A stretch of DNA of 64,000 bases, taken from assembly GCF_010994095.1 (NCBI RefSeq), contig NZ_WJYO01000004.1:310001-374000 (forward strand), read 5' to 3'. The DNA is from Mumia xiangluensis (GTDB taxonomy: Bacteria; Actinomycetota; Actinomycetes; Propionibacteriales; Nocardioidaceae). Shown piece after piece: positions 1 to 64,000 of the stretch. How positions within the stretch are numbered: the stretch's first letter is position 1; each line of letters opens with the position of its first letter. The position numbers were made by a program, and so were the translations under genes. Under the pieces are notes generated by a model. It searched no databases. It had not been told where the DNA came from and was given only the letters and a program-made list of their open reading frames with translations.

Positions 1-540
1 CTGCTCGGTCTCGGGGTCGAGCTCGAGCAGCACGGGCTGGACCGTGCGGACCACGAACGGCGTCGTCACGAACAGCAGCGCGAGGTAGACCGCGATGCGG
101 GTGTTGGCGACGTCGACGCCGATCGGGCTGTTTGGGCCGTACAGAGCGAGCAGGACGAGGCCGGCGACGATCGTCGGCAGCGCGAACGGGATGTCGATGA
201 TGACTTCCAGGACGCGCTTGCCCCAGAAGCGGTCACGGACCAGCACCCAGGCGATCATGGTGCCGAAGACGACGTTCGTGAGGGTGACGAGGACGGCCTC
301 GCCGACGGTGAGCTTGATCGCGGCCCACGTCTGCGGCTGGCGGATCGTCTCCCAGAACGTCGCCCAGCCTCCCTCGGTCGTCGTGATGACCACCGCTGAC
401 AGGGGCAGCAGCACGAGGATGCTGAACCAGATCAGCGCGATCCCCAACCCCACCCCGGCGGCGGGGGTGAGGGCGGTCGCCGCGCGGGCGCGGCGCCGGG
501 GACCCCGGCGCCGCACCTGCGTGAGGGTCGGAGACGTCAC
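1..540 (-). CDS. cysT: Sulfate ABC transporter permease CysT, 3' part outside window
   Basis: Inner-membrane permease of the sulfate/thiosulfate importer. The visible 180 codons begin at a GTG whose bases overlap the TGA stop of cysP (GTGA), so the two are translationally coupled. The protein shows an Arg-rich cytoplasmic N-terminus, a first membrane helix (GIALIWFSILVLLPLSAVV) and then the typical permease stretch around FALPTIVAGLVLLALYG. The gene runs off the left edge. The usual order cysP-cysT-cysW-cysA predicts cysW and cysA beyond it. The family is clear. Which of the two permeases it is rests on its position directly after the binding protein. Confidence 0.88.
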   Translation of the reverse strand, partial: MTSPTLTQVRRRGPRRRARAATALTPAAGVGLGIALIWFSILVLLPLSAVVITTTEGGWATFWETIRQPQTWAAIKLTVGEAVLVTLTNVVFGTMIAWVLVRDRFWGKRVLEVIIDIPFALPTIVAGLVLLALYGPNSPIGVDVANTRIAVYLALLFVTTPFVVRTVQPVLLELDPETEQ

Positions 541-1565
541 GACTTGCCCGTCTCCTGCTGGATCTTCGTGACGATGCCGTTGTTCTCGTCGAAGAACTTC
601 GTGTTGATGGCCGACCAACCACCGAGGTCACCGTCGATGGTGAAGAGGCTCGTCGGCGTCGGGAACGGGTCCTCCGGGTCGTTCGCACCCTCGACGGTGC
701 CGACCTCGACGCTGTCGCTGATCGGGCGGAAGCCCTTGGAGACGTACTGCTCCTGACCCTCGTCGCTGAGGACGAACTCGAGGAACTTCTCGGCCTTGGG
801 GTCGGCGTCCTTGAGGACGGCGCCCGGGTTCTCGATGAGGAGGGTCTCGTCCGGGACGACGTAGTCGAACTTCTCACCCTGCTGGCGGGCGAGGATCGCC
901 TCGTTCTCGTACGAGATGAGGACGTCGCCGGTGCCGGCCTGGAAGGCTGCAGTGGCGTCGCGACCCGAGCCCGGGAGTGCGGCGACGTGCTCGAAGAACT
1001 TCGTCAGGTACTGGGTGCCGGCGGCGTCGCCACCCTCGGCGGCTGCCTGCTGCCACCCGGCGAGGATGTTCCAGCGGGCGGCGCCGGACGAGCCCGGGTT
1101 GGGCGTGACGATCGAGACGTCGTCCTTGACGAGGTCGTCCCAGGTCTGGATGTTCTTCGGGTTGCCCTCGCGGACGACGAACACCACGACGGAGTCGGTG
1201 ACGATGCCCTTGTGCTCGCCGTCGTCCCAGGTGTCCTCGACGAGACCGGCCTCGACCAGTCGCGTCACGTCGGGGGTGATCGAGAAGTGCACGTAGTCGG
1301 CGGCGAGACCACCGGCGACCGCGCGGCTCTGGTCGCCGGAGGCTCCGTACGACTCCTTCCAGACGACGCCCTTGCCGTCGTCGGTCTTCGCGAACTCCTT
1401 CTGGGCGGCGTTGTTGCCAGCCTTCGGGACCGCGAAGCCGACCAGCGACAGCGTCGTGCTGTCCGCGCTGTCGGCGTCGGCGCCGCCGCAGGCTGACAGC
1501 CCCAGCGCGGCGGCGAGCGCGACGGTTGCAGCCTGGAGGCGGGTGGCCTTCTTTCGAGTGGACAT
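537..1565 (-). CDS. cysP: Sulfate-binding lipoprotein of ABC importer
   Basis: Extracytoplasmic solute-binding protein that delivers sulfate or thiosulfate to the CysT/W/A importer. The 342-residue protein has a lipoprotein signal with lipobox LSAC (lipidated Cys26). It also has family motifs such as ASGDQSRAV, YVHFSITPDVTRLVEAGLV and NPGSSGAARWN, which belong to the sulfate-binding (Sbp/CysP) family. The ATG start is preceded by a GGGAAG ribosome site. It is the first gene of its unit. The upstream gap of about 150 bases holds an AT-richer segment with a perfect palindrome at 1634-1648 that may be the control site. Sulfate rather than molybdate specificity is inferred from family resemblance. 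Confidence 0.9.
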   Translation of the reverse strand: MSTRKKATRLQAATVALAAALGLSACGGADADSADSTTLSLVGFAVPKAGNNAAQKEFAKTDDGKGVVWKESYGASGDQSRAVAGGLAADYVHFSITPDVTRLVEAGLVEDTWDDGEHKGIVTDSVVVFVVREGNPKNIQTWDDLVKDDVSIVTPNPGSSGAARWNILAGWQQAAAEGGDAAGTQYLTKFFEHVAALPGSGRDATAAFQAGTGDVLISYENEAILARQQGEKFDYVVPDETLLIENPGAVLKDADPKAEKFLEFVLSDEGQEQYVSKGFRPISDSVEVGTVEGANDPEDPFPTPTSLFTIDGDLGGWSAINTKFFDENNGIVTKIQQETGKS

Positions 1566-1633
1566 GACTTCCCTTTCGCAGTGTGATCCAGCGCGGTGCG
1601 CTGAGTGCGCTCAAACTAGTGAGTTACTAATCC

Positions 1634-1648
1634 CGAGTAGATTACTCG
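1634..1648. promoter_or_regulatory. Palindromic operator candidate upstream of cysP
   Basis: Perfect inverted repeat CGAGTA-GAT-TACTCG inside an unusually AT-rich stretch (about 1615-1660) between cysP and purU, about 70 bases before the cysP start. A related half-site, GAGTTACTA, lies just beside it at 1621. The position fits a repressor or activator site for sulfate uptake. The binding protein is unknown. Confidence 0.45.
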
Positions 1649-1717
1649 ACTATAGCGACAAGGGAACGCCGTTTTGGGATTTCTCACGATGTGAGCGGGC
1701 GGCCGTCCCAGGCGTCG

Positions 1718-2578
1718 CTAGGCGAAAACGACCGTACGGCTGCCGTTGAGGAGGACGCGCTGCTCGGCGTGCAGCCCGACGGCGCGCGAAAGGACGCGGG
1801 TCTCGACGTCGCGGCCGGCCTGGACCAGCGCCGCCGGGTCCTGGTGGTGCCCCACGCGGGTCACGTCCTGGTCCACGATCGGGCCCTCGTCGAGGTCGGC
1901 CGTGACGTAGTGCGCGGTCGCCCCGATCAGCTTCACGCCGCGGGCGTACGCCTGGTGGTACGGCTTCGCCCCCTTGAAGCTCGGCAGGAAGCTGTGGTGG
2001 ATGTTGATCGCGCGCCCCTCGAGCCGGCGGCAGGCGTCGTCCGACAGGATCTGCATGTAGCGCGCCAGCACGACCAGGTCGATCTCGAGCTCTTCGACGA
2101 GCTCAAACATCCGCGACTCGGCGTCGCTCTTCGTGTCTGCCGTGACCGGGACGTGGTGGAACGGCACGTCGTACGACCGGGCGAGCCGCTCCAGATCCGG
2201 GTGGTTGGAGACGACGGCGCCGATCTCGATGTTGAGGGCACCGATGCTCTGCCGGAACAGCAGGTCGTTGAGGCAGTGCCCTTCCTTCGACGCCATCACC
2301 AGGGTGCGGCACGGTGCCTCGGCGACGGCCAGATGCCAGGTCATCGCGTGCAGCGCGGCGACGTCACCGAACCCGCTGCGCAGGTCGTCCACGTCGTACG
2401 CGTCACCCACGCTCTCGAAGTGCACGCGCAGGAAGAACTGCCCGCCGATCGGGTCGGTGAACTGCTGGGCGTCAAGGATGTTGCCGCCACGCTCGACGAT
2501 CCACGACGAGATCGCATGGACCAGACCAGGCCGGTCGGGGCACGTGAGGGTCAGGACGTAGGTGGCGGCGGCAGGCAT
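1718..2578 (-). CDS. purU: Formyltetrahydrofolate deformylase
   Basis: Hydrolyses 10-formyl-tetrahydrofolate to formate and tetrahydrofolate, balancing one-carbon pools and feeding formate to purine synthesis. The 286-residue protein has an N-terminal ACT regulatory domain (residues 1 to about 85, starting YVLTLTCPDRPG). It is followed by a formyltransferase-type catalytic domain with SNHPD, INIHHSFLPSFKGAKPYHQA and the Asp in ADLDEGPIVDQD, matching the Asn-His-Asp catalytic triad of the family. The length is normal. It lies only 21 bases after the exporter gene, but a TACGCT box seven bases before its ATG suggests its own leaderless promoter. Confidence 0.95.
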   Translation of the reverse strand: MPAAATYVLTLTCPDRPGLVHAISSWIVERGGNILDAQQFTDPIGGQFFLRVHFESVGDAYDVDDLRSGFGDVAALHAMTWHLAVAEAPCRTLVMASKEGHCLNDLLFRQSIGALNIEIGAVVSNHPDLERLARSYDVPFHHVPVTADTKSDAESRMFELVEELEIDLVVLARYMQILSDDACRRLEGRAINIHHSFLPSFKGAKPYHQAYARGVKLIGATAHYVTADLDEGPIVDQDVTRVGHHQDPAALVQAGRDVETRVLSRAVGLHAEQRVLLNGSRTVVFA

Positions 2579-2585
2579 GGACGAA

Positions 2586-2591
2586 AGCGTA
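2586..2591 (-). promoter_or_regulatory. Leaderless -10 box for purU
   Basis: TACGCT on the minus strand, seven bases before the purU ATG, with no purine-rich ribosome site between. The spacing implies that transcription begins at or next to the start codon. Confidence 0.45.
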
Positions 2592-2599
2592 CGGCGGGC

Positions 2600-4123
2600 C
2601 TACGCGCCGGACGGCGCCGACTGGGACGCCGGCCGTACGGCGGGGGCCGGCGCCGCGGTGAGGTGCGGCGGCCGCTGGTACAGGAGCACCGCGACGAGGC
2701 CGACCACGAGCACGGCCGCCGGTAGCAGCAGCGACTGCGACATCGCCTCGCTGAACCCGGAGCGGGCGGCCTCGGGGAGCGCTCCGCCAGCCACGGCCGA
2801 CTCGTTGGCAGACCCTGCGCCAGGGAGCTCGGCGGCGATGCGTGCCTGCATCAGCGCCGCGATCGCCGCACTGCCCAGGACGCCGCCGACCTGGCGCATC
2901 GTGTTGTAGACGCCGGCTCCCGCACCAGCGCTGCTCATCGGCAGGTTGCGCGTCGCCGTCGACGCGACGGGGGACCACATCGAGCCGTTGGCGACACCGA
3001 GCAGCGCGATCGGCAGCAGGACCAGCCACACCGGTGCCTCCGGCGTGAGCACGAACGACAGGCAGATCAGCGCCACCACGAACGCGGAGATGCCGATGCC
3101 GGCGATGATCCGGGGGTGGACGCGGTCGGTGAGCCCGCCGACCCACGGCGACAGCACCGACGCGATGACCGCCATGGGAAGCAGCAGCATGCCGGACTGC
3201 GTCGGAGACCAGTCGCGTACGGCCTGGGCCCACAGCATCAGCGGCAGTGCCATCGCGGTGATCGCGAACCCGATCGTGCTGATGGCGACGCTGGACAGCG
3301 AGAAGTTGCGGTCCTTGAACAGGCGCAGCGGCACCAGCGGCTCGGCGCGGTTCACCGCCTGCCAGACCACGAACGCGGCGAGCACCACGACTCCGGTGAC
3401 GATGAGGCCCCACACGGTGACGAACCCGGTGATCGTTCCCCAGTCGTACGTCTCGCCCTCCTGGATGCCGAAGACCAGCAGGAAGAGGCCGATCGCGCTC
3501 AGGGCGACGCCGACGAGGTCGAAGCGGTGGGAGAGCGTCGGGAGGTTCGGGACGAGACGGATCGCCATCACGAGGCCGACGATCCCGACGGGGATGTTGA
3601 CGAAGAAGATCCACTCCCAGCCGAGCGAGTCGACGAGCACGCCGCCGAGGATCGGGCCGACCATCATCGCGACGCCCGCCGTGGCGCCCCACAGGCTCAT
3701 GGCGCGGCCGCGCTTGTCCGCGGGGAAGGTCCGCGTGATCACGGCCATCGTCTGCGGGGTCATCAGCGACGCGCCGAAGCCCTGGAAGACGCGGGCCACG
3801 ATGAGCTGCTCGATCGTGCCCGTCAGCCCGCACCACAGAGACGCGCCGGTGAAGAGGATCAGTCCCGCGACGTACACGCGCTTGGGGCCGATCCGGTCGC
3901 CGAGGCGTCCTGTGATGAGCAGCGGTACGGCGTACGCGAGGAGGTAGGCCGAGGTCACCCAGACGACCTCGGCCACGTCGGCGTCGAAGGTGGCCATGAT
4001 CGACGGGGTCGCCACGGACACGATCGTCGTGTCGACGAGGATCATGAAGAAGCCGATCACCAGGGCCCACAGTGCCGGCCACGGGCTGCGGGTCGAGGGG
4101 GCGGTCACGCCGGGTGCGGCCAT
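2600..4123 (-). CDS. DHA2-family (EmrB/QacA) multidrug MFS exporter
   Basis: Proton-driven efflux permease of the drug:H+ antiporter-2 family, with about 14 membrane helices in 507 residues. Visible family signatures are the first-helix motif LVDTTIVSVATPSI, motif A GRLGDRIGPKRVYVAG, motif C-like GPILGGVLVDSLGWEWIFFVNIPVG, and the C-terminal proline-rich tail. The ATG lies inside the last codons of the PadR gene (19-base overlap) with a GAAGGA ribosome site. This strongly implies one transcript, with PadR as the local repressor. The substrate cannot be told from sequence. Confidence 0.92.
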   Translation of the reverse strand: MAAPGVTAPSTRSPWPALWALVIGFFMILVDTTIVSVATPSIMATFDADVAEVVWVTSAYLLAYAVPLLITGRLGDRIGPKRVYVAGLILFTGASLWCGLTGTIEQLIVARVFQGFGASLMTPQTMAVITRTFPADKRGRAMSLWGATAGVAMMVGPILGGVLVDSLGWEWIFFVNIPVGIVGLVMAIRLVPNLPTLSHRFDLVGVALSAIGLFLLVFGIQEGETYDWGTITGFVTVWGLIVTGVVVLAAFVVWQAVNRAEPLVPLRLFKDRNFSLSSVAISTIGFAITAMALPLMLWAQAVRDWSPTQSGMLLLPMAVIASVLSPWVGGLTDRVHPRIIAGIGISAFVVALICLSFVLTPEAPVWLVLLPIALLGVANGSMWSPVASTATRNLPMSSAGAGAGVYNTMRQVGGVLGSAAIAALMQARIAAELPGAGSANESAVAGGALPEAARSGFSEAMSQSLLLPAAVLVVGLVAVLLYQRPPHLTAAPAPAVRPASQSAPSGA

Positions 4124-4674
4124 GTCAGGTCCTTCGTTCGGAGGCGGTCGATGATCCGGTCGAGCCAGTCGCGCTCGGCGGCGAGCACCGTACGGCGGTA
4201 GTCGGCGACGAACCAGTAGGCCTCGTCGACGGCTCGGCCGCGGGCCGACTCGATGATCGTGGTGAGCTCGGAGATCTCGGCGTCCAGCGCCGTACGCCGT
4301 TGCTCGAACAGAACGACGGCCTCCTCGAGCGAGAGGTTGTGGGCCTCGTTGAGCGCGACCGCGAACCGGGGGAACTCGTTGACCGGCGTCCGAAGCATCT
4401 CGGTCACGGAGGCGTGGAGCGCGGAGCGGCCGGCGTCGGTCAGCGCGTACGTCGTGCGCTCGGGTCGGTTGCCAGCGCGGTCGGTGCCCACGGCGGTGAC
4501 GAGCCCGTCGCGGTCGAGTCGCTCGATCGCGTGGTAGAGCGAACCGGCGCGGACCTTCATCACGTGGCCGTCGCGGCGCTCGAGGAGCAGCTGGTACATC
4601 TCGTACGGGTGCATCGGACGCTCGACCAGCAGTGCGATCGCAGCGAGCGCGAGGGGTGTGAGTGGCGACGACAC
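4105..4674 (-). CDS. PadR-family repressor of the adjacent exporter
   Basis: Winged-helix transcription regulator, 189 residues. The PadR N-terminus is clear: LALAAIALLVERPMHPYEMY, then GSLYHAIERLDRDGLV, then a C-terminal helical dimerisation region (PadR C-terminal domain). I chose the GTG at 4674 because an excellent AGGAGG site lies just before it and the PadR homology starts there; a longer frame exists upstream without homology. It overlaps the exporter gene by 19 bases. A palindrome directly upstream (4698-4713) is the probable operator, giving a self-regulated, drug-inducible unit. Confidence 0.9.
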   Translation of the reverse strand: MSSPLTPLALAAIALLVERPMHPYEMYQLLLERRDGHVMKVRAGSLYHAIERLDRDGLVTAVGTDRAGNRPERTTYALTDAGRSALHASVTEMLRTPVNEFPRFAVALNEAHNLSLEEAVVLFEQRRTALDAEISELTTIIESARGRAVDEAYWFVADYRRTVLAAERDWLDRIIDRLRTKDLTWPHPA

Positions 4675-4697
4675 CTGGCCTCCTGACCCGTACGGAT

Positions 4698-4713
4698 TAT
4701 TCCAGCCGGAATA
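4698..4713. promoter_or_regulatory. Probable PadR operator
   Basis: Inverted repeat TATTCC-AGCC-GGAATA in an AT-rich patch just upstream of the padR ribosome site, overlapping the expected promoter. The AT-rich dyad next to a padR gene fits autoregulation. The assignment to this PadR is inferred from position. Confidence 0.6.
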
Positions 4714-4757
4714 TATCGCACGGGATATTGACCCCGAGGGGCGCCCCCGACCGTGAC

Positions 4758-4788
4758 GAAGCCCCTCAGCCAGGAGCTGAGGGGCTTC
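4758..4788 (-). terminator. Hairpin terminator after trxA
   Basis: Perfect 13-bp stem (GAAGCCCCTCAGC pairing with GCTGAGGGGCTTC) and a 5-base loop, ten bases past the trxA stop. There is no U tract, as is common for GC-rich actinobacterial terminators. It separates trxA from the padR unit. Confidence 0.75.
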
Positions 4789-4798
4789 GATGCATCGA

Positions 4799-5182
4799 TC
4801 AGGCCGGGGAGGCGCCTTCGTCCGCCTGCTGCTTCGCGACCTCGGCACGAACCTCGTCCATGTCGACCTCGCGCACGGCGTCGATCACCTGGTCGAGGGC
4901 CTGCGCCGGCAGCGCGCCGGGCTGGTTGAAGAGGAGGATGCCGTCGCGGAACGCCATCAGGGTCGGGATCGAGGTGATCTGCAGGGCACCTGCCAGGTCC
5001 TGCTCGGCCTCGGTGTCGACCTTGGTGAAGCTGATGTCCGCGTGCTTCTCTGCAGCAGCCTCGAAGACGGGCGCGAACTGGCGGCACGGGCCGCACCAGG
5101 AGGCCCAGAAGTCCACCAGCACGATGCCGTCGCCGGAGATGGTGTCCATGAAGCTGTCGGCGGTCAGGGCAGTCGTTGCCAT
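4799..5182 (-). CDS. trxA: Thioredoxin
   Basis: Small cytoplasmic disulfide reductase of 127 residues. The active-site motif WCGPC is at residues 29-33 (FWASWCGPCRQF), and the cis-proline region is ITSIPTLMAFRDG. The start at 5182 (MATTALTADSF) fits the family N-terminus; an upstream GTG/ATG extension of 23 residues has no homology. The C-terminus carries a short, charged extension (EVAKQQADEGASPA) beyond the usual thioredoxin fold. It is apparently monocistronic and is closed by the hairpin at 4758-4788. Whether it is the main housekeeping thioredoxin is not known from this window. Confidence 0.93.
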   Translation of the reverse strand: MATTALTADSFMDTISGDGIVLVDFWASWCGPCRQFAPVFEAAAEKHADISFTKVDTEAEQDLAGALQITSIPTLMAFRDGILLFNQPGALPAQALDQVIDAVREVDMDEVRAEVAKQQADEGASPA

Positions 5183-5371
5183 GTCACGTCCATTTCGGTC
5201 GGGTACGTCGTGCGGTTCTGCCGTGTTCAACGACCTGCGGTCCGCGGTCATTCCCGGGCGTGGCCCAGCCTAGGCACGGGCGGTGTCATGCCGCGGTCGA
5301 CGTGCGCCGCAAGCGGCCGCGTGGCGGGTCATTGTGCCGGAACGGTGTTCCGAAGTGAACCGCAGCGACGA

Positions 5372-5377
5372 TAGGGT
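5372..5377 (+). promoter_or_regulatory. Leaderless -10 box (TAGGGT), paralogue 1
   Basis: TAGGGT six bases before the ATG at 5384. The context CGACGATAGGGTCC, then GCC before the ATG, is repeated almost exactly in front of paralogue 3 (6511). Confidence 0.55.
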
Positions 5378-5383
5378 CCGGCC

Positions 5384-6007
5384 ATGTCTCCCCGTGGCAA
5401 TCGCCGGCTCGCCCGTGCGCTGCGGCCGAAGCGCACGCGGGCAGAGACCGTAGCGCGCACCTTGCTGCTGGCAGGTGCGGCGGTGATCGTCATCGCTGTG
5501 CTGCCGATCGGCCGGCTGCGAGCGCATGATGGCACCGTCCTGCTCGCCGGACTGGTGGTGCTTGCCGCTTGGGCAATCGTCGACTGCGCGTCGGCGTCGC
5601 GCAGTCCCGATGAATCGCCGCGGTGGTTCCGGGTGCGGCGAATCGCGCTCCTGCTGAGCCACGGCGGTTTTGTCGCCTTGTGGGGCGCCTGGGGAGCGCT
5701 GGTCGTCTCGCCTGACCCGCTGCTCTGGCTCTGGGCGGTCGGCGTCATCGCGTACGTCATAGGCGAGACCCTCGAGGGGGGAGAGACCCGCGCCGAACGC
5801 GCGCGGCAGCGGCCGCGTGACCGTGAGCGATGGGCCGACGAGCACCGGCGCCGAGAGGCTACGCGGCTCGCCGCGGCTGAGGCGGAGCGGGCGGCCGAGG
5901 GTGCCCGCACAGAGGCAGCCATGAACGCTCTTCACGAGCACCAGGCCCGAGAAGCGAGCCGCGTAGCCCGAGCTGAACCGTCGACTGGGTCCCGCCATGG
6001 CTCGTAG
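5384..6007 (+). CDS. Unknown four-helix membrane protein, paralogue 1 of 3
   Basis: I do not recognise this 207-residue protein. It starts with a basic segment (ARALRPKRTRAE) shared with the next two genes. Four hydrophobic segments follow (about residues 22-43, 53-72, 87-109, 112-130). It ends in a long, charged, helix-forming tail rich in Arg, Glu and Ala (RDRERWADEHRRREATRLAA) that could be a cytoplasmic coiled coil. The stop lies 11 bases inside the following gene, so the two are coupled. Together with the genes at 5997 and 6523 it forms a tandem family. No enzymatic or transport motif is visible. Confidence 0.7.
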   Translation: MSPRGNRRLARALRPKRTRAETVARTLLLAGAAVIVIAVLPIGRLRAHDGTVLLAGLVVLAAWAIVDCASASRSPDESPRWFRVRRIALLLSHGGFVALWGAWGALVVSPDPLLWLWAVGVIAYVIGETLEGGETRAERARQRPRDRERWADEHRRREATRLAAAEAERAAEGARTEAAMNALHEHQAREASRVARAEPSTGSRHGS

Positions 6008-6419
6008 AGGCGTTCATCGGGGGGACGCTCTGCCTCGTGCGCTGCGGCCGAAGCGCACGCCGGCAGAGACCCTCAGCCTTAGGCTGCTGCTGGCAGGGGC
6101 GGTCGCGCTCGTCGTCGTGTTCCTGCCGATCAGCCCGCTGCGGGAGGCCGACAAGGCGCTCCTGGCGTGTGGAGCGAGTCTGATGGTCGGGTGGGTGATC
6201 GTTTCCGCCACGTCTGTCTCGGCCCGCCCGGACGAACCGAGGTGGCACGTCCGGATGCAGCGCGTCGCGACCGCGCTCACCACGGGCGGGCTCACCGTCG
6301 CTCTCGTCGCCACGGTGGCCGAGGGCGTTCTCGGCCTCGAGGTCTTTCAGGGCTGGTTGTGGGGAGTTCGAATCGCAGGCATCCTCACGTACGCCATCGG
6401 TTCAGGGCTCAAGGAATAG
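5997..6419 (+). CDS. Unknown four-helix membrane protein, paralogue 2 (no tail)
   Basis: 140-residue paralogue of the genes on either side. Its first 21 residues (MARRGVHRGDALPRALRPKRT) are identical to paralogue 3, including almost identical DNA. It keeps the four hydrophobic segments but stops right after the last one (AIGSGLKE), lacking the charged tail of its neighbours. The start overlaps the end of paralogue 1. The -10 position holds CTGGGT instead of TAGGGT, so it probably depends on read-through and coupled translation. Function unknown. Confidence 0.68.
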   Translation: MARRGVHRGDALPRALRPKRTPAETLSLRLLLAGAVALVVVFLPISPLREADKALLACGASLMVGWVIVSATSVSARPDEPRWHVRMQRVATALTTGGLTVALVATVAEGVLGLEVFQGWLWGVRIAGILTYAIGSGLKE

Positions 6420-6510
6420 CGCATGGGCATGATCGTGCAGGCTCGGTGCTGGTATTCGGCTCGGATCCTGCACGATCCTGCGGAGGCAGCACGAAGCGTG
6501 GCCACGACGA

Positions 6511-6516
6511 TAGGGT
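6511..6516 (+). promoter_or_regulatory. Leaderless -10 box (TAGGGT), paralogue 3
   Basis: TAGGGT exactly six bases before the ATG at 6523, within a copy of the sequence that precedes paralogue 1. The preceding gap of 103 bases shows nothing else I can name. Confidence 0.55.
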
Positions 6517-6522
6517 CCCGCC

Positions 6523-7089
6523 ATGGCTCGTAGAGGCGTTCATCGGGGGGACGCGCTGCCTCGCGCACTGCGGCCGAAGCGCACGCGGGCGGAGATCATC
6601 GCCAATGTCCTGCTGGCCACGGGTCTTGCGGTGGTCTTGGTCGTGGTTCTGCCGGTCGGCTGGCTGAGGGCGTACGACAGTGCGCTCCTGCTGACTGGAG
6701 CAGCGATGCTGGTCGGGTGGGCGGCCCTCGAGATCGGCTCGCTCGCGCCCCACACTGACGAACCGAAGCGGGAGTTTCGACTGCGGCGGTTCGCGACCGT
6801 GTTCACCGTGGGAGGGTTGCTCGCCCAGCTCGTCGCCCTGATCCAGATCGCCCGCATCGGTCGCGGCTGGTGGGCGCTCTTCATGGTCGGCGTCGTCGCC
6901 TACGCCATCGGTAAGGTGCTTGAGCTGTACGTGACGCGAGACGAGCGCGCGGCGCAGCAGGAACGCGACCAGGAGAAGTGGGCGTACGAGCACCGGCGTC
7001 GAGAGGCCGCCCGGTTCGCCGCGTACGAGGCGTACGAGGCGGCTACGCGTCCGCGAACCGATGCGGGTGCGCCGGATACACACCCATGA
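6523..7089 (+). CDS. Unknown four-helix membrane protein, paralogue 3 of 3
   Basis: 188-residue member of the same family. It has the shared start MARRGVHRGDALPRALRPKRT, four hydrophobic segments, and a charged tail (RDQEKWAYEHRRREAARFAA) closely matching the tail of paralogue 1, with alternating Ala/Glu/Tyr repeats (AAYEAYEAA). The last 47 bases overlap, in antisense, the 3' end of pheA, so the two transcripts are convergent and could interfere. Function unknown. Topology suggests a membrane anchor with a helical cytoplasmic extension. Confidence 0.7.
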   Translation: MARRGVHRGDALPRALRPKRTRAEIIANVLLATGLAVVLVVVLPVGWLRAYDSALLLTGAAMLVGWAALEIGSLAPHTDEPKREFRLRRFATVFTVGGLLAQLVALIQIARIGRGWWALFMVGVVAYAIGKVLELYVTRDERAAQQERDQEKWAYEHRRREAARFAAYEAYEAATRPRTDAGAPDTHP

Positions 7090-7915
7090 CCTGGACCTCG
7101 GTCGAGAAGAACGCCAGCTCCTCCAGCGCACGGGCGAGCGGCGGGTCCTCGGGATGGCCGTCGACCTCGGCCAGGAACATCGTCGCGGTGAAGGTCCCGC
7201 CGACCATGTAGCTCTCGAGCTTCGTCATGTTGATGCCGTTCGTCGCGAAGCCTCCGAGCGCCTTGTAGAGCGCGGCAGGGATGTTGCGCACGTTGAAGAC
7301 GAACGTCGTCACTGTCGGCCAGTCGCCCTGCTCCGGGACCTCCGGGTGACGTGACAGCACCACGAAACGGGTGGTGTTGTGGTCCTCGTCCTCGACGGTG
7401 GTCGCGAGCGTGTCGAGGCCGTAGGTCTGCGCGGCCAGTGGGGGAGCGAGCGCGGCCTTGGTCGGGTCGCCCCACTCCGCGACCTCGCGTGCGGCCCCGG
7501 CGGTGTCGCCGGCGATGACCTGCGAGAGCTTGAGGTCGCGGATGATCCGCCGGCACTGGCCGAGGGCGTGGACGTGGCTGTGGACCTCGGTGATCGTCTC
7601 CAGCGTGGCGCCGGGGACCGCGAGGAGGTCGAAGTGGATCGGGAGGAAGTACTCGCCGACGATGTGCAGCCCGGAGTGGGGGAGGAAGTGGTGGATGTCC
7701 GCGACCCGGCCCGCGAGCGTGTTGTCGATCGGGATCATCGCCAGCCCTGCGGTCCCGTCGGTCACCGCGGTGAAGGCGTCCTCGAACGACGCGCACGCCA
7801 TCGGCTCCCACTCGGGGTAGGCGTCGGCGCACGCGATGTGCGAGTTGGCGCCGGGCTCGCCCTGGTAGGCGATACGGCGCGGCAGATCCAGGTCCAGGCT
7901 CACGGCAGCCATCAT
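7043..7915 (-). CDS. pheA: Prephenate dehydratase
   Basis: Converts prephenate to phenylpyruvate in phenylalanine synthesis. The 290-residue monofunctional enzyme begins RIAYQGEPGANSHIA and continues with the periplasmic-binding-like catalytic domain (IPIDNTLAGRV). It has the catalytic TRF signature in HNTTRFVVLSRH and an ACT domain for Phe feedback control from about residue 200 (FNVRNIPAALYKALGGFATNGINMTKLESY). Two adjacent ATG codons (7915 and 7912) could serve as start; no strong ribosome site is visible. It lies downstream of galK on the same strand but is separated from it by a long hairpin. Confidence 0.95.
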   Translation of the reverse strand: MMAAVSLDLDLPRRIAYQGEPGANSHIACADAYPEWEPMACASFEDAFTAVTDGTAGLAMIPIDNTLAGRVADIHHFLPHSGLHIVGEYFLPIHFDLLAVPGATLETITEVHSHVHALGQCRRIIRDLKLSQVIAGDTAGAAREVAEWGDPTKAALAPPLAAQTYGLDTLATTVEDEDHNTTRFVVLSRHPEVPEQGDWPTVTTFVFNVRNIPAALYKALGGFATNGINMTKLESYMVGGTFTATMFLAEVDGHPEDPPLARALEELAFFSTEVQVMGVYPAHPHRFADA

Positions 7916-7938
7916 CGCACCGGGTTCCGCACGGCCGC

Positions 7939-7993
7939 CGTTGGTGCCTCCGTGGTCACGCGGCGCGGTCGTGTGACCACGGAGGCACCAACG
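7939..7993. terminator. Long perfect hairpin between galK and pheA
   Basis: A 21-bp perfect inverted repeat (7939-7959 with 7973-7993; core GGTGCCTCCGTGGTCAC) around a 13-base loop. The stem is much longer than needed for termination. It resembles in form the intergenic hairpins at 18788, 37688, 38703, 48813, 59861 and 60946, although each has a different sequence. It likely ends galK transcription and may be a dispersed palindromic element. Confidence 0.6.
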
Positions 7994-8045
7994 CGCGCAG
8001 GGACACGGAAACGGTGGCTCGCGGGCGTACGGCGGTGGCTCGGCG

Positions 8046-9173
8046 TCAGGAGACGCGGTGGGCGCCCTGGGACGGAGCGACGACGAACGTACGGGGGGCC
8101 TTGAAGTCGATCCGGGTGAACGCGTCGGTCACCGCCGCACTCACCGCCTCGACACGGTCGGCCTCCACGAGTGCGATCGCGCTCCCGCCGAACCCGCCGC
8201 CGGTCATCCGGGCACCGAGCGCCCCGTGCTCCAGCGCCGCCTCCACCGTCAGGTCGAGCTCGGGAGCGCTCACCGCGAAGTCGTCGCGCAACGACACGTG
8301 GGACGCCGTCATGAGCTGTCCGAACTGGGTCCAGTCCCGGGCCGCGAGCGCGCGGGTGGCGGAGCGTACGCGCTGGGTCTCGGTGATCACGTGGCGCAGC
8401 CGCGCCTTGAGCTCGGGGTCCTCGACCTTCAGCACTGCGTCGGGCGGTGCGGACGCGAGCGTCTCGAGACCCAGCAGCGTCGCCAGCTCCTCGGTCTGGG
8501 CCCGCCGCTTGCCGTACTCGCCGCCGGCGTGGCTGTGCTTCGCGCGCGTGTCGACCACGAGCAGCGCGAGGCCGTCCTCGACCCAGTGGGCTGGCACCGG
8601 CTTCACCGTCGGAGGCAGTGACGCAGTCTCGATCAGGAGGGCGTGCCCCTCCGACCCGCACATCGACGCGAGCTGGTCCATGGACCCGGTGGGCGCGCCG
8701 GCGTACGCGTTCTCGGCGCGCTGGCACAGCAGCGCCATCTCGACCGGGTCGACGTCCCAGCCCTCGATCCCGGCGAGTGCGACGCCCACGCCGCACTCCA
8801 GCGCGGCCGAGCTCGACAGTCCTGCCCCGAGCGGCACGTCGGACGAGATCACGAGGTCGGCTCCCCGCGTCGTACGGCCTGACTCCGCCAACGACCAGAC
8901 CGCGCCCGCGACGTAGCGCCCCCAGCCCTTGACGTCGCCCGGCGTGGTGTCGGCGCCGAACTCGACCGACCCGTCGCTGATCGACGACCACACCCGCACC
9001 CGCCCGTCGGTTCGCCGGCGCGCCTTGACCGTGGTGTGGAGGTCGATCGCGATCGGCATCGCGGGGCCCCCGACGTAGTCGAGGTGCTCCCCGATCAGGT
9101 TCACGCGTCCGGGGGCGGCCCAGACACCGATCTCACCCTCGGCGAGGGGCTCCGCTGCGGTCATGCCCGACAT
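8046..9173 (-). CDS. galK: Galactokinase
   Basis: ATP-dependent phosphorylation of galactose to galactose-1-phosphate (GHMP kinase family), 375 residues. Signatures present: the galactokinase motif GRVNLIGEHLDYVGG near residue 23, the ATP-binding glycine loop PLGAGLSSSAALE, and the third GHMP motif GARMTGGGFGGSAIAL near the C-terminus. The start could also be the ATG three codons downstream (9164), which has an AAGGA at better spacing. galT and galE are not adjacent, so it seems to stand alone here. It is transcribed divergently from the CNNM-type gene. Confidence 0.93.
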   Translation of the reverse strand: MSGMTAAEPLAEGEIGVWAAPGRVNLIGEHLDYVGGPAMPIAIDLHTTVKARRRTDGRVRVWSSISDGSVEFGADTTPGDVKGWGRYVAGAVWSLAESGRTTRGADLVISSDVPLGAGLSSSAALECGVGVALAGIEGWDVDPVEMALLCQRAENAYAGAPTGSMDQLASMCGSEGHALLIETASLPPTVKPVPAHWVEDGLALLVVDTRAKHSHAGGEYGKRRAQTEELATLLGLETLASAPPDAVLKVEDPELKARLRHVITETQRVRSATRALAARDWTQFGQLMTASHVSLRDDFAVSAPELDLTVEAALEHGALGARMTGGGFGGSAIALVEADRVEAVSAAVTDAFTRIDFKAPRTFVVAPSQGAHRVS

Positions 9174-9193
9174 CCTTGCTCATGGCGTCTCGC

Positions 9194-9199
9194 TACGCT
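9194..9199 (+). promoter_or_regulatory. Leaderless -10 box for CNNM-type gene
   Basis: TACGCT six bases before the GTG at 9206. The box decides the start: the in-frame TTG (9176) and ATG (9182) upstream would lie before the predicted transcription start. Confidence 0.55.
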
Positions 9200-9205
9200 G
9201 GAACG

Positions 9206-11538
<2,333 letters not shown>

Positions 11539-11564
11539 GACTCCACCCGGGGCGCGGCTGGCGC

Positions 11565-11570
11565 TAGGGT
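11565..11570 (+). promoter_or_regulatory. Leaderless -10 box for 2H phosphoesterase gene
   Basis: TAGGGT seven bases before the ATG at 11578. It suggests that the gene is transcribed from its own start as well as by read-through from trpS. Confidence 0.5.
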
Positions 11571-11577
11571 GGGCGCC

Positions 11578-12090
11578 ATGCCCACGATCGGCGTCGCCAT
11601 CCCCGTCCCCGAACCCTGGGGCAGCGAGCTACGCGAGCGCCGGGCGGACTTCGGTGACCCGCAGGCGGCGCTCATCCCGACGCACGTGACACTGCTGCCG
11701 CCGACGGACGTGGCCGAGGCCGACCTCGAGGCGCTCCACAGCAAGCTCGCCGTCGACGCGACCGCGGTGGAGCCGTTCATCATGCGGCTGCGCGGCACGG
11801 GCACGTTCCGGCCCGTGTCGCCGGTGGTCTTCGTCGCGGTCAGCGAAGGCATCTCCAGCACCGAGCTGCTCGCCAAGCACATCCGCGTCGGGCTGATCGA
11901 CGAGAGCCAGCTCGTGTTCCCCTTCCACCCGCACGTGACCGTCGCGCACCACCTGGACGACGCGGCGCTCGACCTTGCGTACGACTCGCTCGCCGACTTC
12001 GCGTGCGAGTTCGAGGTGCGGGCGTTCGCGGTCTACCTGCACGATGACGAGGCGGGCTGGGTCCCGTACCTGGAGTTCCAGCTGGGCTGA
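11578..12090 (+). CDS. 2'-5' RNA ligase / 2H phosphoesterase family protein
   Basis: 170-residue protein of the 2H phosphoesterase superfamily. The two H-x-T/S motifs are HVTLLPP (about residue 37) and HVTVAHH (about residue 121), with the expected spacing. Relatives act on 2',3'-cyclic or 2'-5'-linked phosphodiesters of RNA or nucleotides; the bacterial substrate is usually unknown. ATG at 11578 is chosen over the GTG nine bases upstream because of the TAGGGT box. Its place between trpS and a membrane-protein gene suggests a tRNA-related role, but this is only context. Confidence 0.85.
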   Translation: MPTIGVAIPVPEPWGSELRERRADFGDPQAALIPTHVTLLPPTDVAEADLEALHSKLAVDATAVEPFIMRLRGTGTFRPVSPVVFVAVSEGISSTELLAKHIRVGLIDESQLVFPFHPHVTVAHHLDDAALDLAYDSLADFACEFEVRAFAVYLHDDEAGWVPYLEFQLG

Positions 12091-12121
12091 CGCCGAGCGC
12101 ACACGGGGGAGCGGGGGATCG

Positions 12122-13204
12122 ATGATCGGTCGCGCCAAGGCCGCGTTCGCCGCGCTGCGTCGCCGCAGCACGTTCGTCGACCACGTCGTCCGGACGATCC
12201 AGCACTTCGGTGCCGTGCGCGGCAGCATCCTCGCCGGCGGCATCACGTACTTCGGGTTCCTGTCGATCTTCCCGATCCTCGCCCTGGCCTTCTTCGTCGT
12301 CGGCTACATCTCCGAGTACTTCCCGAACGCCGACGACGCGCTCGAGACGGCGATCAGCCAGATCCTCCCGGGCATCGTCACGACGGAGGACCCCCCGCCG
12401 GCCGGTCAGATCTCGTTCGACCAGATCGCGGCCACCCGCAACATCGCCGGCGTGATCGGTGCCCTCGGTGTCCTCTACACCGGGCTCGGGTTCGTCTCGA
12501 ACCTGCGGTCCTCCCTCGAGGTGGCGTTCGGCGTGTCGAAGCAGCGTGCGTACGGGTTCGTGCCCGGCAAGCTGCGCGACCTCGCGACGCTGGCGCTCGT
12601 CGGCCTGATGATCCTGCTGTCGGTCGGCATCTCGAGCGCCGTCACCCAGAACGCGAGCACGCTCCTGGACACGATCGGCATCAGGAGCAGCACCGCAGCG
12701 GTGGCCGTGGGCGTCCTGAGCGTCCTTCTCGGGATCGCGTCGAGCACCGTCCTGTTCTTCGTGATCTACAAGCTCCTCCCGCACACCGACGTGCCTGCAC
12801 GGGCGATGTGGTCCGGCGCGCTGCTCGCGGCGATCGGCTTCGAGATCATCAAGCAGCTCGCGGCGTTCCTCCTGGGGGCCGCCGCCGGTGGTGCGCTCGC
12901 GTCGCTCGCTCTGTCGGTGACGCTGCTGGTCTGGATCTACTACTTCGCGCAGCTGACGGTCTACGGAGCGAGCTGGTCGGTGATGGCGCCGGCGTCGCGG
13001 CGGCGGCCGACCGCCGTCGTACCCCGTGTGGTGCCCGTCGTCGGCGGGAGCGCTGCCTCGCCGCTGGGACTGCCCGCGGTCCCTGCGCTCGAGACGCAGC
13101 GCGACGAGGCGGTCACGACGTCGCGCGTCCTCCTCCTGCTCGGCGGCGCGGCGCTCGGGGCCTGGGCATGGGGGCGGCACGGACGGCAGAAGGACGAATC
13201 ATGA
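12122..13204 (+). CDS. YihY/BrkB-family inner-membrane protein
   Basis: 360-residue polytopic protein of the YihY/virulence factor BrkB family, with about six membrane helices between residues 35 and 290. Conserved positions include GGITYFGFLSIFPILAL, GLGFVSNLRSSLEVAF, and the C-terminal helix LSVTLLVWIYYFAQLTVYGASW. The start at 12122 has a GGGGGA site; the frame is open further upstream but overlaps the previous gene without homology. The stop overlaps the next gene's ATG (ATGA). The biochemical role of the family is unsettled. It is often called ribonuclease BN, which is a misassignment. Confidence 0.87.
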   Translation: MIGRAKAAFAALRRRSTFVDHVVRTIQHFGAVRGSILAGGITYFGFLSIFPILALAFFVVGYISEYFPNADDALETAISQILPGIVTTEDPPPAGQISFDQIAATRNIAGVIGALGVLYTGLGFVSNLRSSLEVAFGVSKQRAYGFVPGKLRDLATLALVGLMILLSVGISSAVTQNASTLLDTIGIRSSTAAVAVGVLSVLLGIASSTVLFFVIYKLLPHTDVPARAMWSGALLAAIGFEIIKQLAAFLLGAAAGGALASLALSVTLLVWIYYFAQLTVYGASWSVMAPASRRRPTAVVPRVVPVVGGSAASPLGLPAVPALETQRDEAVTTSRVLLLLGGAALGAWAWGRHGRQKDES

Positions 13205-14160
13205 CGGTGCGGCTGCCAGAGCACGAGGATCTCGAGGCCGCGTACACGCTGCTGCGGCCGTTGGTCCGTCGTACGCCCGTGATGGAGGTGGCGGGCGGCG
13301 ACCTCGGCGTCCCCGGACGTGTCCTGCTGAAGCTGGAGCTGATGCAGCACACCGGCTCGTTCAAGGCGCGCGGCGCTCTCCACACGGTCCTGCGCATGCC
13401 CGAGGGCACGACCGGCGCGGTGGCGGCGTCGGGCGGCAACCACGGGGCCGCGGTGGCGTGGGCCTGCGGGATCGCCGGGATCGCGGCCGACATCTTCGTC
13501 CCCGCCACCTCGCCGGCAGAGAAGGTGCGCAGGATCGAGGCGTACGGCGGGACGGCACACGTCGTCGACGGCTACTACTCCGCCGCGTACGACGCCTCCC
13601 GCCGGTGGTCGGAGGGGCGCGACGTGGTCGCGGTGCACGCCTACGACGCCGCGTCGATCGTGGCTGGAGCGGCGGGTGTCGGGATCGAGGTCGGCGACCA
13701 GGCGCCGTTCGCCCGCCGGGTGCTGGTTCCCTGCGGTGGCGGCGGACTCTACAGCGGCACCGCGCTCGCGCTGCGCGAGCGGATCCAGGTCGTTCCCGTC
13801 GAGCCGGAGCGGTGTCCGTCGCTGGCGGCCGCGGTGGAGGCCGGTGGACCCGTCGACGTCGACGTGTCCGGGGTGGCGGCGGACTCGCTGGGAGCGGCGC
13901 GGATCGGCGAGCACGCCTACGCCGTCGCTGGCGCGCTGGGTGCGGCGCCGCTGCTCGTGAGCGACGACCAGATCCTCGCGGCGCGACGGTTGCTGTGGGA
14001 GGAGTGTCGTGTGCTCGCCGAGCCCGGGGGAGTCACGGCGCTCGCCGCCGTGATGTCGGGCGCAGCCGACGTCCGCGACGGTGAGACGGTGGTCGTGGTG
14101 GTGTCGGGCGCGAACCACCCGACGATCCCGGAGGACGTCGTCGCCCCCGTCTCCCGGTGA
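13201..14160 (+). CDS. PLP-dependent threonine/serine dehydratase
   Basis: Fold-type II pyridoxal-phosphate enzyme of 319 residues. The Schiff-base lysine sits in GSFKARGAL, the substrate-binding segment is AASGGNHGAAVAWA, and the phosphate-binding glycine loop is CGGGGLYSG. There is no C-terminal ACT-like regulatory domain, so it resembles catabolic threonine dehydratase or serine/threo-hydroxyaspartate dehydratases rather than biosynthetic IlvA. It starts with ATGA overlapping the BrkB-type gene's stop, so it is in the same unit. The precise substrate is uncertain. Confidence 0.85.
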   Translation: MTVRLPEHEDLEAAYTLLRPLVRRTPVMEVAGGDLGVPGRVLLKLELMQHTGSFKARGALHTVLRMPEGTTGAVAASGGNHGAAVAWACGIAGIAADIFVPATSPAEKVRRIEAYGGTAHVVDGYYSAAYDASRRWSEGRDVVAVHAYDAASIVAGAAGVGIEVGDQAPFARRVLVPCGGGGLYSGTALALRERIQVVPVEPERCPSLAAAVEAGGPVDVDVSGVAADSLGAARIGEHAYAVAGALGAAPLLVSDDQILAARRLLWEECRVLAEPGGVTALAAVMSGAADVRDGETVVVVVSGANHPTIPEDVVAPVSR

Positions 14161-14162
14161 GC

Positions 14163-15143
14163 TCAGTCGACCAGGTCGACGTCGACGCCGAGCGCGTCGG
14201 CCGCGAGCCCGCGCAGATGGTCGACGAGCACGTCGCGGAACGTCCGCGAGGCCAGCGGCAGCGCCTGCGTACGCCGGTGGGCGAGGGCGATGGTCCGGGT
14301 GAGCTCGGGCTCCCCGATCGGGGTCGCGCGCAGCGACGGCCGCGACGCGAGCACCATGCTCGGCACCACGGCATGCCCGAGACCTGCCTCCACGAACCGC
14401 AGGACAGCGTTCATCTCGCCGCCCTCGATCGCCACGGTCGGCTCGAAGCCCGCGTCGAGGCACGCGTTCATCGTGGTGTCACGCAGGTCGTACCCCTCTC
14501 GGAACATCACCAGCGGCACGTTCTCGAGGTCGCGGACGGCGAGCGGGCCGTCGCCGAGGCCGGGCCCGCTGACCGGGCTCGCGGTGCTGGACGCGCTCGC
14601 GGGGCTCGCGGTGGTCGACGCGCTCGCGGGGCTCGCGACGACAAGCCGCTCGCGCAGCAGCGGCCTCGCGACGAGATCAGGGTCGTCGCTGCGCAGCGGC
14701 ACGATCACCAGGGCGAGATCGAGGTCACCGCGGCCCAGGGCGCGGGTGAGCGTGCGGGACCCACCCTCGGTGACCTCGAGCTCGATGCCGGGATAGGCCT
14801 CGCGGAACGCGATCAGCGCGTCCGCCATGAGGCCGTCCCACATCGACGGCGTCGCGCCGACCCGTACGCGCCCGCGCTGCAGACCCGCGACCTCGCGCAC
14901 CGCGCGCAGACCCTCGTCGACCTCGATGAGGATCTCCTGGGCGTGGGGGAGGAGCGCCTCGCCGGCCGGTGTCAGGCGTACGTCGCCGCGCTCGCGCTCG
15001 AACAGCGCGGTGCCGAGCGAGTTCTCGAGGACCCGGATCTGCTTCGACAGGCTCGGTTGTGAGACGCCGCAGTCCTCGGCGGCCTGGGTGAAGTGCCGTG
15101 TGCGCGCGACGGCGACGAAGTAGGCGAGCTGCTGGATCTGCAC
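14163..15143 (-). CDS. LysR-family regulator divergent from sdhCAB
   Basis: 326-residue LysR-type regulator. The N-terminal winged helix (residues 1-60) includes TRHFTQAAEDCGVSQPSLSKQIRVLE; the effector domain follows from about residue 90 (VRVGATPSMWDGLM). The GTG start at 15143 is set by the family N-terminus. Residues about 170-190 are an extra Ala/Ser/Pro/Thr-rich insert encoded by a 27-base tandem repeat, placed in the effector domain where relatives have a short loop. Its position back-to-back with sdhC, with a T-N11-A-type dyad between, makes it the likely regulator of succinate dehydrogenase and itself. The effector is unknown. Confidence 0.9.
   Translation of the reverse strand: MQIQQLAYFVAVARTRHFTQAAEDCGVSQPSLSKQIRVLENSLGTALFERERGDVRLTPAGEALLPHAQEILIEVDEGLRAVREVAGLQRGRVRVGATPSMWDGLMADALIAFREAYPGIELEVTEGGSRTLTRALGRGDLDLALVIVPLRSDDPDLVARPLLRERLVVASPASASTTASPASASSTASPVSGPGLGDGPLAVRDLENVPLVMFREGYDLRDTTMNACLDAGFEPTVAIEGGEMNAVLRFVEAGLGHAVVPSMVLASRPSLRATPIGEPELTRTIALAHRRTQALPLASRTFRDVLVDHLRGLAADALGVDVDLVD
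14574..14640. repeat. 27-base tandem repeat inside LysR gene
   Basis: Units at 14574-14600 and 14601-14627, then a partial unit to 14640 (core GCTCGCGG, GACGCGCTCGC). The repeat is in frame and adds nine-residue blocks of the form ASPASASxT to the effector domain. Copy number may vary between strains. Confidence 0.8.
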
Positions 15144-15178
15144 GATTTCCAGTGTGCCATGCCCAACGGCTATGAAAG

Positions 15179-15197
15179 TAAGCCTCAGTATGACTTA
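15179..15197. promoter_or_regulatory. LysR-type box between regulator and sdhC
   Basis: TAAG-N11-CTTA, a dyad with exactly the T-N11-A architecture used by LysR proteins, in the 88-base divergent region and about 20 bases upstream of the sdhC -10 box. It is the probable binding site of the adjacent regulator. Confidence 0.6.
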
Positions 15198-15219
15198 GCG
15201 CAACCTCACTGCACCGGCC

Positions 15220-15225
15220 TATCGT
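15220..15225 (+). promoter_or_regulatory. Leaderless -10 box for sdhCAB
   Basis: TATCGT six bases before the GTG at 15232, with no ribosome site between. Confidence 0.55.
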
Positions 15226-15231
15226 GACGGG

Positions 15232-15948
15232 GTGGCGACAACTCAGATGACCAAGCGGGTGGGCGCGCGTCGTTCCACCGTTGCGCTCAAGGCGCTCATG
15301 GCGGTCAGCGGCCTCATCATGGTCGGCTACCTGCTGCTTCACATGTACGGCAACCTCAAGGTCTTCAGCGGCCAGGTCGCCTTCGACGAGTACTCGCACC
15401 ACCTGCGGACCATCGGTGAGCCGCTGCTCCCGGAGTCGGGCCTGCTCTGGATCATCCGCGTGGTGCTGCTGGCGGCGATCATCGCCCACGTCTACTCCGC
15501 CGTGGTGCTGACGGTCCGCGACCGGAAGGCGACCCGCACCGGATCGGGCCCGCGCTACAAGTCGAAGCAGAACAAGCGCGGTTTCCAGCGCAGCTACGCG
15601 TCGTTCACGCTGCGGTGGGGCGGCGTCATCATCTTCCTCTTCATCATCTTCCACCTGCTGAACCTCACGACGAACGACATCGCCCCCGGCGGTGCGTCGG
15701 CGAGCCCGTACGAGCGGGTGCTCAACACGTTCGGCGAGTGGTACATGGTGCTCGTCTACACGATCGCGCTGCTGGCCGTGGGGTTCCACCTGCGTCACGG
15801 CGTCTGGGCCGCGGGCATGACCCTCGGCGCCAACACGAGCGTGAAGGCTCGTCGCAACCTCAACGTCCTCGCGTACGCGCTCTCGGGAATCATCACGATC
15901 GGCTTCCTGATCCCGCCGTACGCCATTCTCTTCGGATGGGTGGGCTGA
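15232..15948 (+). CDS. sdhC: Succinate dehydrogenase cytochrome b subunit
   Basis: Haem-bearing membrane anchor of succinate:quinone oxidoreductase, 238 residues with about five membrane helices, of the single-anchor cytochrome b558 type (no separate SdhD follows). Candidate haem-ligating histidines lie in the helices: [34 protein letters not shown] and [11 protein letters not shown]. The GTG start is set by the leaderless TATCGT box. It is followed after four bases by sdhA. This arrangement resembles the Sdh1-type enzymes of mycobacteria. Confidence 0.93.
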
Positions 15949-15952
15949 CCCC

Positions 15953-17922
<1,970 letters not shown>

Positions 17923-17926
<4 letters not shown>

Positions 17927-18669
17927 AGATCACCGTTCGTGTGTGGCGTCAGGCCAACCCGTCCGACGAGGGCAAGATGGTCGGCTACGACCTGGACGAC
18001 GTGTCGGAGCACATGTCGTTCCTCGAGATGCTCGACGTGCTCAACGAGCGCCTCACGCTCGAGGGCGAGGAGCCGATCGCGTTCGACAGCGACTGTCGCG
18101 AGGGCATCTGCGGCATGTGCGGCCTGGTCATCAACGGCCTCGCGCACGGCCCGGAGCGTACGACCACGTGCCAGCTGCACATGCGCTCCTTCAAGGACGG
18201 GGACGTCATCGACATCGAGCCCTGGCGCTCGTCGAGCTTCCCGGTCGTGAAGGACCTCGTGGTCGACCGCGGCGCGTTCGACCGCATCATCCAGGCGGGC
18301 GGCTACATCAGCGCGCCGACCGGGTCGGCCCCCGAGGCGAACAACCTCCCGGTGCCGAAGGAGAACGCCGACCACGCGTTCGAGGCGGCGACCTGCATCG
18401 GCTGTGGCGCCTGCGTGGCAGCGTGCCCCAACGGCTCGGCGATGCTCTTCACCGCTGCCAAGATCACCCACCTCGGACTGCTCCCGCAGGGGCAGCCCGA
18501 GCGTGCGTCGCGCGTGCTCGGCATGGTCGAGCAGCACGATCACGAGGGCTTCGGCAACTGCACCAACATCGGTGAGTGCACGGCGGCCTGCCCCAAGGGC
18601 ATCCCGCTCGACACGATCTCGCGGCTCAACCGCGACCTGCTCGGTGCGCTCGCCAAGGGCAAGGCCTGA
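17923..18669 (+). CDS. sdhB: Succinate dehydrogenase iron-sulfur subunit
   Basis: Electron-transfer subunit with three Fe-S clusters, 248 residues. The [2Fe-2S] ligands are in [10 protein letters not shown] plus a downstream Cys (TTTCQLH). The two C-terminal clusters are in [15 protein letters not shown] and [15 protein letters not shown]. The start is GTG at 17923, overlapping the sdhA stop (GTGA); homology begins exactly there (KITVRVWRQ). Last gene of the unit, followed by a hairpin terminator. Confidence 0.96.
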
Positions 18670-18677
18670 CGCAGTCC

Positions 18678-18724
18678 GTACGACGGCCCCGTACCGGTAC
18701 GCCGGTGCGGGGCCGTCGTCGTAC
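18678..18724 (+). terminator. Terminator of sdhCAB
   Basis: Stem ACGACGGCCCCG (18680-18691) with CGGGGCCGTCGT (18708-18719) and a 16-base loop that itself contains a short dyad (TACCGGTA), nine bases past the sdhB stop. Confidence 0.75.
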
Positions 18725-18756
18725 GCGTTCGTGTCACCCCGCCGCAGTCGCGCGTC

Positions 18757-18839
18757 GCGGTGAGTGTGGTCCCACGCGGCAACCCCCGCGGTGAGTGTGG
18801 TCCCACGCGCACCCCGGCCGGTGGGACCAGGGTCACCGC
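18757..18839. repeat. Hairpin with duplicated left arm upstream of M20 gene
   Basis: A 22-base word containing GCGGTGAGTGTGGTCCCACG occurs twice in direct orientation, at 18757-18778 and 18788-18809 (31-base period). The second copy pairs with 18821-18839: GCGGTGA with TCACCGC and TGGTCCCAC with GTGGGACCA, separated by a symmetric 3-base bulge. The gap between sdhB and the amidohydrolase holds this element, a short GCGGTGCGG run, and the -10 box. Confidence 0.7.
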
Positions 18840-18935
18840 CGAGCGGGACGGGCGGTGCGGTGCGGGCGGTGCGGGCGGTGCGCGCGTACGCGTCTCGCTC
18901 GCTGTCACCCGCACGGCGTGCCCGAGGGCTCGCGT

Positions 18936-18941
18936 TAGCCT
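18936..18941 (+). promoter_or_regulatory. Leaderless -10 box for M20 amidohydrolase
   Basis: TAGCCT six bases before the ATG at 18948. Confidence 0.55.
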
Positions 18942-18947
18942 GGGGGC

Positions 18948-20126
18948 ATGGCCACGCCCTCCGACCTCGTCGACGCCGTCGACGCTCTCGTCCCTGATCT
19001 GCTCGAGGTACGCCGTGACCTGCACGCGCACCCCGAGCTGTCCTGGGAGGAGCAGCGGACGACCGAGGTCGTCGCGCGGTGGCTCGACAAGTTCGGCATC
19101 GCGGCCACCCGGCTCGACCCGACGGGACTCGTCGCCGAGGTGGGCGATGCGGAGGGTCCGGTGATCGCGCTGCGGGCCGACCTCGACGCGCTGCCCATCG
19201 CCGACCGTACGTCCGACCCGTGGCGCTCGACCGTCCCCGGCGTCGCCCACGCCTGCGGGCACGACGTCCACACCACGGTGCTGCTCGGTGCGGCCGGGGC
19301 GCTGGCCCGCTGCGCCCGCGAGGGCAGCCTGCCGGTGCGGGTCCGCCTGGTCTTCCAGCCCGCCGAGGAGGTCATGCCGGGCGGGGCGCTGGCCGTGCTC
19401 GCCGCCGGCTCGCTGTCCGGGGTCTCGCGTGCGTTCGCCCTGCACTGCGACCCCTCGCTCGACGTGGGGCTGGTCGGGCTCCGCGAGGGCTCGATCACCG
19501 GCGCCGCCGACCGCGTCCGCGTCCAGCTGTCCGGGCGCGGCGGCCACACCTCGCGCCCGCACCTGACCCAGGACCTGACCTTCGCGCTCGCGACGCTCTG
19601 CACGCAGCTCCCGGCGGCGCTGTCGCGGCGTCTCGACCCTCGCGCCGGCGCGAGCCTGGTCTGGGGGAGCATCAACGCCGGCAGCGCACCCAACGTCATT
19701 CCTGCGTCCGGCGAGGCCACCGGCACGCTGCGCATGCTCGACGCGACGGCGTGGCACGAGGCCGAGCACCTCGTCCGCGCGCTCGTGCGCGAGATCGTCG
19801 CCCCGTACGGCGTCGACGCCGAGGTCACCTACACCCAGGGAGTGCCCCCGGTGGTCAACGACGTCGAGTCGACCGAGATCCTCCGGGACGCGGTCGCCGT
19901 CGCGCTCGGGCCGAGTGCCGTCACCACGACCAGCCAGAGCCTCGGTGGCGAGGACTTCGCGTGGTTCGTGGAGTCCGTGCCCGGCTCGATGGGGCGACTG
20001 GGGACGCGTACGCCCGGCGGACCGACGTACGACCTGCACCAGGGCAACCTGCGCGTCGACGAACGCGCGATCGCGATCGGTGCCAAGGTCCTCGCGATGG
20101 CAGCGCTGGCGAGCGCTCCAGGCTGA
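18948..20126 (+). CDS. M20-family amidohydrolase (N-acyl amino acid deacylase type)
   Basis: Metal-dependent amidohydrolase/peptidase of 392 residues. Metal-binding motifs: VIALRADLDALPI, HACGHDVHTTVLLGAA, QPAEEVMPGG, and the C-terminal LGGEDFAWF. The lid/dimerisation domain spans about residues 180-290 (GRGGHTSRPH). Relatives release fatty acyl, aryl or aminobenzoyl groups from amino acids. From memory, the mycobacterial homologues AmiA1/AmiB1 lie in the same neighbourhood as deoD-pmmB. Substrate is not determined. A TAGCCT box six bases before the ATG supports the start. Confidence 0.87.
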   Translation: MATPSDLVDAVDALVPDLLEVRRDLHAHPELSWEEQRTTEVVARWLDKFGIAATRLDPTGLVAEVGDAEGPVIALRADLDALPIADRTSDPWRSTVPGVAHACGHDVHTTVLLGAAGALARCAREGSLPVRVRLVFQPAEEVMPGGALAVLAAGSLSGVSRAFALHCDPSLDVGLVGLREGSITGAADRVRVQLSGRGGHTSRPHLTQDLTFALATLCTQLPAALSRRLDPRAGASLVWGSINAGSAPNVIPASGEATGTLRMLDATAWHEAEHLVRALVREIVAPYGVDAEVTYTQGVPPVVNDVESTEILRDAVAVALGPSAVTTTSQSLGGEDFAWFVESVPGSMGRLGTRTPGGPTYDLHQGNLRVDERAIAIGAKVLAMAALASAPG

Positions 20127-20163
20127 GCCTGGAGGAGCCGCACCCGGGATCGGGCCGCACAGC

Positions 20164-20175
20164 AACATCAATGTT
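20164..20175. promoter_or_regulatory. AT-rich palindrome upstream of nucleoside uptake genes
   Basis: Perfect dyad AACAT-CA-ATGTT in the 253-base gap before the BMP gene. A possible -10 (TATGGT, 20317-20322) follows further down, with a leader of about 50 bases and a GAGGAG ribosome site. The dyad may bind the repressor of the nucleoside unit; its position well upstream of the -10 could also indicate an activator. Nothing else in the gap is recognised. Confidence 0.35.
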
Positions 20176-20379
20176 CGACGGTGTGACGCTGTCCGTATTG
20201 GCGGCATCTTCCCAGCGCACGCCGCCGCACGGAGGGTGCGACGGAACGGGGTAACAAGTAAGTATCGGCTCCTGCCATCACACCGTCTCAGTGCCTCGTT
20301 TCAGCGCGTGCAGGGTTATGGTTCAAAAATCCGCCGGGGCTGGCCCGGCATGGATGCGATTCATGACTGAGGAGTCCCC

Positions 20380-21468
20380 TTGCGTCGAATGGGCAAGATC
20401 ACCGCGCTGGCCGCGGTGGCCGTGCTGGCTCTGGCCGGGTGCGGCAGCGACGATGACAGCGACGGCGGTGACGACAACAACGCAGGCTCGGGCGGCAACG
20501 CCCTCGACTGCTCCGCCGCCGATGGTGACGGCCCCAAGGTCGGCATCGCTTACGACGTGGGTGGCCAGGGCGACAAGTCCTTCAACGACGCCGCAGCAGT
20601 CGGCGTGAAGAAGGCTGTCGACGACCTGGGTGCGACCTGCACCGAGGCCGAGGCCACCGACGGCGAGGCCGAGTCGGCCCGCGAGGATCGCCTCCGCCAG
20701 CTGGCCGACGGCGGCCACAACCCGATCCTGGCTGTCGGCTTCCTCTACAGCGAGGCTGTCAACAAGGTCGCGCCGGACTACCCGGACATCAGCTTCGACG
20801 TCGTCGACGGCTTCGACCCGGACGACGAGGCCAACGACAACGTCGCCTACCTCGGCTTCGCCGAGGAGCAGGGCTCGTTCCTGGTCGGCGTCGCTGCGGC
20901 CACCAAGTCCGAGGCCGGCAACGTCGGCTTCGTCGGCGGTGTGAACTCCGACCTCATCAAGAAGTTCGAGGCCGGCTTCACCGCGGGTGCGAAGGCCGTG
21001 AACCCCGACATCGAGATCCAGGTCAAGTACCTCCAGGAGTCCGACCCCAAGGGCTTCAACGACCCGGCTGCGGGCAAGGCCACGGCCACGGGCATGTACG
21101 ACCAGGGCGCTGACATCGTCTACCACGCGAGCGGTGGCTCGGGTGCGGGCGTCTTCCAGGCTGCGGTCGAGGCCGGCGACGGCAAGTGGGCCATCGGCGT
21201 CGACTCCGACCAGTGGCAGACCGCCTCCGAGACGGAGCAGGCGCACATCCTGACCTCGATGCTCAAGCGCGTCGACGTCGCGGCGTTCGACGCGATCAGC
21301 GCCGTCGACAAGGGTGAGCCGCTGGTGAGCTACCAGGTGTACGACCTCAAGGTCGACGGCGTCGGCTACTCGACGTCCGGTGGCTTCGTCGACGACATCA
21401 CCGGTGACATCGACGGCTACGCCGACCAGATCAAGAGCGGCGAGATCACGGTTCCGACGGCTCCGTGA
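20380..21468 (+). CDS. BMP-family nucleoside-binding lipoprotein
   Basis: Substrate-binding lipoprotein of a nucleoside ABC importer (basic membrane protein/PnrA family), 362 residues. The lipobox ALAGC places the lipid on Cys21; an Asp-rich linker follows, then the BMP fold (KVGIAYDVGGQGDKSFND, VGFLYSEAVNKVAPDYP, FAEEQGSFLVGVAAA, GVDSDQWQ). The start is TTG at 20380: GAGGAG lies five bases before it, and the signal peptide needs the Arg-Arg that follows; ATG at 20389 is the alternative. A strong hairpin separates it from the ATPase gene, as expected if the binding protein is made in excess. Confidence 0.92.
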   Translation: MRRMGKITALAAVAVLALAGCGSDDDSDGGDDNNAGSGGNALDCSAADGDGPKVGIAYDVGGQGDKSFNDAAAVGVKKAVDDLGATCTEAEATDGEAESAREDRLRQLADGGHNPILAVGFLYSEAVNKVAPDYPDISFDVVDGFDPDDEANDNVAYLGFAEEQGSFLVGVAAATKSEAGNVGFVGGVNSDLIKKFEAGFTAGAKAVNPDIEIQVKYLQESDPKGFNDPAAGKATATGMYDQGADIVYHASGGSGAGVFQAAVEAGDGKWAIGVDSDQWQTASETEQAHILTSMLKRVDVAAFDAISAVDKGEPLVSYQVYDLKVDGVGYSTSGGFVDDITGDIDGYADQIKSGEITVPTAP

Positions 21469-21474
21469 TCGCCG

Positions 21475-21541
21475 GATAGGGCCAGGAGCCCTATCGTGAC
21501 GATCAAGGCGGGCCCGGGGGGCGTCAACGCCCCTCGGGCCC
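21475..21541 (+). terminator. Double hairpin attenuator between BMP gene and ATPase
   Basis: Hairpin 1: GATAGGGC (21475-21482) with GCCCTATC (21488-21495). Hairpin 2: GGGCCCGGGGGGCGT (21510-21524) with ACGCCCCTCGGGCCC (21527-21541), a 15-bp stem with one G-T pair. Lying inside an evident operon, it probably terminates part of the transcripts and stabilises the BMP message. Confidence 0.7.
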
Positions 21542-21578
21542 GTGCCTTGTCTCTCTGCCTGTCGTTCGAAGGAGCACG

Positions 21579-23084
21579 ATGACGACCTCCGCGGTGGAGC
21601 TCCGAGGAATCGAGAAGCGATTCCCCGGCGTGATCGCGAACCACGACGTCAACCTGCAGATCGCACCCGGCACCGTGCACGCCCTCGTCGGCGAGAACGG
21701 TGCCGGCAAGTCGACGTTGATGAAGATCCTGTACGGCGTCCAGAAGCCCGACGCCGGCACGATCACGATCAACGGCGAGACGGTGGAGTTCTCCACCCCT
21801 TCGGACGCGATCGCGCAGGGCATCGGCATGGTGTTCCAGCACTTCATGCTGGCGGACAACCTCACCGTCCTCGAGAACGTCGTCCTCGGCGCCGAGAAGC
21901 TGCACGGCACCGGCGCGAAGGCCCGTGCCGAGGTCCGTGCGATCTCCGACCGTTTCGGGTTCGGGCTCGACCCCGACGTGCTCGTCGAGTCGCTCGGAGT
22001 GGCCGCCCGGCAGCGCCTGGAGATCCTCAAGGTCCTCTATCGCGGCGCCAAGATCATCATCCTCGACGAGCCCACGGCCGTGCTGGTCCCGCAGGAGGTC
22101 GACGCGCTCTTCGCGAACCTCAATGGACTGAAGGAGCAGGGCCACACGCTCTTGTTCATCTCCCACAAGCTCGACGAGGTGCTCGCCGTCGCTGACGCGA
22201 TCACCGTGATGCGTCGCGGCACGACCGTCGGTGACCCCGACCCGTCGAGCGTGACCAAGCGCCAGCTCGCCGAGCTGATGGTCGGCACGGAGCTGCCGTC
22301 GCCCGCCACCGACGAGTCGACCGTCACCGACGTCGTCCAGCTGTCGGTCGAGCAGCTGACGATGATCGACGAGTTCGGACGGACGATCCTCGACGGCATC
22401 GACCTGCAGATCCACCGCGGCGAGGTCGTCGGCATCGCGGGTGTCGAGGGCAACGGGCAGACCGAGCTGGTCGAGGGCATCCTCGCGATGCGGCCCACCC
22501 AGGGCACGGTCCGGCTCGGCGGGGACGACATGTCGGGCTGGGCCACGCGCAAGCGTCGTGCTGCCGGCGTCGGCTACATCCCCGAGGACCGTCACCGACA
22601 CGGCCTGCTGCTCGACTCCCCGCTGTGGGAGAACCGCATCCTCGGGCACGCGTACGAGGAGGTCGCCGTCAAGCGCGGCTGGATCAACCGCGGCGGAGCC
22701 CGCCAGGACTCCGAGCGGATCGTCGACCAGTACGACGTGCGCACCCCCGGCATCGACACGATGGCGCGTGCGCTGTCCGGCGGCAACCAGCAGAAGTTCA
22801 TCGTCGGGCGTGAGCTGTCCGGGGAGCCGAGCCTGCTCATCGCCGCGCACCCGACGCGCGGTGTCGACGTCGGCGCCCAGGCCGCCATCTGGGACCAGAT
22901 CAAGGAGGCCCGGCGGGCAGGCCTCGCCGTGCTGCTGATCTCCGCCGACCTCGACGAGCTGATCGGGTTGTCCGACCGCATCGAAGTCATCCTGCGCGGC
23001 CGCCTCGTCGGCACGTTCGACCCCCGCACCGTCACCCCGCAGGACCTCGGTGAGGCCATGACGGGCGGACAGGAGGAAGCATGA
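21579..23084 (+). CDS. Nucleoside ABC transporter ATP-binding protein (two domains)
   Basis: Energy subunit with two fused nucleotide-binding domains, 501 residues, as in sugar/nucleoside importers. The first domain has Walker A GENGAGKST, an atypical signature (LGVAARQRLEILKVLYRG in place of LSVG..Q) and Walker B IIILDEPTAVL. The second has a degenerate Walker A (VEGNGQTEL), signature LSGGNQQK, and LLIAAHPTRGVDVG. This asymmetry is normal for the family. AAGGAG precedes the ATG. Its end overlaps the first permease by four bases. Confidence 0.93.
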   Translation: MTTSAVELRGIEKRFPGVIANHDVNLQIAPGTVHALVGENGAGKSTLMKILYGVQKPDAGTITINGETVEFSTPSDAIAQGIGMVFQHFMLADNLTVLENVVLGAEKLHGTGAKARAEVRAISDRFGFGLDPDVLVESLGVAARQRLEILKVLYRGAKIIILDEPTAVLVPQEVDALFANLNGLKEQGHTLLFISHKLDEVLAVADAITVMRRGTTVGDPDPSSVTKRQLAELMVGTELPSPATDESTVTDVVQLSVEQLTMIDEFGRTILDGIDLQIHRGEVVGIAGVEGNGQTELVEGILAMRPTQGTVRLGGDDMSGWATRKRRAAGVGYIPEDRHRHGLLLDSPLWENRILGHAYEEVAVKRGWINRGGARQDSERIVDQYDVRTPGIDTMARALSGGNQQKFIVGRELSGEPSLLIAAHPTRGVDVGAQAAIWDQIKEARRAGLAVLLISADLDELIGLSDRIEVILRGRLVGTFDPRTVTPQDLGEAMTGGQEEA

Positions 23085-24175
23085 CCAGGCTGCGGAACAT
23101 CGCGATCGCGCTCGCAGCGCCTCTGCTCGCGATCGTCTTCTCGCTCGCGGTCACGAGCCTGGTCATCCAGATCTCGGGCGGCTCGGCGAGCGACTTCATC
23201 AGCATCCTGTTCTCCTGGCCGGCCGACCGTCTCCTGGTCAACATCGCCAACCAGACGTCGCTGATCTATCTGTCAGCCCTCGCTGCTGCGGTCGGCTTCC
23301 GGATGAACCTCTTCAACATCGGCGTCGAAGGCCAGTACCGGATGGCCGCGTACGCCGGCGCGCTGTTCGCCGGGGCGGCATTCCTGCCCGGCGCGCTGAA
23401 CGTGATCGGCGCCCTCCTCGTCGCGGTCGCGGTCGGCGCCGCCTGGGCCGGCATCGCCGGCCTGCTGCGCGTCACGCGCGGCGTCAGCGAGGTCATCTCC
23501 ACGATCATGCTCAACGCGATCGCCATCACGATCACGGGCTACCTGATCAACACGTACGGCATCAAGGCCGGTGACTCCCGTCGTACGGAGGCGATCCCCG
23601 AGTCGAGCCAGGTCCCGGGCTGGCAGCCGTTCGACAAGGCCGCCGGGGAGGTCTGGACGCTCGGGCTCCTCGCCGTGATCGCGGGTGTGTCCTTCTGGCT
23701 GGTGCTCAACAAGACCCGGTTCGGGTTCGACCTGCGTGCGACCGGCCAGTCGGAGTCGGCCGCGATCGCCAGCGGCGTGAACAGCAAGAAGATGACGATG
23801 GTCACCCTGCTGATCTCGGGTGGCATCGCCGGGCTGATCTGGATGCCGTCGCTGTTCGGCAGCGCCCACTACTACGGCACGACCTTCCAGGCAGGGCTCG
23901 GCTTCACCGGCATCGCGGTCGCGCTGCTCGGTCGCAACCGTGCACTGCCGATCGCCTTCGCCGCGCTGCTGTTCGCCTACCTCAACGAGCAGTCGAACCG
24001 CCTCACCATCGAGGCGGGGATCTCCGTCGAGGTCATCCAGATCACGCAGGGCATCATCGTGCTCGCCGTCGTCATCGCGTACGAGCTCGTCCGCCGCTAC
24101 CGCCTGCGCGCCGAGGAGCGCGAGGTGGCGCAAGCGCCCAGACCAGGCGCCACGACCGAGGAGGTCTCGGCATGA
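23081..24175 (+). CDS. Nucleoside ABC transporter permease 1
   Basis: Integral membrane subunit of the nucleoside importer (branched-chain permease superfamily), 364 residues with about nine helices. Conserved pieces: GFRMNLFNIGVEGQYRMAA, RGVSEVISTIMLNAIA, and the EAA-like cytoplasmic loop GFDLRATGQSESAAIASGVN. Overlaps the ATPase gene and the second permease by four bases each (ATGA), so all are co-translated. Pairs with permease 2 to form the channel. Confidence 0.92.
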   Translation: MTRLRNIAIALAAPLLAIVFSLAVTSLVIQISGGSASDFISILFSWPADRLLVNIANQTSLIYLSALAAAVGFRMNLFNIGVEGQYRMAAYAGALFAGAAFLPGALNVIGALLVAVAVGAAWAGIAGLLRVTRGVSEVISTIMLNAIAITITGYLINTYGIKAGDSRRTEAIPESSQVPGWQPFDKAAGEVWTLGLLAVIAGVSFWLVLNKTRFGFDLRATGQSESAAIASGVNSKKMTMVTLLISGGIAGLIWMPSLFGSAHYYGTTFQAGLGFTGIAVALLGRNRALPIAFAALLFAYLNEQSNRLTIEAGISVEVIQITQGIIVLAVVIAYELVRRYRLRAEEREVAQAPRPGATTEEVSA

Positions 24176-25434
24176 GCACCGTGGTCCCCGAGGCAACCAT
24201 GCCTCCGCCGCCGTCCACCCCGACGGCCGCGGCCGGGCGGTCGTACCGCTGGCTGCTCCTCGTGCTCGGCTTCCTCGCCCTGGTGTCGTCGGTCCGCGTG
24301 GTCAGCGGCGCGAACGAGATCGACTCGGTCGGCACGATCCAGGCCGCACTCATCGCGACCTGCCCGATCCTGCTGGCCGCTCTCGGCGGTGTGTGGGCCG
24401 AGCGTGCCGGCATCGTCAACATCGGGCTCGAGGGCCAGATGATCCTGGGCACGTGGGGTGCTGCCTACTTCACGTACTACTACGGCCCGTGGGTCGGCCT
24501 CATCGGCGCTGCGCTCCTCGGCGCCGTCGGCGGCATCCTGCACGCGATCGCCACGGTGACGTTCGGCGTCGACCACATCGTGTCCGGCGTGGCGCTCAAC
24601 ATCATCGGCGCCGGTGCGGTCGCGTTCCTGGCCGAGGCCTACTTCCGCGACCTCGACGGCGGTGGCATCAAGCAGCTCACGGGGCTGGAGACACCACCGA
24701 AGGTCGACATCCCGTGGCTGGGCGAGGCGGCGTCGGACCTCGCCGACAAGCACTGGTTCATGATCTCGGACTTCGCGGCACTCATCGCAGCGCTCACGAA
24801 CAGCATCTCGATCATGGTCTACATCGTCGCGGGCCTCGTGTTCTTCACCGCGTGGGTGCTGTGGAAGACGACGTTCGGCCTGCGCCTGCGCTCGTGCGGC
24901 GAGAACCCGCAGGCCGCGGAGACGCTCGGCGTCAACGTCTACCTCTTCAAGTACGTCGCCGTCATCGTGTCGGGCGTGTTCGCCGGACTCGGCGGCTACA
25001 TGCTCGTGCTCGTGTCCTCGAGCGGGTTCGTCACCGGCCAGACCGGCGGGCGAGGCTACATCGGCCTGGCGGCCATGATCTTCGGCAACTGGCGTCCGTT
25101 CGGGGCAGCCGGGGCCGCGACGATGTTCGGCTACACCGACGCGATGCAGCTGCGCAACGCCGACGCCGTGCACGCGCTGCTGCTGCTGGTCGCAGCGCTG
25201 CTCCTCATCTTCACGGTGCTGCGCCTGCGCAAGGGCGACCGCAAGAACGCCGTTCTGTTCGCGGCCGTCGGCGTGGCGTTCCTCGCCTGGTTCCTGCTGA
25301 GCGACGAGGTGCCGCGCGAGTTCGCCGGCATGACCCCGTACGTCGCCACGCTGCTCGTGCTCGCTCTGGGGACACAACGCCTCCGGATGCCTGCCGCGGA
25401 CGGCAAGCCGTACCGCAAGGGCGAAGCCGGATGA
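24172..25434 (+). CDS. Nucleoside ABC transporter permease 2
   Basis: Second membrane subunit, 420 residues. It shares the family loop GLRLRSCGENPQAAETLGVNV and the segment AERAGIVNIGLEGQMILG with permease 1. The N-terminal 30 residues are Pro/Thr-rich and cytoplasmic. The C-terminal extension adds helices around LLLLVAALLLIFTVL and AVGVAFLAWFLL, making it longer than usual for this family (about 300-350). It overlaps cdd by four bases, linking uptake to salvage. Confidence 0.9.
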   Translation: MSTVVPEATMPPPPSTPTAAAGRSYRWLLLVLGFLALVSSVRVVSGANEIDSVGTIQAALIATCPILLAALGGVWAERAGIVNIGLEGQMILGTWGAAYFTYYYGPWVGLIGAALLGAVGGILHAIATVTFGVDHIVSGVALNIIGAGAVAFLAEAYFRDLDGGGIKQLTGLETPPKVDIPWLGEAASDLADKHWFMISDFAALIAALTNSISIMVYIVAGLVFFTAWVLWKTTFGLRLRSCGENPQAAETLGVNVYLFKYVAVIVSGVFAGLGGYMLVLVSSSGFVTGQTGGRGYIGLAAMIFGNWRPFGAAGAATMFGYTDAMQLRNADAVHALLLLVAALLLIFTVLRLRKGDRKNAVLFAAVGVAFLAWFLLSDEVPREFAGMTPYVATLLVLALGTQRLRMPAADGKPYRKGEAG

Positions 25435-25838
25435 GCCCGGTCGACGACGTCGACTGGGAGGCGTTGCGTGCCGCGGCGGTCGCGGTCATGGAGCGCGCGT
25501 ACGCGCCGTACTCCCGCTACCGCGTGGGAGCCGCCGGCCTCGTGGACGACGGCCGTGTCGTCGTCGGCTGCAACGTCGAGAACGCCGCGTACGGCGTGGG
25601 GCTGTGCGCCGAGTGCGGGATGGTCTCGGCGCTGCACTCCACCGGTGGTGGACGGCTCGTCGCGGTCGTGTGCGTGGACGGCGACGGCAGCCCGGTCATG
25701 CCGTGCGGGAGGTGCCGCCAGATCCTGTGGGAGAACGGCGGTGCCGCGATGCTGCTCGAGGGCCCGCGCGGCGTCATGACGATGTCCGACGTGCTGCCCG
25801 ACGCGTTCGACGACGACGACCTGGCGACCCAGTCCTGA
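25431..25838 (+). CDS. cdd: Cytidine deaminase
   Basis: Converts cytidine and deoxycytidine to uridine and deoxyuridine, 135 residues, tetrameric type. Zinc and catalytic residues are in the motifs NVENAAYGVGLCAEC (Cys plus catalytic Glu) and MPCGRCRQ (two Cys ligands), the three-cysteine arrangement of the tetrameric enzymes. YAPYSRYRVGAA is the N-terminal signature. Start ATG overlaps the permease stop. Followed 22 bases later by the P450 gene. Confidence 0.94.
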   Translation: MSPVDDVDWEALRAAAVAVMERAYAPYSRYRVGAAGLVDDGRVVVGCNVENAAYGVGLCAECGMVSALHSTGGGRLVAVVCVDGDGSPVMPCGRCRQILWENGGAAMLLEGPRGVMTMSDVLPDAFDDDDLATQS

Positions 25839-25860
25839 GGCCACGGGCGATGATGGAGAC

Positions 25861-27078
25861 GTGAACACCACCCACGTCGACCTCAGCGACCCAGGGTTCG
25901 TCGCCGACCCCTACCCCGTCCTCGCCGAGCTCCGGGCCGCCGGCCCGATGCTCTGGCACGAGCCCAGCCAGCGGTGGCTCGCGACCACCCACGACGCCGT
26001 CAGCCAGACGCTGCGCAACCGGCGTCTCGGGCGGATCTGGGAGGACTGGGAGCCGACCGACGACATGGAGCCGTTCAACGCGCTCCACCGCAACCAGATG
26101 ATGGAGAACGAGCCCCCGGCGCACACGCGGCTGCGGCGGCTCGTGGCGGGCGCGTTCGGGCGCGGCCACGTGGAGCGGATGCGGCCGCGTGTCGAGGCGC
26201 TCACCGCGCGCCTGCTCGACGGACTGGGGGGCACCGCCGACATCCTCGGCGAGTACGCCGAGCCGCTGCCGGTCTACGTGATCTGCGACCTGCTCGGCGT
26301 CCCCGGCGACGACCACGCCCAGCTGCGTGCCTGGTCGCAGTCGATCGTGCACATGTACGAGGAGGGTGTCGACGAGGCGACCAAGCGTGAGGCCATCGTC
26401 GGCAGCGTCGCGTTCAGCGCGTACGTCGCCGAGCTGGTGAACGAGCGCAAGGCGGAGATGGCGCGCGGCATCCGTGGCGAAGACCTCCTGTCCGACCTGA
26501 TCGCCGAGCGCGACACGGAGTCGGGGGGCGCCGCACGCCTCAGCGAGGACGAGCTGGTCGCCACGGTCGTGCTTCTGCTCAACGCGGGCCACGAGGCCTC
26601 GGTCAACGTGTTCGGCAACGGCCTGCACGCCCTCCTGTCGCACCCCGAGCAGCGCGACCGCGTGCTGACCGGGGAGGTGTCGGTGCCGACCGCCCTCGAG
26701 GAGCTGATCCGCTACGACGCCCCGCTGCAGCTGTTCGAGCGCACGGCGACCGCCGACGTCGACGTGGCGGGGACGACGGTGCAGACCGGACAGAAGGTCG
26801 CGTGCCTGATGGGCTCGGCCAACCGCGACGCCGCCGTGTTCGCCGACGCCGACCGCTTCGACGTCGCGCGCGACCCGAACCCGCACGTCGGCTTCGGGAT
26901 GGGCCTGCACTTCTGCCTCGGGGCGCCGCTCGCGCGCATGGAGCTCGACATCACGCTCACCCGGCTGCTCGAGCGGTTCCCGCGACTCGCGCTGACGGGT
27001 GTCGCACCGCGCCGCCCGACGTGGGTGCTGCGAGGATTCGAGTCGGTCCAGGTCGACCTCGGGGAGGCAGCAGCATGA
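25861..27078 (+). CDS. Cytochrome P450 within the nucleoside salvage unit
   Basis: Soluble bacterial haem monooxygenase of 405 residues. The haem-binding loop is FGMGLHFCLG with Cys352; ExxR is ELIR (281-284); the I-helix motif is AGHEAS (242-247). In that motif the usual Thr after the acidic residue is Ala, followed by Ser, which may alter proton delivery to oxygen. It sits between cdd and deoA, overlapping deoA by four bases, so it is co-expressed with nucleoside catabolism, where no P450 step is known. No ferredoxin or reductase gene is nearby. Substrate unknown. GTG start with GATGAT six bases upstream. Confidence 0.92.
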   Translation: MNTTHVDLSDPGFVADPYPVLAELRAAGPMLWHEPSQRWLATTHDAVSQTLRNRRLGRIWEDWEPTDDMEPFNALHRNQMMENEPPAHTRLRRLVAGAFGRGHVERMRPRVEALTARLLDGLGGTADILGEYAEPLPVYVICDLLGVPGDDHAQLRAWSQSIVHMYEEGVDEATKREAIVGSVAFSAYVAELVNERKAEMARGIRGEDLLSDLIAERDTESGGAARLSEDELVATVVLLLNAGHEASVNVFGNGLHALLSHPEQRDRVLTGEVSVPTALEELIRYDAPLQLFERTATADVDVAGTTVQTGQKVACLMGSANRDAAVFADADRFDVARDPNPHVGFGMGLHFCLGAPLARMELDITLTRLLERFPRLALTGVAPRRPTWVLRGFESVQVDLGEAAA

Positions 27079-28364
27079 CGGCAGCACGGCACGACGCGGT
27101 CGAGGTGATCGCGGCGAAGCGCGACGGGCACGTGCTCAGCGACTCGCAGATCGACTGGGTGGTGGACGGCTTCACCTCCGGCGAGGTGGCCGACGTCCAG
27201 ATGGCGTCGCTGGCGATGGCGATCGTCCTCAACGGCATGGAGTTCCCCGAGATCGCCCGCTGGACGGACGCGATGATCCGCAGCGGCGAGCGGATGGACT
27301 TCTCTGGGCTCTCCTGGCCGACGTCGGACAAGCACTCCACGGGCGGTGTGGGCGACAAGATCACGCTCCCGCTCGCGCCGCTGGTCGCCGCGTGCGGGGT
27401 CGCGGTGCCGCAGCTGTCGGGCCGCGGGCTCGGACACACCGGCGGCACCCTTGACAAGCTCGAGGCGATCCCCGGCTGGCGGGCCGACCTCACCAACGAG
27501 GAGATGCTGGCGCAGCTCGAGGACGTCGGCGCGGTGATCTGCGCCGCCGGCGCCGGGCTCGCGCCGGCGGACAAGAAGCTGTACGCGCTGCGCGACGTGA
27601 CGGGCACGGTCGAGTCGATCCCGCTGATCGCGAGCTCGATCATGAGCAAGAAGATCGCCGAGGGCACGGGCTCGCTGGTCCTCGACGTGAAGGTCGGGTC
27701 GGGCGCGTTCATGAAGGACCTCGACAAGGCACGCGAGCTCGCCCGCACGATGGTCGCCCTCGGCAAGGCGGCAGGCGTCGACACGCGTGCGCTCGTCACC
27801 GACATGTCGACGCCGCTCGGACTCACCGCAGGCAACGCGGTCGAGGTCGCGGAGTCCGTCGAGGTGCTCGCAGGCGGTGGGCCCGCCGACGTCGTGGACC
27901 TCACGGTCGCGCTCGCCCGCGAGATGCTCTCCGCCGCAGGCCGCGAGGACAAGGACCCTGCCGACGTCCTTGCCTCGGGAGGCGCGATGGACGTCTGGCG
28001 CCGCATGATCGCCGCCCAGGGAGGCGACCCCGACGCCGCCCTCCCGACCGCGCGGGAGACCACCGTCGTCACCGCGGACCGAGACGGCTACGTGGCACGC
28101 ATCGACGCGATGGCGGTCGGGCTCGCCGCATGGCGGCTCGGTGCCGGTCGGTCACGCCCGGGGGAGGCGGTGCAGGCGACGGCGGGCGTCACCCTGCATG
28201 CGCGCCCCGGCGACGCCGTACGCTCCGGTCAGCCGTTGATGACCCTCCAGACCGAGACACCCGAGCGGTTCGAGCGTGCGCTCGCGGCCCTCGACGGCGG
28301 GTACGACATCACCGACGCTGCCCCGTCCGTTCCCGAGTCGCCGGTGCTCGAGCGCATCGTCTGA
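27075..28364 (+). CDS. deoA: Thymidine phosphorylase
   Basis: Phosphorolysis of thymidine and deoxyuridine to base and 2-deoxyribose-1-phosphate, 429 residues. Family motifs are intact: KHSTGGVGDKITLPLAPLVAACG, the phosphorylase signature SGRGLGHTGGTLDKLEAIPG, and DVKVGSGAFMK. Start ATG overlaps the P450 stop (ATGA). An upstream in-frame extension is coding for P450 in another frame and is discounted. The product feeds the phosphomutase and DeoC encoded elsewhere in this window. Confidence 0.95.
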   Translation: MTAARHDAVEVIAAKRDGHVLSDSQIDWVVDGFTSGEVADVQMASLAMAIVLNGMEFPEIARWTDAMIRSGERMDFSGLSWPTSDKHSTGGVGDKITLPLAPLVAACGVAVPQLSGRGLGHTGGTLDKLEAIPGWRADLTNEEMLAQLEDVGAVICAAGAGLAPADKKLYALRDVTGTVESIPLIASSIMSKKIAEGTGSLVLDVKVGSGAFMKDLDKARELARTMVALGKAAGVDTRALVTDMSTPLGLTAGNAVEVAESVEVLAGGGPADVVDLTVALAREMLSAAGREDKDPADVLASGGAMDVWRRMIAAQGGDPDAALPTARETTVVTADRDGYVARIDAMAVGLAAWRLGAGRSRPGEAVQATAGVTLHARPGDAVRSGQPLMTLQTETPERFERALAALDGGYDITDAAPSVPESPVLERIV

Positions 28365-28371
28365 CACGCAC

Positions 28372-28377
28372 TAGGCT
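28372..28377 (+). promoter_or_regulatory. Leaderless -10 box for add
   Basis: TAGGCT six bases before the ATG at 28384, in the 19-base gap after deoA. It suggests an internal promoter giving separate adenosine deaminase expression. Confidence 0.5.
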
Positions 28378-28383
28378 GTCCCG

Positions 28384-29451
28384 ATGGTGACTCCGGAAGA
28401 GATCGCGCGCGTCCCGAAGGTCCTCCTCCACGACCACCTCGACGGGGGAGTCCGCCCGGAGACGGTCGCCGACATCGCGGAGCGCACCGGCCACCAGCTG
28501 CCCGTCGACGACCCCGCAGAGCTCGGTCAGTGGTTCGCCGACGCAGCGACGTCGGGGAGCCTGGTCCGCTACCTGGAGACGTTCGAGCACACCGTCGGCG
28601 TGATGCAGACGCACGACGACCTCGTGCGAGTCGCCCGCGAGTGCGTCGAGGACCTCGCCGACGACGGTGTCCTGTACGCGGAGGTGCGCTGGGCGCCCGA
28701 GCAGCACCTCCGGGAGGGGCTGACCCTCACCGACACCGTCGACGCCGTCCGGGAGGGCTTCGAGCAGGGAGTCGCCGAGGCGGCGCGCCGCGGCAAGGTC
28801 GTCCACCCGCGGCAGATCCTCACGGCGATGCGGCACCAGGCACGCTCGCTCGAGATCGCGGAGCTCGCCGTCTCGTACCGCGACCGGGGCGTCGTCGGGT
28901 TCGACATCGCCGGCGCGGAGGCGGGCTACCCTCCGACCCGCCACCTCGACGCCTTCGAGTACCTGCACCGCGAGAACGCCCACTTCACGATCCACGCCGG
29001 CGAGGCGTTCGGGCTGCCGTCGATCTGGCAGGCGATCCAGTGGTGCGGCGCCGACCGGCTCGGCCACGGCGTACGCATCATCGACGACGTCGACACGAGC
29101 GATCCGGACTCGCCTCGCCTCGGCCGTCTCGCCGCGTACGTGCGTGACAAGCGCATCCCGCTCGAGCTGTGCCCGTCGTCCAACGTGCAGACCGGTGCGG
29201 CGCCGTCGATCGCCGAGCACCCCATCGGCACGCTCGCGGCCCTGGGCTTCCGGGTGACGATCAACACCGACAACCGGCTCATGAGCCAGACGTCCATGTC
29301 GCGAGAGATGTCGCTGCTCGTCGACGCGTTCGGCTACGATCTCGACGACCTCAGATGGTTCACGGTGAACGCCATGAAGAGCTCGTTCCTCCCCTTCGAC
29401 GAGCGCCTCGCACTCATTCAAGATGCGATCAAGCCGGGCTATGCTATATAG
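28384..29451 (+). CDS. add: Adenosine deaminase
   Basis: Zn-dependent deamination of (deoxy)adenosine to (deoxy)inosine, 355 residues. Metal and catalytic residues lie in [31 protein letters not shown] and [10 protein letters not shown] (the Ser/Thr-Asp-Asp region shows Asn in place of the second Asp: NTDN, seen in many actinobacterial enzymes). Last gene of the nucleoside salvage unit. Its stop codon lies in an inverted repeat. Confidence 0.94.
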
Positions 29452-29455
29452 CCCG
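29435..29455. terminator. Inverted repeat over the add stop codon
   Basis: CGGGCTAT-GCTAT-ATAGCCCG, 8-bp perfect arms, spanning the TAG stop. It is AT-richer than neighbouring hairpins. It may end the nucleoside unit or act as an operator for the next gene. A TACCTT -10 candidate (29469-29474) follows. Confidence 0.45.
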
Positions 29456-29518
29456 ATTCGGACTCTGCTACCTTGTGCGCAGTCGTGTGTGAAACATGCC
29501 ACGAAGTAGGGAGAATCA

Positions 29519-31132
29519 ATGGGCGGGCGTCACGCCGTGGCCAAGGAGTCCGATTCCGGCCGTAAGTGGCAGTACGGCATCGGACTTGTGGTCATCGCCA
29601 CCATCCTGACCGGGGTGTTCGTCCTCAGGGACGAGGACACCCCGGCTGTTGCGTCGTGCTCCACGACGCACGCCGTATCCGTCGCCGTGGCTCCGGAGAT
29701 CGCCTCCGTCGTGGAGGATGCCGTGGCTCGCGTCGGCGACGACGCGTGCGCCACGTACACGGTCGAGCCCCAGGCTCCCGCGCTCGTCGCGCAGTCGCTC
29801 GCCATCGGCGAGGACAAGCCCGACCTGTGGATCCCCGACTCCTCGCTCTGGATCGCTCGTGTGCAGGGGCAGCAGGCCGAGGGTGCCGAGGGGCCGGCCA
29901 CGATCGCGGCCTCCGTCGCGACCTCGCCGGTCGTGCTCGCGCTGCCCAAGGACAGGTCCGAGCGCCCCGGCACGTGGCTCGAGGCGATGGCGGACACGAA
30001 GTTCACCGCCGGTGACCCGCTGGCGTCGACGCCGGCTACGGTCCCGTTGCTCGCCTCGCAGGTGGAGGCCGCCAAGGGTGTCAGCAAGCCTGACGAGGTC
30101 GGTGCCGCCATGGTGTCGATCGCCCAGCGGCAGACCGTCTCCGCACCGAAGACGAACCCGGTCGAGCTCCTGACCGACGTCGCCAAGGCCGGCGGCAGCA
30201 CCGTCGTCAGCGAGCAGGTGTTCAACGCCGCGGCGCAGGCCAGCGCCGCGTTCGTGCAGGTCGTCCCCAAGACCGGCAGCATCATGCTCGACTACCCGTT
30301 GGCGGCGGTGTCGTCGAACCCGGGCAACGAGCAGGCTGGCAAGGCGCTGGCGGAGGCGCTCGGCTCGTCCGACGGCGTCGCGTCGCTGGCGACGGCCGGG
30401 TTCCGCAAGCCGTCCGGCGAGCCGCTCTCCGAGGGGGCAGGCGTCGGGGCCTTCACGCCCATCGTGCTCGAAGACATGCAGATGGTCGGGCTGACGCTGC
30501 GCAAGTGGTCGGTCGTCGCGCTCCCCGCCCAGATGCTCTCCGTGATCGACGTGTCCGGCTCCATGGAGGCGCAGGCCGGTGACTCGACCCGCATGGGTCT
30601 GACGGTCGAGGCGGCGTTGACCGGACTGTCGCTGATGCCCGACTCGTGGGCGGTCGGCGCGTGGGCCTTCTCCCACCAGCTCGACGGCGAGCAGGACTGG
30701 CGCAAGATGGCGCCCATCCGCAAGCTCGGCGCGGTCACCGACGGCGTCAAGCACCGTGACGTGGTCGTCCAGAAGACCCGCGAGTACCCCACCCTCGTCG
30801 GCGGCGGGACCGGCCTCTACGACACGACGCTCGCGGCGTGGCGGACGGTGCAGGCCCAGTACGACCCGAAGGCCATCAACTCGGTCGTGATCATGACCGA
30901 CGGCAAGAACGAGGACTCCAACAGCCTCACCTTGTCGGAGCTCCTCGCCACGCTGCAGCGCGAGCGTGACCCGGCCCGACCCGTGATCATCGTCGCGATC
31001 GGCATCACCGAGGACGCCGACGCCGACGCGCTCGAGAAGATCGCCAAGGCCACGGGTGGCTCGTCCTACATCGCCCGCGAGCCGGACGAGATCCCGACGG
31101 TGTTCGTCAAGGCACTGGAGTCGCGCGGCTAG
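29519..31132 (+). CDS. Membrane-anchored vWA-domain protein, active copy
   Basis: 537-residue protein: short cytoplasmic N-terminus, one membrane helix (about 18-36), then an extracellular region. Residues about 50-320 resemble an ABC-type solute-binding fold (AVAPEIASVVEDAVA, DLWIPDSSLW). A von Willebrand A domain runs from 338 to about 530 with a complete metal site: DVSGS at 344-348, Thr431 and Asp461 (IMTDGKNED). This binding-protein-plus-vWA architecture is common on actinobacterial surfaces. Function unknown. A GGGAG ribosome site precedes the ATG. A near-identical architecture follows in the next gene. Confidence 0.85.
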   Translation: MGGRHAVAKESDSGRKWQYGIGLVVIATILTGVFVLRDEDTPAVASCSTTHAVSVAVAPEIASVVEDAVARVGDDACATYTVEPQAPALVAQSLAIGEDKPDLWIPDSSLWIARVQGQQAEGAEGPATIAASVATSPVVLALPKDRSERPGTWLEAMADTKFTAGDPLASTPATVPLLASQVEAAKGVSKPDEVGAAMVSIAQRQTVSAPKTNPVELLTDVAKAGGSTVVSEQVFNAAAQASAAFVQVVPKTGSIMLDYPLAAVSSNPGNEQAGKALAEALGSSDGVASLATAGFRKPSGEPLSEGAGVGAFTPIVLEDMQMVGLTLRKWSVVALPAQMLSVIDVSGSMEAQAGDSTRMGLTVEAALTGLSLMPDSWAVGAWAFSHQLDGEQDWRKMAPIRKLGAVTDGVKHRDVVVQKTREYPTLVGGGTGLYDTTLAAWRTVQAQYDPKAINSVVIMTDGKNEDSNSLTLSELLATLQRERDPARPVIIVAIGITEDADADALEKIAKATGGSSYIAREPDEIPTVFVKALESRG

Positions 31133-31143
31133 TCACGCTGCCT

Positions 31144-31173
31144 GGACGCACCGCCCGAGCGGGCGGTGCGTCC
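31144..31173 (+). terminator. Terminator between the two vWA genes
   Basis: Perfect 13-bp stem GGACGCACCGCCC / GGGCGGTGCGTCC with a GAGC tetraloop, 12 bases past the stop. Very stable, so the second copy probably depends on partial read-through or its own promoter. Confidence 0.8.
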
Positions 31174-31218
31174 GCAGCTGAGAGACGCCAACTCCACCAC
31201 CACGCAAGGAGCGAGCCA

Positions 31219-32838
31219 ATGGGCGGGCGACACGCCGGGGACAAGGACCCGAGTGGTCGCGGGGGAATCATGGTCGGGCTGGGGATCGTCGCGCTCGCGG
31301 CGGTCCTCGCCATCGCGTTCGTCGTGCGTGACGACGAGCGCTCCGCCTCGGCGGACTGCGGTGGGGGAGACCCCTTCGTCGTCGCCGTCGCGCCGGAGAT
31401 CGAGCCGATCGTCGCGGCGGCCGCCGCACGCGCCGGCGCGGATCACTGCCTGTCGTACGACGTGGTCGCCGAGGCGCCGGCACTGACGGCGCAGGCGGTG
31501 ACGATCGGCGACGACACCGCCGACCTGTGGGTGCCCGACTCGTCCGTGTGGCTGTCGCGCGTCTCCACCCAGCTCGTCGAGGGTGTGGCAGAGCCCAGGA
31601 CGGTCGTACGCTCGGTCGCCTCGTCCCCCGTCATCGTCGCGTGGCCGAAGGAGGGTGGCGAGGCCCCCAGGACCTGGCTGGCGCTCCTCACCACGCCGTC
31701 GTTCACGGCCGGCGACCCGCTGGCGAGCGCCACGGGAGCGGCTCCGCTGCTCGCGGCGTACGCCGAAGCAGCCCGCGGTGTGACACCGACGGCGTTCTCC
31801 ACGGTCAGCGCCGCCCAGGTGACGCTCGCGCAGCGCCAGGCGGGCAGCCCGCCGCCGGTCGATCCGACCGCCCTCCTGACCGCGGTCGCTCGGACAGGCG
31901 GAAGCACTGTCGTGAGCGAGCAGGCCTTCAACGCCGCGGGTGAGGCCGCCGCGAGCTTCGACCCGATCGTGCCGCAGTCCGGGAGTCTCGGTCTCGGCTA
32001 CCCACTCGCCTCGGTCACGGACCGCCCCGGGATCTCCAAGGCCGCCTCCGAGCTCGGTGACGCGTTGACGGCCAAGGCTTCGGCGGAGGCCTTCGCCGAC
32101 GCCGGATTCCGGTCGCCGCTCGGCGACCCGCTGTCCACCGGCCGGTCGGTCGGCGCGATCGCTCCGATGGCGATCAAGGACCCGAAGGTCGTCGCCGACA
32201 CGATCCGACGCTGGTCGCTCATCGCGATGCCCGGTCGTACCCTCGCCGTCGTCGACGTCTCGAAGCCCATGAACGGACGGGTCGGTGGCTCGACCAAGAT
32301 GGCGCTCACCATCCAGGCGGCGCTCAAGGGTCTCGGTCTGATGCCGAACTCCTGGTCGCTCGGGTCGTGGGCGCTCGCCGCGAAGAACGGCAGCAAGAAG
32401 AACTGGACCGAGCTCGCACCGATCCGGCGTCTCGACTCGGCGTCGGGGACCAGCACCCACCGCGCGCGCATCGTCTCCGCGACCAGCAGGCTCAACAAGC
32501 AGGTGGGCGGCAAGACGAGCCTGTACGACACGACGCTGGCCGCCTACCGGGCGGTGCAGGCCTCGTACGACCCGAAGGCCGTCAACTCGGTCATCATCCT
32601 GACCGGTGGCCGCAACGACGACCCGGGCAGCATCAGCGAGGCCAAGCTGCTCGAGGCCCTCAAGCGTGAGCGTGACCCCGCTCGGCCAGTGGTCGTGATC
32701 GCGATCGGCATCACGAAGGACGCCGACGCGTTCACGCTCCAGAAGATCGCTCAGGCGACCGGCGGCCAGGTCTACCTGGCGCGGGAGCCCGACGAGATCG
32801 TGGACGTGTTCATCAACGCGCTCCAGGCCCGCTACTGA
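31219..32838 (+). CDS. vWA-domain paralogue with degenerate metal site
   Basis: 539-residue tandem paralogue of the preceding protein, alignable end to end (MGGRHA start, one membrane helix at about 18-36, binding-protein-like region, vWA domain from about 340). The vWA metal site is broken. The DxSxS motif reads DVSKP (346-350), losing the last Ser, and the second Asp is Gly (ILTGGRND, Gly463). Metal-dependent ligand binding is therefore unlikely, while the overall fold appears kept. A CAAGGAG ribosome site precedes the ATG. It may act as a structural partner of the first copy. Function unknown. Confidence 0.83.
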   Translation: MGGRHAGDKDPSGRGGIMVGLGIVALAAVLAIAFVVRDDERSASADCGGGDPFVVAVAPEIEPIVAAAAARAGADHCLSYDVVAEAPALTAQAVTIGDDTADLWVPDSSVWLSRVSTQLVEGVAEPRTVVRSVASSPVIVAWPKEGGEAPRTWLALLTTPSFTAGDPLASATGAAPLLAAYAEAARGVTPTAFSTVSAAQVTLAQRQAGSPPPVDPTALLTAVARTGGSTVVSEQAFNAAGEAAASFDPIVPQSGSLGLGYPLASVTDRPGISKAASELGDALTAKASAEAFADAGFRSPLGDPLSTGRSVGAIAPMAIKDPKVVADTIRRWSLIAMPGRTLAVVDVSKPMNGRVGGSTKMALTIQAALKGLGLMPNSWSLGSWALAAKNGSKKNWTELAPIRRLDSASGTSTHRARIVSATSRLNKQVGGKTSLYDTTLAAYRAVQASYDPKAVNSVIILTGGRNDDPGSISEAKLLEALKRERDPARPVVVIAIGITKDADAFTLQKIAQATGGQVYLAREPDEIVDVFINALQARY

Positions 32839-32842
32839 CCCG

Positions 32843-33475
32843 TCAGGCCCGTGGCCCCCGGTCGCGGGTCGCGGCGACGACCACGGCCAGGTGGCGTTCT
32901 GCCTGACGGGGCGTCATCGGCCGGCAGCCGTGCGCCACGGCCTCCGCGACGACGGCAGGCTCCTCCTGCATGAGGTGCCAGCCGCGGCGCAGCAGGACGG
33001 GGAGCGGTTTGCGCTTCTCGCGCAGGTCGCGCACCAGCCGCAGCACGAAGGTGACGAGCCGGTGGTGGCGCACGCAGACGGCATCGGCGAGCAGACCGCG
33101 CCGCGCGAGCTCGGCGACGACCGCGTGCGCGAACAGGCCCTCCGCGGCGACGGTCGTGGCGTCGCCGAGCGTCAGCGTCCGGGTGCCCGTACGGCGGCTC
33201 AGTGCGATGTCGTAGACCGGCATCTCCACCGTCCCGGTCGCGCACAGCACTTCAAGGGCGTCACAGGCCGCCATCGCGTCCCAGGAACGGACGTCGTCCC
33301 AGTCGACGATTGTGGTGTCGCCGAACGTCGTCGTCGGCAGCAGCGGGTCGTCGCCGTCGCGATAGAAGTCGTCGAGGCGTACGACCGGCAGGCCGCTGCG
33401 CTCGGCGACCCGCGACTTCCCGGAGCCGGACGGCCCGGTGAGGACGACGACGCCGCTGGAGGATTCCGTGCTCAC
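32843..33475 (-). CDS. Uridine-kinase-like P-loop protein
   Basis: 210-residue P-loop NTPase. Walker A is GPSGSGKS near residue 15, followed by LDDFYRDGDDPLLP and IVDWDDVRSWD, which match the phosphoribulokinase/uridine kinase family. The length is close to Udk. The GTG start overlaps the stop of the half-length aldehyde dehydrogenase (GTGA). It is the last gene of the deoC unit, so a role in pyrimidine nucleoside salvage is plausible. Sequence alone does not exclude another small-molecule kinase. Confidence 0.78.
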   Translation of the reverse strand: MSTESSSGVVVLTGPSGSGKSRVAERSGLPVVRLDDFYRDGDDPLLPTTTFGDTTIVDWDDVRSWDAMAACDALEVLCATGTVEMPVYDIALSRRTGTRTLTLGDATTVAAEGLFAHAVVAELARRGLLADAVCVRHHRLVTFVLRLVRDLREKRKPLPVLLRRGWHLMQEEPAVVAEAVAHGCRPMTPRQAERHLAVVVAATRDRGPRA

Positions 33476-34332
33476 ACGCCGACAGGGTGCCAGACGGTCT
33501 TCGTCTCGAGGAAGGCCGTCATGCGGGTGAGCGACGGCTCGGCCGTCCAGTCGGGACTGCTGGGTCGCAGCACCCGCTTGAGGTTGACGGCGGCTTCCGC
33601 CTCGAGATCGGCGGCGACCTCGGCGCCGTCGACGCCGGTGAGGTCGAGCGCGTTCACGTCGAGGTGGCCCGCGAGCCACGGGCCGAGCTCCGTGGCGTCG
33701 CCGGTCAGCACGTTGACGACCCCGCCGGGGAGGTCGGAGGTCGCGAGGACCTCGGACAGCGTGATCGCCGGCAGCGGCCGATCGTACGAGGTCACGACGA
33801 CGACCGTGTTGCCGGAGACGATGGCCGGGGCGACGACGCTCACGAGGCCCAGGAGACTGTCGTCGGCGGGCGCGACGACGGCCACGACACCGGTCGGCTC
33901 GGGCGAGGACAGGTTGAAGAACGGACCGGCGACCTGGTTCGCGTTGCCCGTGACCTGGGCGAGCTTGTCGGCCCAGCCCGCGTACCAGACCCAGCGGTCG
34001 ATCGCCGCGTCCACGACCTTGGTCGCCTGCGCCTTGGTGAGCCCCTCGGCGGCGACGACGTCGGCGGTGAACTGGTCGTGACGCCCCTCGATCATCTCGG
34101 CGACGCGGTAGAGGATCTGGCCGCGGTTGTACGGGGTGCGTGAGCTCCAGCCGCCGAACGCCTTGCGAGCTGCCCCGACGGCGTCGCGCGCGTCCTTGCG
34201 GGACGCCTTGGCGGCGTTCGCGAGGAACCGCCCCTGGGTGTCGAGCACCTCGTAGGTGTGGCCTGACTCCGAGCGGGGGAACGCGCCACCGATGTAGAGC
34301 TTGTACGTCTTGCGCACGTCGAGCCGGCTCAC
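33472..34332 (-). CDS. Half-length aldehyde dehydrogenase homologue, catalytic domain missing
   Basis: 286-residue protein corresponding only to the N-terminal, NAD-binding half of the aldehyde dehydrogenase family (TYKLYIGGAFPRSESG to VVNVLTGDATELG). The parts that should carry the catalytic Cys and Glu are absent, and the usual GSTxxG step reads LTGVDG. The C-terminal 60 residues are unlike the family. It overlaps both neighbours by four bases, so it is made with the complete enzyme encoded upstream. It is probably a conserved, non-catalytic partner or a domain-swapped subunit rather than a random truncation, since the frame and junctions are intact. Confidence 0.8.
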   Translation of the reverse strand: MSRLDVRKTYKLYIGGAFPRSESGHTYEVLDTQGRFLANAAKASRKDARDAVGAARKAFGGWSSRTPYNRGQILYRVAEMIEGRHDQFTADVVAAEGLTKAQATKVVDAAIDRWVWYAGWADKLAQVTGNANQVAGPFFNLSSPEPTGVVAVVAPADDSLLGLVSVVAPAIVSGNTVVVVTSYDRPLPAITLSEVLATSDLPGGVVNVLTGDATELGPWLAGHLDVNALDLTGVDGAEVAADLEAEAAVNLKRVLRPSSPDWTAEPSLTRMTAFLETKTVWHPVGV

Positions 34333-35795
34333 TGGCCCTCACCTTCCTGCAGGTACGCGGCGAGACCCTGCTTGCCGCCCTCGCGGCCGTAGCCGGACTC
34401 CTTGTAGCCGCCGAACGGCGACGCCGGATCGAACTTGTTGAACGTGTTGGCCCAGACGACACCGGCGCGCAGCCGGTCGGCCATCGCGAGGATCCGCGAG
34501 CCCTTCTCGGTCCACACCCCGGCCGACAGGCCGTACGGCGTGTTGTTGGCCTTGGCGATCGCCTCGTCCGGCGTCCGGAACGTCAGCACCGACAGCACGG
34601 GACCGAAGATCTCCTCGCGCGCGATGCGGTGCGCCTGCGTGACACCGGTGAAGACGGTGGGTGCGTACCAGAAGCCGGAGCTCGGCAGCTCGCACGGCGG
34701 CGACCAGCGCTCGGCGCCCTCCGCGTCACCGACCTCGGCGAGCGCGGTGATCCGCTGGAGCTGCTCGCGCGAGTTGATCGCGCCGATGTCGGTGTTCTTG
34801 TCGAGCGGGTCGCCGACCCGGAGTGTGGTCATCCGGCGCTTGAGGCGCTCCATGACCTCGTCGTAGACGTTCTCCTGCACCAGCAGCCGCGAGCCCGCGC
34901 AGCAGACGTGGCCCTGGTTGAAGAAGATGCCCGACACGATGCCCTCGATCGCCTGGTCCATCGGGGCGTCGTCGAAGACGATGTTGGCGGCCTTGCCACC
35001 GAGCTCGAGGGTGAGCTTCTTCTCGGTGCCGGCGACGGCGCGCGCGATGCTGCGACCGACGTCGGTGGAGCCGGTGAAGGCCACCTTGTCCACGTCCGGG
35101 TGCGACACGAGCGCCTCGCCGGTCGCGCCGGCGCCGGTCACGATGTTGACGACACCCGGCGGGAGGTCGGCCTGCTGGCAGATCTCCGCGAACAGCAGCG
35201 CAGTCAGCGGCGTGGTCTCGGCCGGCTTGAGGACGACGGTGTTGCCGGCGGCGAGCGCGGGCGCGATCTTCCAGCTGAGCATCAGCAGCGGGAAGTTCCA
35301 CGGGATCACCTGGGCGGCGACCCCGAGCGGGCGAGGGTTCGGGCCCGCGCCGGCGTACGACAGCTTGTCGGCCCACCCCGCGTAGTAGAAGAACCACTGC
35401 GAGACGAGCGGGACGTCGACGTCGCGCGACTCCTTGATCGGCTTGCCGTTGTCGAGCGACTCGAGCACGGCCAGCTCGCGGCTGCGCTCGGCGATGATGC
35501 GGGCGATCCGGTAGAGGTACTTGGCGCGCTCGCGTCCGGGCATCCGCGACCAGCTGCGGAACGCACGCCGGGCCGCGGCCACCGCGAGGTCGACGTCGGC
35601 GGGGGTGGCCTCGGTGACCTCGGCCAGCACCTCCTCGGTCGCCGGGTTGACGGTCTTGAACGTGCCGCCGTCGGTGCCGTCGGTGAAGGCGCCGTCGATG
35701 AACAACCCGTACGACGGCTCGAGGTCGACGATCGAGCGTGACTCGGGCGCCGGAGCGTACTCGAGGGGCGTCGGAGGAACCATGTGGTCAGCCAT
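34329..35795 (-). CDS. NAD-dependent aldehyde dehydrogenase
   Basis: 488-residue full-length enzyme. Catalytic elements: PWNFPLLMLSWKIAPALAAGN, FTGSTDVGR, the Glu in LELGGKAANIVFDD, the catalytic Cys in GHVCCAGSRLLV, and EEIFGPVLSV with FNKFDPASPFGGYKESGYGREGG. The start at 35795 follows a GAGGGAG site; a much longer open frame upstream is antisense shadow of deoC. Lying 11 bases after deoC, it probably oxidises the acetaldehyde released from deoxyribose-5-phosphate. Confidence 0.93.
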   Translation of the reverse strand: MADHMVPPTPLEYAPAPESRSIVDLEPSYGLFIDGAFTDGTDGGTFKTVNPATEEVLAEVTEATPADVDLAVAAARRAFRSWSRMPGRERAKYLYRIARIIAERSRELAVLESLDNGKPIKESRDVDVPLVSQWFFYYAGWADKLSYAGAGPNPRPLGVAAQVIPWNFPLLMLSWKIAPALAAGNTVVLKPAETTPLTALLFAEICQQADLPPGVVNIVTGAGATGEALVSHPDVDKVAFTGSTDVGRSIARAVAGTEKKLTLELGGKAANIVFDDAPMDQAIEGIVSGIFFNQGHVCCAGSRLLVQENVYDEVMERLKRRMTTLRVGDPLDKNTDIGAINSREQLQRITALAEVGDAEGAERWSPPCELPSSGFWYAPTVFTGVTQAHRIAREEIFGPVLSVLTFRTPDEAIAKANNTPYGLSAGVWTEKGSRILAMADRLRAGVVWANTFNKFDPASPFGGYKESGYGREGGKQGLAAYLQEGEGQ

Positions 35796-35806
35796 CTGTC
35801 TCCCTC

Positions 35807-36757
35807 TCAGTCGATCGTCACGTAGTCGGCGCCGGAGTAGCGGCCGGTCTCGAGCTTCTGGCGTTGCATCAACAGGTCGTTGAGCAGGCTCGACGCGCCG
35901 AACCGGAACCAGGTCGGCGTCATCCAGTCGAGGCCGGCGGTCTCGTTGACCGTGACGAGGTACTTGATGGCGTCCTTGGTGGTACGGATGCCTCCGGCGG
36001 GCTTCACGCCGACCTGGCGGCCCGTGGCGTCGCGGTAGTCGCGGACGGCCTCGAGCATGAGCAGCGTGACCGGCAGCGTCGCCGCGGGGGAGACCTTGCC
36101 GGTGCTCGTCTTGATGAAGTCTGCGCCTGCCAGCATCGACAACCACGAGGCGCGGCGCACCGCGTCGTACGTCGCGAGCTCGCCGGTCTCGAGGATGACC
36201 TTGAGGTGGGCGTGCGTGCCGTCGCCGCGCTCGCACGCCGCACGGACGGCGACGATCTCCTCGGCGACCTTCAGGAGGTCCCCGGCCAGGAACGCGCCGC
36301 GGTCGATGACCATGTCGATCTCGCTCGCTCCGGCGGCGACGGCGTACTCGGTGTCGGTGATCTTGACGTCCAGCGGCGCTCGCCCGGACGGGAAGGCGGT
36401 GGCGACGCTGGCGACGCCGATCGGCGCGTCGCCGAGAGCCTCGCGTGCGGTCGCGACCAGGTCGGGATACACGCACACCGCAGCGACCTGCGGGCAGGTC
36501 GGGTCCGTGGGGTCGGGGCGCAGCGCCTTGGCGGCCAGCGAGCGGACCTTGCCGGGGGTGTCGGCGCCCTCGAGGGTCGTGAGATCGACCATCGAGATGG
36601 CGAGGTCGATCGCGGTGCGCTTGGCGTCCTTCTTGATCGATCGGGTCGAGAGGGCGGCGGCGCGCGCCTCGAGGCCGACCTGATCGACCCCGGGGAGGTC
36701 GCGGAGGACGGCCAGGACGTCGGCGGCGCTGCCGATGCCTGAAGATGTCGTGGTCAC
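35807..36757 (-). CDS. deoC: Deoxyribose-phosphate aldolase
   Basis: Cleaves 2-deoxyribose-5-phosphate to glyceraldehyde-3-phosphate and acetaldehyde. 316 residues, the longer DeoC type. Class I aldolase residues are visible: DMVIDRGAFLAG, HLKVILETGEL, the Schiff-base Lys in ADFIKTSTGKV, and VGVKPAGGIRT with the second Lys. The start is GTG at 36757, exactly six bases after a TAGACT box (leaderless). First gene of a four-gene unit with two aldehyde-dehydrogenase-type genes and the uridine-kinase-like gene. Confidence 0.95.
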   Translation of the reverse strand: MTTTSSGIGSAADVLAVLRDLPGVDQVGLEARAAALSTRSIKKDAKRTAIDLAISMVDLTTLEGADTPGKVRSLAAKALRPDPTDPTCPQVAAVCVYPDLVATAREALGDAPIGVASVATAFPSGRAPLDVKITDTEYAVAAGASEIDMVIDRGAFLAGDLLKVAEEIVAVRAACERGDGTHAHLKVILETGELATYDAVRRASWLSMLAGADFIKTSTGKVSPAATLPVTLLMLEAVRDYRDATGRQVGVKPAGGIRTTKDAIKYLVTVNETAGLDWMTPTWFRFGASSLLNDLLMQRQKLETGRYSGADYVTID

Positions 36758-36763
36758 CCACCC

Positions 36764-36769
36764 AGTCTA
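36764..36769 (-). promoter_or_regulatory. Leaderless -10 box for deoC
   Basis: TAGACT on the minus strand six bases before the deoC GTG, in the 74-base gap shared with the divergent stress-protein gene (which has a weaker CATGCT at 36820-36825, also six bases before its ATG). Confidence 0.55.
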
Positions 36770-36831
36770 GGTGCGAAGCCGGTGGGCCGGGCCGGTCGCC
36801 GCCCGGACGCGGTTGAGGGCATGCTGGGAAC

Positions 36832-37668
36832 ATGACTGACGACACGGCACCTGTCCTCGTAGGCATCGACGGTTCTGACCACAGCATCCGCGCACTGCAC
36901 TGGGCGGTGGCGTACGCCCGCGCGGTCGGGGCGCCGCTGTCGGCGGTCGGGGTGATCCCCGAAGACCTCGCGGCGTCCGAGGCGGCCGACGAGGTCGAGG
37001 AGAGCCTCGTCGCCGAGGCGCGGGGGATCCTCGAGGCCGACGGCGCTCTGACGTACGACGTCAACGTGCATCCCGGCAAGCCCGTCGAGCAGCTCGTCCG
37101 GGCGTCCGAGGGCGCGAGAGCGGTCGTGATGGGGAGCCAGGGCCACGGGACGATCGCCGACCTCGTGGTGGGCTCGGTCAGTCAGCACGTGGCCCGTCAC
37201 GCGGCGTGCCCCGTGGTCGTGGTGCGCGAGCAGGAGCGGCCCGACGCCGACCACATCGTCGTGGGCACGGACGGCTCGGAGGAGAGCGGTCCTGCGCTCG
37301 ACTGGGCGTTCGCGTACGCCGCTGCGACGGGGGTCGAGCTGAGCGTCGTCTACGGGTTCCGGACCTCCGCGTCGAGCCCCGCGACGCTGTCGGGATACAT
37401 CCCGACGAACGTCGGTGAGGAGATCGCTGCGGGGGAGGCGCTGCTGGCCGAGGTCGTGGCGCCGTACGCCGCCCGGTATCCCGGCGTCGTGGTGCGGCAG
37501 GACGCCGTCCCGGTGCCGGCGTCGGTCGCGCTCGCCGACGCGTCGCAGACCGCGGCGCTGGTCGTGGTGGGCTCCCGCGGGCGGGGCGCGTTCGAGGGCA
37601 TGCTGCTCGGCTCGGTGAGCCAGCGGCTCCTGCACCACGCGCGCTGCAGCGTCGCGGTCGTGCGCTGA
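36832..37668 (+). CDS. Universal stress protein, tandem UspA domains
   Basis: 278-residue cytoplasmic protein with two UspA folds (about 6-135 and 140-276). Both carry the ATP-binding signature G-x2-G-x9-G-S: MGSQGHGTIADLVVGSVSQH and VGSRGRGAFEGMLLGSVSQR. Such ATP-binding tandem USPs are common in actinobacteria and respond to hypoxia or stationary phase. Divergent from deoC. Followed by the first copy of the hairpin element H1. Confidence 0.92.
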   Translation: MTDDTAPVLVGIDGSDHSIRALHWAVAYARAVGAPLSAVGVIPEDLAASEAADEVEESLVAEARGILEADGALTYDVNVHPGKPVEQLVRASEGARAVVMGSQGHGTIADLVVGSVSQHVARHAACPVVVVREQERPDADHIVVGTDGSEESGPALDWAFAYAAATGVELSVVYGFRTSASSPATLSGYIPTNVGEEIAAGEALLAEVVAPYAARYPGVVVRQDAVPVPASVALADASQTAALVVVGSRGRGAFEGMLLGSVSQRLLHHARCSVAVVR

Positions 37669-37687
37669 CGCGGTCCCGGCCGCGTCG

Positions 37688-37743
37688 GACGAAAGAACAG
37701 ACATCGTGGCCGCGATCCTGGTGACGATGTCTGGTCTTTCGTC
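37688..37743. repeat. Hairpin element H1, left of first DUF559 gene
   Basis: 20-bp stem (37688-37707 with 37724-37743) with one mismatch around a 16-base loop; core CAGACATCGT / ACGATGTCTG. A second copy in the same orientation (H2, 38703-38762) lies on the other side of the gene. The two align over their whole length, including much of the loop (GTGG.CG.GATCC). Confidence 0.85.
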
Positions 37744-37806
37744 AGCGGCGCGGGTTGTTCACAGGGGTGCGAGCGCGCGACGGGCGAGTCCGGCCACGAT
37801 CGGCGC

Positions 37807-38706
37807 ATGGAGGACGACCTCACGCCCGTGCTGGAGACGCAATGCGGGGTGCTGACGACCGAGCAGGCGACCATGATGTTCGGACGCAGCAGGGTCCGGT
37901 CACGGCTCAAGGCGCAGCGGTGGGCGCAGCCGTACCGCGCCGTGGTCGTGACCCACAATGGTCCGCTCACCCCGGAGCAACGTCGGTGGGCCCACCTGCT
38001 TGCTTGCCCGCCGAGGTCGGTGCTCGGTGGGTTGACCGCGCTCGAGTTGGACGGCCTGCAGGGATTTCCACCCGGCAAGACGTTCGTCGTCGTCCCGTAC
38101 GGCGCCCGCCGCCCTGAGATCGACGGCGTCGTCCTCCACACGAGCTCCTTCCTCGACGCGCGCGACGTGAACCCGGTCCGTACGCCGCCGCGGACCCGGA
38201 CGGCACGGAGCGTCGTCGATGCCGCGAGCTGGTCTCGGGCGCCGCGGCGGGCCCGCGTGATCGTGCTCGCGACGGCACAGCAGGGACTCGTGCGGACGCC
38301 GGACCTGCGCGACGCGTTGTCTCGCCGCGGACGGTGTCGGCACCGAGCGCTGATCGTCGAGTCCTACCTCGATGCCGCCGGTGGCATCCAGTCGTTGCCC
38401 GAGCGCGACTTCGACCTGCTGCGGCGCTCGCTCCACCTGCCGGAACCGACGCGCCAAAGGCCCGTACGCCGCGCCGACGGCCGCTTCTACCTGGACGTCG
38501 CGTGGGATGCGTACGGAGTGGCGTGCGAGATCCATGGGATCCCGCACATGCGGGTCCTCCAGTGGGATTCGGACCTCATGCGGGCGAACGAGATCGTGAT
38601 CGGTGGACCGAAGCTGTTGATCTTCAGCTCGTACGCCGTACGCCACGAGCAGGACGCGGTGGGTGACCAGCTGGTGCGGCTCTTCCGAAACGCAGGCTGG
38701 CGCTGA
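37807..38706 (+). CDS. DUF559/AbiEi-type nuclease-like protein 1, flanked by paired hairpins
   Basis: 299-residue protein. The N-terminal half looks like the winged-helix region of AbiEi-type antitoxins (GVLTTEQATMMFGRSRVRSRL, then PYRAVVV). The C-terminal domain (about 195-299) is of the DUF559/very-short-patch-repair type, with the PD-(D/E)xK-like residues Glu199, Asp230 (FYLDVAWD), Glu241 and His243 (CEIHGIPHM). A nucleic-acid cleavage role is inferred from these residues only. There is no partner toxin gene. The ATG has CACGAT six bases upstream. Both flanks carry the same 60-base hairpin. Confidence 0.75.
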   Translation: MEDDLTPVLETQCGVLTTEQATMMFGRSRVRSRLKAQRWAQPYRAVVVTHNGPLTPEQRRWAHLLACPPRSVLGGLTALELDGLQGFPPGKTFVVVPYGARRPEIDGVVLHTSSFLDARDVNPVRTPPRTRTARSVVDAASWSRAPRRARVIVLATAQQGLVRTPDLRDALSRRGRCRHRALIVESYLDAAGGIQSLPERDFDLLRRSLHLPEPTRQRPVRRADGRFYLDVAWDAYGVACEIHGIPHMRVLQWDSDLMRANEIVIGGPKLLIFSSYAVRHEQDAVGDQLVRLFRNAGWR

Positions 38707-38762
38707 CGGAAGACCAGACATCGTGGTCGTGATCCCGAGCACAATGTCTGATCCTTCGTCAG
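38703..38762. repeat. Hairpin element H2, right of first DUF559 gene
   Basis: Imperfect 22-bp stem starting within the stop codon region of the gene (CTGACGGAAGACCAGACATC pairing with GATGT-like ATGTCTGATCCTTCGTCAG, several G-T pairs). Direct-orientation copy of H1, about 80 percent identical by eye. Confidence 0.8.
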
Positions 38763-39017
38763 CGATGTCCGATTTGGGTGGATATGTACAGTCGTCCAAA
38801 AGGAGAAGCGGCCGAGCTTGGCCGTACGCGCTGCTGTATCTGCCGCGGGGTGACGAACATCCGCTCCTGACCGTCCGGCGCAATCCTGCGTCGGAGATCC
38901 GTACGCCGTGACCCCCGGGCCGTACGAGCACCCCGAGATTGCCGAGCTTGAGCCCGGTCGTTTCAGCGTGCTCTCCGGCGGTCGTGGTTCCCGAGATCCG
39001 CACAGGAACAGACCCCC
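38763..39017. other. Gap before lysozyme gene, no gene seen
   Basis: About 255 bases after H2 without a convincing coding frame. The first 60 bases are AT-richer (GATTTGGGTGGATATGTACAG). The word CCGAGCTTG occurs twice (about 38812 and 38942). I looked for a c-di-AMP riboswitch, which often precedes actinobacterial wall hydrolase genes, and could not match it. A long structured leader remains possible. Confidence 0.35.
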
Positions 39018-40046
39018 ATGGCAACACCCCTCCTCGCCCTCGCAGCACGCCGCGCTCTCGTGGTCCTGCTGGCGCTCGGCGTCGCGCTCGGCGCGGCAGC
39101 GCTCGCCCTCCCCTCCTCCGCGTCCGCAGCGACGGCCGTCCACGCGGCGGCTCCCGCATCGATCGCCGACGAGCACCGCGTAGGCGCTGCTCGTGGCATC
39201 GACGTGTCCGGGCACCAGCACCCCCGCAACCGCGCCATCAACTTCACGAAGGTCCGCCGCGCCGGCTTCACGTACGCGTTCATCAAGGCCACCGAAGGTC
39301 GTGGCTTCGTGAACGAGTGGGCCAGGGCAGACGGCCGCGCAAGCGCGCGCGCCGGGCTCGCCACGGGCTTCTACCACTTCGCGCGGCCGTCCTCCTCAGC
39401 CCGTCGGCAGGCCCAGCACTTCCTGCGCGAGGTGCGCCGCACCGGTGTGCGGTCGCCGATGCTCGTGCTCGACCTCGAGACCACCGACGGGCGATCGCGC
39501 GCCCACCTGCGCGCCTGGTCCCGCACCTGGCTCGCGACGGTCGAGCGTGCCACCGGTGAGCGTCCGATCCTCTACACGGGCCCGGGGTTCTGGAAGGGCT
39601 CGGTCGCGGGCTCCCAGGCGTTCTCGAAGTATCCGCTGTGGGTCGCCCACTACGAGACGAAGAGCCCGACGGTCCCCGGTCCCTGGCGCAGGTACGCGAT
39701 CTGGCAGCACTCGGACTCGGGTCGCGTCGCCGGCGTGCCGGGACGGGTCGACGTGAACGTCGCACCGCGCGCCGTCGCCGAACGACTCGCGCCGCCGCAG
39801 TCGGCGCTCGCCCGCGTCGCCGCAGCGCGTACGGCGAAGGCGAAGGCCGCGCGGACCCCTGCGGCGGCGGAGCGCTCGGCCGACGCGTCGGTGAGCCGGG
39901 GCGGCGAGCGCCCGAAGGCCGGGCCGGCGGAGGCGAAGGCGAAGGCGGGCGCACCGTCGAAGGACCGCGCTCCCGAGCGCGCGCAGGGTTTCGTCGCGCG
40001 CTTCGGCCTCGCGCACGGGTTCGTGCTGCGTACGCCGATCGGCTGA
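39018..40046 (+). CDS. Secreted GH25 lysozyme
   Basis: Peptidoglycan muramidase of glycoside hydrolase family 25, 342 residues. Signal peptide of about 38 residues (LVVLLALGVALGAAALALPSSASA). The catalytic domain spans about 57-245 with GIDVSGHQ (Asp62), YAFIKATEG, the catalytic VLDLETT (Asp153/Glu155), ILYTGPGFW and IWQHSDSGRV. The C-terminal 90 residues are Ala/Lys/Arg-rich and low-complexity, perhaps wall-associating. Not part of a prophage: no phage genes are near and it has a Sec signal. Ends with a terminator. Confidence 0.9.
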   Translation: MATPLLALAARRALVVLLALGVALGAAALALPSSASAATAVHAAAPASIADEHRVGAARGIDVSGHQHPRNRAINFTKVRRAGFTYAFIKATEGRGFVNEWARADGRASARAGLATGFYHFARPSSSARRQAQHFLREVRRTGVRSPMLVLDLETTDGRSRAHLRAWSRTWLATVERATGERPILYTGPGFWKGSVAGSQAFSKYPLWVAHYETKSPTVPGPWRRYAIWQHSDSGRVAGVPGRVDVNVAPRAVAERLAPPQSALARVAAARTAKAKAARTPAAAERSADASVSRGGERPKAGPAEAKAKAGAPSKDRAPERAQGFVARFGLAHGFVLRTPIG

Positions 40047-40057
40047 CACTCGCTCGG

Positions 40058-40092
40058 AACGACCCCCTCGCCCATCGGGTGAGGGGGTCGTT
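40058..40092 (+). terminator. Rho-independent terminator of lysozyme gene
   Basis: Stem AACGACCCCCTC (40058-40069) with GAGGGGGTCGTT (40081-40092), with inner GCCC/GGGT pairing, followed by TTT. Close to a classical terminator. Confidence 0.85.
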
Positions 40093-40114
40093 TGCGTTGA
40101 TATCCTCATCGTAA

Positions 40115-40130
40115 TACTCTGAGTCGAGTA
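40115..40130. promoter_or_regulatory. Operator candidate before second PadR gene
   Basis: Inverted repeat TACTC-TGAGTC-GAGTA in an AT-rich patch (GATATCCTCATCGTAATACTC) 20 bases before the padR start, followed by a further half-like word TCGAGT. Probable autoregulatory site. The half-site is the same word as in the cysP palindrome (GAGTA/TACTC). Confidence 0.5.
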
Positions 40131-40150
40131 ATCGAGTTCGGGGAGGATCC

Positions 40151-40825
40151 ATGGCGGTGCGACGGCCGACCAACGCATTGGCGCTGGCGGTGCTCTCGCT
40201 GTTGTCGGAGCGCCCGATGCACCCGTACGAGATGTCGAGCACGCTGCGGCAGCGCCACAAGGAGGACAGCATCCGCCTCAACTACGGGTCGCTCTACTCC
40301 GTGGTCGAGTCGCTGCACAAGAAGGGCCTCATCACGGCCCGCGAGACCGTGCGCGAGGGGCGTCGTCCCGAGCGGACGATCTACGAGATCACCCCCGCCG
40401 GCGAGGTGATGATGACGGACTGGCTGAGCGAGCTCCTCAGCGAGCCGACGGCGCAGTTCACCGACTTCGAGGCGGCGCTCTCCCTCGTGGCGACGCTTCC
40501 GCCCGGCGACGTGGTGCCGCTGCTCGCACGCCGGTTGTCCGAGCTCGCCTTCCAGTCCCGGGCGTACGAGGCGATCCGCGCCGCGGTCCCCGACGGGTTT
40601 CCCCGCCTGTTCGTCGTCGAGAGCGACTACCAGCAGGCGCTGCGCGACGCCGAGCACAGGTTCGTCACCGAGCTCCTTGCCGAGCTCGAGGACGGCACCT
40701 TCGGAGGGCTGGCAGTGTGGCAGCGCATGCACGAGCTGCGCGACGAGGGTCTGTCCCCGGAGCAGACGCAGCGCACGCTCCTCGCAGAGTTCCCCGAGCT
40801 CGAGGCCATGATGCCCGAGCCGTGA
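40151..40825 (+). CDS. PadR-family repressor of ABC exporter
   Basis: 224-residue PadR regulator with the winged helix ALAVLSLLSERPMHPYEMSS ... LNYGSLYSVVESLHKKGLI and a long C-terminal helical domain ending in EGLSPEQTQRTLLAEFPELE. GGGGAGGA site before the ATG. It leads an operon with the DrrA/DrrB-type exporter, separated by a hairpin that could reduce transporter expression. Ligands are unknown; related systems respond to the exported drug. Confidence 0.9.
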   Translation: MAVRRPTNALALAVLSLLSERPMHPYEMSSTLRQRHKEDSIRLNYGSLYSVVESLHKKGLITARETVREGRRPERTIYEITPAGEVMMTDWLSELLSEPTAQFTDFEAALSLVATLPPGDVVPLLARRLSELAFQSRAYEAIRAAVPDGFPRLFVVESDYQQALRDAEHRFVTELLAELEDGTFGGLAVWQRMHELRDEGLSPEQTQRTLLAEFPELEAMMPEP

Positions 40826-40870
40826 CCCCGACCCCGGACGCCCGCACCCGCGGGCGTACGGACAAAGAGC

Positions 40871-40902
40871 GGTCCCCGATCGACGGCAATCGACCGGGGA
40901 CC
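40871..40902 (+). terminator. Hairpin between padR and exporter genes
   Basis: Stem GGTCCCCGATCGA (40871-40883) with TCGACCGGGGACC (40890-40902), one mismatch, loop of six. Inside a presumed operon, so perhaps an attenuator; alternatively the exporter has its own promoter in the 94 bases after it. Confidence 0.65.
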
Positions 40903-40996
40903 CTGACCCTCGAGTCCGACGCTGACGCCGAGCCCCGACGGCTGCACCTCCAGGCTACGGCAACAGCGGTGGACTCCTCAGTGAAGGAGAACCATC

Positions 40997-42022
40997 GTGT
41001 CCAGCACGACCCGGTCCGGTCCGGCGATCTCGGTCGCCGGCCTGACGAAGACCTACCGCGCTCGCGACCGCGAGGTGCGAGCCCTCGACGGGGTCGACTT
41101 CTCGGTCGAGCCCGGGACGGTGCTCGGCCTCCTCGGCCCCAACGGCGCCGGCAAGTCGACCACCGTCAAGATCCTGACCACGCTCTCGTCTGCGGACTCC
41201 GGCACCGCGACGGTCGCCGGGTACGACGTCGCCCGCGAGGCGCGCGACGTCCGGCACGCGATCGGCTACGTCTCCCAGAAGCCGGGCTTCGACCCGATCG
41301 GGACCGGCGTCGAGAACCTGGTCCTCGCCGGTCGCGTCTACGGGATGTCGGCCCGCACGGCCCGCGAGCGGGCGGGCGAGCTCCTCGAGCGCTTCGGGCT
41401 CGCCGACTCCGGCCGTCGCCTCGCCCGGACGTGGTCCGGCGGGATGCAGCGCAAGCTCGACGTCGCGATGAGCCTGATGCACCGCCCGCAGGTGCTGTTC
41501 CTCGACGAGCCCACCACCGGCCTCGACCCGGAGGCCCGTGCCGACATGTGGGCGGAGATCGCGCACCTGGCAGCAGACGACGGCCTCGCCGTCCTGCTGA
41601 CGACGCACTACCTCGAGGAGGCCGACCACCTTGCGCAGAGGCTCGTCATCGTCGACCACGGCCGCGTCGTCGTCTCGGGCACGCCCGATGCGCTCAAGCG
41701 CGGGCTGTCGGGTGACGCGATCGCCGTCGAGCTCGCCGACTGCAGCGAGGTCGAGCGCGCGAGCGGGGTGCTGTCGGGCCTGGCTCGCGTCCGTGAGCTG
41801 ACCCGCGACCTCGACACGCTCCGCGCGCGCGTCGACGACGGCGGGGCTGCGCTCCTCGAGGTGATGGCGGCGCTCGACGCGGCCGACCTCCGGCTTTCCG
41901 CGGCCACCGTGTCGCGGCCGTCCTTGGACGACGTCTACCTCCGCTACGCCGGCCGCACGTTCGCGTCCGCCGAGGCGGCCTCCGTCCCAGGCGGGCGTGC
42001 GCGCGAGGAGGTGGCGGCATGA
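40997..42022 (+). CDS. DrrA-type ABC exporter ATP-binding protein
   Basis: 341-residue ATPase of daunorubicin-resistance type exporters. Walker A is GPNGAGKST, the signature is ARTWSGGMQRKLD, and Walker B is VLFLDEPTTGLDPEARADMW. The C-terminal 100 residues form the DrrA-specific domain (VDDGGAALLEVMAAL, TVSRPSLDDVYLRYAGR). GTG start with AAGGAG six bases before. Overlaps the permease gene by four bases. Substrate unknown, probably a drug or lipid. Confidence 0.92.
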   Translation: MSSTTRSGPAISVAGLTKTYRARDREVRALDGVDFSVEPGTVLGLLGPNGAGKSTTVKILTTLSSADSGTATVAGYDVAREARDVRHAIGYVSQKPGFDPIGTGVENLVLAGRVYGMSARTARERAGELLERFGLADSGRRLARTWSGGMQRKLDVAMSLMHRPQVLFLDEPTTGLDPEARADMWAEIAHLAADDGLAVLLTTHYLEEADHLAQRLVIVDHGRVVVSGTPDALKRGLSGDAIAVELADCSEVERASGVLSGLARVRELTRDLDTLRARVDDGGAALLEVMAALDAADLRLSAATVSRPSLDDVYLRYAGRTFASAEAASVPGGRAREEVAA

Positions 42023-42795
42023 CGACAGCGCTGGTGCACACCCGTCTGCTCACCGAACGGTCGCTGAGGACGTTGGCGCGCCAGCCGGCGTACCTCGCCT
42101 TCACGCTCATCCAGCCGCTCGTCTGGCTGCTGCTGTTCGGCCAGCTGTTCCGCAACGTGGTGGAGCTGCCCGGGTTCGGCGGCGAGAACTACCTGACGTA
42201 CCTGACGCCCGGGATCGCCGTCATGACCGCGATGTTCTCCGCCGGGTGGGCGGGCACCGGCTTCATCGTCGCGATGGACCGGGGGGTCATGGACCGCGAC
42301 CTCACCTCGCCGGTCGGGCGCGGCGCGCTGATGGCCAGCTCGTTGGCTTCGCAGTCGGTCACGATCGCCATCCAGACGGTGATCGTGATGGCGGTCGGGG
42401 TCGTAGCCGGTGCGCGGTTCGACGGGGGCGCACTCGGGTGGACCGTCGTGATCGTGGCCGCCGTGCTGCTCGGGTGCGTGTTCGCTGCGCTGTCGAACGC
42501 GGTCGCGCTGCTGGTCCGTCAGCAGGAGGCGCTGATCGGCATCTCGCAGTTCCTGACGCTGCCGTTGACGTTCCTGTCGTCGGTGATGCTCGCCCCGGCG
42601 CTGATGCCGGAGTGGGTGGCGACCGTGGCGCGTCTCAACCCGGTCGACTGGGCTGCGGTCGCATCCCGTGAGGCGCTGTCGGCCTCGCCGGACTGGAGCA
42701 TGGTCGGCGGACGGCTCGGGCTCCTGCTCGTGCTCGCCGTACTGATGGCCGCCCTGGCGACCCGCGCCTTCCGGGCGTACCAGCGCTCGACCTGA
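42019..42795 (+). CDS. DrrB-type ABC-2 exporter permease
   Basis: 258-residue ABC-2 family membrane protein with six helices. The N-terminus RSLRTLARQPAYLAFTLIQPLVWLLLFGQLF and the late motif PLTFLSSVMLAPALMPEWVATVARLNPVDWA are typical of DrrB/NodJ-type permeases. Start overlaps the ATPase stop (ATGA). It completes a homodimeric-permease exporter under the upstream PadR. Confidence 0.92.
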   Translation: MTTALVHTRLLTERSLRTLARQPAYLAFTLIQPLVWLLLFGQLFRNVVELPGFGGENYLTYLTPGIAVMTAMFSAGWAGTGFIVAMDRGVMDRDLTSPVGRGALMASSLASQSVTIAIQTVIVMAVGVVAGARFDGGALGWTVVIVAAVLLGCVFAALSNAVALLVRQQEALIGISQFLTLPLTFLSSVMLAPALMPEWVATVARLNPVDWAAVASREALSASPDWSMVGGRLGLLLVLAVLMAALATRAFRAYQRST

Positions 42796-42817
42796 GCCCG
42801 CCGCGTCCGCGGCGGGC
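42796..42817. terminator. Bidirectional terminator
   Basis: Perfect 9-bp stem GCCCGCCGC / GCGGCGGGC with a 4-base loop, directly after the exporter stop and between two convergent genes. Confidence 0.7.
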
Positions 42818-42843
42818 GACCGGGGTGCGGGCGGGGCGAGGCC

Positions 42844-44895
42844 TCAGGCGCCGAGCTCGTCCCGCCATCCCCGCAGCACCTGGTGCAGAGAGTCTGCGCC
42901 GATGATCTCTGCGGGCGGCGCGGCGAGATCGGCAGGTGCGATCAGCACCGCCCGGTCCTGCCAACCTCCCAGCCCGCCGTGGCTGCCGACCAGCTCCTCG
43001 AACGCGTGGACGGCACCGGTTGCCGCGTCGCAGGCGCTGATGACGTAGAGGTCGGGCGCCATCGGCCGCTCGGCCGCCGGGAGGAGCCGGTCGCGGGCGC
43101 CCTCTCCGTACGCCGCGAGCGGGTCGCAGTCGCCGACGACGGCACCGGTCCGCAGGGCGTGGATGCCGTCGGGGCCGATCGCCACCGGACCTTCGGCGAC
43201 GGTCATCGCGACGACGCACCCGATGGTCGGGTTGTTCACCAGTCCGGGGATGAGCCGGGGCCACCGCTCGTCGATCTCGTGGAGCAGGAGACGGCGGTCC
43301 GTGCGGGCATGGACCAGTCCGAGGTTGCCCGAAGCGAGCACGATGAGCTCGCTGTCCGATCGACCGTCGGAGCCTCGTGCGGCGGCGGGGCCGCCGGGAG
43401 CGGTCGTGTCACCGGCGGAACCGGCACGCGTACGGCGGTCGAGCCGGTCGGCAGTCCGCCGCGCGGTGCCGGACCCCGCACCCGAGCCCGCCATGTCCTC
43501 GGCGAGCGCCCGGAGCCGCGCGTAGTCCTCGCCGGTCGTCTGGACCGCCTCCACCGACTGCGAGGTGAGAGCGGCCACCGCGTCCGCGAGGGTCGCGCCG
43601 TCGAGCTGCAGGAACGTGTCGCCCTGGGACTGGCCGTGGTCGCTCACCACTGCGATCCGATAGTGGCGCGGCGCAGACTCCGCGACCGTCGCGAGCGTCG
43701 CGAGCACCCCGTCGAGCGCCTCGAGCGCGGCCAGCGACTCGCGGCGGAACACGCCTGCGTGGTGGGCCACCTCGTCGTAGTCCACGTAGTCGACGTACAC
43801 GATCGGCGTGCCGCGCAGCATCTCCTGCGCGACCACGGCGGTCGACAGGTCGCGGATGACACCGTTGGTCACCGCACGCATCAGTGCGAAGACCCAGTCG
43901 CGAGCCACCCGCGGCCGCAGGTCGCGTCGGACCTGTCGCGCCGACTGTGCGCGCTCACGGACGACCTCGCCGACCGCCCGGAACAGGCTGCGGGCGAAGC
44001 CGTCGGGCCGCAGGACGAACCAGCCGACCGCCTCGCGGGTGATCGTCGTGCCGCGCCCGGTACGCAGGCGCGACATCACCATTGCCGTACGGTCTGCGCC
44101 GCCGCTGAAGAGGTTGGAGACAGAGACCCCGCCGTTGGACAGCAGCCCCGGGCCTTCCGCACGCTGTTCGATGATCGCCGCGTCGGCGGGATGGTTGGCG
44201 GTGAGGACGCGCCCGAGCTCACGGTCGTACCAGCGGAACGCCGGGACACGCTCGACGGATCCGTGCAGGATCCCCAGCTGGCTCGCCGGCGTGGTGCAGG
44301 GCACGGTCGGACGCCACTCGTGCAGGGTGTGCGAGCCCGCGCGCATCCAGCGGTCGAGCGTCGGGGTGTTGCCGGCGGCGAGGGCCCAGGTCAGCACCGG
44401 GTACGGGACGCCGTCGATCTGGACGATCAGGAGGCCGTCGGGGAGGGGGCCGTCCGGGCGCTCGCGAGAGCGCCGGCCGCGACGCGCCAGGGAGACCGCG
44501 AACCCCTCGTCCGTGCCCGCGGCACCGAGCCAGGCGAGCACCGAGCCGACGAGAGCGGCAAGCCACGCGGCCACGATCGGCGCCCACCACGAGTCGACCT
44601 CGACGCCGGGGACGACCGCGAGCGCGACACCGACGACGATCGCCTGCCCGACGACGGCGAGCGCGATCACCGCGAGCCATCCGACGCGCGCGGCGACGGC
44701 GACAAGCAGCGGGTGCAGGATCAGGCCGACGACCCCGATCACCGCTGCGGCGACAGGAGCGGCCCACCAGGAGGTGAACGTCAGCTCGTCGAGCACCACG
44801 TCGACGAGCAGGAGGGTGAGCGTGCCTGCCACCCACGCGACGAGAAGCCGACCGATGTCTCCCCCGCGAACGCGATGGCTGCTCGGTGCGGTCAC
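42844..44895 (-). CDS. Membrane-anchored alkaline-phosphatase-superfamily phosphodiesterase
   Basis: 683-residue protein. The N-terminal 135 residues hold four hydrophobic helices (LLVAWVAGTLTLLLVDVVL, AAVIGVVGLILHPLLV and others). From about residue 150 a type I phosphodiesterase/nucleotide pyrophosphatase domain follows: VQIDGVPYPVL (metal Asp), PTVPCTTPASQLGI (nucleophile Thr region), YVDYDEVAHHAG and VSDHGQSQGD (metal ligands). A low-complexity Arg/Ala/Gly insertion lies around residues 495-540. GTG at 44895 is preferred, four bases after the phosphomutase stop. It closes a unit with PNP; a nucleotide or lipid phosphodiester substrate is plausible. Confidence 0.85.
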   Translation of the reverse strand: MTAPSSHRVRGGDIGRLLVAWVAGTLTLLLVDVVLDELTFTSWWAAPVAAAVIGVVGLILHPLLVAVAARVGWLAVIALAVVGQAIVVGVALAVVPGVEVDSWWAPIVAAWLAALVGSVLAWLGAAGTDEGFAVSLARRGRRSRERPDGPLPDGLLIVQIDGVPYPVLTWALAAGNTPTLDRWMRAGSHTLHEWRPTVPCTTPASQLGILHGSVERVPAFRWYDRELGRVLTANHPADAAIIEQRAEGPGLLSNGGVSVSNLFSGGADRTAMVMSRLRTGRGTTITREAVGWFVLRPDGFARSLFRAVGEVVRERAQSARQVRRDLRPRVARDWVFALMRAVTNGVIRDLSTAVVAQEMLRGTPIVYVDYVDYDEVAHHAGVFRRESLAALEALDGVLATLATVAESAPRHYRIAVVSDHGQSQGDTFLQLDGATLADAVAALTSQSVEAVQTTGEDYARLRALAEDMAGSGAGSGTARRTADRLDRRTRAGSAGDTTAPGGPAAARGSDGRSDSELIVLASGNLGLVHARTDRRLLLHEIDERWPRLIPGLVNNPTIGCVVAMTVAEGPVAIGPDGIHALRTGAVVGDCDPLAAYGEGARDRLLPAAERPMAPDLYVISACDAATGAVHAFEELVGSHGGLGGWQDRAVLIAPADLAAPPAEIIGADSLHQVLRGWRDELGA

Positions 44896-44899
44896 GTCG

Positions 44900-46519
44900 T
44901 CACACCCCCAGTGCGCCAGACAGGTCCGAGCGGATGGCATCGAGCCGAGAGGCTGCCGCGATGCGCGCGGCCTCGACCCCGTCGGCGGTGGGTACGACGA
45001 CCTCCAGGTAGCACTTCAGCTTGGGCTCGGTGCCGGACGGGCGCACGACTACGCGCGCGCCCTCGGCGAGCACGAGGCGCAGGCCGTCGGTCGGCGGAAG
45101 CGTGTCCGAGCCGTGCTCGAGGTCGTCGACCGTCTCGACGGCGAACCCGCCGAGCTGTCCGGGAGGCTCGCGTCGCAGCCGCGCCATCGCCGTACTGATG
45201 AGCGAGAGGTCCTCCACCCGCACCGACAGCTGGTCGGTCGCGTGCAGCCCGAACCGTCGGGCGATCTCGTCGAGGCGGTCGACGAGCGTGAGCCCCTCGG
45301 CCCGCAGCCCGGCCGCGAGCTCCAGCACGCGGACCATCGCCGTGATGCCGTCCTTGTCGCGGGCGATCGGCGGCGCCACGGCGTAGCCGAGCGCCTCCTC
45401 GTACCCGTAGGCCAGACCGGGCACGCGCCCGATCCACTTGAAGCCGGTCAGGGTCTCGGCGTACGGCTGCCCGTACGCCGCGGCGAGGCGGCCGAGCAGC
45501 GACGACGAGACGATCGTGGTGGCGTACGTGCCGGCGACGCCGAGCCTCAGGAGGTGGTCCGCGAGCAGGACGCCGACCTCGTCGCCGGACAGCTGGTGCC
45601 AGCCGGCGGGCGTGGGGACGGCGACCGCGCACCGGTCGGCGTCCGGGTCGTTCGCGATGGCGACGTCAGCGCCCACCTGGTCGGCGAGGGCCAGCAGGAG
45701 ATCGGTCGCGCCGGGCTCCTCGGGATTCGGGAAGGACACCGTCGGGAAGTCCGGGTCGGGATCGGCCTGCTCCGCCACGACGTGCAGCGGGGAGAAGCCG
45801 GCGGCCACGACCGTACGCTCGGCCGTGTCGCGCCCGACACCGTGCATCGGCGTGTACGCGACGACCAGCTCGCGCGGGCCGGGACCTGCGACGGCGGCGG
45901 CCGCGGCGACGTACGCGTCGCGGACCTCGTCGCCCAGCACCGTGTACGACGGGTCGCGGGGGAGTGCGTCCACCGGGCCCACCGCGGCGATGGCGGCGGC
46001 GATGTCGGCGTCAGCCGGTGGCACGATCTGGCTGCCGTCACCGAGGTACACCTTGTAGCCGTTGTCCTGCGGCGGGTTGTGCGACGCCGTCACCATCACG
46101 CCCGCGTCGGCGCCCAGGTGCTGGATCGCGAACGCCAGCACCGGCGTCGCCAGCGGAGCGGGAAGCAGCAGTGCCCGCACCCCGGCGGCCTGTGCGATCT
46201 CGCAGGTGTCGCGGGCGAAGACGGCTGAGTTGTGGCGTGCGTCGTACCCGACGACCAGCGTCGGGCGAGCAGCGTCGGCGCGGGAGAGGACGTACGCGGC
46301 GAGGCCGGCGGCCGCCTGTGCGACCACCACCCGGTTCATCCGCGTCGGGCCGGCACCGAGAGGACCCCGCAGCCCCGCCGTGCCGAAGACGAGACGACCC
46401 GCGAACCGCTCACCGAGCGCGGCGTCGTCGCCCGCGGCCAGCAAGGCCTCGAGCTCCGCGCGCGTCTGCGGGTCGGGGTCCTGCGCGATCCACGCCTGCG
46501 CCTGCTCGGCTGCGGTCAT
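44900..46519 (-). CDS. Phosphohexomutase/phosphopentomutase (PmmB-like)
   Basis: 539-residue alpha-D-phosphohexomutase. Domain markers: GTAGLRGPLGAGPTRMN, the phosphoserine loop VMVTASHNPPQDNGYKVY, the Mg-binding NDPDADRCAVAV, sugar loop GDEVGVLLADHLL and the phosphate-binding RPSGTEPKLKCYLE. Start ATG overlaps the stop of the SDR gene. Being next to purine nucleoside phosphorylase, it most likely converts (deoxy)ribose-1-phosphate to the 5-phosphate, as suggested for the deoD-pmmB pair of mycobacteria; phosphomannomutase activity is the alternative. Confidence 0.88.
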   Translation of the reverse strand: MTAAEQAQAWIAQDPDPQTRAELEALLAAGDDAALGERFAGRLVFGTAGLRGPLGAGPTRMNRVVVAQAAAGLAAYVLSRADAARPTLVVGYDARHNSAVFARDTCEIAQAAGVRALLLPAPLATPVLAFAIQHLGADAGVMVTASHNPPQDNGYKVYLGDGSQIVPPADADIAAAIAAVGPVDALPRDPSYTVLGDEVRDAYVAAAAAVAGPGPRELVVAYTPMHGVGRDTAERTVVAAGFSPLHVVAEQADPDPDFPTVSFPNPEEPGATDLLLALADQVGADVAIANDPDADRCAVAVPTPAGWHQLSGDEVGVLLADHLLRLGVAGTYATTIVSSSLLGRLAAAYGQPYAETLTGFKWIGRVPGLAYGYEEALGYAVAPPIARDKDGITAMVRVLELAAGLRAEGLTLVDRLDEIARRFGLHATDQLSVRVEDLSLISTAMARLRREPPGQLGGFAVETVDDLEHGSDTLPPTDGLRLVLAEGARVVVRPSGTEPKLKCYLEVVVPTADGVEAARIAAASRLDAIRSDLSGALGV

Positions 46520-47310
46520 CGCATCGCCTTTCGTAGCGGCTCGACGGCGTACGGGCCGCCCACGTACGCGCACTCCTGCTCGTCCTCCTCGCGGGACGGG
46601 ATGCGTTCGGCGTACGCCTCGGCGTCGTCGCGGGGTCGGTAGCCGAGCTCGAGCCCGGGCTCCATGTCCCACCAGCCCTGCGTGTTGGCAGAGACGCCGT
46701 ACACGGCCGTGAACCCGTCCACCGGACCCGTCACCGCCGCTTCGACGAGCCTGACCGCGTCGCCGTACGACAGCCACGTGGAGAGATGCCGGCGGGTCGA
46801 GGGCTCCGGCAGGAACGAGCCGATCCGCAGCGCGACCGCGGAGATGCCGTGCGCGTCGGCGTACAGCCTCAGCAACGCCTCGGCCGCAACCTTGCCGACG
46901 CCGTAGAACGTGTCGGGACGCACGGGCACGTCGGTGCCGAGGTGGTCGCTGCGCGGGGTGCGGCCGACGGCGTGGTTGCTGCTCGCATACACGATCCGGC
47001 CGACGCCCTGGTCGACCATCGCCTCGAGGATGGTGGCCGTCGTGTGGACGTGCGAGGCGAGCGCGTCCGGCAGGTTCGTCTCCTCGGGGATGCCGGCCAG
47101 GTGCACGACGGCCTCGACACCCGAGACAGCGCCCGCCACCGTGATCGGATCGGTCACGTCGCCGATGAACGCCCCGAGCGGCAGCAGTGCTGACAGGCCC
47201 GGGTCCGGCTGGAGCACGTCGATCCCGCGCAGCGTGTGACCGCTCGCGTACAGCCCCGAGACCACCGTACGACCGATGGCCCCCGACGATCCCGTGACGA
47301 GGATCCGCAT
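46516..47310 (-). CDS. Uronate-dehydrogenase-like NAD-dependent SDR
   Basis: 264-residue short-chain dehydrogenase of the extended epimerase type. The Rossmann motif is VTGSSGAIGRTVVSGL and the active site is YASSNHAVGRTP with YGVGKVAAE (Tyr-x3-Lys). STWLSYGDAVRLVEAAV, GVSANTQGWWD and LGYRPRDDAEAYAERI closely follow uronate dehydrogenase, which oxidises glucuronate or galacturonate. Its 5' end overlaps the PNP stop and its 3' end the phosphomutase start, an unexpected partner for nucleoside genes. Substrate in this organism uncertain. Confidence 0.75.
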   Translation of the reverse strand: MRILVTGSSGAIGRTVVSGLYASGHTLRGIDVLQPDPGLSALLPLGAFIGDVTDPITVAGAVSGVEAVVHLAGIPEETNLPDALASHVHTTATILEAMVDQGVGRIVYASSNHAVGRTPRSDHLGTDVPVRPDTFYGVGKVAAEALLRLYADAHGISAVALRIGSFLPEPSTRRHLSTWLSYGDAVRLVEAAVTGPVDGFTAVYGVSANTQGWWDMEPGLELGYRPRDDAEAYAERIPSREEDEQECAYVGGPYAVEPLRKAMR

Positions 47311-48128
47311 CAGATCTTGCCGACCACGCTGGCGAGCAGGCGCCCCATCGACTCCGCGGACGCGGCCCCCGCTGCGAGGACCTCCTCGTGGTCGAGCGGC
47401 TCCCCGGAGATTCCGGCGGCGAGGTTCGTGACCAGCGAGATGCCGAGGATCTCCAGGCCGGCGGCCCGTGCGGCGATGGCCTCGAGCGTCGTCGACATGC
47501 CGACCAGGTCGCCGCCGATGGCCCGGACCATGCCGATCTCGGCGGGCGTCTCGTAGTGCGGCCCGGGGAACTGCACGTAGACGCCCTCGGCGAGCGTCGG
47601 GTCGACCTCGAGACACAGCGCACGCAGGCGGGCGGCGTACAGGTTGGTGAGGTCCACGAACGTCGCCCCGTGCAGCGGCGAAGTGGCGGTGAGGTTGATG
47701 TGGTCGCTGATCAGCACCGGTGTGCCGGGCACCCACTCGGGGCGTAGACCGCCGCACGCGTTGGTCAGCACGACGGCCCGGCAGCCGGCGGCGGCAGCGG
47801 TGCGTACGCCGTGGGCGACGGCGTCGACCCCGTGGCCCTCGTACAGGTGCGTCCGTCCGAGGAACACCAGCACGCGGGTGTCGCCGACGCGCACCGAACG
47901 GACCGTGCCGCCGTGGCCGGCGACCGACGGTGCGATGAAGCCCGGCAGGTCCGTGTTCGGGAACTCGTGCTCGGGGGTGCCGAGGACGTCGGCGGCGGGC
48001 TTCCACCCCGAGCCCATCACGAGCGCGACGTCGTGGTCACCACCGGTGCGTTCCCGGAGTACGGCTGCGGCGGCTTCCGCCAGCTCGTCGGGCGAACCGG
48101 CCTGGGGCGTTTCGGTTTCGACACTCAC
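47310..48128 (-). CDS. Purine nucleoside phosphorylase (trimeric type)
   Basis: Phosphorolysis of inosine and guanosine to base and ribose-1-phosphate, 272 residues, of the trimeric PNP/MTAP class. Motifs: [14 protein letters not shown] (phosphate loop), [35 protein letters not shown] and [18 protein letters not shown] start six bases after a TAGTGT box (leaderless). First gene of a unit with the SDR, phosphomutase and phosphodiesterase. Divergent from a TetR gene. Confidence 0.93.
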
Positions 48129-48134
48129 GACGGC

Positions 48135-48140
48135 ACACTA
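48135..48140 (-). promoter_or_regulatory. Leaderless -10 box for PNP unit
   Basis: TAGTGT on the minus strand, six bases before the GTG at 48128. It lies within 35 bases of the divergent TetR -10 box, so the two promoters overlap face to back. Confidence 0.55.
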
Positions 48141-48162
48141 ACGCAGCGAGCCCGTGTGGCCG

Positions 48163-48168
48163 TATCTT
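48163..48168 (+). promoter_or_regulatory. Leaderless -10 box for TetR gene
   Basis: TATCTT six bases before the GTG at 48175. Confidence 0.55.
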
Positions 48169-48174
48169 GTTCGG

Positions 48175-48765
48175 GTGCCGAAGATCATCGGAGACAGCCT
48201 CGCAGAGCACCGCGCCGAGACGCGGCGCCGTCTGCTCTCCGCCTTCGGCGACCTCCTGACCGAGCGCGGCTACGACGCGGTCCGCCTCGCCGACGTCGCG
48301 ACCCGCGCAGACATCGGCCGTACGGCGATCTACAACCACTTCGCGGACAAGGAGGCAGTGCTGCTCGCGTTCGCGATGGACGAGACGCAGCGCTACGTCG
48401 ACGCCATCCGCGAGGCACTCGCCGAGGTCGACGGGCCGGTCGAGCGGCTCCAGACGTACGTCCGCATGCACGTCGCCCTCTCGCGCGAGATGCACATGGG
48501 GCTGGGACCCCAGCTCTACTCGCTCCTCTCGCGCGACGCGCTCCTGCACATGCGCGAGCACGTGGTCGTCGTCGAGACGCTGCTCCGCGACGTCCTCGAG
48601 GACGGCATGAAGCAGGGTGCGTTCGCGGTCGACGACCTGCGGGCGACCACCGCGCTGGTACTCGCCTGCCTGCAGAGCCGGCAGGTCACGCACCCCGAGG
48701 CGGCCGACCGCGACACCGCTGTCGCGGTCACGGAGCGCTTCGTGCTCCGCGCCGTCGGCGCCTGA
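48175..48765 (+). CDS. TetR-family regulator
   Basis: 196-residue TetR-type regulator with the helix-turn-helix in residues about 12-58 (RRRLLSAFGDLLTERGYDAVRLADVATRADIGRTAIYNHF spans it). The C-terminal ligand domain shows no special motif. GTG at 48175 is chosen from the TATCTT box; the longer frame from 48154 would start before the predicted transcript. Divergent, with a 46-base gap, from the PNP unit, which it may regulate. Ligand unknown. Confidence 0.88.
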   Translation: MPKIIGDSLAEHRAETRRRLLSAFGDLLTERGYDAVRLADVATRADIGRTAIYNHFADKEAVLLAFAMDETQRYVDAIREALAEVDGPVERLQTYVRMHVALSREMHMGLGPQLYSLLSRDALLHMREHVVVVETLLRDVLEDGMKQGAFAVDDLRATTALVLACLQSRQVTHPEAADRDTAVAVTERFVLRAVGA

Positions 48766-48812
48766 CGCCTCCCGCGCGCGACGCCGACGTGCGACGCCGA
48801 CATGCGACGCCG

Positions 48813-48866
48813 ACGGGAGTCTCGACATTCCTGTCGCTGAGGCGACGGAGATGTCGAGACTCCCGT
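48813..48866. repeat. Long hairpin between TetR gene and haem surface gene
   Basis: Perfect 16-bp stem ACGGGAGTCTCGACAT / ATGTCGAGACTCCCGT with a second inner stem (GTCGC / GCGAC). Lies between convergent genes and may terminate both. Preceded by three copies of the word CGACGCCGAC or similar (48778-48815). Confidence 0.75.
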
Positions 48867-48883
48867 ACGGGCTGTGCCGCTCG

Positions 48884-51073
48884 CTACTTCGTGACCTTCA
48901 CCTTCACGGTCTTCGCGGAGCCCGTGTGGGTCGACGTCGCTGCGAACGTGACGGTCACCTTGTAGGTGCCCTTCTTCGCGAGCTTCGGCAGCTTGACGAC
49001 GACCTTGCCGTTCCTGACGGTGGCGCGGACGGTCTTCTTGATGCCCTTGCCCTTGATGACGAGGGTGACCTTGCCGGCCGCCTTCGGGGTGCCCGAGACG
49101 GTGACGGTGGCCTTGCCGGCCTTCTTGCGCGTCGGCTTCTTCGTCACCTTCAGGGCTGCCTTCGTGGCGACTCTGGTGACGGCGAGCGTGCGAGCGGCCG
49201 AGGCCGACGACGTCACGACCGCCGTGTTGCTCGAGACGAAGCGCGCCGACAGGCGGTGCGCACCGACCGTGAGGGTCTTCGGCAGGACGTACGACGCCTT
49301 GCCTGCGGCCACCGTCTTCGTGCCGAGCGAACGCGTGCCGTCGTACAGCGTGACCTTGCCGGCCACCGCCTTCGAGGACGTCACGCTGATGTTCGCGGTG
49401 GCGCCGCGGCCGTAGACGACCTTCGCCGGGACCGTGACAGTGGTCGTGGAGGCGACGGCCGGGACGGCGGCGACCTTCACGGTGACGGTACCGGTCGCGG
49501 AACCGCCGAAGTCGTCCTGGGCGGTGTAGGAGAAGGTGTCGGTCCCGGAGAAGCCAGCCTTCGGCGTGTAGATCAGAGCGGTGCCCTCACCGGTCACCGT
49601 CCCGTTCGCCGGCGCGGTGTGCGTGACGGTCAGCGGATCGTCGTCGGTGTCGACGCCGCCGAGAGTGACAGGCACGGCCTTGCCGAACGCGGTGTTGACG
49701 ATGACGTCGGCGGCGGTAGGCGCGGTGTTGTCGACCTGGTCGGAGAAGGTCACCGGCGTGTAGGTCTCGTATCGAGCCTGCGAACCGCCACTGCCCGGAT
49801 AGGTGTAGATGCCAACGTTTCCACCGTCGAGCGCGACGGCGTCCGCCGCAGCCTTGGAGATCGTGAGCGTCGTGGTGAAGGTGCCGTCCGGCTTGAGCTC
49901 AGCGGCCCCGTCCTCGGCGCCACCGATGGTCGCCATGTCGGCGGCCGCGACGGCCCACTTCTGCGTGATGATCTTGCGGCCGGACGACGGCGCGCTCGCG
50001 CTCGGCTTCCAGTTCGTGGCGAACTTGCCGAACACCACGTACGTGCCAGCGGGTCGGCCGGCGAGCGGCGGGCGCGTGCCGGTCGCGAGCGAAGGATCAA
50101 AGCCGGAGCCCTTGACCGTGATGCGCTGCTCGCCCGTAGCGAGTAGCTCGGTGCGGCTGACAGTGACGGTGGCCGGAGTGGGGGCGGCGGCCAGCGTGTA
50201 GTCGACCGCGATCGGCGTCGCCGGCTTCGCTGCGTCACGACCGCTGCCCGACGAGTACCAGTACGAGGTCTGGCCGGTGAGCTGCTGGAAGTTGACGTAG
50301 TCCTGCGGGAACGAACCCCACGTCACAGCGGTCCTGTTCTGCGGAGCCGAGCCCTCTGGCAGCGTGACCTCGACTCCGAGGTAGTCGGGGGTCACATCGA
50401 TCCCCGTCGCGGTCACGTCGACGTCGCTGAGCGTCGCCAAAGTGACCTGGGTAGCCGGGATCGGCGACCAGGCGGAACCCGCCTGGTCGGTGCCGTAGCC
50501 CGTCGCGGTCGCGGTCACCGTGCCGGTGCCGTCTGCGGCAACGGTCAGGGTGGGGTCGCTCGCTGTCCAGTAGGTCATGCCTCCGTAGAAGGCGATGGTG
50601 AACGAGCCGTCCCAGGCGATCGAGGCAGTGCCGGCAGCGGGGTCGACCGTGCCGGTGCCCTTGGTGATGACGACCTTGTTCTCGCTCTTGCTCGCGGCGC
50701 TGAACGGCGTGAGGGCCGCACCGGTGCGGTCGAGGCACTTAGTCGCCCACGTGGTGGCGACATCGGTGCCGCTCGCATCGGGTTTCACGACCGAGACGTT
50801 GCCGTCAGTGGCCTGGAAGAAGCCATCAGCCTGGCTCCACTCTCGAGATGAACCGGTGTTGCCCGCCGTGCCGGCGGACAGGAAGTTGCATCCGCCGGCA
50901 TAGGAACCGCCGCCGGCCTCGTTGGAGAGGCCCCACGCGAAGACCGCGTCGGTGACCGGGTTCGTGGCCGCCTGCGCAGGCGCCGCGACGAGGGCCAGGG
51001 ACCCTGCCGCGAGGGCGGTCGCAGCGGTGCCGGCGACGAGGCGCCGGAACCGCTGGGGGAGGGACGTGGACAT
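48884..51073 (-). CDS. Secreted HtaA-domain protein with Ig-like repeats
   Basis: 729-residue exported protein. Signal peptide to about residue 35; one HtaA haem-binding-type domain (38-292); an IPT-like surface domain (300-445) similar to the neighbouring 404-residue protein; a cadherin/Big-like module (about 450-535); two further Ig-like modules and a Lys-rich end (540-729). The His found in the LSDHxVV motif of both HtaA domains next door is Asn132 here, and Cys62/Cys113 form a pair unique to this copy. No membrane anchor or sorting signal. Last gene of the haem operon, AAGGGA ribosome site, 51 bases after the previous gene. Confidence 0.83.
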   Translation of the reverse strand: MSTSLPQRFRRLVAGTAATALAAGSLALVAAPAQAATNPVTDAVFAWGLSNEAGGGSYAGGCNFLSAGTAGNTGSSREWSQADGFFQATDGNVSVVKPDASGTDVATTWATKCLDRTGAALTPFSAASKSENKVVITKGTGTVDPAAGTASIAWDGSFTIAFYGGMTYWTASDPTLTVAADGTGTVTATATGYGTDQAGSAWSPIPATQVTLATLSDVDVTATGIDVTPDYLGVEVTLPEGSAPQNRTAVTWGSFPQDYVNFQQLTGQTSYWYSSGSGRDAAKPATPIAVDYTLAAAPTPATVTVSRTELLATGEQRITVKGSGFDPSLATGTRPPLAGRPAGTYVVFGKFATNWKPSASAPSSGRKIITQKWAVAAADMATIGGAEDGAAELKPDGTFTTTLTISKAAADAVALDGGNVGIYTYPGSGGSQARYETYTPVTFSDQVDNTAPTAADVIVNTAFGKAVPVTLGGVDTDDDPLTVTHTAPANGTVTGEGTALIYTPKAGFSGTDTFSYTAQDDFGGSATGTVTVKVAAVPAVASTTTVTVPAKVVYGRGATANISVTSSKAVAGKVTLYDGTRSLGTKTVAAGKASYVLPKTLTVGAHRLSARFVSSNTAVVTSSASAARTLAVTRVATKAALKVTKKPTRKKAGKATVTVSGTPKAAGKVTLVIKGKGIKKTVRATVRNGKVVVKLPKLAKKGTYKVTVTFAATSTHTGSAKTVKVKVTK

Positions 51074-51124
51074 GGTGGTTCCCTTCTTGTCGTGCTCAGG
51101 GTGGTGCTGGAGGGGGAGGAAAGA

Positions 51125-53257
51125 TCAGGCTCGGCGTACGAGGAATCTGGAGCCGGCCGTGACGAGCAGGGCGGCAGCCGCCATGGCGCCGCCTGCCCAC
51201 CAGGGCCACGAGGGCGGTGAGCTGCCGATGGGCTGCGCCACCGGGCGTACGCCTTCGGTGGTTCCGACGGGCACGGCGGCAGCGCCGAGGACGGTGGCAG
51301 CGGGAGGCGGAACGACCGCGACCGGGGCCGTTGCCGGTGCGGCGGTCGGGCCTGTCGACGAGCCGGTCGGCGACTGCGGCGTCGACGGGGTCGTACCGTT
51401 GCTCGCGTCGTCCGGCGCGTCGGCCTTCGGCGTCTTCACCGGCTTGTCTGCGTCGTAGCTGACGGTGATCGGCAGCGCCGCCTTGAAGCGGTCGGTCGAG
51501 GCGCCGCTGGTGTACCAGTACGAGGCCGTGCCGACCTTCTCCTGGAACCGGAGGAACGACGTCGGGAACGCACCCCAGCCCGAGACGGCGCGGTTCTGGG
51601 CGACGGCGCTCGCCGGCGCGTCGTACCGGACTCCCGCGAAGCGCGGCGTCACCGTGAAGCCGCGGGCACTGCTCAGGCTCTTCACTGCGGCATCGGCGAG
51701 GCGGACCTTCGTCGGGGTCAGGGCCTTCCAGACCGAGGTGTCTTCGCGGGCGGTCGCGTACCCACCGAGCGTCGCGTCGAGTCGCGCCGTGCCGCCGCTG
51801 ACGGTGAGCACCGGATCGGTGACGGTGAAGTAGGACATCCCGCTGTAGAGGAGCGCCGTGAACGTCCCCTTCCAGCGGATCGTCGCCGTCTTCTTCCGGG
51901 GGTCGACGGTGCCGGTCCCGCCGTCGACGACGACGGTGTGGTCGCTCAGAAGGCCGTTGGTGGCGGCGCCGAGGGGCTCGCCGGCAGGAGTCGTGCTGAG
52001 ACCGGACCACGTCGCGAGCCTGTGGCCGCCTGAGCTCGTCGCCTTCTCGATGCGGACGTTGCCGGAGGTGGCCTTCCAGTCCTTCTGTGTGAGCTTCTGG
52101 CCGCCCTTGCCCGGGTTGGGGACGGTGCCGGCGGAGAAGAGGTTGTACGTTCCGGGCGCGAACGCGGAGTTGCTCATCTCCTGGTTGACGCCCCACCAAA
52201 GCTGCGCGTCGGAGACGGTGAACGCCTTCGACGCGGGGCCGTCGGAGCCGCCGGGGCCGCCGGGGCCGCCGCCGGTCGTCGGGGCGGGTGTCGTCGGCTT
52301 CGGCGTCGGCGTGGTGGGCTCCGGATCGACCGGTCCGACCGGGTCCTCGGGATCCTCGGCGAGGGTGTCACCGAGCACCCAGGCGAACGCGATCGGGAGC
52401 GGGGGCTTGTTGGCGTCGACCGCACCGCCGGAGGAGTACCAGTACGACGCGGAGCCGGCGTCAGCCAGCCACGCGATGAACGACGTCGGCCAGGACCCCC
52501 AACCCGTGCCGGTCGTGCTCTGGTCGACGGCGCCGTTGCGGACGCCCTCGTACGCGGGTGCGACCGTGACGCCGTCGGCGTCGATGTCGACCGACGGGAG
52601 GGTCGCGAGCGTGACCTTCCTCGCCGGGACGCTCGTCCAGACCGTCGGGTCGGCCAGCGATGACCCGAAGCCGCTGAGCGTCGCGGTCAGGACGCCCGTG
52701 CCGTCACGCGCGACGCTCAGCTCGGGGTCGGACACGAAGAAGAAGGACATCCCCGAGTAGAAGACGACCGTGAAGTCGCCGTCCCAGGCGATCTTCGCCC
52801 GGCCGGTGTCCGGATCCGCCCACCCCGAGCCGCCCGAGAGGACGACCTGGTGGTCGCTGAAGACCTTGCTGGTGGGCGGGCTGATCGAGGCGCCGGTGGA
52901 CGAGGTCTTGAGGCCCTCCCACGTCGCGGCCGCGTACGAGCCCGACACGGTCCTCTTCTCGATCGCGACGTTGCCCGCTTCGGCCTTCCAGCCGGCCGGC
53001 TTGCCGTTGAGCCAGGTCGCAGCGTCTTTGAAGGTCTGGCCACCGACCCCGGGATCGGCGACCTTGCCGGCGGAGAGGAAGTTGTAGGTGCCGGGTGCGA
53101 ACGCGGAGTTGTTGGTCTCGTTCGACAGGCCCCAGCGCAGCGTCGCACCGCTGACCTCGCGGGCCGTGGTGGCGTCGGCCGACGCGGGGACGAGCGGAGT
53201 GATCAGGGCGACCAGGCCGACGGCGAGCGCGAGGGCGAGGCTGCTGTGGCGCTTCAC
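51125..53257 (-). CDS. Membrane-anchored protein with two HtaA haem-binding domains
   Basis: 710-residue surface protein: signal peptide (1-28), HtaA domain 1 (about 35-295), a Pro/Thr/Gly-rich linker (301-343), HtaA domain 2 (345-600), a low-complexity stalk, and a C-terminal membrane helix (684-702) followed by Arg-Arg. Each HtaA domain repeats the blocks FAPGTYNF/LFSAG, SDHxVVxxGG (His135 and His440), Y/FSGMSF/Y and SYWYSSG. In corynebacteria HtaA captures haem from haemoglobin and hands it to HmuT. The GTG start overlaps the upstream stop (GTGA). Exact haem ligands are inferred, not shown. Confidence 0.88.
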   Translation of the reverse strand: MKRHSSLALALAVGLVALITPLVPASADATTAREVSGATLRWGLSNETNNSAFAPGTYNFLSAGKVADPGVGGQTFKDAATWLNGKPAGWKAEAGNVAIEKRTVSGSYAAATWEGLKTSSTGASISPPTSKVFSDHQVVLSGGSGWADPDTGRAKIAWDGDFTVVFYSGMSFFFVSDPELSVARDGTGVLTATLSGFGSSLADPTVWTSVPARKVTLATLPSVDIDADGVTVAPAYEGVRNGAVDQSTTGTGWGSWPTSFIAWLADAGSASYWYSSGGAVDANKPPLPIAFAWVLGDTLAEDPEDPVGPVDPEPTTPTPKPTTPAPTTGGGPGGPGGSDGPASKAFTVSDAQLWWGVNQEMSNSAFAPGTYNLFSAGTVPNPGKGGQKLTQKDWKATSGNVRIEKATSSGGHRLATWSGLSTTPAGEPLGAATNGLLSDHTVVVDGGTGTVDPRKKTATIRWKGTFTALLYSGMSYFTVTDPVLTVSGGTARLDATLGGYATAREDTSVWKALTPTKVRLADAAVKSLSSARGFTVTPRFAGVRYDAPASAVAQNRAVSGWGAFPTSFLRFQEKVGTASYWYTSGASTDRFKAALPITVSYDADKPVKTPKADAPDDASNGTTPSTPQSPTGSSTGPTAAPATAPVAVVPPPAATVLGAAAVPVGTTEGVRPVAQPIGSSPPSWPWWAGGAMAAAALLVTAGSRFLVRRA

Positions 53258-54468
53258 CGGGTCACCGTCCGGTCACTGGTGCCGTACGGGTCGACGTCGA
53301 CGGAGGTGTCGCCGCGTTCGAAGGCGGCGAGCGGGTCCGACGCGGTCGGGGCGGACGCCGGTGCGTCGGGCCGCCGGCTTCGCGCTCGGCGTACGCGCAG
53401 GAAGGCCCCGATCACGGCGAGGAGGAGCAGGAGGCCCGCTGCGGCCATGAAGATCCAGGCCGCCGTCGTGGGCCCGTCGTCGCTCGCGGACTCGTCGACG
53501 GTCGCGTCCACCACTGCGGGTGCGGGGGCGATCGGGAACGTCACGGTGGGTACGGCGCCGCTCGCTGCGCCGGACAGCTTGAGGACGTGCGTGCCTGCGG
53601 TGATGGACGCCGGGAGCTGGAGGACGCCGGCGACCTCACCCGACTGGCCCGCCGACAGCGGTCCGACGGCGGCGATCCCGTCGTCCAGCGTCGCGACGAC
53701 CTGCTCGCCCGGGAGGAAGCCCTTGCCCGTGAAGGTGAGGACCCGCCCGACGACGGCGGTCGCGCGGTCGACGCCGACGGACGGCCTCGCGGCACGCGGC
53801 GCGGCCGGCGGGACGGTCGCCGCCGGTGCCGCAGCAGGGGCCTGGGTCGCCGCCGCCTTCGGGGCGCCGGTCGAGCTCGGCCCGGCCACGAAGCGGACCG
53901 GCGTGAACGTCTCGTTGGTCGGATTCTTGATGCCGTGCGCGCCGATCGTGATCACACCGCACGTGACCTTCGTGCAGTCGACGTCGACGGCCTTGCCGGA
54001 GCGGTCGACCGACTGGAACACAGCACCGGGCACGGTCAGCGTCGTGCTCCACCCGCCCGAGGCGCTGATCGTCCCGTTGGCCGAGTCGGCGGTCTCCGCA
54101 CCCGGGAACGCGAGGAAGCGCTGGTGCCCGGCGTTGCTGGCGCTCTCGCTGTCGGGCACGTAGCGGTAGTCGTCGCCGGTCAGACCACCCTTCGACGGCT
54201 TCCACGAGCTGCCGTCCGGGTCGGAGACCCAGCCGAACGCGACGTAGATGCCGCCGGCGCCGCCCTTGATCGACTGGAATCCGCGGCCGGTGACCGTCAG
54301 GGTCGTGGTGCCGTCAGTCGTGGCGGTGGCCGCCCCCGAGCCGTTGGTGACGGTGATGCGCGCGGCGGCGACGGCCGGGGCGGTGGTCACGACGGCGGTC
54401 GCGACGGTGGGGACGGCGAGCGCGACGGCGGTGGCGCCGAGCGTCGCGATCCGGGTCGGGCCGATCAT
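53254..54468 (-). CDS. Single-pass surface protein of the haem operon
   Basis: 404-residue protein with a signal peptide (to about 35), an immunoglobulin/IPT-like domain (37-195; GIYVAFGWVSD, Cys165/Cys170 pair) matching the middle domain of the 729-residue HtaA protein, a Pro/Ala linker, a second beta domain (about 225-312), a membrane helix (337-357) and a 47-residue basic/acidic tail. Overlaps hmuV by four bases and the two-domain HtaA gene by four bases. It corresponds in position to HtaB/HtaC-like accessory proteins of corynebacteria, but I cannot assign it to either. Confidence 0.78.
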   Translation of the reverse strand: MIGPTRIATLGATAVALAVPTVATAVVTTAPAVAAARITVTNGSGAATATTDGTTTLTVTGRGFQSIKGGAGGIYVAFGWVSDPDGSSWKPSKGGLTGDDYRYVPDSESASNAGHQRFLAFPGAETADSANGTISASGGWSTTLTVPGAVFQSVDRSGKAVDVDCTKVTCGVITIGAHGIKNPTNETFTPVRFVAGPSSTGAPKAAATQAPAAAPAATVPPAAPRAARPSVGVDRATAVVGRVLTFTGKGFLPGEQVVATLDDGIAAVGPLSAGQSGEVAGVLQLPASITAGTHVLKLSGAASGAVPTVTFPIAPAPAVVDATVDESASDDGPTTAAWIFMAAAGLLLLLAVIGAFLRVRRARSRRPDAPASAPTASDPLAAFERGDTSVDVDPYGTSDRTVTR

Positions 54469-55265
54469 CGGGCGACCTCCTCGACGGGTGTGCGCAGCGG
54501 GGAGACGATCAGGTCGCCGGTACGCGGGTGGGTGAACACGTCCACGGGATGGCCGTAGACGTCGGAGAGCAGGTCGGGACGCAGGACGTCCTCGGGAGAC
54601 CCGTCGGCGCGGACCTGCCCGCCGGCGAGGACGCAGACGCGGTCCGCGTACGCGGCGGCGAGCGACAGATCGTGCAGGACCGCGACGACGGCGCGCCCCT
54701 CGCGAGAGAGTCGGCGCGCCTCGGTGAGCAGGGCCTCCTGGTGGGCGATGTCGAGGGCCGCGGTCGGCTCGTCGAGGAGCACGATCGGCGCCTCCTGCGC
54801 CATCACGCGCGCGAAGCTCGCCCGCCCCTTCTCGCCGCCGGACAGGGTGGGGAATCGCCGATCGGACAGGTGCTCGACGTCGGTACGGCGCATCGCGTCG
54901 GCGATCACCGCCTCGTCGGCGTCGGACTCGTCACGGCCGTGCCAGGGGGCGCGGCCCATCGCGACGACCTCGGTGACGGTGAAGGGGAACGACAGCCGGT
55001 GCTCCTGCAGCAGCACCGAGCGGCGACGGGCCAGCTCGCTCGCGCGACGGGACCTGATCGGCTCACCGTCGATCAGCGCGCGACCGCGGGTCAGCTCGAC
55101 GTCTCCCGCCAGCACGCCGAGGAGCGTGGACTTGCCGGCGCCGTTCGGGCCGACCAGGACGAGGAGCTCGCCGGGACGGACGTCGAGATCGATGTCACGC
55201 AGGATCGTCGCCGGTCCGTACTCGACGCAGGCGCCGATCACCTGCAGGGCCGCGCGGGGGCTCAT
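54465..55265 (-). CDS. hmuV: Haem ABC importer ATP-binding protein
   Basis: 266-residue ATPase of iron-siderophore/haem type importers. Walker A is GPNGAGKST, the Q-loop is LLQEHRLSFPFTVTEVVAMGR (the haem-importer type), the signature is LSGGEKGRASFARV, and Walker B is IVLLDEPTAALD. The ATG at 55265 overlaps the hmuU stop. A longer open frame upstream is shadow of hmuU. Works with HmuU and HmuT at the cytoplasmic membrane. Confidence 0.94.
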   Translation of the reverse strand: MSPRAALQVIGACVEYGPATILRDIDLDVRPGELLVLVGPNGAGKSTLLGVLAGDVELTRGRALIDGEPIRSRRASELARRRSVLLQEHRLSFPFTVTEVVAMGRAPWHGRDESDADEAVIADAMRRTDVEHLSDRRFPTLSGGEKGRASFARVMAQEAPIVLLDEPTAALDIAHQEALLTEARRLSREGRAVVAVLHDLSLAAAYADRVCVLAGGQVRADGSPEDVLRPDLLSDVYGHPVDVFTHPRTGDLIVSPLRTPVEEVAR

Positions 55266-56332
55266 GCCCAGCCTCCCGCCGTACGACGGGTCCGGCGCAG
55301 GAGCCAGAAGAACATCGGACCCCCGATGAGGGAGGTCAGCATCCCGATGGGCAGCTCGGCGTACGGGACGGCCGTGCGCGCGACCAGGTCGGCGGCGAGC
55401 AGCAGCACGGCGCCGCCGAGGACGCTGGCCGGCATCAGCAGGCGGTGGCCCGGCCCGACGACCATCCGCATCAGGTGCGGGACGACCAGGCCGACGAACG
55501 CGATGATCCCGCAGAACGCGACGGCTGCAGCGGTGAGCAGCGCGACCAGCGTGATCGCGGTGATCCGCAGACGCTCGACGTCGACGCCGAGGTGTCGCGC
55601 GGAGCGGTCGCCGAGAGCGAGCAGGTCGAGCTTTCGGCTCAGGAGGAAGCAGCCGACGACGCCGACGAGTGCCAGCGGCGCCACCACACCGACGTACGCC
55701 CAGCGGGTGCCGTTCAGGCTTCCGAGCTGCCAGAAGACGATCTCCTCGCGTGCCTGCTGGTCGGCGAGGAACATCATCAGCGCGAGCAGTGCACCGGTCA
55801 CCGCGTTGACGGCGATGCCGGTGAGCACGAGGGTCACCACCTCCGTACGGCCGTCCGACCGCGACAGGAGATAGACCGCCACCGTCGTGATCAGGCCTCC
55901 GACGAAGGCGAGCGCGGGGACCGTCCACGTGCCGAGGGCAGTCCAGCCGAAGACCATCGCGCCCGCAGCCGCCACGGCGGCGCCGGACGAGACGCCGATG
56001 ACACCGGGCTCGGCCAGCGGGTTGCCGAAGACGCCCTGCATGAGCGCGCCGGCCGCGGCGAGGGCGGCGCCGACGATCATGGCCATCGCGACCCGCGGGA
56101 ACCGGATGCTCCACAGCGCGGCGTCACCGCTGGGGTGCGTGGGCATGGGGCCGGCGTCGATGCCGATCCCGTGGAGGAACGAGCCCAGCACCTCGGCGGG
56201 CGGGATCGAGAGCTGGCCCGTCCCCGCGGAGATCACGGCGAGGAACACCAGCGCGACCGAGAGCCCGGCGAAGAGGATCACCGTCGCGCTCACGCGGAAG
56301 CGCGCGGAGATCGTGGGATCGACGACCGTCAT
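55262..56332 (-). CDS. hmuU: Haem ABC importer permease
   Basis: 356-residue FecCD-family permease with about ten helices. Family pieces: SIRFPRVAMAMIVGAALAAAGALMQGVFGNPLAEPGVIGVSSGA (spread over 56100-55960), FVGLVVPHLMRMVVGPGHR, and a C-terminal PYAELPIGMLTSLIGGPMFFWLL. Overlaps hmuT and hmuV by four bases each. Confidence 0.94.
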   Translation of the reverse strand: MTVVDPTISARFRVSATVILFAGLSVALVFLAVISAGTGQLSIPPAEVLGSFLHGIGIDAGPMPTHPSGDAALWSIRFPRVAMAMIVGAALAAAGALMQGVFGNPLAEPGVIGVSSGAAVAAAGAMVFGWTALGTWTVPALAFVGGLITTVAVYLLSRSDGRTEVVTLVLTGIAVNAVTGALLALMMFLADQQAREEIVFWQLGSLNGTRWAYVGVVAPLALVGVVGCFLLSRKLDLLALGDRSARHLGVDVERLRITAITLVALLTAAAVAFCGIIAFVGLVVPHLMRMVVGPGHRLLMPASVLGGAVLLLAADLVARTAVPYAELPIGMLTSLIGGPMFFWLLRRTRRTAGGWA

Positions 56333-57429
56333 CGCAGCGACTCCGGCGCGTACATCGCCACTGCCAGCGCGTTGATCACGTCGGCGCTGCGGGGGCCGAA
56401 GCTCATGATCTGGCTGTCGGGCATCGTGATGAAGCGGCGGTTCTGGCCGGCGGGCGTGTTCGCGAGGGCGGGGTAGCGTTCGAGCAGACCGTCGACCCCG
56501 CCCGCGGAGTCCAGCCCCTTGCTCATCATCAGGATCGCGTCCGGCTGCGCGGAGACGATGCCCTCGTCGTTGAGCGGCTTCATGCCCTTCCAGCCGATCT
56601 CCTTCGAGACGTCGTACGCCCCGGTGGCCGAGATCAGCGCGTCAGCGCCCGAGCCCTGACCGAACATGTAATAGACGCCGCTCTGACCGCGGACGTACAG
56701 GAAGACGGTGCGGAGCTTGTCCTGAACGGCGGCGGGCGCCTTGTCGGCGACCGTGGCGCTGATCGCCTCGACCTCGGAGGCGGTCCGCTGCGCGAGCTGC
56801 TCGCCCACGTCGGGCACGCCGAGGGCGGTCGCGGTCTGGTCGATGAGCGTGGCGGCGTTCTCGAGGTTGCGCTTGCTGTCCACGACGACCACCGCGACGC
56901 CCGCGTCGCGCACCTGCTCGATGACGTCCCACGGCCCGAGGGACGTGTCGGTGATGATCAGATCGGGGGACAGCTCGAGGATCGCCTCGCCGTTGAGCTC
57001 GTGCCCGTTGTGCGTGACGAGCGGGAGGTCCTGGGCCTGCGTGAACTGCGTCGAGATGTCGCGTCCGACGAGGAGGTCGCCGAGGCCGAGCTCGTAGACG
57101 ATCTGGCTCAGCGTGCCGTACTGGTCGAGCGCGAGCACCCGCTCGGCGGACTCCACCGTCGTACGCGTGCCCTGCGCGTCGGTGAGCGTGACCGGGAACG
57201 TCTGCTGCGGGTCCGCGGTGATCGGCTCGGGCTCCTCGGCGCCGAGGTCGACGGAGACCTCGCCGGTGAGCTCCTTCGGGGCGTCCGTGACGCTCACGTC
57301 CGCCAGCGAGGGGATCTCGGTCGCCGCAGCCGGGGTCTCGGAGCCGCTGCTCTCCTCGGGGCCACACCCCGCTGCGAGGAGCGCGAGGGCGCTCAGAAGG
57401 ACGGCGACGGTGAGACGGCGGGGACGCAC
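56329..57429 (-). CDS. hmuT: Haem-binding lipoprotein HmuT
   Basis: 366-residue lipoprotein (lipobox LLAAGC, Cys22) of the periplasmic-binding family used for haem and siderophores: LALDQYGTLSQIVYELGLGDLLVGRD, LPLVTHNGHELNGEAILELSPDLIITD, and GYDVSK-type C-terminal blocks. His in THNGHEL and Tyr in the C-lobe (GVYYMFGQG, TGAYDVSKE) are candidate axial ligands, as in other HmuT proteins. GTG start with a GGAG site. First gene of a six-gene haem operon, controlled by DtxR-like boxes upstream. Confidence 0.92.
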   Translation of the reverse strand: MRPRRLTVAVLLSALALLAAGCGPEESSGSETPAAATEIPSLADVSVTDAPKELTGEVSVDLGAEEPEPITADPQQTFPVTLTDAQGTRTTVESAERVLALDQYGTLSQIVYELGLGDLLVGRDISTQFTQAQDLPLVTHNGHELNGEAILELSPDLIITDTSLGPWDVIEQVRDAGVAVVVVDSKRNLENAATLIDQTATALGVPDVGEQLAQRTASEVEAISATVADKAPAAVQDKLRTVFLYVRGQSGVYYMFGQGSGADALISATGAYDVSKEIGWKGMKPLNDEGIVSAQPDAILMMSKGLDSAGGVDGLLERYPALANTPAGQNRRFITMPDSQIMSFGPRSADVINALAVAMYAPESLR

Positions 57430-57453
57430 GGAACCTGCTCCGATCAGGGTTTA

Positions 57454-57472
57454 TGAGGTTGACCTAACCTCG
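57454..57472. promoter_or_regulatory. DtxR/IdeR-type iron box 1
   Basis: 19-base site with the core AGGTTGACCTAACCT inside the perfect dyad GAGGTT-GACCT-AACCTC, close to the consensus TTAGGTTAGSCTAACCTAA. Lies 25 bases before hmuT. Predicts Fe2+-dependent repression of the haem uptake operon. Confidence 0.75.
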
Positions 57473-57486
57473 CTGGAACCTAGCAT

Positions 57487-57501
57487 AGGCAAGCCTTGCC
57501 T
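57487..57501. promoter_or_regulatory. DtxR/IdeR-type iron box 2
   Basis: Perfect dyad AGGCAAG-C-CTTGCCT, 16 bases from box 1 and helically in phase with it within about a turn and a half. Half-sites deviate from the consensus (GGCAAG for GGTTAG) but keep the spacing. Could serve both hmuT and hmuO promoters. Confidence 0.6.
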
Positions 57502-57523
57502 CGCTAGGCCGAGCGGGGTTAAA

Positions 57524-57538
57524 GTGACGCAACGTCAC
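57524..57538. promoter_or_regulatory. Second-type dyad upstream of hmuO
   Basis: Perfect inverted repeat GTGACG-CAA-CGTCAC, unlike the DtxR boxes. Candidate site for a haem-responsive regulator such as HrrA or ChrA types. Confidence 0.45.
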
Positions 57539-57567
57539 GTTCGTCCTGACGCGGCGTCCCATTGATG

Positions 57568-57582
57568 ATGACGGTGTGTCAT
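57568..57582. promoter_or_regulatory. Third dyad, overlapping the hmuO promoter region
   Basis: ATGAC-GGTGT-GTCAT, with a TATTGT -10 candidate beginning at its last base (57582-57587). About 50 bases before the hmuO start. The shared word TGAC links it to the dyad at 57524. Confidence 0.4.
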
Positions 57583-57634
57583 ATTGTTTCCGGCACTCGT
57601 CCGCAGTCCGAAGATCGCCCGTGGAGGCCCCTCG

Positions 57635-58306
57635 ATGACCGTCACCGCCCCCCAAGAGACGACCGTTCCGAGCACCGATCTCTCCGCTCTCATGCGCGAG
57701 GGGTCGCGTGCCGAGCACACGTCGGCCGAGAACTCGACCTTCATGACCGATCTGCTGGACGGCCGGTCGTCCGTGGAGCGCTACACCGTCTTCCTGCGTC
57801 AGCTCGCCGTCGTCTACGCGGCGCTCGAGTCCGTCGGTGACGCCCTCGCGACCGACCCCGTCGGCAGCGCCGTCGTCGACGCCGCGCTGCTTCGCTCCGC
57901 GGCCATCGAGGCCGACATGGTGTTCCTCTCAGGCGACGACTGGCGCGAGATCCCCGTCGGACCGGCCGCCACGGCGTACGCGGCCCGCGTCACCGAGACC
58001 GGCGACGACCCGGTGCGCTTCCTCGCGCACCACTACACGCGCTACCTCGGCGACCTCTCTGGCGGCCAGGCGATCGGTCGGATCCTCCAGCGTGAGTACG
58101 CCATGGCCCCGGAGGGCGTGACCTTCTACGACTTCCCGCTCGTGCCGAAGCCCAAGCTGTTCAAGGACGGTTACCGCGCTCGGCTCGACGCGCTGCCCCT
58201 CGACGACGTCGCCAAGCAGCGCGTCGTGGATGAGGTGAAGGTCGCCTTCGCGCTCAATGAGGCACTGTTCGCGGAGATCGGCGCCGCGCCTTCGCTCGTC
58301 GAGTAG
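57635..58306 (+). CDS. hmuO: Haem oxygenase
   Basis: Degrades imported haem to biliverdin, CO and free iron, 223 residues, cytoplasmic. Proximal haem His28 lies in EGSRAEHTSAENSTF, and the distal helix has YLGDLSGGQAIGRIL with the conserved glycines. Start ATG at 57635 with GGAGG; an in-frame extension upstream covers the promoter and is rejected. Divergent from the hmuT operon with about 205 bases between, containing DtxR boxes. The electron donor is not encoded next to it, although an LpdA-like flavoenzyme follows. Confidence 0.95.
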   Translation: MTVTAPQETTVPSTDLSALMREGSRAEHTSAENSTFMTDLLDGRSSVERYTVFLRQLAVVYAALESVGDALATDPVGSAVVDAALLRSAAIEADMVFLSGDDWREIPVGPAATAYAARVTETGDDPVRFLAHHYTRYLGDLSGGQAIGRILQREYAMAPEGVTFYDFPLVPKPKLFKDGYRARLDALPLDDVAKQRVVDEVKVAFALNEALFAEIGAAPSLVE

Positions 58307-58390
58307 CCGCCCCGTCCTCGCCGGTCGAGTAGCCGCCCCCTCCCTCGCCGGTCGAGTAGCCGCGAGGAACGAGCGGAGTATCGAGACCCC
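58295..58390. repeat. Triple repeat at the hmuO stop codon
   Basis: The word GTCGAGTAGCCGC occurs three times at 58298, 58324 and 58351 (26-27 base period). The first copy supplies the hmuO stop codon TAG. The third is followed by CGAGGAACGAGCGGAGTATCG, forming an imperfect palindrome GGTCGAGTA...TATCGAGACC of a type I recall as dispersed in high-GC actinobacteria. Confidence 0.75.
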
Positions 58391-58470
58391 TGTGTGGCGC
58401 AGCCGACACCGGGCGCCACCCACCGCCGACCGCGACGTGCCGACGGCGCGGGGTGCGAGACAATGACGGC

Positions 58471-59844
58471 GTGAATCGCGTCGTGATCGTCGGTGGTGGA
58501 CCAGGTGGGTACGAGGCTGCGCTGGTTGCGGCGCAGCTCGGAGCGGAGGTCACCGTCGTCGAGCGCGACGGGCTCGGCGGATCGACCGTCCTCACCGACT
58601 GCGTGCCGAGCAAGACGCTCATCGCGACGTCCGACCTGATGACCGACGTCGCCGGGTCGGCAGAGCTCGGCATCACCGGGAGCGGCTCGCAGACGGTCGC
58701 GCTCAAGCAGGTCAACGATCGCGTCAAGCGGCTCGCCATCGCTCAGTCGGACGACATCCGGCGCCGCATGGAGCGTGAGAACGTCCAGGTGATCGCTGGG
58801 ACGGCGAGGCTTGACGGCCCGGAGACGGTGCTCGTCGACCGCGCCGACGGCGGCTCCGAGGAGCTCCACTCCCAGATCGTGCTCCTGGCGACCGGTGCGC
58901 ACCCCCGCGTCGTGGACACGGCGCAGCCTGACGGCGAGCGCATCCTGACCTGGGAGCAGGTCTACGAGCTCGACGAGCTCCCGGAGCACCTCGTCGTCGT
59001 GGGGTCGGGCGTGACTGGCGCCGAGTTCGCAGGAGCGTACAAGGCCCTCGGATGTGACGTGACGCTCGTGTCCAGCCGTGACCGGGTGCTCCCCGGCGAG
59101 GACCCGGACGCGGCGGTCGTCCTCGAGGAGGTGTTCACCCGGCGCGGGATGAACGTCCTGTCCCGCTCGCGCATGGAGTCGGTCGAGCGCAAGGGCGACA
59201 CCGTCGTCGTACGCCTCACCGACGGTCGCGAGATCGAGGGATCGCACTGCCTGCTCGCCCTCGGATCCATCCCGAACAGCGCCGGTCTCGGCCTCGAGTC
59301 GGCCGGCGTGAACGTCGATGCCGGCGGCTTCATCGAGGTGGACCGGGTGTCGCGGACGTCGGCGCGCGGCGTGTACGCGGCCGGGGACTGCACCGGTGTC
59401 CTGATGCTCGCCTCGGTCGCGGCCATGCAGGGCAGGATCGCGATGGCGCACGCTCTCGGCGACGCGGTGCATCCGCTGCGGCTCCGTACGGTCGTCTCCA
59501 ACGTCTTCACCGCCCCCGAGATTGCGACGGTCGGCGTGAGCCAGAAGGACATCAACGCCGGTGAGGTCGACGCAGAGTCGGTGACGCTGCGGCTGTCGGG
59601 CAACCCGCGCGCGAAGATGCAGGGCGTGCGCGACGGTTTCGTGAAGCTCTTCTGCCGTCCTGGCGGTGGCGCTGTGATCGGCGGAGTCGTGGTTGCTCCG
59701 CGTGCGTCGGAGCTGATCCACTCGGTCTCGCTCGCCGTCTCCACGGGGCTGACGACGGACCAGGTCGCGAACGCGTTCACCGTCTATCCGTCGATGAGCG
59801 GATCGGTCGCCGAGGCCGCCCGTCGCCTGCACCAGCCCCGCTGA
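58471..59844 (+). CDS. lpdA: NAD(P)H-quinone reductase, LpdA-like flavoprotein
   Basis: 457-residue member of the disulfide-reductase flavoprotein family: FAD motif VVIVGGGPGGYEAALVAAQLG, NAD motif VVVGSGVTGAEFAGAYKALG, and GVYAAGDCTG. The redox-active CxxxxC is incomplete: the segment reads GGSTVLTDCVPSKT with only one Cys, and the C-terminal His-Glu pair is not typical. This matches the Rv3303c-type enzyme, which reduces quinones rather than disulfides. GTG at 58471, six bases after GACAAT, is preferred to the GTG at 58453. Monocistronic and followed by hairpin H3. Confidence 0.88.
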   Translation: MNRVVIVGGGPGGYEAALVAAQLGAEVTVVERDGLGGSTVLTDCVPSKTLIATSDLMTDVAGSAELGITGSGSQTVALKQVNDRVKRLAIAQSDDIRRRMERENVQVIAGTARLDGPETVLVDRADGGSEELHSQIVLLATGAHPRVVDTAQPDGERILTWEQVYELDELPEHLVVVGSGVTGAEFAGAYKALGCDVTLVSSRDRVLPGEDPDAAVVLEEVFTRRGMNVLSRSRMESVERKGDTVVVRLTDGREIEGSHCLLALGSIPNSAGLGLESAGVNVDAGGFIEVDRVSRTSARGVYAAGDCTGVLMLASVAAMQGRIAMAHALGDAVHPLRLRTVVSNVFTAPEIATVGVSQKDINAGEVDAESVTLRLSGNPRAKMQGVRDGFVKLFCRPGGGAVIGGVVVAPRASELIHSVSLAVSTGLTTDQVANAFTVYPSMSGSVAEAARRLHQPR

Positions 59845-59860
59845 CCCGCGCCGCCCCGCC

Positions 59861-59933
59861 CCGTCCGCGATTCGGGCAGTTCGGTACGAATCAGGGCGCG
59901 GACTCGTACCCGAACTGCCCGAATCGGGGACGG
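59861..59933. repeat. Hairpin element H3, beside second DUF559 gene
   Basis: Stem GATTCGGGCAGTTCGG-TACGA (59869-59889) with TCGTACCCGAACTGCCCGAATC (in parts, 59904-59925; one unpaired base), extended by CCGTCC/GGACGG across a 2-base internal loop. A direct copy (H4) lies on the other side of the gene at 60946-61009. Confidence 0.85.
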
Positions 59934-59946
59934 GAGGGACGGGAGC

Positions 59947-60867
59947 CTACGCGAACCAGCGAGTCCACATCGCGTTGAAGTGCGGGCGCGGTCCGTCGTA
60001 CCCGTTGTCGCGCAGTGCCCCGTAGACCCGCCAGACGATCGCCTTCTTGTTCGCGAGGTCGTCGTCGAGGATCACGATGATGGTCCAGCCGAGACGCTCG
60101 AGGGCTTCGCGGCGCGTCCGGTCGCGCGCGCGCTGCTTCTTGGAGCGCTCGTGCCAGGCGCCGTCGTACTCGACGATCACGCGGTACTTCCAGTAGACGA
60201 GGTCGCAGCGCGCCACGAACCGGCCGGCGGCGTCGAGGACGTCCGGATTCGGGTCGGGCTCCGGCAGGCGCGCAAACACCAGCACCAGCCGTACGAGGGT
60301 CTCCATCGGCGACTCGACGCGTTCGCGGACGTACGCGAACGCGCGCCGAGCCCGTACGACTCCGTCGATGTGGCACTGGTCGAGGTACGCCCTCAGCTCG
60401 GCGAGCGTGGTGTGGCCGGCGTGGATCAGATGATCGGCAGCCTGGACCAGCTCGGGCAGTGTCAGACGCTGGGCAGCACAGTCGACGTAGGTCCGGTCCG
60501 GTCCGGTGCACGCGATGCGGTGCCGTACGTACGCCCGCAGCCGGCCGCGGCGCCGGTGCAGCCGGATCTCGTCACGTCGGACGCGTGACTCGGTGTTCGT
60601 CGAGAAGTGGAGCGGAAAGAGCCCGCGTACCTCGAGGCCCCACAGCCGCAGTGCCGTGAGATGGCTGGCAACGGCGTCGTCGGGGAGCAGCAGCAGTGCG
60701 GCGCGCAACCACGTGAGGAGCGTTGGTTCGTCGCTGGCGAGGCAGTAGATGCCACGGAAGAGTCGCCGAAAGCGCCGCGACTTCAGGTCATGTCGGTCGA
60801 AGCCGACGGCCTCAGCGGCCGCGATCGTGAAGGGGCCTGTGGTGAGGGAACTCGGTAGCGGTCTCAC
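59947..60867 (-). CDS. DUF559/AbiEi-type nuclease-like protein 2, flanked by paired hairpins
   Basis: 306-residue relative of the protein at 37807. The N-terminal region (1 to about 130) is the AbiEi-like winged-helix part (TIAAAEAVGFDRHDLKSRRFRRLFRGIY). The C-terminal DUF559 domain (about 180-275) shows the PD-(D/E)xK/very-short-patch-repair layout with Glu185/Glu189, Asp222 (RCDLVYW), Glu233 and Asp235 (VEYDGAWHE), and a basic helix KKQRARDRTRREALERLGW. GTG start without a clear ribosome site. It has no toxin partner. Its stop is 14 bases from H3, and H4 lies 79 bases upstream of its start. Confidence 0.77.
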   Translation of the reverse strand: MRPLPSSLTTGPFTIAAAEAVGFDRHDLKSRRFRRLFRGIYCLASDEPTLLTWLRAALLLLPDDAVASHLTALRLWGLEVRGLFPLHFSTNTESRVRRDEIRLHRRRGRLRAYVRHRIACTGPDRTYVDCAAQRLTLPELVQAADHLIHAGHTTLAELRAYLDQCHIDGVVRARRAFAYVRERVESPMETLVRLVLVFARLPEPDPNPDVLDAAGRFVARCDLVYWKYRVIVEYDGAWHERSKKQRARDRTRREALERLGWTIIVILDDDLANKKAIVWRVYGALRDNGYDGPRPHFNAMWTRWFA

Positions 60868-60945
60868 CCCTCACAGGTGGCGCCTGCGACTTCGCTTCGA
60901 CGGGGCGTCCCTGGCTTCTGTGGACGGTCGAGTCCTGTGGACGTG

Positions 60946-61009
60946 CCCGATTCGGGCAGTTCGGGTACGAATCGCGGTGCGGATTCCTACCCGAACTGCC
61001 CAAATCGGG
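60946..61009. repeat. Hairpin element H4, beside second DUF559 gene
   Basis: 28-bp arms (60946-60973 and 60982-61009) with the core TTCGGGCAGTTCGGGTACGA, two mismatches, 8-base loop. Same orientation and nearly the same sequence as H3. The 60 bases between H4 and the pyruvate carboxylase stop are GC-only runs with a repeated GGGACGCGGCGGGACCCC-like unit. Confidence 0.85.
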
Positions 61010-61068
61010 GACGCGGCGGGACCCCGGGGACGCGGCGGGACCCCGCGGGGCGGACCGGGGCGGGGCGG

Positions 61069-64000
61069 CTAGCTCAGGACCAGGAGCAGGTCGCCGCCCT
61101 CGGACTGGCGCGGGCCGTCGATCACGAGCCGGGCGACGGTGCCGCCGTTGGGGGACGTGATCGACGCCTCCATCTTCATCGCCTCGATCGTCGCCACCTG
61201 CTGGCCGGGCTCGACGGTGTCGCCGACAGCGACCGACGGAGTCACGACACCGTCGAACGGCACGGCGACGTGCAGCGGGTCGGACCCGTCTGCCTTCTCA
61301 GCAGCCACGACGTCGCTTGCCACCGACCGGTCCCGCACGAGCACCGGACGGAGCTGCCCGTTGAGCGTGCAGAGGACGTTGCGCAGCCCGCGCGCGTCGG
61401 CGTCGCTGATCGCCTCGAGCCCAAGGATCAGCGTCTTGCCCTCCTCGAGCGCGACCTCGACGTCGGCGCCGGGACGCAGCCCGAACCAGAACGCCTCGGT
61501 CGGCAGCACGGACAGGTCGCCGTACTCGCCGCGCGCCTCCTCGTAGTCGCGCGTCGGTCCGGGGAACAGCAGCCGGTTCAGCGTCGGACGCGGGTCGGCC
61601 GCGAGTCCGGCGCTGTCGTCGGCCCCCAGCTGAGTCTCGCCGAACTTGACCGTACGACCCTCCAGAGCCTTCGTGCGGAACGGCTCGGGCCATCCGCCGG
61701 GCGGGTCGCCGAGCTCGCCGGCGAGGAACCCGATCACCGAGTCGGGGATGTCGAACGCCTGCGGGTTGTCGGCGAACTCGACCGGGTCCGCGCCGACCGC
61801 GACGAGGTGCAGCGCGAGGTCTCCAACCACCTTCGACGACGGCGTGACCTTGACGATGTCGCCGAGGATGTCGTTCGCAGCGGCGTACATGTCCTCGATC
61901 TGCTCGAAGCGGTCGCCCAGCCCGAGCGCGATCGCCTGCTGCCGCAGGTTGGACAGCTGACCGCCGGGGATCTCGTGCCGGTAGACGCGCCCGGTCGGCG
62001 ACGGGAGCCCGGCCTCGAACGGCGCGTAGAGCTTGCGGACGGCCTCCCAGTACGGCTCGAGGTCGTTGACCGCCTGCAGCGACAGCCCCGTGGTCCGCTC
62101 GGTGTGGTCGGTGCTCGCGACGAGCGCGGACATCGGCGGCTGCGAGGTCGTGCCCGACAGCGACGCGGACGCGGTGTCGACGGCGTCCACGCCGGCATCG
62201 ATCGCCGCCAGCAGCGTCGCGAGCTGCCCGCCCGCGGTGTCGTGGGTGTGCAGGTGCACCGGCACGTCGAAGCGCTCGCGCAGCGCCCGCACGAGACGCG
62301 AGGCCGCGGGTGCGCGCAGCAGGCCTGCCATGTCCTTGATCGCGAGCACGTGCGCGCCCGCGTCGATGATGCGCTCGGCGAGCCGAAGGTAGTAGTCGAG
62401 CGTGTAGATCGGCTCGTCCGGATCCATCAGGTCGCCGGTGTAGCAGAGCGCGACCTCCGCGACGGCCGACCCGGTCGCCCGGACCGCCTCGATCGCGGGC
62501 CGCATCTGCGCGACGTCGTTGAGCGCGTCGAAGATGCGGAAGACGTCGATGCCGGTCGCGGTGGCCTCGGTGACGAACGCGTCGGTGACCTCGGTCGGGT
62601 ACGGCGTGTAGCCGACCGTGTTGCGACCGCGCAGCAGCATCTGGAGGCACACGTTCGGGATCGCCTCGCGCAGGTGGGCGAGGCGCTCCCACGGGTCCTC
62701 CTTGAGGAAGCGCAGCGCCACGTCGTACGTCGCGCCGCCCCACGCCTCGACCGACCACAGCTGCGGGGTCGTACGGGCGACGACGGGAGCGGCGGCGAGG
62801 AGGTCGTACGTCCGCACCCGCGTCGCGAGCAGCGACTGGTGGGCGTCGCGGAACGTCGTGTCGGTGACGGCGACCTGCGTCTGCTCGCGCAGCGTCCGGG
62901 CGAACGCCTCCGGACCGACCTCGAGCAGCTGCTGGCGTGTCCCGGCCGGCGCCGCGGCGCGGAGGTCGATCGCGGGCAGCTTCTCCCGCGGGTCGAGCAC
63001 GTCGGGGGCCGTGCCGTGCGGGCGGTTGACGGTGACGTCGGCGAGGTACGACAGCAGCTTGGTGCCGCGGTCGGCCGAGGGCGGCGCGGCGAGCAGCTCC
63101 GGGTGCCGGTCGATGTAGGAGGTCGTGACGCCTCCCGCGACGAACTCCTCGTCGTTGAGAAGCGCCTGGAGGAACGTCAGGTTCGTCGTGACGCCGCGGA
63201 TCCGGAACTCGGCGAGCGCCCGGCGCGCCCGCTCCACCGCTGCCTCGAAGTTGCGGCCGCGGCAGGTCAGCTTGGTGAGCAGCGAGTCGAAGTACGCACC
63301 GATCTCGGTGCCGGCGTACGTGGTGCCGCCGTCGAGGCGGACACCGGCGCCACCGGGGGAGCGGTACGTGGTGATCTTGCCGGTGTCCGGCCGGAAACCG
63401 TTGGCCGGGTCCTCGGTCGTGATCCGGCACTGCATCGCGGCACCGCGGACGGTGATGGTGTCCTGGCGCAGCCCGAGGTCGGAGAGCGTCTCGCCGGAGG
63501 CGATGCGCAGCTGCGCCTGGACCAGGTCGACGTCGGTCACCTCCTCGGTGACGGTGTGCTCGACCTGGATCCGGGGGTTCATCTCGATGAAGACGTACGA
63601 CCCGTCCGGCGCGAGCAGGAACTCGACCGTCCCGGCGCACGTGTAGCCGATCGACCTCGCGAACGCGACGGCGTCGGCGCACATCCGCTCGCGGATCGCC
63701 GGATCGAGCCGGGGAGCGGGCGCGATCTCGACGACCTTCTGGTGGCGCCGCTGGACGGAACAGTCGCGCTCGAACAGGTGGACCACGTCGCCGGTCGCGT
63801 CGGCGAGGATCTGCACCTCGATGTGCCGCGGGTCGACGACGGCCTGCTCGATGAAGCACGTCGGGTCGCCGAACGCGCCCTCCGCCTCGCGCATGGCGGT
63901 CTCGACGGCCTCGCGCAGCTGCGCCGGGTCGTCGACGCGTCGCATGCCGCGACCGCCGCCACCGGCGACGGCCTTCACGAACAGCGGGTACGGGAGAGCG
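61069..64000 (-). CDS. pyc: Pyruvate carboxylase, 5' end outside window
   Basis: Biotin-dependent carboxylation of pyruvate to oxaloacetate (anaplerosis). The visible 976 or so residues lack only the first 150-odd. Order: end of the biotin carboxylase domain (FVKAVAGGGGRGMRRVDD, EMNPRIQVEHTVTEEVTDVDLVQAQLRIA), carboxyltransferase domain (DTTFRDAHQSLLATRVRTYDL, VHLHTHDTAGGQLATLLAA), and the C-terminal biotinyl domain with the biotin Lys in EAMKMEAS. One polypeptide of the alpha4 type. Reading is open to the right edge (ALPYPLFVKAV). No clear terminator apart from hairpin H4. Confidence 0.96.
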   Translation of the reverse strand, partial: ALPYPLFVKAVAGGGGRGMRRVDDPAQLREAVETAMREAEGAFGDPTCFIEQAVVDPRHIEVQILADATGDVVHLFERDCSVQRRHQKVVEIAPAPRLDPAIRERMCADAVAFARSIGYTCAGTVEFLLAPDGSYVFIEMNPRIQVEHTVTEEVTDVDLVQAQLRIASGETLSDLGLRQDTITVRGAAMQCRITTEDPANGFRPDTGKITTYRSPGGAGVRLDGGTTYAGTEIGAYFDSLLTKLTCRGRNFEAAVERARRALAEFRIRGVTTNLTFLQALLNDEEFVAGGVTTSYIDRHPELLAAPPSADRGTKLLSYLADVTVNRPHGTAPDVLDPREKLPAIDLRAAAPAGTRQQLLEVGPEAFARTLREQTQVAVTDTTFRDAHQSLLATRVRTYDLLAAAPVVARTTPQLWSVEAWGGATYDVALRFLKEDPWERLAHLREAIPNVCLQMLLRGRNTVGYTPYPTEVTDAFVTEATATGIDVFRIFDALNDVAQMRPAIEAVRATGSAVAEVALCYTGDLMDPDEPIYTLDYYLRLAERIIDAGAHVLAIKDMAGLLRAPAASRLVRALRERFDVPVHLHTHDTAGGQLATLLAAIDAGVDAVDTASASLSGTTSQPPMSALVASTDHTERTTGLSLQAVNDLEPYWEAVRKLYAPFEAGLPSPTGRVYRHEIPGGQLSNLRQQAIALGLGDRFEQIEDMYAAANDILGDIVKVTPSSKVVGDLALHLVAVGADPVEFADNPQAFDIPDSVIGFLAGELGDPPGGWPEPFRTKALEGRTVKFGETQLGADDSAGLAADPRPTLNRLLFPGPTRDYEEARGEYGDLSVLPTEAFWFGLRPGADVEVALEEGKTLILGLEAISDADARGLRNVLCTLNGQLRPVLVRDRSVASDVVAAEKADGSDPLHVAVPFDGVVTPSVAVGDTVEPGQQVATIEAMKMEASITSPNGGTVARLVIDGPRQSEGGDLLLVLS

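Follow-up and report, generated by a model that had tools for sequence, protein, structure and literature searches.

Two orphan genes in one stretch of the Mumia xiangluensis genome are each bracketed by a pair of similar hairpins, which raises the question of whether such pairs arise by coincidence or whether the hairpins belong with the gene that they enclose. The original prediction argued for co-variation of enzyme and hairpin, with restriction or RAYT/REP systems as possible models. RAYT/REP systems comprise an enzyme gene flanked by palindromic repeats that also exist as many dispersed copies, and several enzyme-repeat pairs can coexist in one genome (PMC3116915, PMC3733652).

Window genes and their flanking palindromes

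The window, i.e. the whole 64,000-nucleotide stretch that was analysed (contig NZ_WJYO01000004.1, positions 310,001 to 374,000), contains the features listed below, with positions counted from its first base.

37681..37750, no strand assigned: H1, 5'-side inverted repeat of the first orphan gene
37807..38706, plus strand: first orphan gene, 299 aa, with an AbiEi-like N-terminal part and without a Pfam match
38705..38764, no strand assigned: H2, 3'-side inverted repeat of the first orphan gene
58453..59844, plus strand: lpd-like gene, left edge of the site, named from reading the translation
59860..59934, no strand assigned: H3, 3'-side inverted repeat of the second orphan gene, type A dialect, 12 bp past the stop codon
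59947..60867, minus strand: second orphan gene, 306 aa, predicted AbiEi-type reader and Vsr/EDxHD-type nuclease (DUF559)
59998..60312, minus strand: predicted nuclease domain of the second orphan gene, residues 186-290
60325..60867, minus strand: AbiEi-like part of the second orphan gene, residues 1-181
60942..61013, no strand assigned: H4, 5'-side inverted repeat of the second orphan gene, type A dialect, 74 bp upstream of the GTG start
61069..63978, minus strand: pyruvate carboxylase-like gene (pyc), right edge of the site, extending past the window, named from the translation

The arms of H3 (59860-59884 and 59910-59934) are 25 nt long and 96% complementary, and those of H4 (60942-60973 and 60982-61013) are 32 nt long and 91% complementary. 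When the close inverted repeats were ranked across the 64-kb window, H3 and H4 came out at the top and H1 was fourth. H3 and H4 are direct repeats of each other (88% alike over 50 nt, 91% over 23 nt), and DUF559 was matched above the Pfam cut-off at residues 222-282 of the 306-aa protein, which confirmed the near-identical, directly oriented pair described around a second DUF559 gene. The arms of H1 (27 nt, 85%) are longer than those of H3 but weaker than those of H3 and H4, and H1 and H2, taken at 37688-37747 and 38705-38764, are 82% alike. Alignment scores reached 52 for H3-H4 and 34 for H1-H2 and were only 7-8 between the two pairs, in agreement with the statement that the pairs are unrelated in sequence. 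The assignment of both genes to one family held in part: the N-terminal parts of both proteins match PADLOC AbiEi models, but DUF559 is not shared, as the Pfam search with the first protein gave no match. Three further strong close inverted repeats in the window (48813-48866, 7939-7993 and 6427-6481), with sequences unlike H1-H4, may be lone palindromes of other dialects or terminators. Another lone palindrome, with a core like that of H1/H2, was seen at about 1500-1545 of locus L047 (G000:C3:143869-143910), where the protein of the first gene had no match.

PADLOC AbiEi models matched 22 of 22 family members, and the nuclease part showed weak resemblance to pieces of defence proteins such as Hhe. 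VIA-align was used for fold assignment and found both the AbiEi fold and the EDxHD/Vsr-type catalytic fold; on this comparison the gene product is predicted to be an AbiEi-type DNA-binding module fused to a Vsr/EDxHD homing-endonuclease domain. DUF559 has previously been tied to EDxHD homing enzymes (PMC9403480). In-frame TGA codons in nine homologs were considered as internal stops and dismissed, all of them lying at or near the C-terminal end of the match.

Matched pairs and dialects across the gene family

Homologs were searched in six Mumia genomes (G000-G005), which gave 31 matches, 30 of them with loci used, and in 149 genomes of the family to which Mumia belongs, of which 73 had a match at E 1e-30 and which contributed 24 new loci; 60 further matches from the latter search, taken in listing order, were then added. 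An overlap exists between the resulting set of 115 loci and a set of 80 loci from named GTDB genomes. Pairs were scored by local alignment of hairpins lying up to 350 bp outside each gene end. The controls were 175 open frames of at least 200 codons, taken by a simple script from 20 stretches of 12 genomes and from the window, and the score cut of 14 was chosen after viewing these controls (control maximum 13).

At this cut, a matched hairpin pair, with a whole palindrome on both sides of the gene, was found at 81 of the 115 loci, as against none of the 175 controls; the named set gave 41/80. Stricter cuts gave 80/115 and 41/80 at score 16 and 76/115 and 36/80 at score 18, with controls at 0/175 throughout, and an earlier run with 250-bp flanks had given 65/115 at score 16 and 0/175 controls (control maximum 11). 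Pairing beyond coincidence, as originally proposed, is thus borne out, and matched pairs are widespread beyond the two genes of the window. The first 40 named loci, mostly from Mumia and Aeromicrobium, had a pair in 31 cases and the other 40 in ten, the latter from Phycicoccus, Curtobacterium, Rathayibacter, Nocardioides, Herbiconiux, Microbacterium, Klenkia and Amycolatopsis, with scores of 16-17 for the weakest. No matched pair was detected at 34 of the 115 loci and 39 of the 80 named loci, including all eight Agrococcus loci. DUF222 genes, another multicopy family of the same genomes, had a pair in one of 26 cases (score 15), and the idea that any multicopy orphan nuclease carries such pairs was rejected. 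At 75 loci, the gap between the stop codon and the 3' palindrome has a median of 3 bp, and that between the end of the 5' palindrome and the matched start a median of 93 bp.

Several loci deviate in form. A different DUF559 relative in G004 (locus L096) has long palindromes on both sides (873-946 and 2021-2094; TGGGGTACCC...), which the scoring, based on a partial match, left unpaired. The repeat seems to be compound at L205, with two palindromes in tandem in each flank (GGGCCACAACCGTCC... and GGGGCCACAACCGTCC...). In G003 (contig 12, L087 at about 1181-1361), a homolog is immediately preceded by long C and G tracts, either real or an assembly fault.

Gene-by-gene matching was analysed at 75 loci selected for a pair score of at least 18. 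The 3' palindrome of the same gene was the best partner of the 5' one in 63 of the 75, with a mean score of 35.8 for own pairs and 8.5 for foreign pairs (99th percentile 25). The more similar two proteins are, the more alike are the palindromes of their genes (rho 0.42 for pairs above 50% identity). This correlation is strongest for residues 101-165 and weakest for residues 1-60; the region-by-region analysis therefore failed to single out residues 1-60 as the dialect-determining region, and, this being the expected place of the winged helix, the result counts against our best explanation.

The expectation that hairpin sequence follows the gene was also supported by lone copies, but the pairs are not private to one gene as had been supposed. 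In the source genome, the core GATTCGGGCAGTTCGG with up to two mismatches marks 11 sites (ten hairpins with both arms and one single arm), of which only three lie beside a homolog, and a second dialect with the same outer bases is present on the 5' side of the paralog at C1:764856-765770. The outer-base pattern identified 19, 19, 22, 8, 17 and 5 palindromes in G000-G005, respectively, and the reversed pattern none. After removal of the 8 gene-flanking copies from 83 Mumia palindromes (G000 being represented by 12, which are among the 19 counted), 43 of the 75 lone palindromes best matched a gene palindrome of their own genome, as compared with a mean of 11.1 and a maximum of 21 in 10,000 permutations. 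Most of the 32 misses were G002 copies nearer to the G005 gene, or swaps between G003 and G004, whose dialects are alike. The Aeromicrobium dialect CACTTTTGGAA, predicted beforehand for G041, G076, G087 and G120, was found there in 10, 9, 19 and 11 copies; elsewhere it occurred four times in G058, once in G133 and not at all in the other 143 of the 149 genomes, and the reversed pattern gave none. G058 and G133 carry palindromes of this dialect without a matching-dialect gene among the collected loci. The hairpins are dialects of gene and genome rather than a property of a single gene.

These palindromes have a nearly fixed length. All 54 Aeromicrobium copies measure 61 bp although 46-76 bp were allowed, and of the 83 Mumia palindromes, 69 measure 66 bp, 13 measure 65 bp and one measures 45 bp. 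Arms are conserved and loops variable among copies, so that recent wholesale copying is not general. The symmetry of the arms is compensatory: stem columns 12-21 are 85.7% Watson-Crick paired against a maximum of 83.0% in 1,000 within-genome shuffles, and sliding the columns by 1-3 lowers the pairing to 10-26%. It is very improbable that the repeats are RNA terminators or other RNA hairpins that bracket the gene by accident. The position of H3, 12 bp past a stop codon, would suit a terminator, but there was no Rfam match in the window at 37000-62000, and gene-oriented stem mismatches comprised 82 G-T and 105 A-C, i.e. no excess of RNA wobble on the gene strand, for which reasons the RNA reading was rejected. 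Moreover, termination requires neither an upstream copy nor gene-specific matching, and none of the 175 control genes has such a pair. The target on which I-Bth0305I dimerises spans nearly 60 bp (PMC3943268), and the inverted repeat bound by AbiEi has arms of up to 23 bp (PMC3985639); a dimer reading the palindrome as duplex DNA would fit these sizes.

Occupied and empty sites in Mumia and signs of possible movement

Occupancy was compared among the six Mumia genomes, in which seven further sites were located by a joined marker query; the names pyc, lpd, citA, pgm, hutH, hutU, tgt, xerD, mreB and argH come from reading translations. The lpd-like gene lies beside pyc in all six genomes. The pyc/lpd site holds the gene and its pair in G000, G001, G003, G004 and G005, while in G002 the neighbours are intact and enclose one palindrome of the G002 dialect and no gene. 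At the citA site, gene and pair are present in G001, G002 and G004 and a single palindrome in G005; no palindrome of this type was found there in G003 or in G000, which has another hairpin. The pgm site holds gene and pair in G002 and G004, a single palindrome in G005 and none in the other three. Hence, each of the three gene sites (3 of 3) has one genome in which a single palindrome is present and the gene is missing. Lone copies were found at hutH in five of the six genomes and at tgt and xerD in three each; those at argH and mreB were confined to G000. G002 and G000 are grouped in an unrooted species tree (support 0.999), so that the simplest account of the G002 state at pyc/lpd is a gene loss that left one palindrome. 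Comparison of filled and empty sites gave no clean target duplication, and exact insertion ends were not definable. At four hutH loci (L341, L342, L343 and L345), the palindrome overlaps the last 1-7 bases of the matched hutH segment, and the hutH reading frame may therefore extend into the palindrome.

In the gene tree, the pgm-site gene of G002 falls among the pyc-site genes (support 74 for the full length, 77 for residues 1-165) and that of G004 lies on a long separate branch, which indicates that apparently two different genes occupy one palindrome site; support is weak at several deep nodes, and residues 166-306 alone gave a mostly unresolved tree. At citA, the gene of G001 has the opposite orientation to those of G002 and G004. 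Two G000 paralogs are 90-100% identical in 8 of 11 50-column windows, from about base 480 through the 3' palindrome, and outside this tract about 55-80% in most earlier windows and below 40% beyond. This tract, which covers the 3' half of the gene and its 3' palindrome, is conversion-like and left the C1 copy with two different dialects. Flanking palindromes are identical over their full length at L137 (76 nt) and L197 (59 nt). For lone copies at shared sites, only 6 of 11 resemble a copy elsewhere in their own genome more than the copy at the corresponding site of another genome, so rewriting in place is only partly supported; at the pyc site, likeness within a pair exceeds that between species in three of five genomes.

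Known systems and proposed mechanism

The unit resembles RAYT/REP-REPIN systems (REPtrons) in having an enzyme gene between repeats (81/115 vs 0/175) and dispersed copies of the repeat. The parallel drawn in the original prediction holds for this anatomy and fails for the enzyme, which is unrelated: RAYTs belong to the HUH transposases, and the REPs they cleave are single-stranded and carry a GTAG tag (PMC8266576), whereas the Mumia-type enzyme is predicted to combine AbiEi with a Vsr/EDxHD nuclease. The repeats also differ, being palindromes with a fixed length of about 60-66 bp in 5-22 copies per Mumia genome by one outer pattern. GTAG within 6 nt outside the repeat end was found in none of 150 gene palindromes and inside the repeat in 16 of 150; CGTC within 6 nt outside occurred, as a raw count, in 13 of 150. 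Mumia arms often start with CGTC, but there it is base-paired with GACG.

With EDxHD homing endonucleases such as I-Bth0305I, the unit appears to share the EDxHD/Vsr-type catalytic fold. The gene here lies between two genes and not inside another, its DNA reader is AbiEi-like, and its inferred target is an intact palindrome that flanks the gene on either side and also occurs in many lone copies. In a classical homing enzyme, by contrast, insertion destroys the enzyme's own target. The AbiEi fold recalls AbiE, a type IV toxin-antitoxin system, but judging from the neighbours at the pyc/lpd site there is no adjacent AbiEii nucleotidyltransferase toxin; moreover, a nuclease domain is fused here, and palindromes also lie 3' of the gene and are dispersed. 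As for type II restriction-modification, the neighbours of the nuclease gene at the window site are pyc and lpd. The unit works like RAYT/REP, with the predicted catalyst of EDxHD homing endonucleases and the predicted reader of AbiE.

Three other readings were weighed. A strict RAYT-like process, in which the palindrome is excised and pasted as a single-stranded hairpin and the gene moves as a hairpin-ended transposon, would account for the REPIN anatomy (conserved arms, free loop, dispersed copies and a flanked enzyme gene) and for the lone copies at argH and mreB that are confined to G000. We regard it as unlikely: Y1_Tnp (PF01797) was matched in 0 of 6 Mumia genomes and in 6 of 14 control genomes, so that a RAYT acting in trans was dismissed for the six, and the predicted nuclease domain is of the hydrolytic Vsr/EDxHD type. 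To our knowledge, nucleases of this type have no strand-transfer activity.

The chance is smaller still that the protein is a transcription regulator, with the upstream palindrome as its self-repression operator and the lone ones as a regulon. AbiEi represses its own promoter via a long inverted repeat (PMC3985639) and the N-terminal part is AbiEi-like, but the second palindrome lies at the 3' end, a median of 3 bp past the stop (75 loci), the five lone-copy sites examined are near gene ends or between hutH and hutU and vary among species in their presence, and a conserved nuclease would be superfluous for a pure regulator. A defence or restriction-like nuclease, for which the palindromes in the genome would be marks of self or decoys keeping the enzyme inactive, seems equally improbable. 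The PADLOC matches (22/22) and the weak likeness to parts of defence proteins such as Hhe point that way; against it, the gene at the pyc/lpd site has the housekeeping genes pyc and lpd, and not a toxin gene, as its sole neighbours in five of the five gene-bearing Mumia genomes.

We consider it fairly probable that this is a palindrome-gene-palindrome unit run by a homing-type nuclease acting on its own palindromic targets. The palindrome, an inverted repeat with a fixed length of about 60-66 bp, would be the putative target of the enzyme and would be read as DNA, probably by a protein dimer, through the AbiEi part. The nuclease would then cut at or near one of the lone copies, which lie dispersed in the genome and are mostly in the dialect of a resident enzyme. 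Repair of the cut from another copy would rewrite the palindrome or copy the gene in between two palindromes, and recombination between the two flanking palindromes would remove the gene and leave one palindrome. Since both flanks and many genomic copies are intact, self-cutting must be restrained somehow; the palindrome upstream of the start may double as an operator for self-repression, as in AbiE, which is one option for restraining the enzyme on intact targets. We infer binding, the dimer, cutting, repair-driven copying and self-repression in this scheme. The orphan gene unit looks like a selfish element of an apparently undescribed kind, one whose target sites spread along with it. The claim that no described system has such an arrangement agrees with our search of full-text literature, a body with subscription papers and preprints mostly outside it, which returned no such system and no paper with AbiEi and DUF559 together; the arrangement may already have been described elsewhere.

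Palindromic repeats that are dispersed in genomes but have no known enzyme are a long-standing puzzle; CGTC repeats, for example, apparently have no dedicated transposase (PMC3733652). The present finding ties repeats of this sort to one particular enzyme family outside the transposases, whose natural dialects occur in many genomes, which makes enzyme-target recognition, self-restraint and spread directly testable. We put at about even the chance that this is a second, independently evolved REPIN-type system, widespread in Actinomycetes, in which an AbiEi-guided homing nuclease maintains, rewrites and colonises genome-wide inverted-repeat targets of about 60 bp, and in which enzyme and target switch dialect together by species. 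If so, a different role would fall to the AbiEi/DUF559 orphan genes, which PADLOC matches to antitoxin models, a large natural set of candidate nuclease-target pairs would become available, and similar enzymes could account for other dispersed palindromes for which no transposase has been found.
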